Part shown: piece by piece, positions 1-43,552 of the stretch
Numbering within the stretch: position 1 is the first letter of the stretch
Layout of the letters: each line of letters opens with the position of its first letter
Assembly: GCA_029252555.1 (NCBI GenBank)
Contig: JAQXBF010000005.1
Location: 178,460-222,011, forward strand
Source of the DNA: Porticoccaceae bacterium
Lineage (GTDB): Bacteria > Pseudomonadota > Gammaproteobacteria > Pseudomonadales > Porticoccaceae
Length of the DNA stretch: 43,552 nucleotides
Direction of reading: 5' to 3'
Made by a program: the position numbers and the translations under genes
Notes under the pieces: model-generated
Databases searched by the model: none
The model's input: the letters and a program-made list of their open reading frames with translations, nothing else
Told to the model about the DNA's origin: nothing

Positions 1-1
1 T

Positions 2-1192
2 GATATTGAATCCCAACCCTTCCTTGAAGCCGTGCGTCAATTAAAGGGTGAACTTGGTCACCAGAGAGCTCTGCTACTGCATCTGACACTGGTTCCCTAT
101 ATTGCTTCGGCGGGTGAGACCAAAACCAAGCCTACCCAGCACTCGGTTAAAGAGATGCGCTCCCTTGGCTTGCAGCCAGATGTTTTGCTTTGCCGCTCTG
201 AGGTGGAGCTTGAAGAGGTGCAGCGCAAAAAGATTTCGCTATTTACCAATGTTGAAGAGCGCGCCGTTATTCCAGTCATAGATGCCCAAACCATTTATCA
301 GGTGCCGCGTATGTTGCACGAATGGGGTTTGGATCAATATGTGGTTGAACGGTTTAATCTTGATAAGCCAAAGGCAGACCTCGGAGAATGGGATGCCGTA
401 GTGGATAATCAATTGAATTCAGAGGGTGAAGTTGTGATTGCCATGGTGGGCAAATACATGGAGCTGCTCGATGCTTATAAGTCACTGACTGAAGCATTGA
501 TCCATGCGGGTATTCACAATAAAACCAAGGTTAAGATTCGCTACATCGATTCCGAGCGTTTGGAATCTGACCCAACATTGATTGATGGCGCTGACGCCAT
601 TTTGGTGCCCGGCGGTTTTGGTACTCGTGGTACCGAAGGCAAAATCTATGCGGTTAAAACAGCCCGCGAGAATAATATTCCCTATTTGGGTATCTGTTTG
701 GGAATGCAAATTGCCGTTATTGAATATGCGCGCAATGTCTGTGGCCTCGATGCTGCCAACAGCACTGAATTTGATCCAGAGACACCCTACCCAGTGGTCG
801 GTTTGATTGCAGAATGGATTGATAGCGAAGGCAATAAAGAGCAGCGCACTGAAGACAGTGATTTGGGCGGCACCATGCGTCTGGGCTCGCAAACTTGCCA
901 CCTCTTACCCGGGTCAAAGGCCCATGGAATTTATGGTAGCGAGCAAATTAAAGAACGCCATCGCCATCGCTATGAGGTGAATAATCATTTATTGCCTCAG
1001 ATCAAAGAAGCGGGGCTAGTGATTGGTGGGCTTTCCTTTGATAAAACATTGGTAGAAACCGTTGAGTTGCCAGATCACCCCTGGTTCTTTGCCAGCCAGT
1101 TCCACCCGGAATTTACCTCTACACCAAGGGACGGCCACCCGCTATTCCAAGGGTTTGTGTCGGCAGCCACAGCTTTTCAAGCGCAAAAGTAA
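2..1192 (+). CDS. pyrG: CTP synthase, C-terminal part (5' end outside window)
   Basis: Glutamine-dependent conversion of UTP to CTP, the last step of de novo cytidine nucleotide synthesis, in the cytoplasm. The open frame runs in from the window edge, so about 397 residues of a protein usually near 545 are present. The end of the synthetase domain is recognisable ([10 protein letters not shown], then HLTLVPY and [11 protein letters not shown]). The class I glutamine amidotransferase domain follows, with GGFGTRG, the nucleophile Cys in GICLGMQ (codon at 695-697), and the His/Glu pair in FHPEF (codons at 1103 and 1109). The GTG at 32 is not a real start because family similarity continues upstream of it. 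kdsA begins 12 bp downstream, so co-transcription with kdsA is likely. Confidence 0.97.
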
Positions 1193-1201
1193 GGAATATA
1201 A

Positions 1202-2056
<855 letters not shown>

Positions 2057-2092
2057 TTGGTTCTGTGCCTGCACAACAAGATTCTTTTCCAC

Positions 2093-2110
2093 TACGAACC
2101 TAGGTTCGTA
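2093..2110. repeat. 18-bp perfect palindrome between kdsA and eno
   Basis: TACGAACCTAGGTTCGTA is its own reverse complement. As RNA it could fold into a 7-bp stem with a CTAG loop, and a short run of five T lies 5 bases downstream (2116-2120). It could therefore be a weak attenuator or terminator before eno, or a binding site for a dimeric regulator. It starts 37 bp after the kdsA stop and ends 28 bp before the eno start. Confidence 0.6.
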
Positions 2111-2111
2111 A

Positions 2112-3437
<1,326 letters not shown>

Positions 3438-3478
3438 AGCATTAGCACAGACTTCGCCAAAGAGAATAGAATAATAAT

Positions 3479-3805
3479 ATGCGATGGTTGCTGATAATTC
3501 TGGTTTTACTCTTTGTGGGCCTGCAGATTCGTCTGTGGGTCGGCGAGGGCAGTCTCGCCCATAGAGCAGAATTGGGCAGGCAGATTGAATTACAGGCAGA
3601 AAAAAACCGGCAGCTCAAACAGCGCAATGATCTGATTGCTGAAGAAGTCGAAAGTTTGAAAAATAATCTTGATTCGATAGAAGAAAAAGCACGCAACGAT
3701 CTTGGTATGATCAAACAGGGTGAATTTTTCTATTTGGTGATCGATAAGGATGACAATGTGCTGAGCAGCCAATCTGAGGTTAATTCCGAGGCTGATTCCC
3801 AATGA
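3479..3805 (+). CDS. ftsB: Cell division protein FtsB
   Basis: Bitopic inner-membrane component of the FtsQLB divisome subcomplex that signals activation of septal wall synthesis. The 108-residue product is close to the roughly 100 usual for the family. It has one N-terminal transmembrane segment (about residues 3-19) directly followed by a heptad-rich coiled coil (about 27-65, ending near the NDLGMI segment typical of the family) and a short periplasmic tail. It follows eno by 41 bp and overlaps ispD by 4 bp (ATGA), the standard eno-ftsB-ispD order. Confidence 0.93.
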   Translation: MRWLLIILVLLFVGLQIRLWVGEGSLAHRAELGRQIELQAEKNRQLKQRNDLIAEEVESLKNNLDSIEEKARNDLGMIKQGEFFYLVIDKDDNVLSSQSEVNSEADSQ

Positions 3806-4515
3806 CCGACAGAGCACCTAAATACTGGGCTATTGTTCCCGCTGCCGGCGTTGGTCAGCGCTTCTCCGCTGATATTCCGAAACAGTTCCATCAACTTAAT
3901 GGTGCACTGGTGGCTCAGCACACCCTGAGTCGGTTGCTGAGCCTGTCGATTATTGAGGCTATTATTGCTCCCTGTGAAGTTGGCTCGGGCTATTGGTCGA
4001 AAGTCCCGGCATCCAAAGATCGTCGAGTCCGCTTAGTGCCCGGTGGCAAACAGCGCGCCAATTCAGTGCTAAATGGTCTCGCTGCTCTGCAAGAATTGGC
4101 GGCAGATGATGACTGGATATTAGTGCATGATATGGCGCGACCCTGCGTGACCCCAGCCAATATCGCCTCGTTAATCTCTAAATTAGACGGCCATAAGGTG
4201 GGTGGTATTCTCGCGGCTCCCATCAATGACACCCTAAAAGTTGTGGCTGGGGATAAAAGTATTATCAGTACGGTGAACCGTGCGGAATATAGAGCGGCAC
4301 AAACACCCCAGATGTTTCGATTTGGCCTTTTAAAGGCATCAATTCAGGGAATGTTAGATGAGCATAAACTGCCCACAGATGAAGCCTCTGCGATAGAATA
4401 TGCAGGGCTAACTGCATCGGTGGTAGAGGGTCGTCAAGATAATATCAAAATCACCAGGCGGGAAGATCTGGCGATTGCGGAAGCGATCATGAAGAATCAG
4501 GAGACTGAGTCATGA
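3802..4515 (+). CDS. ispD: 2-C-methyl-D-erythritol 4-phosphate cytidylyltransferase
   Basis: Third step of the MEP isoprenoid pathway: transfers CMP from CTP to methylerythritol phosphate in the cytoplasm. The 237-residue protein shows the nucleotide-binding signature [17 protein letters not shown] near the N-terminus, [22 protein letters not shown] (usually VHDAARP), TPQMFRF and [11 protein letters not shown]. The ATG overlaps the ftsB stop in an ATGA junction, indicating translational coupling. ispF follows after 34 bp. Its CTP substrate is made by the pyrG product upstream. Confidence 0.97.
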
Positions 4516-4549
4516 GGTATTTGGAACCGCGTCTATTGGAGAAAAACCT

Positions 4550-5041
4550 ATGCGTATAGGCCATGGTTATGATGTCCACGCCTTTGGTCCAGGCAATGCA
4601 CTAATTTTGGGTGGTGTCAGCATTCCCTATCAGCATGCATTTGTCGCCCATTCCGATGGCGATGTTCTTATCCACGCATTGATTGATGGCCTGCTGGGTG
4701 CGCTGGCACTCGGCGATATTGGCCAGCATTTTCCCGATACAGACCCTGCTTACCGGGGCACTAATAGCCGCGATCTATTGTCATTGGTTGTGGGCATTAT
4801 GGTTGCACAAGGCTATGTTTTGGGTAATGCAGATATGACGATTATTGCCCAGAGCCCAAAGATGGCTCCTCACCTTGAAAAAATGCGCCTCAATTTGGCC
4901 GCCGATCTCGGCTGTAATATTGAGCAGATTAATATTAAAGCCACCACCACTGAAAAATTAGGTTTTACTGGCCGCGAAGAGGGTATCGCCTGCCATGCCT
5001 CGGTACTGTTGCAGCTGGCTGCACCAAACCCCAGAGTCTGA
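4550..5041 (+). CDS. ispF: 2-C-methyl-D-erythritol 2,4-cyclodiphosphate synthase
   Basis: Cyclises CDP-methylerythritol 2-phosphate with loss of CMP, the fifth MEP-pathway step, as a trimeric zinc enzyme. The 163-residue product has the N-terminal [12 protein letters not shown] with metal ligands Asp8 and His10, and His42 in [11 protein letters not shown], all at E. coli positions. [11 protein letters not shown] and the C-terminal [15 protein letters not shown] motif are present. It is separated from ispD by 34 bp, so the two genes remain separate rather than forming the IspDF fusion seen in some lineages. Confidence 0.97.
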
Positions 5042-6011
5042 GCTGATTAATCCGAATCATTTTGATTTCCATCAGATGCCACGCCTCCATGGCGAGCCTT
5101 TGGGGCAGGCATTATTCCGCAGTTGTCCCGAGGATTTTTGTGTTGATGAGATAATGGATTTGCAGCCCAGTGGTGAGGGTGAGCATCTGCTGTTGCATAT
5201 TCGCAAACGCGACCAAAATAGTCAGTGGGTTGCCGGGCTACTAGCCAGCTTGGCGGGCATTAAACGCAATGATATTGGTTTCTGTGGCCTGAAAGATCGA
5301 TTTGCGGTGACGACCCAATGGTATAGCCTGCATCTCCCGGGTAATGATATTGATCTCGCCCGATTAGAGCACAGCGACTTCGATATTCTCGCTGCCCATC
5401 GCCACCATAAAAAGCTCCGTCGCGGTATGCATCAGGGCAATCAATTTAGCATTCGGTTGCGCCAGTTTGAGGTGCATCCTGCTCTTCTGGATGAGCGGCT
5501 GCGCCTTATTGAGCAACTTGGAGCCCCCAATTACTTTGCTGAACAGCGTTTTGGTCACCAGGGAAATAATCTTCGGGAAGCCCAGCGTTTGATCGATGGC
5601 GATCAACTTAAGGGCAATCATCGGGGCACTGGTATGTATCTATCCGCAGCTCGATCATGGATATTTAATCTGCTGCTAGAGAGGCGCATAGCAATCAACA
5701 ACCTGCGCGCCCCAATCGACGGGGACGAGTCTGCCGCGCTATGGGGTAGAGGCCGTTCCAATACCAGTGCCGAGGTCAACAAGATTGAAACCGCTGTTTT
5801 GGCCGACTGGCAAAGTTGGTGTTATGCCTTGGAACATTCTGGGTTAAAGCAGGAGCGCCGTGATCTGCTGTTGCGGCCCCGGGGGTTAGCCTGGAAATGG
5901 GTGGCAGAGGATCAGTTACAACTCAGTTTTGCACTGCCAAACGGTGCCTATGCCACGGCATTACTGCGAGAAATAGCCGAATTATTCCGCCCTGAATTTA
6001 AAGCCCTGTGA
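4995..6011 (+). CDS. truD: tRNA pseudouridine(13) synthase TruD (start uncertain)
   Basis: Isomerises uridine 13 of tRNA-Glu to pseudouridine. Family motifs are clear: [40 protein letters not shown] containing the catalytic Asp, [32 protein letters not shown] and [10 protein letters not shown]. The longest frame starts at ATG 4995 inside ispF and gives 338 residues. The first 15-20 residues do not look like TruD, and the first conserved block is at ATG 5076 (311 residues, catalytic Asp74). A start between these points, such as CTG 5043, is also possible; no strong ribosome site decides it. In most relatives surE follows, but here the next gene is pcm. Confidence 0.93.
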
Positions 6012-6104
6012 TATATTGTAGGTCTTGTGGTGTGGCGGTATACAGCCAACCCAGAACGTATTTTTCGCAGTCTTTACAGACCGTTTTCAAAATAGGAGCA
6101 AGGG

Positions 6105-6776
6105 GTGAACTCGATCGAACTAGCTGGTATTGGTATGACGTCCCAGCGCACTAGAGAGAGGCTAATTCAGCGTCTTATAGATCAGGGCATCAGTAGCCAG
6201 CCTGTACTCGATGTTATTCGAATGACACCGCGACATATCTTCCTCGACGAGGCCCTTTCCCACCGCGCCTACGAAGACACTGCACTACCTATTGGTTTCT
6301 CCCAAACTCTGTCCCAGCCCTATATCGTAGCCCGAATGACTGAGATTTTACTGAGTGGCGGTCGACTTAAAAATGTATTGGAAATAGGAACTGGGTCTGG
6401 CTACCAGACCACTATTTTGTCCCAGCTAGTTGAGCAAGTATCCACCGTAGAGCGCATTGAGCCGCTATTGCGAAAAGCCAAAGAACGCTTTCGCAAGTTG
6501 GGCTTAAAGAATATTACCGCTGAGTTATCCGATGGCAGTTTTGGCTGGGACAAGCATGCGCCCTACGACGGTATTATTACCACTGCGGCGCCGCAAACTG
6601 TGCCAGAAGAGCTATTTAGACAAATGGCCCCAGGTGGTATTTTAGTGATTCCGGTGGGCAATGGTGTCTCCCAGGATCTCCGAGTGCTTCGCCGCGTGAG
6701 TGATTCAGCTGAATTTGATGAAGAAATTGTTGAAAAGGTAAAGTTTGTCCCTCTGCTGGGGGGGCTTTCCCGCTAG
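6105..6776 (+). CDS. pcm: Protein-L-isoaspartate O-methyltransferase
   Basis: Repairs damaged proteins by methylating L-isoaspartyl residues with S-adenosylmethionine in the cytoplasm. The product is 223 residues, slightly longer than the roughly 208 of E. coli. The family entry segment (TPRHIFLDEALSHRAYEDTALPI, in two halves around FLDEA and AYEDTALP), GFSQTLSQPYIVA, the SAM-binding LEIGTGSGYQT, and VERIEPL are visible. It starts with GTG, supported by AGGAG at 6094-6098. It lies 93 bp after truD with no surE between, and it leads the pcm-DUF368-nlpD-rpoS run. Confidence 0.96.
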   Translation: MNSIELAGIGMTSQRTRERLIQRLIDQGISSQPVLDVIRMTPRHIFLDEALSHRAYEDTALPIGFSQTLSQPYIVARMTEILLSGGRLKNVLEIGTGSGYQTTILSQLVEQVSTVERIEPLLRKAKERFRKLGLKNITAELSDGSFGWDKHAPYDGIITTAAPQTVPEELFRQMAPGGILVIPVGNGVSQDLRVLRRVSDSAEFDEEIVEKVKFVPLLGGLSR

Positions 6777-6817
6777 TTGGGCAGCAACTCGCACAAGGCA
6801 ATGATCAAGGTCGTGTT

Positions 6818-7768
6818 ATGAGAAATGTCGGACAACAGCTATTGCTGTTTGTAAAAGGGCTGGCTATGGGTGCTGCTGATGTTGTGCCCGGAGTTTCTGG
6901 TGGCACCATTGCTTTTGTGAGTGGTATTTATATCGAACTCCTCAACAGTATTAACGCCATTAATGTTCAGGCGTTCCGGCTGCTTAAATCAGAGGGTATT
7001 GGCACGGCATGGGCCCATATCAACGGTAATTTTTTGGTTGTCCTTTTGGCGGGTATCCTAACCAGCCTGTTTTCTCTGGCGAACTTGATGCAGTTTTTGT
7101 TGGTCGAGCACCCGCTGCCCCTGTGGTCATTTTTTACTGGCCTTGTTATTGGCTCAGTGATCTATTTGCTGCGCCAAAATCCGCCCCGTCGTAGAGTTGA
7201 GCAGCTAATGTTCGTGCTTGGTGTGGTGATTGCCTATGGGATTTCTATCGCGCCAGCAGTAGCGCTTGAGGGCACCCATTTGACTATGTTTCTCGCTGGC
7301 ACTATTGCTCTCTGCGCGATGATTTTACCTGGCATCTCCGGCTCATTCATTCTTGTTTTACTTGGCTTATACCCTGTATTTATAGGCGCGGTGGCTAATT
7401 TTCGCCTCGATATCCTCATTGTGTTTGCCGCCGGTGGCGTTATAGGCCTTATGTTATTTAGCCGCTTGCTGTCCTGGCTGTTAAGTCGCTACCAAATCCT
7501 GGTTATCTCCATTATGTGCGGTTTTTTGGTGGGTAGCGTAAATGTTATTTGGCCTTGGAAATTGGTGACAGATTCGGTTATTAGCCAGTCTGGCAAGACT
7601 ATTGTGTTGGCCTCAGAAAACCTGTTACCCAATGAGTTTGCGCAAGCTGTCGGTCAGGACCCCCTGACCTGGTTGTGTGTGGCGGCACTGGCAGCTGGAT
7701 TGGTTTTAGTGCTGGGGTTGGAATATATTGGTGCTAAATACCAAGACCAATCTGTACAGGTAGATTAA
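6818..7768 (+). CDS. DUF368 family polyprenyl-phosphate transporter (PopT-like)
   Basis: Polytopic inner-membrane protein of 316 residues with about 8-9 hydrophobic segments. It carries the duplicated family signature: PGVSGGT near residue 25 (in DVVPGVSGGTIAF) and PGISGS near residue 170 (in MILPGISGSFIL). DUF368 proteins are known to recycle undecaprenyl phosphate across the membrane for wall and surface-polymer synthesis. That role is taken from the family; substrate specificity here is inferred. It lies between pcm and nlpD, and nlpD begins 4 bp downstream, so it probably shares a transcript with the envelope gene nlpD. Confidence 0.9.
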   Translation: MRNVGQQLLLFVKGLAMGAADVVPGVSGGTIAFVSGIYIELLNSINAINVQAFRLLKSEGIGTAWAHINGNFLVVLLAGILTSLFSLANLMQFLLVEHPLPLWSFFTGLVIGSVIYLLRQNPPRRRVEQLMFVLGVVIAYGISIAPAVALEGTHLTMFLAGTIALCAMILPGISGSFILVLLGLYPVFIGAVANFRLDILIVFAAGGVIGLMLFSRLLSWLLSRYQILVISIMCGFLVGSVNVIWPWKLVTDSVISQSGKTIVLASENLLPNEFAQAVGQDPLTWLCVAALAAGLVLVLGLEYIGAKYQDQSVQVD

Positions 7769-7772
7769 TCTG

Positions 7773-8486
7773 ATGAAAGCAAAGCAAATAATATTGCTCC
7801 TATTCACCTTTGCCATTGCGGGCTGCTCAACTTATTCAGCGCCTATTATTACTAGGGATCAGCCACCGAGTATTCGTATCACAACTCACCAGGTTGCTGA
7901 GGGCGACACCCTGTATTCCATTGCCTGGCGCTACGATCTCAATGTGCGCTTGCTGGCCAAGGCAAATCGCATTAGCCAGCCCTATACCATTGGTAAGGGT
8001 CAGGTTTTGTCTCTCAACACAACAGGTGTGTCACTGGGAGAGCCAATACCGATTTCAGCGCAAAATAAACCTGTCGGCAGGGCTCAACCCTCTTCAGTGG
8101 CCAAATCGCCCCCTAAACCTATGGTTTACAGCAAAAATCTCCGTTGGCAATGGCCTGTTAAGGGCAAAGTCATCAAGGGATATAGCCCTAAAGATCTGCG
8201 TAAGGGCCTTAGTATCAAGTCTAATGCTGGTCCCGGTGTGCGCCCCGCAGCGCCTGGAATTGTGGTCTATGTTGGTGATGGATTGCGTGGATATGGTAAG
8301 CTAGTTATCATTAAACACAGTGAAATCCTCCTTAGCGCCTATGCGCACAATGAAAAAATATTGGTAAAAGAGGGGCAAACTGTAAAAAGTATGGAAACAA
8401 TCTCAAAATTAGGGCCTAAGGAAACGTTGTACTTTGAAATAAGGAAAGATGGCTACCCTGTAAATCCGACTGTATATATAGATTAA
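7773..8486 (+). CDS. nlpD: NlpD-like lipoprotein (LysM plus degenerate M23 domain)
   Basis: Activator of septal amidases, anchored in the outer membrane. The 237-residue product has a lipoprotein signal with lipidated Cys18 (FAIAGC). A LysM domain follows at about 37-80 (HQVAEGDTLYSIAWRYDLNV), then a C-terminal M23/LytM domain (GIVVYVGDGLRGYGKLVIIKH, split around GLRGYG, and SAYAHNEKILVKEGQTV). The zinc ligands of active M23 peptidases are missing, as in E. coli NlpD, so an activating rather than hydrolytic role is expected. Compared with NlpD the stretch before LYFEIRKDG is a few residues short and His of LHFEIR is Tyr. It directly precedes rpoS, as in most gammaproteobacteria; in E. coli the main rpoS promoter lies inside nlpD. 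Confidence 0.9.
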   Translation: MKAKQIILLLFTFAIAGCSTYSAPIITRDQPPSIRITTHQVAEGDTLYSIAWRYDLNVRLLAKANRISQPYTIGKGQVLSLNTTGVSLGEPIPISAQNKPVGRAQPSSVAKSPPKPMVYSKNLRWQWPVKGKVIKGYSPKDLRKGLSIKSNAGPGVRPAAPGIVVYVGDGLRGYGKLVIIKHSEILLSAYAHNEKILVKEGQTVKSMETISKLGPKETLYFEIRKDGYPVNPTVYID

Positions 8487-8630
8487 ATCTGATTTTGGGA
8501 ATAAAAAAATACAAAAATTAAGAAAGATTAATAAGGGAGGGAAGGGTAATCACGTTGTGAAGTAAGGTTCTGGGTTAGCGCCGGAATTGGCTGCTAAATA
8601 CATGGAAGATCGTGCAAAAGGGATGCGAAC

Positions 8631-9554
8631 GTGATGGATGAGGCGTTTAGTTTAGATCAGGAAGCTCAGGCTACTGATAACAAGGAAGAGTCACCGGAGA
8701 TAAGTCATCAGGTCATTGTTGCAACTAGTTTTTATCTAAAAGAAATTGGCTTTGCGCCGTTACTAACGGCCGAGGAAGAGGTTTACTGCGCCCGTAAGCT
8801 TCACCAAGGCTGTGAAGCTTCACGGCATAGAATGATTGAAAGCAACTTGAGATTGGTGGTTAAAATCTCTCGGCGCTATGTCAATCGAGGTCTTGAACTT
8901 CTCGATCTGATCGAGGACGACAATTTAGGTCTAATGAGAGCGGTATAAAAATTCGACTCAGAGCTGGGTTATAGATTTTCGGCCTACGCCACGTGGTGGA
9001 TTCGTCAATCCATTGAGCGCGCTCTTATGAATCAAACTCGAACCATTCGGCTGGTAGTTCATTTGGTTAAAGAGCTCAATGTCTATCTGCGTGCCTCACG
9101 CAAGCTGGCTCAGCGTCTGGACCATGCGCATACACCGGAGGAAATTGCAGAAGAAGCGGGCAAGCCTGTGGCCGATGTGCTTAAAATCCTCAGTTGGAGT
9201 GAGCGTATCTCGTCTATCGACGTTCCTGGCGCGGTCAAAGAGAAAACACTGGTTGAAACCATTGCGGATGACAATGGCTTTAGGCCTGAGAACCAAATCG
9301 AGGGCAAGAACCTGACCACAGTGATAAATGAGTGGTTAGAGCAGCTGCCCGAGAAACAGCGTGAGGTGCTGGTCAGGCGTTTTGGTCTGGTCAATTATCA
9401 GGAAGAACCTCTGGAGCAGGTTGGGAGAGAAATTGGCCTTACCCGCAAGGGTGTCAGGCAGATACAGGTAGATGCCTTGCGCCGTCTGGGGGATGTGCTG
9501 CGCAAGCATGGCTTAAGCAGTAATGAGTTATTTGCCGACCTTCAGGATGGCTGA
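8631..9554 (+). pseudogene. rpoS: RNA polymerase sigma factor RpoS, interrupted by an in-frame stop
   Basis: Stationary-phase and general stress sigma factor. Translation from GTG 8631 (or ATG 8634) gives regions 1.2-2.1 ([38 protein letters not shown]) and reaches LMRAV. Codon 106 (8946-8948) is then TAA where the family has Glu (normally AVEKFD). The same frame continues without any indel through KFDSELGYRFSAYATWWIRQ, MNQTRTIRL, region 3 and region 4 (EKQREVLVRRFGL, VGREIGLTRKGVRQIQ) to 9554. A single GAA to TAA change explains it. The 105-residue product would stop in region 2.2 and lack promoter recognition. An internal ATG at 9027 has no ribosome site and would omit the conserved 8949-9026 stretch. 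Several usually invariant residues also differ (LIEDDN for LIEEGN, RLVVH for RLPIH, TRKG for TRER). A sequencing error cannot be excluded. Confidence 0.88.
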
Positions 9555-9601
9555 TAGGCAGCTCTTGTAAACCTCAGATAATGAAAAAGCCTCGCATGCG
9601 T

Positions 9602-9629
9602 AAAAAACCCAGCTCAGGCTGGGTTTTTT
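9602..9629. terminator. Bidirectional rho-independent terminator between rpoS and ppa
   Basis: A perfect 12-base inverted repeat with left arm AAAAAACCCAGC, loop TCAG and right arm GCTGGGTTTTTT. The A and T tracts on both sides let it terminate rpoS on the + strand and ppa on the - strand. It sits 48 bp after the rpoS stop and 29 bp beyond the ppa stop. Confidence 0.93.
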
Positions 9630-9657
9630 ATATTACATCAATTGCGGCTAATCTAAT

Positions 9658-10188
9658 TTATTCAGCTAGGTAGCGCTCTCTCGATGCCATCACTTCAGCG
9701 CGGGCGGCGTCGGCATTGTCCCAACCCTCTACTTTTACCCATTTGCCAGGTTCGAGTGCTTTGTAGTTTTCGAAGTAATGCCCGATCTGAGCAATGAGCA
9801 ATTCTGGAAGGTCTGTGGCCTCTTGAACATGATCATACATCTTGGTCAGCTTGGTATGAGGCACAGCTAGGAGCTTGGCGTCGATACCAGATTCGTCACT
9901 CATATTTAAAACCCCAACCACACGACTGCGAATAACCGCACCGGGCATTACTGGGTAGGGTGTTACAACCAATACGTCTAAGGGGTCGCCATCTTCCGAT
10001 AACGTCTGGGGTACATAGCCATAGTTGGCTGGGTAGAACATTGGAGTAGCCACAAAACGATCAACAAAGATAGCATCGCTGTCTTTGTCTATTTCATATT
10101 TGATAGGGTCGTGATTAGCTGGGATTTCAATAACGACATTGATGTCGTTGGGCAGGTCTTTACCGGCTGGTATGTCGTTGTAGCTCAT
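9658..10188 (-). CDS. ppa: Inorganic pyrophosphatase (family I)
   Basis: Hydrolyses pyrophosphate to two phosphates, pulling biosynthetic reactions forward; soluble, metal dependent. The product is 176 residues, the same as E. coli. Motifs: [34 protein letters not shown], and the signature DGDPLDVLV with its acidic magnesium ligands, then GYENYK-like [20 protein letters not shown]. It is monocistronic, convergent with rpoS across a shared terminator, and has its own promoter at 10231-10259. Confidence 0.97.
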
Positions 10189-10651
10189 TTCTATGGTTCC
10201 ATTAGATTGCGTGACTGTCGGAGGACGCGGATTATAGCCAGTTGATCAAAACTTGACCAGTGTGAATGGATAAAATCCGCAATCCTCCGTGCTCCTGCTC
10301 AGCAAATTTCTGGCACCGGGTGGCTAAAACCGTCCTCTTTCCTAATTTTCCAGAGCTATTTTCAACAGGACTAATCTCCATGCAGACTCTACCCAGAAAA
10401 ATATTGACTCCGTCAGCATTGAGTTTGCGTGTTTGTGAGCATGATCACGATATAAAGCTCTGTTTGTTAGATAATTAGAGGTGAAAACACTGGTCAATTG
10501 GCTTTCAAAATGCCAAAGCGCTTCTGCGAATTGCAGTTTGATGTTGGTATTTATCGTAACAGAGGTAACAAAAAACAAGTAAACTGTAGCGCGCGTTTGA
10601 GCGTAAAAAGAATATGGAAGATTTTATTAATAAGAATTAAGGCAGGAATCC
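10189..10651. other. 463-bp intergenic region between divergent ppa and RND adaptor genes
   Basis: Apart from the ppa promoter I see no convincing gene. A 70-codon frame at 10266-10478 has no ribosome site and no recognisable family features. The adaptor gene at 10652 must be expressed from here, but no clear -35/-10 pair was found. GTAAC occurs twice close together around 10556-10571, which is not enough to call an operator. Confidence 0.5.
10231..10259 (-). promoter_or_regulatory. Predicted sigma70 promoter of ppa
   Basis: On the - strand a perfect TATAAT (10236 down to 10231) is preceded at 17-bp spacing by TGGTCA (10259 down to 10254), a 4/6 match to the -35 consensus. It ends about 43 bp before the ppa start codon. 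Confidence 0.65.
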
Positions 10652-11722
10652 TTGAATACTAATGTTCGTCTAGCACTTTTGTTCGCCCTAGCCTTATCCG
10701 CTTGGTTTATCAGCGGGATATTCTCTTCACCAGATTCTGCCGAGTCTGTGCCTCAGGCAGGCAACACTTACTTAACAAAGGTGGAGGTTGCTAGTTCCAG
10801 ACAGCAATCATTCAACCCACTTACTTCTCTGCGCGCCAAAACCAAAGCAAACAGAGATGTGCAGGTACTCGCTCAGGTTTCTGGAACAGTGACTGCCACG
10901 CTGGTTGAGGAAGGAAGTTCTGTGCTTCCAGGTCAGGGGATCTGCCAAATAGATGCTGAAGATAGGCATCTGCGTCTGGCACAGGCCAAGGCCTCTTTGG
11001 AAAATGCCAACATCGCCTATCGCGGCGCGTTAAAACTTAAAAGTGCGGGGTACCAGTCTGAGCTGGCAATCTCTCAGGCCAAAGCAGCTCAAGCGATGGC
11101 GAGAACAAATCTCAAGCGGGCTCGTCTCGACGTCGAGCACCTGCAAATCAATGCACCTTTCGCTGGCATTGTTGAATCCCGTCCAGTTGAAATTGGGGAC
11201 CTTATAATACCGGGCCAGCTATGTGCCACAGTGGTTGAGCTCGACCCTTTGAAAATTGAGGCCCTTTTGTCGGAAACAGAGATTGGCAGCCTAAGCATTG
11301 GTGACAAAGCCAGTATTGTTATTGCTGGTAAAGTTTATGCGGGTGCAGAGATTTCGTACCTTGCGCATCAGGCCAATAGAGATACTAACGGCTACCGAGT
11401 GGAAGCGACAATGCCAAACCCCAATCAAATCTTGAGAGCGGGCATTTCTGCAAGGATGAACATTCAAACTGTCGCACGGCCAGCTCACCTTATTCCTGCA
11501 AGTGCCATTCTGCTAGATGATGCTGGCGATATGGTGGTCAGAGTTTTAGATCAAGACAATAGGGCAGCTTCAGTGAGGGTTACGGCGATTGGCGAATCTC
11601 CAAAGGGAATATGGGTGACCGGTCTGGAGATGGAGGTGATCTTGATCACCGTTGGCCAGAACTACATTATCGATGGAGAGCAGGTTGAGCCCTCCTATCA
11701 AGCTAGCTCGCTACAGCAATAA
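10652..11722 (+). CDS. RND efflux periplasmic adaptor (HlyD/AcrA-type membrane fusion protein)
   Basis: Periplasmic adaptor that links an RND inner-membrane pump to an outer-membrane channel. The 356-residue product begins at TTG 10652, supported by a GGCAGGA-like ribosome site just upstream. An N-terminal membrane anchor (about residues 6-25) is followed by the first half of the lipoyl/barrel-sandwich domain (VSGTVTATLVEEGSSVLPGQ), a short alpha-helical hairpin, the second lipoyl half (INAPFAGIVESRPVEIGDLI) and beta-barrel/membrane-proximal domains. The pump gene follows 18 bp downstream, forming a two-gene operon. Its substrate cannot be inferred from sequence. Confidence 0.9.
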   Translation: MNTNVRLALLFALALSAWFISGIFSSPDSAESVPQAGNTYLTKVEVASSRQQSFNPLTSLRAKTKANRDVQVLAQVSGTVTATLVEEGSSVLPGQGICQIDAEDRHLRLAQAKASLENANIAYRGALKLKSAGYQSELAISQAKAAQAMARTNLKRARLDVEHLQINAPFAGIVESRPVEIGDLIIPGQLCATVVELDPLKIEALLSETEIGSLSIGDKASIVIAGKVYAGAEISYLAHQANRDTNGYRVEATMPNPNQILRAGISARMNIQTVARPAHLIPASAILLDDAGDMVVRVLDQDNRAASVRVTAIGESPKGIWVTGLEMEVILITVGQNYIIDGEQVEPSYQASSLQQ

Positions 11723-11740
11723 ACTGAGTCTTACATTCCT

Positions 11741-14700
11741 ATGAAATTTCTAAGTCTTGTCATCGACCATTCCAGAGCCACTCTTTCGATAATGATATTG
11801 ATCCTCATTGCCGGTGCTGGATCCAGACTTTCTATGCCTGTGGAAATGAACCCTAATGTCACCCTGCCCGTGGTCATGATAATGGTTCGTCACGACGGCA
11901 TCTCCCCAGAGGATGGCGCACGGTTGCTAATACGGCCAATTGAGAAGGAGTTGAAAACTCTTGATGGTTTAGAGGAAGTCAAGGCGACGGCTCAGGAGAG
12001 TATGGTGGTCGTGACTGCTGAGTTTGAGGTCGCCGATAACATCAAAGAAATTGTTGCTGAAGTGCGAGAAGCGGTTAATCGGGCGAAAGCTGAATTCCCC
12101 CAAGACACCAAAGAACCGATGGTCAATGAGTTGAGTCCAAGCCCGGAACCCACCATCGTGATCACTTTTTCCGGAGACAATGTGGCGGAGAGAGAGCTTT
12201 ATGCCGCGGCAAAATATTATCAACGTGAATTGGAAATGCTCCCAGATGTCTTAAAGGCCGATGTGTCTGGGCATAGGGATGAAGTGGTTGATGTTGTAGT
12301 GGATCCTGCGCGGCTAGAACAGCACGGTCTGCGGGTGGACGAGCTGATTAGAGCTGTCACGGTGAATAATTTATTGATTCCCGCTGGCGAAATGGATGCA
12401 GCTCAAGGGCGTTTTGCTATCAAGGTACCTGCACTGATCGAAAGTACCGAGGATATTCGTGATTTACCCGTACGCAACAATGCTCAGGGTTCTATTACTC
12501 TGGGTGATGTGGCTACTGTCAAACGAACTTTTAAGGATGCGACAGGCTACAGTTTTGTCAACGGCAAAAGGGCGATTGCAATTGAGGTGCGCAAGCGACT
12601 CAACGCTAATTTGATCAACACGGTTGATGCTTCCCGGGCGATAGTTGAAAAGTATAGAAGTCAATTCAGTGGTGATATGGATATTGGATTTGTCTTTGAT
12701 TCCTCTGTGATGACAAATCAGATGGTGAACGAGCTTCAGGGCAATATCATCACCGCAATGTGCTTGGTTTTAATGCTGGTGGTTGCAACTCTGGGCGTTA
12801 AGTCTGGGCTGCTAGTTGGTTTCGGCATCCCATTTTGCCTGTTGGGCGCGTTGATTTTTATCAACCTGATGGGCCACAGCTTCAATTTTATGGTCATGTT
12901 TGGGCTGCTGCTTTCACTAGGCATGTTGATTGATGGTGCAATTGTTGTGGTTGAGTTCGCCAACACTCAAGCCGCTGCTGGTCTAGCAACCCGGGAGGCC
13001 TATATTGCTGCAGTCAGGCGAATGGCGATACCGGTGATTGCTTCCACCGGGACAACATTGGCTGCGTTTTTACCGCTGTTGTTTTGGCCCGGAGTGTCTG
13101 GAGACTTCATGTCCTATCTACCTATTACAGTCTTTGCGGTTTTGGCATGGTCACTTACCTACGCCCTTATTTTTGCGCCAACACTGGGTATTGTGATTGC
13201 ACGCCGACGAGGAAAACGCAAGCAGCTACCAGAGGATCATCATTCAGAGGAATCGGCTAGAACCCTGTTCAAACCTTTGGAGAATGTCTATTTAAGTATT
13301 CTGAGGCCAGTTATTCGCTCACCTATTATTTCGGCAATCGTTGCGGTGGCGATGATCTTAGGTATATTCAGTGCCTATGGAAAGTTTAATGCCGGCCAAG
13401 AATTCTTCGCTCCTATTGAAAGCCAGTACGGGATGGCAAGTGTGCGAGCGCAGGGAAATCTGTCCATTGAAGAGCAGAGAGAGATCACGTTTAAAGTACA
13501 GGACATTGTTGCAGATATAGAGGGTGTCAATCAGATTTATGGCTATGCCAAAGGTGGTAGCCTAGTGCTTTTTGGTTCAGATGTATCTCGTGATGAAATT
13601 AGCTCCTTCCTCATCGAGCTGTATCCCCGTGATGAGAGAGATCGTGGTAGTGCAGAGGTGTTCGAGGAAATCCGCCAGCGAACTCAATTATTGCCTGGGG
13701 TCTTTGTAGGTGCTGTTGAAATGGAAACAGGACCGCCGACAGGAAAAGATATTCAGATTCAAATCTCATCCTCAGACCGAAGGGCAATGTATCGCGTCAC
13801 GGCTCAGATTCGCCAGTGGATTGCGGATAATGTTGATGGGGTCCGAGATTTACAGGATACATTACCGCTGGCTGGTATTCAGTGGGAGATCGACGTGGAC
13901 CGCTCCCGTGCTGCCATGTTAGGTGTTAATGTCGCAGATGTGGGCAATATGGTTCAGATGGTTACTGGAGGTGTGATGATTGGTGAGTTCCGGCCTGATG
14001 ATGCAGATGATGAAATTGAAATCAGACTTCGCTATCCGGAGCAGGACAGGCAGCTTACATCGATTGACAGCCTCAGGATCAATACGCCCAGCGGCGCTGT
14101 TCCAATTGGTAGCTTTAGCGAAAGGGTTGCCCGGCCTCGTGTTGATGCGATTCAACGGATCGATATGGTTGAGACCGTGTTTATACTGGCTAACTCCGAA
14201 GAAGGATATCTGCCCGACAACCAAACCCGAGAAATCGGGGAATGGCTAGTTCAGCAGGATTTTGACCCATCGGTGGATATTGTCTTCCGTGGCGCCAATG
14301 AAGAGCAGGCCAAGGCCGCAGCTTTCTTATCGACAGCGTTCTCCTTGGCGATGTCGGTTATGCTGATTATGCTGGTGATGCAATTTAATAGTTTCTATCA
14401 GGCAGGCCTGATTTTATTTTCTGTGGTGATGTCTACCGCTGGCGTGCTGCTGGGGTTGGTAATCGCTCAGGCTACTTTCAGCACTATCTTGACCGGCGTG
14501 GGCATTGTGGCGCTGGCGGGGATTGTAGTTAATAACAATATCGTACTGATCGACACCTATAATTATTTGCGCCGCGGTGATGCCAGGCTCTCCGCTGCTG
14601 AGGCGGTATACAACGCGGCCAAGTCCCGCTTTAGACCCGTGATGTTGACTAGTATAACGACCATTGTTGGTCTGCTGCCCCTCGCCAACGGGCTGAGTAT

Positions 14701-14905
14701 CGATTTGGTTAACCGCAGTTATACCTTTGGCGGCATGGTGGCATCCTGGTGGCAGCCACTGGCGAGTGCTATCGTCAATGGGCTGGTTGTGTCCACCATA
14801 CTCACCCTGTTATTGACTCCTGCCATGCTCCTGCTTCCAGGTATTATTTCCAAACGCCTGGGCTTTAGAGTCGCAGATCATCAGTTTGAAGATGAAGCCG
14901 CTTGA
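11741..14905 (+). CDS. RND family efflux permease (AcrB/HAE-like)
   Basis: Proton-driven inner-membrane exporter of 1054 residues with the usual RND layout: one N-terminal TM, a periplasmic porter domain, six TM segments (about 335-490), a second porter domain and a C-terminal TM bundle. In TM4 the motif is GMLIDGAIVVVEF, so Asp398 aligns with the first Asp of the AcrB pair and the second is Gly399. In TM10 the AcrB Lys position appears to be Asn in VVNNNIVLIDTYN. The proton relay therefore resembles single-Asp RND subgroups more than AcrB itself. It follows the adaptor by 18 bp; no outer-membrane factor gene is adjacent, so it likely uses a TolC-like protein encoded elsewhere. Confidence 0.92.
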   Translation: MKFLSLVIDHSRATLSIMILILIAGAGSRLSMPVEMNPNVTLPVVMIMVRHDGISPEDGARLLIRPIEKELKTLDGLEEVKATAQESMVVVTAEFEVADNIKEIVAEVREAVNRAKAEFPQDTKEPMVNELSPSPEPTIVITFSGDNVAERELYAAAKYYQRELEMLPDVLKADVSGHRDEVVDVVVDPARLEQHGLRVDELIRAVTVNNLLIPAGEMDAAQGRFAIKVPALIESTEDIRDLPVRNNAQGSITLGDVATVKRTFKDATGYSFVNGKRAIAIEVRKRLNANLINTVDASRAIVEKYRSQFSGDMDIGFVFDSSVMTNQMVNELQGNIITAMCLVLMLVVATLGVKSGLLVGFGIPFCLLGALIFINLMGHSFNFMVMFGLLLSLGMLIDGAIVVVEFANTQAAAGLATREAYIAAVRRMAIPVIASTGTTLAAFLPLLFWPGVSGDFMSYLPITVFAVLAWSLTYALIFAPTLGIVIARRRGKRKQLPEDHHSEESARTLFKPLENVYLSILRPVIRSPIISAIVAVAMILGIFSAYGKFNAGQEFFAPIESQYGMASVRAQGNLSIEEQREITFKVQDIVADIEGVNQIYGYAKGGSLVLFGSDVSRDEISSFLIELYPRDERDRGSAEVFEEIRQRTQLLPGVFVGAVEMETGPPTGKDIQIQISSSDRRAMYRVTAQIRQWIADNVDGVRDLQDTLPLAGIQWEIDVDRSRAAMLGVNVADVGNMVQMVTGGVMIGEFRPDDADDEIEIRLRYPEQDRQLTSIDSLRINTPSGAVPIGSFSERVARPRVDAIQRIDMVETVFILANSEEGYLPDNQTREIGEWLVQQDFDPSVDIVFRGANEEQAKAAAFLSTAFSLAMSVMLIMLVMQFNSFYQAGLILFSVVMSTAGVLLGLVIAQATFSTILTGVGIVALAGIVVNNNIVLIDTYNYLRRGDARLSAAEAVYNAAKSRFRPVMLTSITTIVGLLPLANGLSIDLVNRSYTFGGMVASWWQPLASAIVNGLVVSTILTLLLTPAMLLLPGIISKRLGFRVADHQFEDEAA

Positions 14906-14968
14906 GGGCGTTGTCCTTAGCCTAGAAGAAAACATCGACAGGGTTACTCTCTGGAGAGAGGGGTCTCT

Positions 14969-16030
14969 TTGAGAAAGATAATCCACTGCGACTGTGACTG
15001 CTTTTATGCCGCAGTGGAGATGCGCGATGACCCATCTCTGGTCAATCTGCCAATAGCCATTGGGGGTAAATCTGATCGTCGGGGTGTTGTTGCTACCTGC
15101 AACTACAAGGCTCGCCATTATGGCGTGCGCTCGGCTATGCCCACAGGGCAGGCCCTAAAGTTATGCCCAGACCTTGTTGTTATTCCCGGCACCATGGCCA
15201 AGTACCGTGAAGCTGCCCAGCAAATCCGCCAGATTTTTTACCGTTACACCGATAAGGTTGAGCCTCTCTCCCTAGATGAAGCTTACCTTGATGTCACCGA
15301 CTGTACCGAATGCCATGGCAGTGCCACATTGATTGCTGAGGAGATTCGTCAGGTGATCGCCGCAGAAGTGGGCGTGACGGCGTCCGCAGGCATAGCACCG
15401 AATAAATTTTTGGCCAAGGTCGCCAGTGATCTCAATAAACCTGATGGCCAATTTGTGATTATCCCAGATAACGTCGATAGTTTTGTCGAGAAGCTAGAGG
15501 TTAAGCGTATTTTTGGCGTCGGCAAGGTCACTAATGAGAAATTGCGGCGTCTGGGCATAGTCACCTGTGGCGACCTTCAGCAGCGCTCAGTGATAGAGCT
15601 GGTAGATAAATTTGGTGTATTTGGCAAGCGCCTACACGATCTGAGCTTTGGTCGAGACGAGCGAGAGGTCAATGCCAATAGTCGCCGCAAGTCCCTCAGT
15701 GTTGAACATACCTACAGTGATGATCTTAAAGATATTGCTGCCTGTAAGGCCAAGCTGGCAGATCTATTAGTGGAGCTGCGCAGCCGCCTGCGCCGAGTAG
15801 ACAGTGATTTTCTGGTGACCAAACAGTTTATTAAAATGAAATTTAATGATTTCACTGCCACCACTGTCGAGCGACAAATGGTTAAAGGCCTGCCTGTTGA
15901 GAGCTTTGATCATCTCTGTGATGAGGCATGGGAGCGGGGTGGCAAATCAGTAAGGCTGCTGGGTATAGGCGTGCGTTTTGTGGATACCAGTGAACCGGGG
16001 CGGGCTATGCAATTGGAGCTATTTCCCTAA
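14969..16030 (+). CDS. dinB: DNA polymerase IV (Y-family translesion polymerase)
   Basis: Low-fidelity polymerase that extends past lesions. The 353-residue protein starts at TTG 14969 after a purine-rich GGAGAGAGGGG tract; the encoded N-terminus MRKIIHCDCDCFYAAVEMRD matches E. coli DinB residue for residue in register. The metal ligands Asp8, Asp103 and Glu104 (SLDEAYLDVT) are present. The steric-gate position 13 is Tyr, where E. coli has Phe, and positions 7 and 9 are Cys. The helix-hairpin-helix region (IFGVGKVTNEKLRRLGI) and the little-finger domain follow. The C-terminus ends AMQLELFP, resembling the beta-clamp binding motif QLxLF. No LexA box was recognised in the 63-bp gap upstream. 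Confidence 0.95.
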   Translation: MRKIIHCDCDCFYAAVEMRDDPSLVNLPIAIGGKSDRRGVVATCNYKARHYGVRSAMPTGQALKLCPDLVVIPGTMAKYREAAQQIRQIFYRYTDKVEPLSLDEAYLDVTDCTECHGSATLIAEEIRQVIAAEVGVTASAGIAPNKFLAKVASDLNKPDGQFVIIPDNVDSFVEKLEVKRIFGVGKVTNEKLRRLGIVTCGDLQQRSVIELVDKFGVFGKRLHDLSFGRDEREVNANSRRKSLSVEHTYSDDLKDIAACKAKLADLLVELRSRLRRVDSDFLVTKQFIKMKFNDFTATTVERQMVKGLPVESFDHLCDEAWERGGKSVRLLGIGVRFVDTSEPGRAMQLELFP

Positions 16031-16107
16031 AGGAGGATATATGCGCATTTGCATATCTATAGGTCTTTGGTAAGCTAGTCCGCTACCCGAGGAAAAATAT
16101 CGCCCTG

Positions 16108-16425
16108 ATGACCAGTTCTAAACATACTATGCGTAAAGAGCTCCGCCGTAAAACGGAAGAGTTCTTGTCCCGTGGCGGCGAGATTAAACAGCATAATGCA
16201 GGTGAAACAGGGGACCCGGCAGACAAGCCCCGGGCAAGGTCAGCATTTGTTAGTGCGCAGCCAAGGCAGACCAGAACCTATGTCAATGATGCTGTGGCAG
16301 CCTTGGATAATCGCAAAAAAAAGAAGACATCTGATCAGCCGGTAAAAGTCAGCAAGCGGCCGAAGAAAAAAATTATCTATGATGACTTTGGTGAGCCGCT
16401 GCGCGAGGTTTGGAGCGAAGAATAG
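16108..16425 (+). CDS. Small highly charged protein with a SutA-like EEFLSRGG motif
   Basis: A 105-residue basic, low-complexity protein. It has an N-terminal helix (RKELRRKTEEFLSRGGEI), a lysine-rich middle and an acidic C-terminus (DDFGEPLREVWSEE). The EEFLSRGG segment resembles the one conserved in SutA, the Pseudomonas RNA-polymerase-associated protein of slow growth; that comparison is from memory and rests on this short motif only. No membrane segment or enzyme signature is visible. It lies 77 bp after dinB and ends 28 bp from the convergent lipA. Coding status is likely because of length and composition, but function is unknown. Confidence 0.7.
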   Translation: MTSSKHTMRKELRRKTEEFLSRGGEIKQHNAGETGDPADKPRARSAFVSAQPRQTRTYVNDAVAALDNRKKKKTSDQPVKVSKRPKKKIIYDDFGEPLREVWSEE

Positions 16426-16453
16426 CCAGGCCTGAAGCTCTGCTTACAACCCC

Positions 16454-17434
16454 TTAACTAATCTCTTCCCCGCGGGCCTGCTTGTCCGCATGATAGCTAG
16501 AGCGCACCAATGGCCCACAGGCGGCCTGAGTAAACCCAATACTCTCTGCATAGGCTGTGTATTCGGCAAACTCATCTGGATGGACAAAGCGCTCCACGGG
16601 CAGGTGATTGGTGGAGGGTTGTAGGTACTGACCCACTGTCAGCATATCTACATCCTGTTCTCGCAGGTCATCTAATGTGCGCAGCAGTTCGTCTTTGGTC
16701 TCTCCCAAACCCACCATCAAGCCTGATTTGGTTGGTACATTGGGGTTTAGCGCTTTGTATTCTTTAAGCAGTTTCAGTGACCATTGGTAGTTGGCACCGG
16801 GGCGGGCCTCTCTGTAGAGCCTGGGAATGGTTTCCATATTATGATTAAAAACATCTGGTGCAGTTGCGGTCAGTATCTCGAGGGCTGGAGCCATGCGGCC
16901 ACGAAAATCTGGTACTAACACCTCTACTTTGAGCTCTGGAGATAATAGGCGCGCCTCGCGAATGCAGTCGGCAAAATGCTGAGCGCCACCGTCCCGCAGA
17001 TCGTCCCGATCAACGGAGGTGATGACCACGTAGCTCAGCCCCATTTCATGGATGGCTTTGGCGAGATTGGCTGGCTCTTCCACATCCAACGGGTTGGGCT
17101 TACCGTGGCCCACATCACAGAATGGGCAGCGTCTGGTGCAGATCTCGCCCATGATCATAAAGGTTGCTGTGCCATTGCTAAAACATTCGTGGAGGTTAGG
17201 GCAGGCCGCCTCTTCGCAGACTGTGGCCATTTTATGATTGCGCAGAATATCTTTGATCTGCTGCACCTTTGGTGAAGCGGACAGGCGAATACGCATCCAA
17301 TCAGGTTTACGCTGAATAGTTTTAGTGGGTATCACTTTGACGGGAATACGCTCCACCTTATCGGCACTGCGCAACTTCTCGCCCTGCTGCAAACGACGGG
17401 TGCGCTTTGGTGGTGTAACAGACTCAGTAGTCAT
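16454..17434 (-). CDS. lipA: Lipoyl synthase
   Basis: Radical SAM enzyme that inserts two sulfurs into octanoyl groups on carrier proteins. The 326-residue product has both iron-sulfur cluster motifs: the auxiliary cluster CX4CX5C (Cys73, Cys78, Cys84 in [14 protein letters not shown]) and the radical SAM CX3CX2C (Cys99, Cys103, Cys106 in CTRRCPFC). [13 protein letters not shown]-like [17 protein letters not shown] and the C-terminal [11 protein letters not shown] (RSSYHA) are present. It is the last gene of the minus-strand cluster, 19 bp after lipB, which supplies its octanoylated substrate. Confidence 0.98.
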
Positions 17435-17453
17435 AATAATCTCTGCAAGTTGC

Positions 17454-18122
17454 TTAGTTTAACGCAGTGTCGCCACTGTCAATTTCATAGCCATTATAAC
17501 TAAGGCCATTGGTCAGACACTCGGCTAGCTTGTCTCTGACTTGTTCAATGCTTGGAGGGTTATCTAGTAAATCCCTCATCTGCGTCATAGGTACGCCCAA
17601 ACCACAGGGATTAATGCAGTCCCAGGGCGCCATATCCATATCCACATTAAAGTTTAGACCATGGTAGCTGCGCCCTTTACGAATTCGCAGGCCCAGTGAA
17701 GCAATTTTTTCGCCGCTATCAATATACACGCCTGGCGCTTCCCTGCGCGGGCTGGCTGCAATCTGCCAATACCCCAATGTATCCACTAACGCCTGTTCGA
17801 TAAGGCTAACCAGGTCGCGCACACCTATTTTTAACCGTTTGAGGTCAACCAGCACATAAGCGGTGATCTGACCTGGGCCATGGTAGGTTACATGGCCACC
17901 CCGATCGCTTTTGATCACAGGGATATCTCCTGGGTTAAGGACATATTCTTCTTTGCCTGCCTGACCCTGAGTGAACACCGGCTGGTGTTCTAGAAACCAA
18001 ATTTCGTCAGCAGTGGTTTCGTCTCGCTGCTCGTTGAATGATTTCATGGCAGCAAAACAATGCTGGTACTCACAGACACCTAAATGACGAATAATAATTT
18101 CAGTCTGAGGCAATTTAGCCAT
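17454..18122 (-). CDS. lipB: Lipoyl(octanoyl) transferase
   Basis: Transfers octanoate from acyl carrier protein to lipoyl domains, the step before LipA. The 222-residue product carries the family signature [16 protein letters not shown], the catalytic Lys in [17 protein letters not shown], and the catalytic Cys in INPCGL. It lies between ybeD and lipA with very short gaps (2 and 19 bp), the classic ybeD-lipB-lipA order. Confidence 0.97.
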
Positions 18123-18124
18123 GG

Positions 18125-18394
18125 TTACAGCACCATTTTCACTCGGCCGCTGGTCTTTAAATCTTCAAAAATCGCGCTTAGCTGAGGTTTGCCAGTGGCG
18201 GTAATCACTAATGTAATTGATTGCCAGCGGCCTTTACTGCTATCGCGAATGGTGATTTTCGAGCGATCAAAACCCGGTGCATGGATATCCATTACTTGCA
18301 GCACATGCGCATGGAGTTCCGGATGGGCCTCACCCATCACTTTAATGGGGTAGTCGCAGGGAAACTCAATTTGTGGGGCTTCTTGCTCTGTCAC
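18125..18394 (-). CDS. ybeD: DUF493 (YbeD-family) protein
   Basis: An 89-residue protein with the small alpha/beta fold expected of the DUF493 family: [21 protein letters not shown] at the N-terminus and a central [19 protein letters not shown] stretch (RDSSKGRW, then SITLVITA). The family has been proposed to have a regulatory role linked to lipoylation because of its constant position before lipB; its precise function is not established. It lies 2 bp upstream of lipB and 10 bp downstream of the dacA-type gene. Confidence 0.92.
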
Positions 18395-18404
18395 TGGATA
18401 GCTC

Positions 18405-19580
18405 TCAAGACATCAGGTTGGTGAAAAATAAAACAATCCAGTCAAACAATCTGGGCATTATGCCGGCTTCAATAATATTTGTCTGGGCAACCAGAGGCAC
18501 GTCTATCAGGATTTCCTCATTCAAGGTTACCTGCAATCTACCTAGTTCCTGCCCCTGATAAATAGGCGCTTCAATTTGCTCATCTATCAAAATATTGGCG
18601 GCTAATTTCTTCTGCGAACCGCGGGGGAAAGTCAGGGTCACATCGTCGCTAATAGTCAGGTTTAAAAATTCCTGTTGGCCATACCAAACCTTGGTGTTTT
18701 CTCTAATGAGGTCGCCAGCAGAGTAAATGACTTTGGTATCGAAATTACGGAAGCCATAGGACAGCAGTTTCTGAGACTCGCGGGCCCTTGTGGTATCATT
18801 TTCTGCTCCCAGTACAACAGAGATTAAACGCATATCCCGACGTTTTGCTGAGGCGACCAGACAGTAGCCAGCGGCCTTGGTATGCCCAGTCTTTAAACCA
18901 TCGACACTGGTATCACGCCACAGCAGACGATTGCGATTTGGCTGGTTTATATTATTGTGCTCAAAATATTTTTTCGAGTAGATACTGTAGTACTTTGGAT
19001 GCTCGCTGATAATGGCTCGAGCAATCAACGACAGATCTCGCGCTGTGGTGACCATGCCCTCAGCTGGTAAGCCGGTGGCATTCATATAGTTGGTGTTATT
19101 CATGCCGAGTAATTCAGCTTGACGGTTCATGGTGTCGGAGAAAGAAATTTCATCACCGCTGATAAATTCAGCCAGAGCGATAGCAGCATCATTGCCAGAC
19201 TGAATAATCACGCCATGCATAAGATCAAGCACAGAGACCTTAGTGCGAGGGCTTAGAAACATGGTAGAACCATCAGTTTTGGCACCGCCAAGCTCCCAGG
19301 CATTGTCGCTGATCAGAACCTGGCTCTGTTCTTCAATACGCCCAGCTTCAATCTCATTGGAGACGATATATGTGGTCATCATCTTTGCCAAGCTTGCGGG
19401 AGGAAGCTGTTCATCGGCATTCTCCTGCGCCAATACATGGCCAGTCTGCGCATCCACCAGAATCCATGCTTTAGCCGCTAACTCTGGCTTAGCAGGAATC
19501 AATTTTTGCGCCTGAGTAGCAGAGATTGCGAATAGGCAGCAGAAGATCACTACAGAGGACAGCATCCGTTGTTTGAGCAT
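18405..19580 (-). CDS. dacA: D-alanyl-D-alanine carboxypeptidase (PBP5/6-type)
   Basis: Periplasmic low-molecular-mass penicillin-binding protein that removes the terminal D-Ala from peptidoglycan pentapeptides. The 391-residue product has a signal peptide (cleavage near ATQA, residue 24), the active-site SxxK with Ser63 (PASLAKMMT), the SGN motif (IIQSGNDAA) and KTG (DGLKTGHTKAAGYC, usually KTGxT). A C-terminal beta-sheet domain is followed by an amphipathic/hydrophobic end (LFDWIVLFFTNLMS) that anchors the protein to the inner membrane. dacA versus dacC naming is not resolvable here. Confidence 0.95.
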   Translation of the reverse strand: MLKQRMLSSVVIFCCLFAISATQAQKLIPAKPELAAKAWILVDAQTGHVLAQENADEQLPPASLAKMMTTYIVSNEIEAGRIEEQSQVLISDNAWELGGAKTDGSTMFLSPRTKVSVLDLMHGVIIQSGNDAAIALAEFISGDEISFSDTMNRQAELLGMNNTNYMNATGLPAEGMVTTARDLSLIARAIISEHPKYYSIYSKKYFEHNNINQPNRNRLLWRDTSVDGLKTGHTKAAGYCLVASAKRRDMRLISVVLGAENDTTRARESQKLLSYGFRNFDTKVIYSAGDLIRENTKVWYGQQEFLNLTISDDVTLTFPRGSQKKLAANILIDEQIEAPIYQGQELGRLQVTLNEEILIDVPLVAQTNIIEAGIMPRLFDWIVLFFTNLMS

Positions 19581-19703
19581 GTTGGCGTCACCGAAAGTCT
19601 AAATAATTAAAAAGCGTAGTTTACCACCACATCGGGGTTTGTGCCTGCTGTTGAAAGGTTTCTGATAATGAAAAAATAAACCGGAGAGACTTTGCTCGAC
19701 AAG

Positions 19704-20570
19704 CTATTGGACGACCATAAACCCTGAGATATTAGCCGATTGTTTAAGTACCCGTTTTACCAACTCAAACTCCAGACGGTCGCTAATCGGACCAATCCAG
19801 ACCTTATACAGAAGGTCTCTCTGTTGCACCAGAATAGGGTAGCTGGTGTAGCCTCTCACTTGCTTCTGCAAGACCTGAGCAGGTGCCAGTTTGTCAAAGG
19901 CACCCACCTGCAAATAGCGGCCCTGATTGAGCGAGGGCAGCCTGTTATCCGCTGGCGTTGCACTACTCCCTTGGGCTGCAACTCTGTTCTGACTGCCTGA
20001 GAGATCTATTGTCTCAATCAATACATCGGCTGTGCCCTGGTCGGCATAGCCAAGCTTTAGTGCGGCGACATAGGACAGGTCAATCAGGCGCGGGCCATGA
20101 AAAGGCCCGCGATCATTAATGCGCACAATCACCGAGCGTTTATTTTCCAGATTAGTAACCCGAGCATAGGTGGGGATAGGCAATGTTTTGTGAGCCGCTG
20201 TCATGGCATACATATCATAAACTTCGCCATTGGATGTTTTGCGGCCATGGAATTTTTTGCCATACCAGGATGCCACGCCCTGTTCGCGATAATCTTGACT
20301 GCTGGGAAGCACAAAATAGGTTTTGCCAAATACGCTATAGGGGCTTTTGTTGCCGGCTTTGGTAATGGGCTCCACTCTGGGAACCGCATTGACAATAGTT
20401 TTGGTGTCTACCGCAATACCCCGCCCATCTTTTTGAGGGCCTCCAACAACAGCGGGCAGTGTGCCACAACCGCCCAACATCAGGCTGGCTGAAAAGATAA
20501 TGGTTACTAGCTGAAGGTTAACCTTAACAGCCCTCTGCAGACTCACAGCGCCGATTCCGAATAATTTCAC
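19704..20570 (-). CDS. rlpA: RlpA-type septal ring lytic transglycosylase (lipoprotein)
   Basis: Outer-membrane lipoprotein acting on denuded glycan at the septum. The product is up to 288 residues with a lipobox ending at Cys35 (MLGGC). A double-psi beta-barrel domain is clear (GVASWYGKKFHGRKTSNGE in two parts, GVASWYG and GRKTSNGE, then AHKTLPIPTYARVTNL and VRINDRGPF). A C-terminal SPOR domain of about 75 residues (YLQVGAFDKLAPAQVL) targets it to septal peptidoglycan. The start is uncertain: the longest frame uses GTG 20570, overlapping mltB by 47 bp; GTG 20546 is an alternative. There is no strong ribosome site at either. Confidence 0.92.
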   Translation of the reverse strand: MKLFGIGAVSLQRAVKVNLQLVTIIFSASLMLGGCGTLPAVVGGPQKDGRGIAVDTKTIVNAVPRVEPITKAGNKSPYSVFGKTYFVLPSSQDYREQGVASWYGKKFHGRKTSNGEVYDMYAMTAAHKTLPIPTYARVTNLENKRSVIVRINDRGPFHGPRLIDLSYVAALKLGYADQGTADVLIETIDLSGSQNRVAAQGSSATPADNRLPSLNQGRYLQVGAFDKLAPAQVLQKQVRGYTSYPILVQQRDLLYKVWIGPISDRLEFELVKRVLKQSANISGFMVVQ

Positions 20571-21543
20571 TGAGTTGATAAACCGCCATAGCGTATTTAG
20601 TGCGTGGGTTATAGCGTCCTATCACATAGAAATTATGCAATCCAAGCCAGTATTCATCGCCATATTTAGCGGTAAACCGCATTGGGAAAGCTGTGCTGTC
20701 GGCAGAAAATTCTTCCACAGGTTCATAACCCATTGCAGTGAGTTCTGCGATGGTCATGGTTGGCCGCTTCATTTTATTGAGCCCCTCCTCACTGACTGAG
20801 CTACTAATATGAGCTCTTGTGGCTACCGGCTGCCCTGTTTTCCACCCGTGTTTGGTAAAGTAGTTTGCCACACTGCCTATGGCATCGGTGGGATTATTCC
20901 AAATATCAGCAAAGCCGTCAGCATCAAAATCTACCGCGTAATTACGGTAGCTATTGGGCATAAACTGGCCCCAGCCCATGGCACCGGCATAGGAACCTTT
21001 GAGCTCCAGAGGGTCCTGATTTTGCTCCCGTGCCAGCAAAAACAGATGCTCCAGCTGAATGGTAAAGAATTTTTTGCGCGACTCGCGTTTTTCTGTGTAG
21101 GTGTAGTAATCAAATGCCAAGGTGGTGAGAGCGTCAATTACCTTGTAGCTGCCGGTATTGCGGCCATAGTTGGTTTCTACGCCAATAATGCTGACGATAA
21201 TGGCGGGGTCTACACCAAACTCCTGCTCGGCTCGCTCCAGAGTCTGCTGGTTCTCTCGCCAAAACTGTAGGCCGCGATCAGTGCGCAGGTCAGAGATAAA
21301 ATGCTTTCTGTATTCAAACCAGGGTTTTACTTTTTCGGCAGGGCGACTCATGGCTTTGACTATGGAATGCTGGTGTTCGGCATAGGACAGCCAGCCCACA
21401 ATCTCTTCCCGCTCGAATTTATGTTTGTTGACCATGGTATCGACAAAAGCCGCTGCCTCAGGGTGATCTGAATAATCGGCAAATGACAGAGCAGCCCAAA
21501 GACTGGTGCAGGCTATTAATAGTGTTTTGGTCAATTTTTTCAA
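20524..21543 (-). CDS. mltB: Membrane-associated lytic murein transglycosylase B
   Basis: Cleaves peptidoglycan glycan strands to 1,6-anhydro-muropeptides (GH103 family) in the periplasm. The 339-residue product has a signal sequence (about residues 1-22, no lipobox Cys recognised at the cleavage point, so it may be soluble). The catalytic Glu123 is in IIGVETNYGRNTG, and the C-terminal part contains GAMGWGQFMPNSYRNYAVDFD (split as AMGWGQFMP and SYRNYAVD) and GRYNPRTKYAMAVYQL. It overlaps rodA by 4 bp and rlpA by up to 47 bp, indicating tight translational coupling. Confidence 0.95.
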   Translation of the reverse strand: MKKLTKTLLIACTSLWAALSFADYSDHPEAAAFVDTMVNKHKFEREEIVGWLSYAEHQHSIVKAMSRPAEKVKPWFEYRKHFISDLRTDRGLQFWRENQQTLERAEQEFGVDPAIIVSIIGVETNYGRNTGSYKVIDALTTLAFDYYTYTEKRESRKKFFTIQLEHLFLLAREQNQDPLELKGSYAGAMGWGQFMPNSYRNYAVDFDADGFADIWNNPTDAIGSVANYFTKHGWKTGQPVATRAHISSSVSEEGLNKMKRPTMTIAELTAMGYEPVEEFSADSTAFPMRFTAKYGDEYWLGLHNFYVIGRYNPRTKYAMAVYQLSEIIRNRRCESAEGC

Positions 21544-22679
21544 AGCTCCATCCTAATTCGTTTGGGTTCTGTGCTGATAGCCATAAGGATACCAAATCCT
21601 AAAAATAGCGCGACAATGGAAGTGCCGCCATAGCTAATTAATGGCAATGGTACGCCAACCACAGGCAGGATTCCCGACACCATGCTCATGTTGACGAAGA
21701 TATAGATAAAAAATGTCAGGCTTAGGCTGCCGGCAATAAGACGACCAAACTGTGACTGAGAGTTTAAGGCAATCAGCATGCAGCGGCCGACAAAGATAAA
21801 GTAAAGGGCGCATAGATAGAGCACGCCAATGAGGCCAAATTCCTCGGCTAATACAGCGATAATAAAATCGGTATGGCTCTCGGGCAGAAAATTTAGCTGG
21901 GATTGAGTGCCTTGCATCCAGCCTTTGCCGGTTAGCCCGCCCGAGCCAATGGCTGTAGTGGACTGAATAATATTCCAGCCCGCACCCAGTTTGTCATCTT
22001 CTGGTGAAAGTAGAGTTAATACACGCTGTTTCTGGTAGTCGCGCATAACAAAAACCCACAGGGAGGGGATAGCAGCCATCGCCAGTAAGAACGCAGATAC
22101 CAGGTAACGCTTGCGCAGGCCAGCTAAAAACAGCACAAAGAAACCTGAGGCAAAGACCAAAATTGCAGTTCCTAAATCAGGCTGGTTCACAATAAGCAGC
22201 ACCGGCAGGAGTATTAGAACCAATGAGACAAATATATGCTGCAAAGACGGTGGAATATATCGTTTGCCCAAGAAAGCAGATATGGTCATTGGCACCACAA
22301 CTTTCATTAGTTCTGAGGGCTGAAATCTGGTGACCCCAAGATCTAGCCAGCGTTGCGCTCCTTTGGCCCCAACACCAAAAAATATGACCGCCACTAGGGA
22401 AAACAGCCCAATCAAATAGAAGAGAATTGCCCAGCGTTCCCAAAAGCGCACAGGAAACTGAGCCACTGTAATCATGGCGATAAACCCAAACAGCATAAAT
22501 ACGGCCTGGCGTTTAACTAAATAGAGGCTCTGGCCACTAGCACTGTAAAGAACAAAAAGCCCACTCAGGCAGAGCGCTGCCAAAATCAACAGCAGAGGGA
22601 TATCTAGATGCATGGATCGACCAGTACGGCGATCCCCGCCGGGGCTCTGCATGCGTCGCACAAAGTCATCTCGATACAT
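21540..22679 (-). CDS. rodA: Rod-shape SEDS glycosyltransferase RodA
   Basis: Polymerises peptidoglycan glycan strands during cell elongation in partnership with PBP2. The 379-residue protein has about ten transmembrane segments. The SEDS signature with the catalytic Asp is in FLPESHTDFIIAVLAEEFGL, and the C-terminal VGVPLPLISYGGTS motif is intact. Its start abuts the mrdA stop and its stop overlaps mltB. Presence of RodA and PBP2 predicts a rod-shaped cell. Confidence 0.97.
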   Translation of the reverse strand: MYRDDFVRRMQSPGGDRRTGRSMHLDIPLLLILAALCLSGLFVLYSASGQSLYLVKRQAVFMLFGFIAMITVAQFPVRFWERWAILFYLIGLFSLVAVIFFGVGAKGAQRWLDLGVTRFQPSELMKVVVPMTISAFLGKRYIPPSLQHIFVSLVLILLPVLLIVNQPDLGTAILVFASGFFVLFLAGLRKRYLVSAFLLAMAAIPSLWVFVMRDYQKQRVLTLLSPEDDKLGAGWNIIQSTTAIGSGGLTGKGWMQGTQSQLNFLPESHTDFIIAVLAEEFGLIGVLYLCALYFIFVGRCMLIALNSQSQFGRLIAGSLSLTFFIYIFVNMSMVSGILPVVGVPLPLISYGGTSIVALFLGFGILMAISTEPKRIRMEL

Positions 22680-24572
22680 CTACCGGCCTCCCTGCTGAGT
22701 TGCCGAATCAGATGCCAACAGCAGGCTGTCTTTTTCTGGCCTTGATTTCATATACGCATCAATTACCTGTCGCGCAATTGGTGCAGCGGCAGAACTGCCA
22801 TGCTCGCCATTTTCAACAATTAAGCCTATGGCAATCTGGGGGTCATCGACGGGCGCGAAGGCAACAAATAGAGCGTGGTCCCATTTGCTTTTGTCTATTT
22901 TAGAGCTGTCATATTCCTCTTCGGCACCGATACTAATGACCTGGGCTGTACCAGTTTTTCCCGCTATCTCGTAGTCCAAACCTCTACTAATGCCTTTGGC
23001 TGTGCCTTTGGTGGAATGCACCACATCTCGCATTGCTTTGTGCACGTAGTCCCAGTATTCACTGTTTATCTCTAGATCTGTGGTGGTCACTTCACTGACC
23101 TTGGAAACTCCGTTAATTGAATGCACTAGCTGGGGCGTTACCATTTTCCCTCTAGAGGCAATGCGCGCTGACATAACCGCAAGCTGCAATGGTGTTGCCA
23201 GCATAAAGCCCTGACCTATGCTGACATTAATCGTGTCACCATTGAACCAGGCTTCTTGTTTGGCACCTTGCTTCCAGTCTCTTGAGGGCATAATTCCCGG
23301 GCGCTCGCCGGGCAAGTCAATGCCGGTGATATTGCCTAGCCCGAATAATTCGCTGTAGCTAGACAGCAGGTCGATTCCGGTTTTAACACTCATTTTGTAG
23401 AAGTACACATCACAGGATTCGATAATAGCTTCCGCTAAGTCTACCCCTCTGCCGTGACCTCCGCGCTTAGAGTTATGGTCACGCCAAGGGCGTTCTATGC
23501 CCTCCATAAAAAAGTAACCCGGATCATTGATGGTGTAATCCATGGTGATCGTGTTGTTGTGCAATCCGATTAACCCAAACAAGGGTTTGATAGTTGAACC
23601 CGGTGGGTATTGGCCGCGAATAGCGCGGTCAAACATGGGTCGGTCTGGGGAGTTGATCAACTGGCTGTAATTCTTTTGACTGATCCCGGAAACAAATAGA
23701 TTGGGGTCGTAACTAGGGGCACTGACAATACTCAGAATACCGCCGGTTTTTACATCAATGGCCACCAGTGCACCGCGCTCATCTTCAAATGCATCGTAGG
23801 CGACTTTCTGTAGGCGGCTATCCAGGAACATAGTGAGGCTGTCACCGGGTGCTGGGCCTACACTTTCGAGAATACGCATCACGCGGCCTCGGGCATTGGT
23901 CTCTACATGCTCGCTGCCAACCTTGCCCAGCAGTTGCTCCTCGTAGTATTTTTCGATCCCAATCTTGCCAATAGAATCTGTGCCGCTGTAAGCAATTGAA
24001 TCGATGCTCTGGCTCTCGCGCTCATTGATACGCCCCACATAGCCAATCACATGCGCAAAAAGCTCTCGGTTGGGATAGAAGCGAGTGAGGCGAGCTGTGA
24101 TTTCAGCGCCATCCAAGCGAAAGCCATTAACCGCTAAAACGCCTCGTTCTTGTTCCGTAAGATTAAACTTGAGTGGTGTCTGTTCGTAGGGTTTTCGACG
24201 TTTGAGCCGCTTGGTAAAGCGATTGATATCTTCGTCTGAAATTTCTATCAGATCGCTGATAGTAGCCAGCAACTCGTCGAGACTCTTGGAGCGTTCACGC
24301 ACAATGGTGAGGTTGTAGGTTGGCCGGTTGTCGGCCAGCAATTCGCCATTGCGATCGTAAATTAGACCGCGGGAAGGCGCTGCAGGCCTAACATGCAGTC
24401 GATTATTGTCAGAATGGGTAGCGAAATTCTGGTGGCGATTGATCTGCAGATCAACATAGCGAAACACAACAACAACGGCCATAACAGTGATGACAAGCGC
24501 TGTAAGAAACAGCCTACCAGCAAAGATTCTGCGTTCCCTAGCTGGGTCTGAAAAAGCCGCGTCATGAATCAT
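22680..24572 (-). CDS. mrdA: Penicillin-binding protein 2 (elongasome transpeptidase)
   Basis: Inner-membrane class B PBP that crosslinks peptidoglycan in the elongasome with RodA. The 630-residue product has one N-terminal TM (about 20-40) and the pedestal domain (PSRGLIYDRNGELLADNRPTYNL in family form at about 66-88). In the transpeptidase domain, Ser326 is in PPGSTIKP, the second motif is SCD (ESCDVYFYKMS) and the third is GKTGTAQV. Position of the nucleophile is within a few residues of E. coli PBP2. It follows rlmH by 17 bp. Confidence 0.97.
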   Translation of the reverse strand: MIHDAAFSDPARERRIFAGRLFLTALVITVMAVVVVFRYVDLQINRHQNFATHSDNNRLHVRPAAPSRGLIYDRNGELLADNRPTYNLTIVRERSKSLDELLATISDLIEISDEDINRFTKRLKRRKPYEQTPLKFNLTEQERGVLAVNGFRLDGAEITARLTRFYPNRELFAHVIGYVGRINERESQSIDSIAYSGTDSIGKIGIEKYYEEQLLGKVGSEHVETNARGRVMRILESVGPAPGDSLTMFLDSRLQKVAYDAFEDERGALVAIDVKTGGILSIVSAPSYDPNLFVSGISQKNYSQLINSPDRPMFDRAIRGQYPPGSTIKPLFGLIGLHNNTITMDYTINDPGYFFMEGIERPWRDHNSKRGGHGRGVDLAEAIIESCDVYFYKMSVKTGIDLLSSYSELFGLGNITGIDLPGERPGIMPSRDWKQGAKQEAWFNGDTINVSIGQGFMLATPLQLAVMSARIASRGKMVTPQLVHSINGVSKVSEVTTTDLEINSEYWDYVHKAMRDVVHSTKGTAKGISRGLDYEIAGKTGTAQVISIGAEEEYDSSKIDKSKWDHALFVAFAPVDDPQIAIGLIVENGEHGSSAAAPIARQVIDAYMKSRPEKDSLLLASDSATQQGGR

Positions 24573-24589
24573 GTTTAGTTATCCATCAT

Positions 24590-25060
24590 CTAGCTACGAT
24601 GATACGGGTGATTAGCATTGATCGTCCATGCACGGTAAAGCTGTTCCATCACGACAATTCGCACCAGCGGGTGAGGCAGTGTTAAGTCTGACAGCGACCA
24701 ACGCATATTAGCCCGCGCTAGGCAATTTGCAGAGAGGCCGTCTGGCCCGCCAACCAACAGGCATACATCCCGCCCATTCATCTGCCAATTTCCCAGATTT
24801 TGTGCTAGCTTTTCTGTACTCATCGGCTTGCCCAATACATCCAGAGCGACCACAAAATCCTGCTCACCTATAGCCTTCAACAGCCCTTGGCTCTCCGCTT
24901 CAATCGCTTTTGCCTTAGGCTGATTTTTGCCTCTGGTACCCAGAGAGATTTCAATGACCTGAATGCGTAATTCCGGTGGCATCCGTTTGCCATATTCCTG
25001 ACACCCTGATTCTACCCAGTCAGGCATACGAGTGCCAACCGCCAAAAGCTTGAGCCTCAT
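24590..25060 (-). CDS. rlmH: 23S rRNA (pseudouridine1915-N3)-methyltransferase
   Basis: SPOUT-family enzyme that methylates pseudouridine 1915 in helix 69 of 23S rRNA on assembled 70S ribosomes. The 156-residue product matches the family length. The knotted SAM site is visible in CLLVGGPDGLS and the C-terminal LSDLTLPHPLVRIVVMEQLYRA block (for instance LTLPHPLVR), ending NHPYHRS. It lies 9 bp after rsfS, the usual rsfS-rlmH pair. Confidence 0.97.
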   Translation of the reverse strand: MRLKLLAVGTRMPDWVESGCQEYGKRMPPELRIQVIEISLGTRGKNQPKAKAIEAESQGLLKAIGEQDFVVALDVLGKPMSTEKLAQNLGNWQMNGRDVCLLVGGPDGLSANCLARANMRWSLSDLTLPHPLVRIVVMEQLYRAWTINANHPYHRS

Positions 25061-25069
25061 AATATTCTT

Positions 25070-25459
25070 TTACTGCTCGCTCTCAGGCGCGCCCAAGATT
25101 ATATCATCATCTCCGGAACCGTCTTCTGGGAGGTCTCCTGGGCGCAGGGTCCAAAGGCGCTCCAAGTCGTAAAACTCGCGGGTGGCTGGCAGCATAATAT
25201 GGGCAATAACATCACCAAAATCCACCAGAACCCATTCTGAGGTATCGTCGCCCTCAACCCCGATTAACTCATAACCCGCTTTTTTTGCATCCACCATCAC
25301 ACTGGTTGCCAGAGACTTTACCTGGCGATTGGAGTTGCCGGAGGCAACCACCATGGTGTCCATCATGCCGGTGAGTTCACGCACATCGATGCTGATAATG
25401 TTGGTAGCCTTAACTTCTTCAAGGGCGTTGATAACAATGTCTTTTAGGGTTTGCGTCAT
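25070..25459 (-). CDS. rsfS: Ribosomal silencing factor RsfS
   Basis: Binds ribosomal protein uL14 and blocks 30S-50S joining when nutrients are scarce. The 129-residue product carries the family core: INALEEVKATNIISIDVREL, MVVASGNSNRQVKSLA, GVEGDDTSEWVLVDFGDVI (as WVLVDFGDVIAHIM) and RFYDLERLW-like EFYDLERLW. It is flanked by nadD and rlmH with 9-bp gaps. Confidence 0.96.
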   Translation of the reverse strand: MTQTLKDIVINALEEVKATNIISIDVRELTGMMDTMVVASGNSNRQVKSLATSVMVDAKKAGYELIGVEGDDTSEWVLVDFGDVIAHIMLPATREFYDLERLWTLRPGDLPEDGSGDDDIILGAPESEQ

Positions 25460-25468
25460 AGCAATTAT

Positions 25469-26101
25469 TTACTCATATAGATGATGTTGTTGAATATAGT
25501 TAACCACTGCATCAGGGGTCATAAACTGTATATTTTCACCGCGGGCCAACTTGCGACGAATCTCCGTAGACGACAAATCCAGCATAGTCATCTCACAAAA
25601 ATGCACCTTACCCGCGGGTGATTGCTGCAAAATTGCCAGGTCATCACAGCGGTGAGCATCAATCCACTCAGCTACAGCACCTGTTTTAGGGCGCTCGGTT
25701 TCCGGCCTTGAGGACACGACAATGTGGCAGTGGCCCAGCAATTCTCGCCAGCGCTGCCAGGTATCTATTTTTGCCAGGGCATCCATACCTATGCAGAAAA
25801 ACAGAGGTTGAACTGCACCAATTTGCTGACGCACTAATTCAAGGGTATCAATGCTGTAGCTGGGCTCAGTCCTCTGTAGCTCCAAATCATCGGCCACCAG
25901 TAGCGATTGATTGGCAATAGCCGCATTGAGCATGTCTAGTCGCTGTTGCGCACTGGCCTGAGGCGCGCCGCGATGGGGCGGAAATGCGCAGGGCATCATC
26001 CGAACGCTTCTGACATGCAGTAATTCGGCTAGCTCGGTAGCAACCCTCAGGTGGCCTGTGTGCACCGGATTAAAGGTGCCACCGAACAGTGCAATCGCCA
26101 T
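25469..26101 (-). CDS. nadD: Nicotinate-nucleotide adenylyltransferase
   Basis: Adenylates nicotinate mononucleotide in NAD synthesis. I start it at ATG 26101, giving 210 residues, because the nucleotidyltransferase signature FGGTFNPVHTGHLR then falls at residues 6-19 as in the family. A longer frame to TTG 26128 would overlap the proA 3' end with no extra similarity. The C-terminal signature SSTEIRRKLARGE is intact. The start lies directly after the proA stop, so translation is probably coupled. Many gammaproteobacteria have lptE-holA here; proA takes that place in this genome. Confidence 0.95.
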   Translation of the reverse strand: MAIALFGGTFNPVHTGHLRVATELAELLHVRSVRMMPCAFPPHRGAPQASAQQRLDMLNAAIANQSLLVADDLELQRTEPSYSIDTLELVRQQIGAVQPLFFCIGMDALAKIDTWQRWRELLGHCHIVVSSRPETERPKTGAVAEWIDAHRCDDLAILQQSPAGKVHFCEMTMLDLSSTEIRRKLARGENIQFMTPDAVVNYIQQHHLYE

Positions 26102-26102
26102 A

Positions 26103-27359
26103 TTATTGACGAATCTGCCCGTCGCCAAATACCACCCATTTCTGGCTAGTCAGGCCCTCGAGGCCCACGGGCCCACGAGCATGAATTTTATCGGTGGAAA
26201 TACCAATTTCCGCGCCCAGCCCATATTCAAAACCATCGGCAAATCGGGTCGACGCATTAATCATTACCGAGCTTGAGTCTACTTCGGCAATAAAGCGTCG
26301 GCCGCGATTAAAGTCTTCAGTGACAATGGATTCGGTGTGCTGAGAGCTGTAATAATTAATGTGCTCAATAGCTTCATCGATGCCAGCGACAATCTTAATC
26401 GACAGAATCGGGGCCAAATACTCCTCTGCCCAGTCTTCCTCGGTGGCTGTCAGGATTGAGTCCAGATAAGTGCGGGCCTTTTCGCAGCCACGCATTTCAA
26501 CCCCTTTCTCGGTATAAATTTTATTCAGCTCTGGAAGTACCTTTGCTGCGACAGAATCCGCTATCAACAGTGATTCCATTGCGTTGCATACGCCATAGCG
26601 ATGGGTCTTGGCATTATCGGCAATAGCCACTGCTTTCTTGAGGTCAGCGCGATCATCAATATAGACATGGCAGTTGCCATCCAGATGCTTTATCACAGGA
26701 ACTCGAGCATCTGCGCTAATGCGCTCAATCAGGCTCTTGCCACCTCTGGGTACAATGACATCCACATGATCGGTCATGGTAATCAGTTCACCGACAGCAT
26801 CGCGATCGGTGGTATTGACCACCTGCACAGCGGTTTTTGGTAGCCCGACGGCTTCCAAACCCTGCGAGATACAGGTGGCGATAGCGCGGTTCGAATTAAT
26901 GGCTTCACTGCCACCTCGCAAAATGGCGGCATTACCAGATTTTAAGCATAGGCTGGCAGCGTCAATGGTCACATTGGGGCGAGATTCATAGATAATTCCC
27001 ACCACACCGAGAGGGACGCGCATTTGGCCTAACTTTATTCCACTGGGCCTATAGCCCATATCGGTAATTTCGCCAACGGGATCTTGCAATTGAGCAACCT
27101 GATGCAGCCCTTCAATCATGCTATCAATGCGCTCTTCATTGAGTTCCAGGCGATCCATAAGGGCAGCATCCAGACCTTTAATGCGACCATTGTCCATATC
27201 CATGGCATTGGCGACTAAAAGCTCAGCGCGATCGTCATTAACGGCGTCAGCTATAGCTAAGAGAGCATTATTTTTAATAACCGAGCCTGCGCGGGCCAGC
27301 ACACGAGATGACTCCCGAGCGGCAAGGCCAACTGAATGCATGTAGACTTTAATATCCAT
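26103..27359 (-). CDS. proA: Gamma-glutamyl phosphate reductase
   Basis: NADPH-dependent reduction of gamma-glutamyl phosphate to glutamate semialdehyde, second step of proline synthesis. The 418-residue product matches the family. Landmarks are [21 protein letters not shown] ([14 protein letters not shown]), [23 protein letters not shown], the catalytic Cys in [31 protein letters not shown] (in part) and [20 protein letters not shown] (in part, [10 protein letters not shown]). It heads the minus-strand cluster. proB is not in the window. Confidence 0.97.
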
Positions 27360-27398
27360 GAGGTATATTCAATTAAACTAAAAATTTCAGAGAGCGCC

Positions 27399-27404
27399 AT
27401 TATA
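27399..27404 (-). promoter_or_regulatory. Candidate -10 element for proA and the downstream cluster
   Basis: A perfect TATAAT is read on the minus strand 40 bp before the proA ATG, in CCCGTATAATGG. No good -35 is visible at 16-18 bp spacing, so the call rests on the -10 hexamer and position only. Confidence 0.45.
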
Positions 27405-27501
27405 CGGGTAGCATCGCCAGAATTCCCTATTTTTGCTGGCTGCAGTCAATTTCCCCGGGCTGTGCGTATAAAAACTATCTAAGCGGCTATGGGACAAGGC
27501 T

Positions 27502-28311
27502 TTGCAACAGGTGATATCTACACTCAGCAGCAGCCAGAATTGGCTGGTACTGACCGGCGCAGGCGTGAGTGCAGACTCAGGAGTGCCCACATACAGAGAC
27601 AAGCAGGGTGCCTGGCAGCGGTTACCCCCGGTTACCCATCAGCAGTTTATGACAGAACAGAGCGCCCGACAGCGATTTTGGGCGCGCAATATGGTGGGCT
27701 GGCGATTTATGATTGAGGCCCAGCCCAATACTGCCCATTTGGCACTGGCCGCCTTGGAAAACACCAACGCTGTGTCCCATTTAGTCACTCAAAATGTCGA
27801 TGGCCTGCATCAGCGTGCGGGCAGTTGCAGAGTGATTGATCTTCATGGGCGTTTGGATACTGTGTCCTGTATGAGCTGTGGTCTGAGATACCATCGGGGA
27901 ACTCTGCAGAGCTGGATGCAGCAAAACAATCCTGAGTTTAGCCAATCAGCCGGCGTTATAGCGCCAGATGGTGATGCTCATATTGATCAGCTTGATTATT
28001 CTAATATGCAAATTCCCGACTGCGAGCACTGTGGCGGTATTCTAAAGCCCGATGCAGTATTTTTTGGCGATTCGATACCCAGAAATCGCCTGGATGAGGC
28101 TCGCCAACAGTTAACGTCAGCGCAGGGCTTATTGGTTGTGGGCTCATCGTTAGCCGTTTATTCCGGGTACCGTTTTTGTCTCTGGGCTCAAGCTCAGGGC
28201 AAGCCTATAGTGATTTTAAATCAGGGTACAACCAGGGCTGATTCCATAGCCAGCCTTAAGGCAGACAGCCGCTGTGCCAGTATTCTTCAGGAGTGGTTGG
28301 CCAATTGCTGA
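27502..28311 (+). CDS. Sirtuin-type NAD-dependent protein deacylase
   Basis: NAD-dependent removal of acyl groups from lysines, in the Sir2 family. The 269-residue product has the NAD-binding GAGVSADSGVPTYRD (residues 19-33), TQNVDGLHQRAG, the catalytic His115 in DLHGRLD, and two zinc Cys pairs: Cys123/Cys126 (CMSCG) and Cys174/Cys177 (CEHCGG). LKPDAVFFGDSIP and VVGSSLAVYSG follow. The overall style is closest to class II (SIRT4-like) sirtuins. The proposed start is TTG 27502 with AAGGC just upstream; GTG 27511 is an alternative. It is divergent from proA and convergent with hemH (2-bp gap). Confidence 0.93.
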   Translation: MQQVISTLSSSQNWLVLTGAGVSADSGVPTYRDKQGAWQRLPPVTHQQFMTEQSARQRFWARNMVGWRFMIEAQPNTAHLALAALENTNAVSHLVTQNVDGLHQRAGSCRVIDLHGRLDTVSCMSCGLRYHRGTLQSWMQQNNPEFSQSAGVIAPDGDAHIDQLDYSNMQIPDCEHCGGILKPDAVFFGDSIPRNRLDEARQQLTSAQGLLVVGSSLAVYSGYRFCLWAQAQGKPIVILNQGTTRADSIASLKADSRCASILQEWLANC

Positions 28312-28313
28312 GC

Positions 28314-29327
28314 TTAGAGATGTCTGCCAGCAATTTCAGCCAGAGCCTCCAGGTGCGCAGGCTGGGAATTTAAGCAGGGAATGTAGTGAAAGGTTTCACC
28401 GCCGTGCTCGATAAAAATCTCGCGACCCTCGCCATCAATCTCTTCAATGGTCTCCAGACAGTCCGATGAGAATCCAGGACAAATCACCGCCACATGCTTA
28501 ACAGCCCCAGCGGGCATGGCTTCCAGGGTTTTATCTGTATAGGGTTGCAACCAGGGCTCTCGGCCAAAGCGTGACTGGAAGGTGGTCATAATACGGTCTT
28601 CGTCGAGGCCCATTTTCTCTCGCACCAATCGGGTAGTCTGATGACACAGGCAATGGTAGGGATCGCCCTTTTTCAGGTAGCGCTCGGGGGTGCCATGGTA
28701 TGAGAACATTAATTTATCTGGCATCCCATGCTGGTCAATATGGGCCTGAATACTGTCGCACAGAGCCTGAATATAGAGTGGCGACTGGTGATAGCTACCG
28801 ACAAAGTGCAGCTCTGGCACCCAGCGGGTTTTGGTAAATACCTGAGCCACAGCATCGAAGGTAGAGCCGGTGGTGGCGCCCGAATACTGAGGGTAGAGAG
28901 GCAGCACGGTGATATCCCGCACATTCATATCAGTCAGCTGCTGAATGGCAGATTCCATGGAGGGATTGCCGTAGCGCATCCCCAATACCACTGGTACATC
29001 ATCATTAAAGTTCTTATCCAACAACGCCTTGACGCCAGCCACCTGAGCCCGGCTGTGAACCATCAGAGGTGAGCCTTCATCAGACCAGACAGTCTGATAC
29101 AACTTGGCCGAGCGGCGCGGGCGAATGCGTAAAATAATCAGATTGAGAATCATCCACCACAGCAGGCGGGGTACTTCTACCACTCTGGGATCACTTAAAA
29201 ATTCTTTGAGGTAACGGCGCAGCTCGACAGTTTTGGGTGCATCTGGAGTCCCTAGATTGCACAGCAGTACACCAGTTCGAGGCGAGGGCCCTTTGTGGTC
29301 GTAATCTGTCTGGCCGCGATACTTCAT
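28314..29327 (-). CDS. hemH: Ferrochelatase
   Basis: Inserts ferrous iron into protoporphyrin IX, the last step of heme synthesis, at the inner membrane. Starting at ATG 29327 gives 337 residues, chosen because AGGAG precedes it by about 9 bases and the family start (RTGVLLCNLGTPDAP) lies about 17 residues in. A longer frame to 29387 adds 20 unconserved residues. The catalytic His in SYHGTPERYLKKGDPY, the acidic partner in CPGFSSDCLETIEEID and TTFQSRFGREPWLQPYT (in part) are present. Confidence 0.96.
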   Translation of the reverse strand: MKYRGQTDYDHKGPSPRTGVLLCNLGTPDAPKTVELRRYLKEFLSDPRVVEVPRLLWWMILNLIILRIRPRRSAKLYQTVWSDEGSPLMVHSRAQVAGVKALLDKNFNDDVPVVLGMRYGNPSMESAIQQLTDMNVRDITVLPLYPQYSGATTGSTFDAVAQVFTKTRWVPELHFVGSYHQSPLYIQALCDSIQAHIDQHGMPDKLMFSYHGTPERYLKKGDPYHCLCHQTTRLVREKMGLDEDRIMTTFQSRFGREPWLQPYTDKTLEAMPAGAVKHVAVICPGFSSDCLETIEEIDGEGREIFIEHGGETFHYIPCLNSQPAHLEALAEIAGRHL

Positions 29328-29777
29328 GGTTATGCTCCTAAACCCGGGTAGTTTGCTAGGCGGAGACAATACTGCAACTGGCTGCAATCACCAACTGATA
29401 TTGCCCCTTTTAAAAGATTCTATAAAAGCGCTTTCCCGATGCACTGCTATACGCGGGTAAGCAGATCGCTGGATTGGAGCAACCGCAAAGGTGAGGGTGT
29501 TCTGTCAGCCAATGCGGTTTTTAACCGTTGATTTAATTTTTGCTGTGCCCCGGCGTAGAGATTGCTGGTACCGTTAAAGAGACCGAGAAATTACCTCTTT
29601 CATTATTTCATTAGCGCCGCCATAGCACTCAATATGTCATATGGGACAGCAAATACAACTTTTTAGTCGGTGCTGCTAGTCTGCTGCAAAACTTATAAAA
29701 GAGTGGCTGCGATAAAAGCTGACCCCTAACCTTGGCAAGGCTATAATGCGCGACTTTTAACAGCAGCCAGAAAAATC
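29328..29777. other. 450-bp intergenic region between hemH and prfC
   Basis: Holds the prfC promoter at its right end and must contain the divergent hemH promoter. A 10-bp palindrome AAAGCGCTTT lies at 29425-29434. No plausible gene, tRNA or strong hairpin was found in the rest. Confidence 0.5.
29719..29747 (+). promoter_or_regulatory. Predicted sigma70 promoter of prfC
   Basis: A perfect TATAAT at 29742-29747 is preceded by CTGACC (29719-29724, 4/6 match to the -35 consensus) at the optimal 17-bp spacing. It ends 30 bp before the prfC ATG. Confidence 0.7.
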
Positions 29778-31349
29778 ATGAGTCAATCAGCCTCAGACCG
29801 GCGCACCTTTGCCATTATCTCGCACCCGGATGCGGGGAAAACCACCATCACTGAAAAGCTATTGCTGCTGGGCAATTTGATCCAGGTGGCTGGTACCGTC
29901 AAGGGTCGCAAAAGTGATCGTCATGCCACCTCTGACTGGATGGCCATGGAAAAAGAGCGGGGCATCTCGGTAACCTCTTCGGTGATGCAGTTTCCCTACA
30001 ACGACTGCATGGTTAATCTTCTGGATACACCAGGTCACGAGGACTTCTCTGAGGATACCTATCGCACCCTAACGGCTGTGGATTCCTCGCTAATGGTAAT
30101 CGATGGCGCCAAGGGCGTAGAGGACCGCACTATCAAGCTGATGGATGTCTGCCGCCTGCGCGACACTCCCATTCTGTCATTTGTAAACAAAATGGATCGG
30201 GATATTCGTGATCCTATCGACCTGCTTGATGAAATCGAAGATGTCCTAAAAATCAAAGCGGCACCCATCAATTGGCCTATTGGCATGGGCCGAGAGTTTC
30301 GCGGTGTTTACAACTTCTACACAGATACCATTCATGTGTATGTGCAGGGCAAGGGCCACACATTGACCGACGATGTCCAGATTAAAGGCTTGGAGTCACC
30401 GGAGGCGCGAGAGGCACTGGGCGACTATGCCGATGATGTGCTTGAGGAGCTGGAACTGGTAAAAGGCGCCACCAATCTATTTGCTATGGACGAGTTTCTT
30501 GCAGGCAAATTGGCGCCAGTATTTTTTGGCACAGCGCTGGGCAATTTTGGTATTCGCGAGATGCTGAATGACTTTGTACGCTGGGCCCCGGCCCCTCAGC
30601 CGCGACAGACGCTGGATCGAGAAGTGGTGGCATCAGAAGAGAAATTCAGCGGCTTTGTGTTTAAGATTCAGGCCAATATGGACCCCAAACACCGGGACCG
30701 CATTGCCTTTTTGCGTATCTGCTCGGGCAAATACAGCAAAGGCATGAAAATGAAACATGTGCGCACCGGTAAGGATGTGAGGGTGTCCGATGCCTTTAGT
30801 TTTAAGGCCGGCGAGCGTATTTCGGTAGAGGAGGCGGTGGCTGGCGATATTATTGGCCTGCACAATCATGGCTCTATTCAAATTGGTGATACCTTTACCG
30901 AGGGAGAGGCGCTGAAATTCAGTGGCATTCCTCACTTTGCACCGGAACTGTTTAAGCGTATTCGGCTAAAGGACCCACTGAGGGCCAAGCAGCTACAAAA
31001 TGGTATCCGTCAGCTCTCCGAGGAGGGCAGTACCCAGGTATTCTTCCCATTCCGTAATAACGATATTATTGTTGGTGCTGTGGGCCAGCTACAGTTTGAT
31101 GTGGTGGCTTACCGGCTTAGAGAAGAATATGGTGTCGAAGCTATTTATGAGCCAGTCAATGTGCATACGGCGCGCTGGACTGAGAGCCAGGACCCGAAAA
31201 CTCTTGAGGCTTTCCGAATAAAAGCGGAAGAGAATCTGGCGATGGATGGGGGTGGTCATCTCACCTATCTAGCGCCCACCAGAGTCAATCTCTCTCTGGC
31301 AGAAGAGCGTCACCCGGATATCAATTTTCGGGCAACTAGAGAGCACTAA
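29778..31349 (+). CDS. prfC: Peptide chain release factor 3
   Basis: GTPase that recycles release factors RF1 and RF2 from the ribosome after termination. The 523-residue product is close to the 529 of E. coli. G motifs: P-loop HPDAGKTT (residues 16-23), [12 protein letters not shown] (G3), and NKMDRD (G4). Domain II contains [16 protein letters not shown] and [13 protein letters not shown] marks switch I, with the C-terminal domain [21 protein letters not shown] (partly [10 protein letters not shown]). It has its own promoter and is followed by the acyltransferase pair after 54 bp. Confidence 0.97.
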
Positions 31350-31403
31350 CCGCCACTCGGACGGTGCTCTGCGACAATAAGACAAAAAAGAGTAGTTGCA
31401 GCT

Positions 31404-32009
31404 ATGAGTAGACAAGTGATTTCCGTCTCTCAGGAACAGGTTCCTGAGCATTTGCGCACCAACCGCAGTGCCTTTACGCGCTGGTTTGGGCGTACATTTT
31501 ATCGTGCCATTGGCTGGAATTTAGAGGGCAAAATTGCCGATGCTGAACGGGTCATGATAGTGGCTGCACCCCACACCTCCAACTGGGATTTTGTGTTGGG
31601 CATTGGCGCTATTCTGGGCATCAATGCCCGCGTGCGCTGGCTGGGTAAACATAGCGTTTTTAAGTTTGGTGTCACCTGGTTTTTCCGCTGGCTGGGGGGT
31701 ATACCGGTCAACCGCGCACAGCCCGATGCGGTGATGGGTTATGTGGATGAGGCGGTAGAGAGAGACAATGGTCTGGTACTGGTGGTTGCGCCGGAAGGGA
31801 CCCGCAAGAGAGCCGAGAAATGGAAGAGCGGTTTTCTGCGTATTGCCAAGAAAAATAACTGTGTTATTCAGTTGGGCGCTCTGGATTTCCCCAATAAGCG
31901 CATTGTACTGGGCCCTATTTTTAGGCCCACAGGTGACAACCAAGCCGATATTGCAGCCATTATTGAGTATTATCAGCAGTTCTCAGGTAAATACCCCGAC
32001 CAATTTTAA
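31404..32009 (+). CDS. Lysophospholipid-type acyltransferase, copy 1
   Basis: A 201-residue PlsC-superfamily protein. It shows the HX4D catalytic motif as HTSNWD (His57, Asp62), GGIPVNR (motif II/III region, residues about 97-103) and PEGTR (motif III) followed by KWKSGFLRIA. The family transfers acyl chains to lysophospholipids or related glycerol phosphates; the acceptor here is unknown. It is closely related to the next gene: both align without gaps from residue 14 (PEHLR-NRSAF) to near the end. It lies 54 bp after prfC and 31 bp before copy 2. Confidence 0.88.
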   Translation: MSRQVISVSQEQVPEHLRTNRSAFTRWFGRTFYRAIGWNLEGKIADAERVMIVAAPHTSNWDFVLGIGAILGINARVRWLGKHSVFKFGVTWFFRWLGGIPVNRAQPDAVMGYVDEAVERDNGLVLVVAPEGTRKRAEKWKSGFLRIAKKNNCVIQLGALDFPNKRIVLGPIFRPTGDNQADIAAIIEYYQQFSGKYPDQF

Positions 32010-32040
32010 GATTGATAGCTAGCACAAAGGGAAGTAAAGC

Positions 32041-32649
32041 ATGAGCGATAAACCCAACATTGTGTCCGAGCAACAATGTCCTGAGCATCTGCGTGCCAAC
32101 CGCAGTGCCTTTGCCCAATGGGTGGGGCGCTCTGTACTCAAACTTTTTGGCTGGCGTGTTGAAGGGCAAATTCCCAATGTGGAGCGGGTGTTGATTATTG
32201 GCGCACCGCACACTTCCAACTGGGATTTTGTCTATGCCATGGCCACTATTCTGGGGCTCAATATCCGCCTGCGATGGCTGGCCAAACATACGATCTTTAA
32301 GCCTGGTATACGCTGGTTTATGGAGTGGCTGGGCGGCATCCCCATAAATCGTTCCAAACCTCAGGACGTAGTTGCCAATGTGGCAAATCTGGTGGAGAGG
32401 GAAAATGGTATTGTGATTGCTTTGACCCCAGAGGGCACTCGCAATAGAGTGGATAAATGGAAAACTGGTTTTCTGCGGATGGCCGAGGCCATTGACTGCA
32501 CAATATTTATGATCGGTCTGGATTTTGTGGCTAAACGAGTTGTGCTGGGCGAGACCTTCCAACCCACAGGGGATCACGAGGCCGATCTTGCGGCCATTAT
32601 GGAGCATTACAAACGCTACAACGGCAAAATTCCCGACCGAGAAACCTAG
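32041..32649 (+). CDS. Lysophospholipid-type acyltransferase, copy 2 (tandem paralogue)
   Basis: A 202-residue paralogue of the preceding gene, with every motif at the same position: HTSNWD (His57, Asp62), GGIPINR, PEGTRNRVDKWKTGFLRMA. Shared stretches include CPEHLRANRSAF versus VPEHLRTNRSAF and an almost identical region around the catalytic motif. This points to a tandem duplication followed by moderate divergence. Different acceptor or acyl-chain preference is plausible but not shown by the sequence. Confidence 0.88.
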   Translation: MSDKPNIVSEQQCPEHLRANRSAFAQWVGRSVLKLFGWRVEGQIPNVERVLIIGAPHTSNWDFVYAMATILGLNIRLRWLAKHTIFKPGIRWFMEWLGGIPINRSKPQDVVANVANLVERENGIVIALTPEGTRNRVDKWKTGFLRMAEAIDCTIFMIGLDFVAKRVVLGETFQPTGDHEADLAAIMEHYKRYNGKIPDRET

Positions 32650-32682
32650 TCAAAGCAGTTAATTAAGTTAGCGCTCACTATT

Positions 32683-33435
32683 ATGGAAATTACTATAGAT
32701 AATCATTTCTTGCTGGTTTTCGTGGCTTTTTTTGCCGGGCTGATCTCCTCTATTGCCGGCTCTGGTGGTATTTTAACTCTACCGGCTCTGCTCTGGGCTG
32801 GCTTACCTCCTCTCAATGCACTGGCAACAAATAAGGTACAGAGTTCTCTCGGCACATTATCCTCTGTCTGGAATTTCTTTCGCCGGGGCCATCTGGATAT
32901 CAAACCCCTCAGGTTATCAGTGGCATTGGCCGTTGCTGGGTCTGTGATTGGCACATTGGTGGTGCAGAGCCTCGATACAGCGTTGTTAACTCGTTTGATC
33001 CCATTTTTGTTGCTGGCCATTGCGATGTTTTTTTTATTGTCACCCAAAGTCAGCGCGGCAGATCACCCACAAAGAATCAGTCAGCGCTGGTTTGCCTGCA
33101 CCGCGGCACTGGCTATGGGTTTTTACGGCGGATTTTTTGGCCCTGGAATGGGCTCAATTATGCCTTTTCTATTTGTCTGGCTGCTGGGCCATAATCTAGT
33201 TAAAGCCACCGCAGAGACCAAGCTGATGATACTGGCGGTCAATGGTACCTCGGCACTGATCTTTGTGTTTAGCGGCTATGTTATCTGGTCCCTAGCTTTC
33301 ACTATGTCTGTTGCGCAAGTTTTTGGCGCTCGACTGGGCTCTAATCTGGTGATAAAGCGAGGCTCGGGTTTTGTTCAGCCGATAATTACCGGGGTCACAT
33401 TGTTAATGGCACTCAAGCTTTTGTTGTTTCCATAA
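32683..33435 (+). CDS. TSUP (TauE/SafE) family permease
   Basis: A 250-residue inner-membrane protein with about seven or eight TM segments and the two TauE/SafE repeats: FFAGLISSIAGSGGILTLPAL near the N-terminus (core GLISSIAGSGGILT) and MGFYGGFFGPGMGSIMPF in the middle (core YGGFFGPGMG). Members export or import sulfite, sulfoacetate or other organosulfur anions; substrate cannot be told here. It is 33 bp after the acyltransferase pair, and its stop codon overlaps the next start by one base (TAATG). Confidence 0.92.
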   Translation: MEITIDNHFLLVFVAFFAGLISSIAGSGGILTLPALLWAGLPPLNALATNKVQSSLGTLSSVWNFFRRGHLDIKPLRLSVALAVAGSVIGTLVVQSLDTALLTRLIPFLLLAIAMFFLLSPKVSAADHPQRISQRWFACTAALAMGFYGGFFGPGMGSIMPFLFVWLLGHNLVKATAETKLMILAVNGTSALIFVFSGYVIWSLAFTMSVAQVFGARLGSNLVIKRGSGFVQPIITGVTLLMALKLLLFP

Positions 33436-33785
33436 TGGATTTCCTGATCACAGTGGCCCTGAGTTTTGGTCTTATTGTACTGGCATTGCTGGTATTTCGC
33501 TATGTGGGAACCCCTGTCTACCGAGTAGAGGCTGTGAATATTCAGGTGCTGTTGGAGTCTGTGCTCGATAATACTGCGACCATCGGCGACTGGGATGTTT
33601 TTATAGGTATGCGCATTCACCAGAGCCCTGAACTAGATGAAATTAGACAGCAATGTGCTATGTTAGCGGAGACTGAAATGACCGAACGCAATGGTAGGCT
33701 GCTATTTTCTGACAGGGGTCGTACCCAACTCAGTGAAATATTGGCCAGCCTAGGCGAGCAAACCGACAGCGGAGCACAGCAATGA
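33435..33785 (+). CDS. Small membrane-anchored protein of unknown function
   Basis: A 116-residue protein with one N-terminal hydrophobic segment (about residues 4-22) and a soluble region of about 90 residues containing IGDWDVFIGMRIHQSPELDEIR (in part) and a C-terminal helix. No catalytic signature is recognised. Coding status is supported by its tight fit: TAATG overlap with the TSUP gene and ATGA overlap with the AI-2E gene, implying a translationally coupled three-gene unit. Confidence 0.8.
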   Translation: MDFLITVALSFGLIVLALLVFRYVGTPVYRVEAVNIQVLLESVLDNTATIGDWDVFIGMRIHQSPELDEIRQQCAMLAETEMTERNGRLLFSDRGRTQLSEILASLGEQTDSGAQQ

Positions 33786-34822
33786 TTGAAAAAACGTCCC
33801 CCATAGCCAGATTTTTGGTGGTAAGTGCTGCCTTTGTGGTGGTGGTCTCAGGGCTGAAAATGGCGGGCCCGCTGCTAGTACCATTTCTGCTCGCTGTGTT
33901 TATTGCCATGATAGTTTCGCCACTGCTGGCCTGGCTAAAAAATCGTCGGGTTCCCGGTGGTCTGGCCATCCCTTTGGTGATAGTACTTATTTTGCTGGTG
34001 GGACTATTGCTGGCAGCTCTAATTGGCTCATCTCTGGAAAATTTCCGTCAGGATATCCCGCTGTATTCCGACAAGCTGTCCGCTATGAGCGCCTCTGTGC
34101 AGCAATGGCTGAGTCAGCGCGGAGTGCAAATCGATGCTGAGCAATGGCAGAGTAGTTTTGACCCCGGCGCGGTAATGGCAATGGTTGGCAACACATTGGC
34201 CTCATTTGGTAATGTAATGACCAATGCGGTAATGATTTTGCTGACGGTCATTTTTATTCTGGCAGAGAATATTGGCTTTGGTGAGAAGCTGCGGTTGGCC
34301 CGCGGGGCGGAAACCTCTCAGGCATGGCTAGCTCAGTTTTCTGGGAGTGTGCACAGCTATCTTGGTATTAAGGCTGGCATTAGCCTGGTAACTGGCCTAT
34401 TGATCTTTATCTGGTTGAGTATTCTCGGTGTGGACTACGCTGTGCTCTGGGGGCTACTGGCCTTTCTGCTGAATTTCGTACCCACAGTGGGCTCATTGAT
34501 TGCCGCTGTGCCCGCGGTGTTGCTGGCTTTGGTGCAGCTGGGTCTGTTGCATGCCGGGCTGACTCTGGCGGGATTTATGGTGGTGAATCTGGTGATGGGC
34601 AATATTATTGAACCCCGCTGGATGGGCCGTGGGCTCAACCTTTCGCCACTGGTGGTATTTGTCTCCTTGGTGCTCTGGGGCTGGGTGCTTGGGCCTGTGG
34701 GCATGCTGTTGTCTATCCCTTTGACCATCATGATTAAAATCGCCTTGGAAAGTCAGGAAGATACTCGATGGATCAGTATTATGCTGGGTGGTGCCGATAG
34801 CAGTGTTGCGTCACCGGACTAG
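33782..34822 (+). CDS. AI-2E family transporter (PerM/YhhT-type)
   Basis: A 346-residue polytopic membrane protein with the AI-2E family layout: two N-terminal TM pairs, a central soluble stretch of about 100 residues (SLENFRQDIPLYSDKL onward), and a C-terminal bundle with FLLNFVPTVGSLIAAVPAV and MGRGLNLSPLVVFVSLVLWG-type motifs (in part GRGLNLSPLVVF). Despite the family name, members have varied roles (permease-like, sodium/proton or metabolite transport). It is coupled to the upstream gene by a 4-bp overlap and is followed by a long non-coding region. Confidence 0.93.
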   Translation: MIEKTSPIARFLVVSAAFVVVVSGLKMAGPLLVPFLLAVFIAMIVSPLLAWLKNRRVPGGLAIPLVIVLILLVGLLLAALIGSSLENFRQDIPLYSDKLSAMSASVQQWLSQRGVQIDAEQWQSSFDPGAVMAMVGNTLASFGNVMTNAVMILLTVIFILAENIGFGEKLRLARGAETSQAWLAQFSGSVHSYLGIKAGISLVTGLLIFIWLSILGVDYAVLWGLLAFLLNFVPTVGSLIAAVPAVLLALVQLGLLHAGLTLAGFMVVNLVMGNIIEPRWMGRGLNLSPLVVFVSLVLWGWVLGPVGMLLSIPLTIMIKIALESQEDTRWISIMLGGADSSVASPD

Positions 34823-34909
34823 GCTCTCGCTTCAGGGCTGAAAGGCCTTCCTGAGCATCAACATATTTCTCCTTTCTCCAATCCCCTCAACCGACTAGAT
34901 CCCTTTAGT

Positions 34910-34927
34910 CTGTGATTGTTATCACAG
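34910..34927. promoter_or_regulatory. Perfect CRP/Vfr-type binding site
   Basis: CTGTGATTGTTATCACAG contains the textbook TGTGA-N6-TCACA arrangement, with a 7-base perfect dyad on each side of TGTT. It lies 88 bp after the AI-2E gene and about 600 bp before the TonB receptor start, which is far for direct control unless an unannotated transcript begins nearby. Confidence 0.55.
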
Positions 34928-35425
34928 CTTGTACCTGCCTCTGTTCTTACCATTCTGCCACCTCTGGCCGTTAGGCCATTCGATATAGGTGATGGGTGCA
35001 CCGGATGCAAGGTTATAGCAATCGATTACTGTCTCAAAACTAGGGTTCGCAATGGTTTTTCGCTGACTAAACTGTTGGCCACACTGACAATGTTGGCTCT
35101 AATGGATCTATTTGCTTTGGAGAATCTAACTGGTCATCTTATTAATAGAGTTTGTGACTGCTCGTTCACGAGAATCAGTGTGCTTTGGCATTGCGATCAG
35201 TGCCCTTTAAGCCTCACTCTGTTAGAAGGGCTAATTTGCGTAAGATGGCTGCTAAAAGTGATTAACCTTATATACCAGTCTTTCTGTTATTGAATATAGG
35301 CAAAGTCAGTCAGTGACTGGGTTCGCTGTAACATCGATTCTTACTTACTTATTTTCTGATATATTATCTGAAAGAGATTTAAATTCTGTTGATTTACCTA
35401 AATAGTAGGGTTATATTTCAACGGT

Positions 35426-35449
35426 CGTATGAGAGTGATCGTTCATACG
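35426..35449. repeat. Dyad CGTATGA-N10-TCATACG in the receptor leader
   Basis: Seven-base inverted repeat ending 83 bp before the receptor ATG. A further CTCATAC occurs at 35461-35467. It could be a protein operator or an RNA hairpin in the 5' leader. Confidence 0.45.
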
Positions 35450-35532
35450 TAGGGAAACGACTCATACAAAAACATAAAAGTAAGTCCTTTATCGATGGGA
35501 TGTACGATCGATTTAGGAGCACGGGGAGTACT

Positions 35533-38136
35533 ATGAAAAAGAAACAAATAACCACGGCGATTAGGTTCGCCATGGGCATAGGTGCGTTCGCCGCAATTAT
35601 GCCTTTTGCTGGTTCAGCATACGCGCAAGACAATAGCGCCGAAGTTGACGAAGTCATCGTCACCGGTTCTAGAATTAAGCGAACTACTAATTCTGAATCT
35701 CAATCAATCATTACTATCAGCTCCGAAGATATGAAAATTTCGGGTGATGTTTCCGTTGCTGATGCGCTGCGTTCCTCAACGCTTAACTCGCTTGGTTCAT
35801 TCCGAGAGTCTTCAGGCAGCAGCGCACAGTCGAACGCCACAGTCAACCTTCGCGGTGCTGGTGCTGGTCGTACTCTTGTACTGATCAATGGCCGTCGTAC
35901 GGTTGGTTCGCCTTCTCTTGGTGGTGGCGGTACAGTTAACCTTAATCTCATTCCTTTCTCATTCGTAGATCGGCTGGAGATCATCGCTGATGGTGCTTCC
36001 GCGGTTTATGGTTCCGATGCGGTTGCTGGTGTTGTTAACGTTATTTTGAAGTCTGGCTATGACGGTATGACTTTCACTGCACGTCAGGGCGATCGCTCTA
36101 AAGATGATGGTTCCGAGCAGAGCTTCTCCTTCTTGGTAGGTGCTAGTGGTGACCGTTCATCCGTTACCTTTGGACTAGAGCACGATAGCCGTGACCCAAT
36201 TTTCGATAAGGATCGCTCATACACTGCTGCACGTTACAGCGACTTGAATGGCGATGGCGTGATCGAAGGCTATTCCGAAACCGAAGGTGTTTCCGTTTAC
36301 GGTTACACACTGCTCAATCCCACCTACACAGGTGCTGATTTTGACGAGAACGACCGTTCAACTTGGTATGTTACCCCAGGTTCTAACTGTGTTGATGATG
36401 GTTCCTTCACTGGCGAGATGAAGGCTGACCAGGTATTTGGCCCGGATAGTGGGTACTACTGTGGTTATGCATATGCGAACGTTTCCGCTAACCGCGCCTC
36501 CATGGAGCGAACCAACGCATGGATCAGTTCAACCTTTGAGCTAAACGACGATATCGAATTATTCGCAGATGCAGTTTTGTCTAACAACGAATCTTTTGGT
36601 CGATATGCGCCACCTGCAGCTCCAGGCTCAGCTCTGGCTTCAGATCCACGCAACCCTTATGGTGAGTCAGTCAGAGGTTACTTCCGTTGGGTTGATATCG
36701 GTACCCGTGACAATATTGTTAACGATACGCTGACCGACATCAACATCGGTATGCGCGCAACTGTAAGCGATACACTTAGCTACGAAGCTTACTACACGTA
36801 TTCTGACTATCGTTCATCCTCAATCGGTATGTACTACCTGAGTTATGGTGGTTTCGCTGAGAACGTTGCTGAAGACATAACGGACTACGATACGTATGTT
36901 GCAAACCTGAAAGCGACAACTCTCAATGATGACCGCATGAATATCCAGAAGGTGTTCTTTGGTGCTCAGTGGGATATGTTTGAAATGGATGGTGGTACTG
37001 CGTCTTCTTACTTTGCTGTTGAAAGCTGGGACGTAAACTATTCTGCTCTAGTAGATGCTCAGTCTGAAGCCGGCCTAGTTGGTGGTTCAGCTGGTAACTC
37101 TGCAACGGGTAAGAGATCAGTTAGCGCTCTGTCCGCAGAAGCAATCTTTCCAGTCAATGATTGGTTAGAGGTTGATACTGCAATTCGATTTGATGACTAT
37201 GATGATTTTGGTAACGCCACATCTCCACGTGTCGGCGTCAAATTCACCATGATCCCCAAGTTGGAACTCAAAATGTCCTACGGTCAAGGTTTCCGTGCTC
37301 CAGACCTTTCTGATCTGTATGGTGCTACATCGTTCTCTGCCGAATCTGCTACCGACTACTACGGGTGTCAGCAGTCAGGTGTATCTGAAGACGACTGTAA
37401 CTCTCGTCAGTTTGATACTTATATTGGTTCAAATCCAAATCTGGGCGCAGAATCATCTGAGACGTTGTCTTTTGGCGGTACCTACGAGTTTATGGATGGG
37501 TGGTTCTTTAGCGCTAACTACTTCACTATGACTCTGGAAGATGCCGTTGAGTATGTATCTGCACAGGACATGTTGAACGTAGACTACAACACGGGTGGTA
37601 ATAACCCAGCAGTAACGCGTGGAGGTAACGGCGGTGTTACTCGCATCGAAGCTGGTTACCAGAACGCGGTAAGTGAGGTTGAGCGCGAGTCATTAGACTT
37701 CGCACTAAACGGTAGCATTGATACCGATGGCTTTGGCTCATTCGTAATGGCCGGTTCCTCCACTTATTACACCAAGTATGAGACTGAAGCAGTATTCGGC
37801 TCAGGTGAATTGACTGATGCAGTTGGTCTTCTTGGTTTCCCAGAGTGGCGTACTAACGCTGCAATTCGCTGGAACATGGGCGATTGGAGTGCTTCTTGGT
37901 CCGCTGACTACATTGGTGAGTCTGCTAGCGCCGTAAGTGACACTAAGTACAAGGCTTATACTACTCATAACGTTGCAGTAAGCTACGACATGAGCGATAT
38001 GGGTGTTGTACGAGTTGGTGCCAACAACGTAGGTAACAAAGATCCCCTACTTGATAAGTTCGGATCACAGGTTGACGAGTATCAGTATTCGTTAACTGGT
38101 CGTGTTATCTTCTTAGAATACTCAATCGAAATGTAA
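35533..38136 (+). CDS. TonB-dependent outer-membrane receptor
   Basis: An 867-residue outer-membrane importer energised by TonB. I start it at ATG 35533, preceded by GGGGAG, because a signal peptide follows immediately (MKKKQITTAI to AGSAYA, cleavage near residue 31); the longer frame from TTG 35389 adds 48 unconserved residues. The TonB-box region is DEVIVTGSRIKR. The plug domain shows VNLRGAGAGRTLVLINGRR (in part RGAGAGRTLVLINGRR), IPFSFVDRLEIIADGASAVYGSDAVAGV (in part) and a long beta-barrel after that. This subfamily is often found next to S9 peptidases. Codon use is strongly biased to GGT, GTT, GCT and CGT, unlike the neighbours, suggesting high expression. The last residue is Met, where an aromatic is usual. 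Confidence 0.94.
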   Translation: MKKKQITTAIRFAMGIGAFAAIMPFAGSAYAQDNSAEVDEVIVTGSRIKRTTNSESQSIITISSEDMKISGDVSVADALRSSTLNSLGSFRESSGSSAQSNATVNLRGAGAGRTLVLINGRRTVGSPSLGGGGTVNLNLIPFSFVDRLEIIADGASAVYGSDAVAGVVNVILKSGYDGMTFTARQGDRSKDDGSEQSFSFLVGASGDRSSVTFGLEHDSRDPIFDKDRSYTAARYSDLNGDGVIEGYSETEGVSVYGYTLLNPTYTGADFDENDRSTWYVTPGSNCVDDGSFTGEMKADQVFGPDSGYYCGYAYANVSANRASMERTNAWISSTFELNDDIELFADAVLSNNESFGRYAPPAAPGSALASDPRNPYGESVRGYFRWVDIGTRDNIVNDTLTDINIGMRATVSDTLSYEAYYTYSDYRSSSIGMYYLSYGGFAENVAEDITDYDTYVANLKATTLNDDRMNIQKVFFGAQWDMFEMDGGTASSYFAVESWDVNYSALVDAQSEAGLVGGSAGNSATGKRSVSALSAEAIFPVNDWLEVDTAIRFDDYDDFGNATSPRVGVKFTMIPKLELKMSYGQGFRAPDLSDLYGATSFSAESATDYYGCQQSGVSEDDCNSRQFDTYIGSNPNLGAESSETLSFGGTYEFMDGWFFSANYFTMTLEDAVEYVSAQDMLNVDYNTGGNNPAVTRGGNGGVTRIEAGYQNAVSEVERESLDFALNGSIDTDGFGSFVMAGSSTYYTKYETEAVFGSGELTDAVGLLGFPEWRTNAAIRWNMGDWSASWSADYIGESASAVSDTKYKAYTTHNVAVSYDMSDMGVVRVGANNVGNKDPLLDKFGSQVDEYQYSLTGRVIFLEYSIEM

Positions 38137-38161
38137 GCTGTATTCTAAATGCGTTAAGATC

Positions 38162-38189
38162 AGAGCCCGCTTTTGCGGGCTCTTTTTTT
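38162..38189 (+). terminator. Rho-independent terminator of the TonB receptor gene
   Basis: Stem AGAGCCCGC / GCGGGCTCT with loop TTTT, followed by six more T. It starts 25 bp after the receptor stop. A separate 9-base inverted repeat (TTAGAATAC 38113-38121 and GTATTCTAA 38140-38148) brackets the stop codon just upstream. Confidence 0.92.
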
Positions 38190-38200
38190 AGGATAAAAAA

Positions 38201-39136
38201 ATGGATGCATGGGGAAATTTTTGGGAAAAAGGCCATAGCACTACCTTTGGGGAGTACTACAGCGACGGCTACACCAAGGGTTATATCGCACAGTGGTGGA
38301 TCGCCATCCTCAATGCAAAAGAAGCACACAAACTAAATATTTTAGAGGTTGGCTGTGGCAATGCCTCGCTACTACCCTGCCTGTTAGACCAAAGAATAAA
38401 AGGCACCTATACCGGAGTAGATGCCGCTGAAGTTAGCCTGCCCGATGCCGTTAAAAAGCGCGCCAATGCCGAATTGGAAATTAAGCTTCAAGGCGGTACT
38501 GGTATCGAGAAATTCGAGTCTCAGCAGCAGTTTGATCTGATTGCCTCTGTGTATGGTCTGGAATATTCTCCCCTAGACCTGTCACTACCTTTATTAAAAA
38601 GCATGCTTTCAGCAGAGGGCGAAGCTAACTTTTTAATGCATCATGCAGGCTCCGTGATCACCGAAATGTCGGTCAAAGCTCTGGGTGAATTTGATTTCGA
38701 ATTAATGGAATCCGTTGTCAGCAAGCTAGAGGAAATAGATCGCGAACTTAATAAACTGGGCGGTGACCCTGCCGAGCTTGTGCGGTCATCCATTGCCCAT
38801 AAAGCCAGAGATGTAGTTAATGACTTCGTCTCATCGATTATGAATCTGGATCAGTCTGAACGAAATCCGATCTCCGTTGATTTTGCTAAAGCGGTACTAA
38901 CTTACTTTAAAAAGCTGCGTCTCTCCGAAGTTGATCGACAGGCTTATATAAGTGGTATATTGGTAGACTTCCACTCTTCAAAAGAGCGGTTTCGGCAAAT
39001 GGTTGATGTTGCCCGCAACGAAGAAGAAATTAAAGAATTTGAACAAAAGCTATCATTGGCTGGCTTTAACAATGTAACGGCCAAAGAGTTATTAAAAGAT
39101 GGGGCACCTGTAGCATGGAATATAAAAGCAAAATAA
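38201..39136 (+). CDS. Class I SAM-dependent methyltransferase
   Basis: A 311-residue protein with SAM-binding motif I LEVGCGNAS (residues 48-56), an acidic motif II YTGVDAAEVSL, and a FDLIASVYGLEY post-motif. The C-terminal half (about 150-280) is helical and charged and is not assignable to a known substrate class. The start ATG follows a purine-rich GGATAAAAAA leader. It begins 11 bp after the receptor terminator, so it is probably read from its own or a read-through transcript. Its 3' end overlaps the next gene by 22 bp. Confidence 0.88.
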   Translation: MDAWGNFWEKGHSTTFGEYYSDGYTKGYIAQWWIAILNAKEAHKLNILEVGCGNASLLPCLLDQRIKGTYTGVDAAEVSLPDAVKKRANAELEIKLQGGTGIEKFESQQQFDLIASVYGLEYSPLDLSLPLLKSMLSAEGEANFLMHHAGSVITEMSVKALGEFDFELMESVVSKLEEIDRELNKLGGDPAELVRSSIAHKARDVVNDFVSSIMNLDQSERNPISVDFAKAVLTYFKKLRLSEVDRQAYISGILVDFHSSKERFRQMVDVARNEEEIKEFEQKLSLAGFNNVTAKELLKDGAPVAWNIKAK

Positions 39137-39609
39137 TTTTATTGATAACCATTCTTCTCGCTGGGCAAGCCCAATCGCGCGATGCTTCAGGTTGCCTGAA
39201 TATACGGGATAATAGCGCCAGACTAGCCTGCTATGATCGAGAGCTAGGCTTTAGAAGTGCAGCCCCAGAGCGGCCACAAGTACTGCAACAAACAAGACAG
39301 TCACGCCCGGTGGTAGACTCTAAATTGTCTGCCAGTAGCGCCTCCAGTTCACCTGTGTTGGCTAGGGCTCAGGAAGCCTATGACCAAGTTGTTGCCGACT
39401 CTATCACCATGCTAGTCACCAAGGTCAACAAGACAAAGCGTCAGGGTACATATTTCAGCACCAATACCAATCGCACATTTAAGCGGGTAACAGACCGCAG
39501 TATTGCGTTTAAGGTCAATGATCGTATCGAGTTACAGCCTGGTGTTTTGGGTTCGATTTTTTTGGTCAACCAGGCTGGATTGAGAATTAAAGTAAAGGAG
39601 ATTAAATAG
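39115..39609 (+). CDS. Small secreted protein with a CX11CYD motif
   Basis: A 164-residue protein with a signal peptide (about residues 1-21), then GCLNIRDNSARLACYDREL, in which Cys27 and Cys39 precede Tyr40-Asp41. This N-terminal C-x-RLACYD pattern occurs in a range of small periplasmic proteins, including some annotated as type VI-associated, but no T6SS gene is nearby. The C-terminal half is a predicted beta-rich domain. It overlaps the methyltransferase by 22 bp and ends exactly one base before the peptidase ATG, so the three genes look co-transcribed. Function unknown. Confidence 0.78.
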   Translation: MEYKSKIILLITILLAGQAQSRDASGCLNIRDNSARLACYDRELGFRSAAPERPQVLQQTRQSRPVVDSKLSASSASSSPVLARAQEAYDQVVADSITMLVTKVNKTKRQGTYFSTNTNRTFKRVTDRSIAFKVNDRIELQPGVLGSIFLVNQAGLRIKVKEIK

Positions 39610-41595
39610 ATGAAAAACTCAAGATTATCGAACAAACCCCTTGTGGCGGTTATGCTGACTGCGGTACTCGCAGTTTCACATGCTGTGGCCAAACTACCTG
39701 AATCAGTTTATACGATATTAGAGGGTGCTGAATTCTCAAATGTGAGTGTCTCACCGTCTGGGAAATATATCAGTGCTGTGATGCAGCAGGATGAGCGGGC
39801 TACGCTGGTCATTCTAAATCGTAAGACTATGCAGGTTGAACAGAGTATCCGATATGAGGATGAGGACAATATAGAGATTTCTGGAGGTAATTGGGTCTCG
39901 GCAAATCTTTATAAGTATCGTGTTCTAACCGAATACTCTGAGGGTCGGCGGCCAGGTGATTTCGGTGACCAATTCATTTATAACATGGAGACTGGCAAAA
40001 ATACTCGTATATGGAATTATACTGGAACGTACCTTAATAAGGCGTTACGCAGCGGAAAGAAGATCACCGGGCGATTGGATGTGCTCAGCTATCTACCAGA
40101 TGACGAAAAAAATATTCTAGTAGCGGTGTCTCCGTTTAAGCGAGATGGAGGTGTTCGCCCTACAGTCTATAAACTTGAGCTATCCACAGGTGACCTCACG
40201 AAGGTAATGAATGGTCCCGCTAGAGCTGCCGCAATGCTTACCAACGAGACTGCTGATACCATCGTTGCGTTTGCCCCGACAGAAAAATTCACGACAAACT
40301 TTTTTTATCGCAGGGCTTCGGATAAGTTCTGGACGGCAATTGACATAGATTTCCCAGGAAATTTTAGCGGCTTAAATGTAAGCGATGACGGCAAGCTACT
40401 TTTCGGCCTTACCCAGCTAAAAGAGGGCCCTAATGCTCACCAGGAGTTGGTTAGTATTGCGCTCGAGGGTGGGGAGCTCTCAGTTATTCACGACTTTGGC
40501 TTCGTCTCTCAGATATCTGTTGAGTTCGCAGAGGGCGGTCATCCAGGGTATGCGACTTGGGTAGCCGACAAGCCGGAAATAAAAATATTCCAAAAAGATA
40601 TAGCGTCCTCTGTTGTCACAGGATTTATGAAAAGTTTCAAGGGCTTCAGCGTTTATAACACTGGTATGGACGACGCGGAAGAGAATATGATCATCGCAGT
40701 TACTTCCCCTGGTGTTGCAGGAGAGTATTATGTTTGGGAGAAGTCGGCAGGAAAGGCCCGCTATCTATTCAGTTCGAATGAAAAGATTAATGATCTAGGG
40801 TTAAATTCTTTCACTGCCATAAATTATGAGGCGAGTGATGGAGTAAAATTGCAGGGATGGCTTCTAATGCCTCGGGTGGGCAAGCCAAAAGGCTTGGTCA
40901 ACTATATTCATGGTGGTCCACATGGCCCCTACATTTCATATAGCTTTAATGCGTATATGCAAATTTATGCAGAGCTAGGTTATGCCGTATTTGCACCAAA
41001 TTTTAGGGGTTCTGGCGGCTATGGACAAAATTTTGAAGAGGCTGGCTACACATTGTGGGGAACCCGTATGTTGGATGACATGCGCGAGGGAGCCGAGTTT
41101 GTCCAAGCAAATTATGATGTGGGCGATAAGGTCTACACAGCGGGCGCTAGCTATGGCGGATATTCGAGCGCCCAGAATGTTGTGCGTCATAATGATTACT
41201 ACAACTGCAGTATCATAGATGCTGGCTTCTTTAATTTTGACGAGCTGAAAGATACGTGGGACGGTCGAGACGGTTTTACTACTGACGCCTTTACTGACAA
41301 CGCAATGGGTCAAGACGCTGAAAAATTAAAAGCTATGTCACCGATTTACAATATAGACCAGATTAGAGCTCCTATGCTGATCACTCATGGTAAGGTCGAT
41401 AGACGCACACCCCTTGCAGGTGCAAAGCAGTTTATTAAAGCGCTGAGTAAAACTGATCTGGACTACGAGTACTATGCCTATGCGAAAGAGGGTCATGGCT
41501 TGTGGTTTAAGCCAAACCGACTTGATCGCTTTGGTAAAGTGAAAAAGTTTTTAGAGCGCTGCGATCGGATGGCATCGGCGGTAAAGTCTAACTAG
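39610..41595 (+). CDS. Secreted S9-family (prolyl oligopeptidase-like) peptidase
   Basis: A 661-residue serine peptidase with a signal peptide (about residues 1-27), an N-terminal beta-propeller region and a C-terminal alpha/beta-hydrolase domain. The catalytic triad is visible: Ser514 in GASYGGYSS (usually GxSYGG), Asp597 in THGKVDRRTPL and His629 in KEGHGLW. The oxyanion-side motif NYIHGGPHGPY and PNFRGSGGYGQNF also fit. It likely cleaves peptides in the periplasm, which would match peptide uptake by the nearby TonB receptor, an inference from context. The ATG is preceded by AAAGGAG. Confidence 0.93.
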   Translation: MKNSRLSNKPLVAVMLTAVLAVSHAVAKLPESVYTILEGAEFSNVSVSPSGKYISAVMQQDERATLVILNRKTMQVEQSIRYEDEDNIEISGGNWVSANLYKYRVLTEYSEGRRPGDFGDQFIYNMETGKNTRIWNYTGTYLNKALRSGKKITGRLDVLSYLPDDEKNILVAVSPFKRDGGVRPTVYKLELSTGDLTKVMNGPARAAAMLTNETADTIVAFAPTEKFTTNFFYRRASDKFWTAIDIDFPGNFSGLNVSDDGKLLFGLTQLKEGPNAHQELVSIALEGGELSVIHDFGFVSQISVEFAEGGHPGYATWVADKPEIKIFQKDIASSVVTGFMKSFKGFSVYNTGMDDAEENMIIAVTSPGVAGEYYVWEKSAGKARYLFSSNEKINDLGLNSFTAINYEASDGVKLQGWLLMPRVGKPKGLVNYIHGGPHGPYISYSFNAYMQIYAELGYAVFAPNFRGSGGYGQNFEEAGYTLWGTRMLDDMREGAEFVQANYDVGDKVYTAGASYGGYSSAQNVVRHNDYYNCSIIDAGFFNFDELKDTWDGRDGFTTDAFTDNAMGQDAEKLKAMSPIYNIDQIRAPMLITHGKVDRRTPLAGAKQFIKALSKTDLDYEYYAYAKEGHGLWFKPNRLDRFGKVKKFLERCDRMASAVKSN

Positions 41596-41612
41596 CGACC
41601 ATTGCCTTAAAC

Positions 41613-41642
41613 AAAAAGCCCTAGCATCTGCCGGGGCTTTTT
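41613..41642. terminator. Bidirectional terminator between S9 peptidase and thioredoxin-like gene
   Basis: Arms AAAAAGCCC (41613-41621) and GGGCTTTTT (41634-41642) with a 12-base loop, followed by T on the + strand and by the mirrored tract on the - strand. It sits 17 bp after the peptidase stop and ends 5 bp short of the 3' end of the convergent gene. Confidence 0.88.
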
Positions 41643-41647
41643 TTATC

Positions 41648-43150
41648 TTAGATTTTCTTCATCGCCTCTCTGAATGCTGCCAGTACCATAAGCCGTTGGG
41701 GGCTATCTGCCCAAGACTCTAATTTGTTATCTAACTGGTCTATACGAGTTGCTGTGCGCTGGTAAAAGCCATTATTCTGTTCTGCTAGCTCTGATAAAAT
41801 AGCCTTACTGGTCACGCTAATTCCATCAATATTTTCTGGTGTCAGCTCGGCCATATTAACCACGTAATTAACTCCCCATTGAATTCTGGTAGCAGGCCCC
41901 TTGGAGCTGTCCCAAGCTTTTTTATACCAGCCAAGTGCCGCCTCATTATTACCCATCTGGGCTTCCATATAACCGAGGTCAGACATTAAATAGTAGGGGT
42001 GCTTGGTAATTGTTAGACTGTTAACCAACATTGTCTTGGCGTCTTCTATAAGCCCCGCATCATACAAAGCGTCAGAGAGAGTGTTCACCGCACTGTGATA
42101 TTGATACTGGTCTGCAGCTTTTAGCCCCCAGTCAGCCTGTTCGCTGACCCAGACCAATTGATCCATTGATAGGCCTTGCCCATTATCAAGCGCCGCCATT
42201 TCTAAAAGCACCCAGCCCGACAGAGCGCGCAGGCGCATGAGTAAATTAAGTTCGGTATTGGCCAGTATATTTTTCATATTATCGCTGAGATGTTGGAGCA
42301 GAGTGACCAGCTGGGGGCCGTCGGCGAGGGCTTTGGCCAGGTGTGCACCACCGTACATCAGGTTGTCCCTATTGGCGCTACTAAGCCCACTATCAGCTAA
42401 GATAAGGCCAAGCTGATCCCGATAGATATCCCTCTGAGCTGAGTCATCAGCATTAAGCCCTGCCCAGTGATCAATCGCTAACATCTGCAGGCGGCTCTTA
42501 GCCACCGCCAAATCTCCAGGGGCATTTTCCGCCAGCAGTTTAAATAACTTGTAACGCTCTTGATCGCTGGCATCCTCACTGAGAACCTTACCGCGATCCT
42601 GCTCCCAAGAATAATAAGCGAGCAGTTGCCAGCCCTCAGGGCTTATAGATTGCCCTAGCTCAACCTTGGATACTAACTTAGCTACTGGCGTAATGGCATT
42701 GAGCGCTAACTCCAACACACCCATATAACGCTGTATATCCATACCACCGGGAATACGCGTGATCTCTGCTCCTTGAGGGGAGAAGACAATAACCGTCGGG
42801 TAGCCATAAACTGAAAACTTCTCCCCATACAGCTGTGCCTGTTCTGTGTCCCCATCTAGGTAGACAGGGATAAACCATTTAGACTGGTCAATAAACGCCT
42901 GCTGCTTAAAGATTGTCCCCTTCAGCTCATGACAAGGAGGGCACCAGACCGCACCCCAGTACAAGAAGATCGGCTTATCCTGCTGTTTGGCCGCTGCAAA
43001 AGCCCCTTCAACAGAGCCATTAAACCAATCAATATTAGCTGGCCGTTCCAGACCATTCTGAGTATCAGGCATATCTCCCGAAGGGCCGTCACAGCCATAG
43101 AGCAAAAGCACAGCTAGCAGTGGGAAAAACACACGAAGAGAAAGCCCCAT
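41648..43150 (-). CDS. Thioredoxin-fold lipoprotein with helical repeat tail
   Basis: A 500-residue exported protein. The lipobox ends at Cys20 (LLLYGC). A thioredoxin domain at about 45-150 has the redox site WCPPCHE (Cys70, Cys73) and the cis-Pro loop YGYPTVIVF. The rest, about 350 residues, is helical with TPR-like pairs (for example MGNNEAALGWYKKAW) and no other enzyme motif. The CxxC plus cis-Pro suggests a periplasmic thiol reductase or isomerase, with the tail perhaps for partner binding. It is monocistronic and convergent with the S9 peptidase. Confidence 0.88.
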   Translation of the reverse strand: MGLSLRVFFPLLAVLLLYGCDGPSGDMPDTQNGLERPANIDWFNGSVEGAFAAAKQQDKPIFLYWGAVWCPPCHELKGTIFKQQAFIDQSKWFIPVYLDGDTEQAQLYGEKFSVYGYPTVIVFSPQGAEITRIPGGMDIQRYMGVLELALNAITPVAKLVSKVELGQSISPEGWQLLAYYSWEQDRGKVLSEDASDQERYKLFKLLAENAPGDLAVAKSRLQMLAIDHWAGLNADDSAQRDIYRDQLGLILADSGLSSANRDNLMYGGAHLAKALADGPQLVTLLQHLSDNMKNILANTELNLLMRLRALSGWVLLEMAALDNGQGLSMDQLVWVSEQADWGLKAADQYQYHSAVNTLSDALYDAGLIEDAKTMLVNSLTITKHPYYLMSDLGYMEAQMGNNEAALGWYKKAWDSSKGPATRIQWGVNYVVNMAELTPENIDGISVTSKAILSELAEQNNGFYQRTATRIDQLDNKLESWADSPQRLMVLAAFREAMKKI

Positions 43151-43339
43151 TAAAATACTCCCAGAAGACTATTTGGATTTATTATTTTTCTTTACGCAGC
43201 ATACCCCAGATAACCAGCCACTCAAAGCTGCAGCTGCGGCCCGCGAGACCCTTCGTTGCTGGGCTCCTCAAAGCGACAAGTACGGCCTAGCATAATGCCT
43301 AACCATAGAAAATAACAAAAAATGAAGGGCTCGGACTAA

Positions 43340-43422
43340 ACACTAAGTGTTGTGGACGCCTTCGTTTGCGAAGGCGGGGCAAAGCCCTGAGCGTCAGGCG
43401 CGAATCCATCGAACGTTCGATG
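43340..43422. repeat. Cluster of five consecutive palindromes/hairpins
   Basis: In order: ACACTAAGTGT (43340-43350), CGCCTTCG-TTTG-CGAAGGCG (43357-43376), GGGCAAAGCCC (43377-43387), CCTGA-GCG-TCAGG (43386-43398), and the 16-bp perfect palindrome CATCGAACGTTCGATG (43407-43422). Together they occupy 83 bp and resemble a REP/BIME-type or structured repeat unit. Copy number cannot be determined from this window. Confidence 0.7.
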
Positions 43423-43442
43423 ACACTCTTACAAGCACAAAA

Positions 43443-43466
43443 AAGCCCCAGCATACACCGAGGCTT
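43443..43466 (-). terminator. Terminator of tRNA-Phe
   Basis: On the minus strand AAGCCTCGG and CTGGGGCTT pair over nine positions (two G-U) around a TGTATG loop, and T-rich sequence follows. It starts 10 bases after the tRNA 3' end. Confidence 0.8.
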
Positions 43467-43476
43467 CTTTGAATTA

Positions 43477-43552
43477 TGGTGCCCGGTCTCGGAATCGAAC
43501 CAAGGACACGAGGATTTTCAATCCTCTGCTCTACCAACTGAGCTAACCGGGC
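43477..43552 (-). tRNA. tRNA-Phe (GAA)
   Basis: Reading the minus strand from the window edge, GCCCGGT pairs with ACCGGGC at the acceptor stem, followed by discriminator A and encoded CCA (43479-43477). D-loop TAGCTCAGTTGGTAGAGC, anticodon loop with GAA within ATTGAAAAT, and the T-loop GGTTCGATTCC are all standard. The 76 bases appear complete and end exactly at the window edge. Confidence 0.97.

Follow-up and report, generated by a model that had tools for sequence, protein, structure and literature searches.

The window analysed here, a stretch of 43,552 nucleotides from a Porticoccaceae bacterium, contains an rpoS gene with a stop codon inside its reading frame, and this raises the question whether the lineage has lost its general stress sigma factor. 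In many gammaproteobacteria the survival of starvation and stress is under the control of RpoS, and its decay in an uncultured species informs on the way of life of the lineage. An earlier note on this DNA had interpreted the stop as a loss of RpoS, with a recent or culture-selected mutation or a sequencing error as possible causes. According to our analysis the orthologous, single-copy rpoS has very probably turned into a true pseudogene, on which selection has been relaxed in this lineage.

Translation of positions 8631-9554 from the GTG at 8631 revealed a single internal stop, the TAA at 8946-8948 (codon 106, forward strand). Downstream of it the frame is open up to the TGA at 9552-9554, and no frame-breaking insertion or deletion was found. 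This agrees with the earlier note, and so does the comparison with relatives as regards the conserved glutamate said to have been replaced: the residue at this site is glutamate in 18/18 other aligned members of the genus. The stop lies within region 2, no single continuous frame extends over RpoS regions 1.2 to 4, and the gene is disrupted relative to its intact orthologues. By translation, profiles and Pfam it is divided into a 5′ part (8631..8948, forward strand), which comprises region 1.2 and the first part of region 2 and is ended by the stop, and a 3′ part (8949..9554, forward strand), in which region 2 continues in frame and is followed by regions 3 and 4. The longest listed ORF past the stop begins at the first downstream ATG (9027..9554, forward strand, 175 aa), before which no Shine-Dalgarno sequence could be recognised by eye. 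In a comparison with three relatives over the initial ~18 kb of the window, rpoS was the sole conserved gene found to be interrupted; we read the remaining stop-bearing rows as belonging to intact genes in another frame or strand, or as lying past the start or end of the respective gene.

Both pieces can be assigned to RpoS rather than to RpoD or other sigma-70 groups, NF004207 and TIGR02394 being the top-scoring models for each of them. The 5′ piece matches TIGR02394 with 6.4e-30 at profile positions 10-88 and the 3′ piece with 2.6e-74 at positions 90-285; the single profile position absent between them is the stop. Scanned separately, each piece stays under the whole-protein cut-off of the RpoS models, and as one read-through match the gene reaches 370.4 bits, just below the cut-off of 378.7. 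It is located 3′ of nlpD in the order pcm-nlpD-rpoS, within a synteny common to the window and its relatives, eno-ftsB-ispD-ispF-truD-pcm-PF04018-nlpD-rpoS-ppa, in which PF04018 is a membrane protein and ppa is encoded on the opposite strand. The two neighbours are intact. These are the nlpD-like gene with LysM and peptidase M23 domains (7773..8486, forward strand), the usual upstream neighbour of rpoS, identified by Pfam and orthologues and with no raised omega, and the conserved downstream neighbour ppa (9658..10188, reverse strand), encoding inorganic pyrophosphatase and supported by Pfam, orthologues and the branch test. Within the same block, truD is directly followed by pcm (4995-6776 of the window) without surE between them, and the same tight spacing occurs in the relatives; in the gene order of E. 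coli, surE is found between truD and pcm.

The damage to the gene extends beyond the stop codon. Our RpoS alignment comprised 46 genomes of the genus, that is this copy and 45 relatives in which the gene is complete or almost so, and G041 was omitted because a contig end cuts its gene. At 115 residues which are invariant in all other genus copies, the window RpoS has 10 changes; in the relatives at most two otherwise-invariant residues are changed (G010, G013) and in most of them none. With invariance at a looser 93%, G013 (16/151) and G034 (14/151) are above this genome (13/147), which we put down to shared divergence, as both are divergent genus members with changes in common. Where the five nearest relatives agree, the window gene carries 23 private missense changes, and a similar count of each relative against the four others gave 1 to 8. 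Such changes are present in both halves (7 in the 105 residues 5′ of the stop, 16 in the 201 residues 3′ of it), so that neither fragment seems to be specially kept. Among the changed sites are adjacent residues of the LIEEGN segment in the core-binding region 2.2 and of the region 4.2 recognition helix, which binds the -35 element. When the solved RpoS chain 7f0r_F was aligned to the RpoS of a relative, the two segments proved to be conserved there as well. Given ~20 excess missense changes and a nonsense/missense mutational ratio of ~0.05 in rpoS, about one nonsense change is expected, and one is observed.

Selection was analysed by a branch codon model in which the study lineage had an omega of its own, using eight genomes and a tree from flanking genes. 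For rpoS, omega was 0.136 on the study lineage versus 0.037 elsewhere (LRT 18.4, p = 1.8e-5). It was raised neither with other lineages as foreground (G007, p 0.92; G012, p 0.24; G021, lower, p 0.073) nor, on the study branch, for any of the eight flanking genes tested, of which hlyD (p 0.036) and ispD (p 0.015) had a lower omega. Among the nine genes tested, relaxation is hence confined to rpoS. An omega of 1 over the whole study branch is rejected for rpoS (LRT 26.4, p 2.8e-7), and a branch value that is raised and still well below 1 indicates constraint for most of the branch. If normal selection was followed by neutrality, the unconstrained part makes up roughly a tenth of the terminal branch, (0.136-0.037)/(1-0.037), a rough estimate because synonymous sites are near saturation in the rpoS data set. 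With about a tenth of the branch relaxed, a mutation that is brand new or was selected in culture is unlikely, though the stop as such may postdate the relaxation.

These results also bear on the other explanations. That the gene is functional and its stop stems from faulty sequencing or assembly, which would suit an otherwise open frame with a single stop and no indel, is very improbable, because a change of one base in the record would not yield 10 altered invariant residues, 23 private missense changes and an omega that is raised in rpoS and not in its neighbours. We give the same slim chance to readthrough of the stop, or a restart downstream of it, leaving some RpoS activity. An open frame 3′ of the stop and an ATG at 9027 would permit this, and omega below 1 also fits residual constraint. 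However, neither part of the gene has been spared, and with changes in the core-binding as well as the -35 segment a rescue by readthrough or by a split protein is unlikely. Moreover, a restart product from the ATG at 9027 would be without regions 1.2 to 2.3, and TAA terminates 11/24 ORFs of the window, which makes strong general suppression unlikely. The base context of the stop, on which the earlier note had relied against readthrough, is insufficient by itself; a readthrough protein would be altered at residues for core binding and promoter recognition. The study genome (2.30 Mb, 48.7% GC) is represented by an assembly in 40 contigs with a completeness of 97.47%, in which no second rpoS was found, the two further matches being a 630-aa RpoD-like frame and RpoH. 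That a functional copy resides in the missing ~2.5% and the window copy is dispensable and degenerate, as an assembly of this completeness in 40 contigs would allow, is extremely improbable, since the broken gene occupies the ancestral nlpD-rpoS-ppa locus and no genome of 112 has two rpoS matches among the matches listed.

We return to the reading of a true pseudogene. Purifying selection on RpoS would have been relaxed after the lineage had separated from the closest relatives sampled; missense changes would have accumulated over the entire frame, and one nonsense change would have truncated the protein within region 2. Regions 3 and 4 are predicted to be lost entirely by this truncation, together with the remaining stretch of the core-binding and -10 segments. 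With 105 residues, the product would be unable to act as a sigma factor, leaving the RpoS regulon silent or taken over by RpoD. We infer this order of events and these physiological effects from the state of the gene. The claimed loss of RpoS function is supported, at the level of the sequence, by the stop, the missense decay, the raised omega and the lack of another copy in the assembly. A likely driver would be a trade-off as in E. coli, where loss of RpoS improves nutrient scavenging. Most likely the lineage stopped needing RpoS, or fared better without it, and the gene decays in place next to neighbours that are under selection.

The rpoS leader with its Shine-Dalgarno block (8565..8630, forward strand) is still present and, by alignment, strongly conserved among the nearest relatives. 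It is almost the same as that of G021 and near those of G007 and G005, despite near-saturated synonymous sites in rpoS. The rpoS leaders of the genus retain a Shine-Dalgarno block that is rich in purines and has GGA-like motifs flanked by GCA and TGC-like arms, an arrangement reminiscent of a CsrA site; csrA is present in the study genome. A conserved RNA structure in the leader was considered and rejected, as RNAalifold on 27/46 leaders returned no pairs. The window leader has no advantage in folding over shuffled sequences (z 0.26), and Rfam gave no gathering-level match for it.

Within the genus, a search with a query that started 3′ of the study genome's own stop gave an rpoS match in 47/50 genomes. 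Three of these 47 contain an in-frame stop, namely the study genome and those of two other species, G003 (L127), with a single TAA in region 4, and G010 (L128), in which a single TGA falls on the WW pair in region 2. The latter two genes are otherwise conserved, and their stops could be fresh alleles or errors. No relaxation was detected for G003 (omega 0.051 vs 0.056, p 0.71), and the difference for G010 is not significant (0.054 vs 0.031, p 0.20). Stops in rpoS (3/47) are also not significantly more frequent than in the genus RpoH (0/47; one-sided exact p ~0.12), and nlpD showed no stop among the matches listed. Three candidate losses were rejected: in G009 and G033 the position of nlpD at a contig end explains that most or all of rpoS is missing, and in G040 the nlpD locus was likewise not found. 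The gene is intact in some members of ~1.3-1.4 Mb (G019, G024, G044, G049) and broken in the 2.3 Mb study genome; its retention does not seem to be a matter of genome size alone.

For the whole family, a threshold of 1e-70 yielded rpoS matches in 86/112 genomes, of which three contain stops among the matches listed; the other 26 include many incomplete assemblies. Sixteen of the 112 genomes, picked mainly for missing rpoS, were searched again at 1e-10. Remnants of rpoS in shifted frames, adjoining an intact nlpD, were detected in two other genera of the family: G107 (L164, 6307-7168) has one TGA, and G081 (L165, 189-1020) has two TGA in the profile match. In G081 the tblastn pieces have no stop inside, the contig is only 4.5 kb long, and the breakage is possibly an error. 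Nine further genomes with an intact nlpD (G052, G064, G075, G082, G090, G100, G105, G106, G110) contain no rpoS in at least 3.8 kb of contig after nlpD. Since ppa was likewise not found in these stretches, the downstream border has changed too. Two genomes were left unclassified, G098, where the contig ends inside nlpD, and G063, where nlpD is matched in part. The strain-specific loss which the earlier note had considered is disfavoured, because rpoS is repeatedly found broken or missing within the family.

A tree of flanking proteins, in which 50 of 54 loci were kept, places these cases as about nine separate losses, with several nodes being weak (55 to 71%): the study genome, G003, G010, G107, the group of G100, G105, G106 and G110, G081, the pair of G075 and G082, G064, and G052. 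The count is eight if G081 joins the pair, and six without the possibly erroneous G003, G010 and G081. G090, with no rpoS match and nothing after nlpD, stands outside the nine events. For the four other members of its genus that were included (G087, G088, G091 and G093), what was recovered of the flanking block did not suffice for a place in the tree, so that their rpoS would be in a different setting. We consider it an even bet that RpoS has been lost repeatedly and independently, about nine times in the 50 genomes of the tree, in a series which leads from a fresh stop through a stop with missense changes, as in the window, and a frame-broken remnant to clean absence.

The decay of rpoS is a known kind of event, caught here midway. 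For E. coli, two reports describe natural nonsense alleles and a selection against rpoS when nutrients are poor (PMC7527412, PMC2700278). The null alleles known there from nature and the laboratory include nonsense ones, such as the codon-33 amber of K-12 and that of a VTEC strain whose RpoS is shortened by 86 residues (PMC2700278). The window gene resembles these alleles in that a nonsense mutation truncates the same sigma factor in its normal genomic position and presumably shifts the balance between stress survival and nutrient use, a trade-off that may by analogy apply to the window lineage. The E. coli alleles are within-species polymorphisms of an otherwise intact gene, whereas the window rpoS has many added missense changes and represents a species. 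RpoS is also stated to have been lost from whole lineages of alpha- and epsilonproteobacteria (PMC7527412, which cites Chiang and Schellhorn 2010). These are likewise losses in natural evolution, but ancient and complete ones, while the loss in the window family appears to be in progress at several separate stages. In the literature on SAR92, SAR86, Porticoccaceae or streamlined plankton we found no description of rpoS loss, which says little. Judging by its genome size and GC content, the study organism may belong to a marine SAR92-like group; its nearest named matches are at most 62% identical.

If the repeated loss is true, the general stress response would be under recurrent negative selection in gammaproteobacteria of the Porticoccaceae family, which are probably aquatic, and the trade-off known from E. 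coli would be played out at species scale. The family offers a set of species for comparison, some with RpoS and some without it at a single syntenic locus; such a set could show which genes leave together with RpoS and whether its loss tracks habitat.
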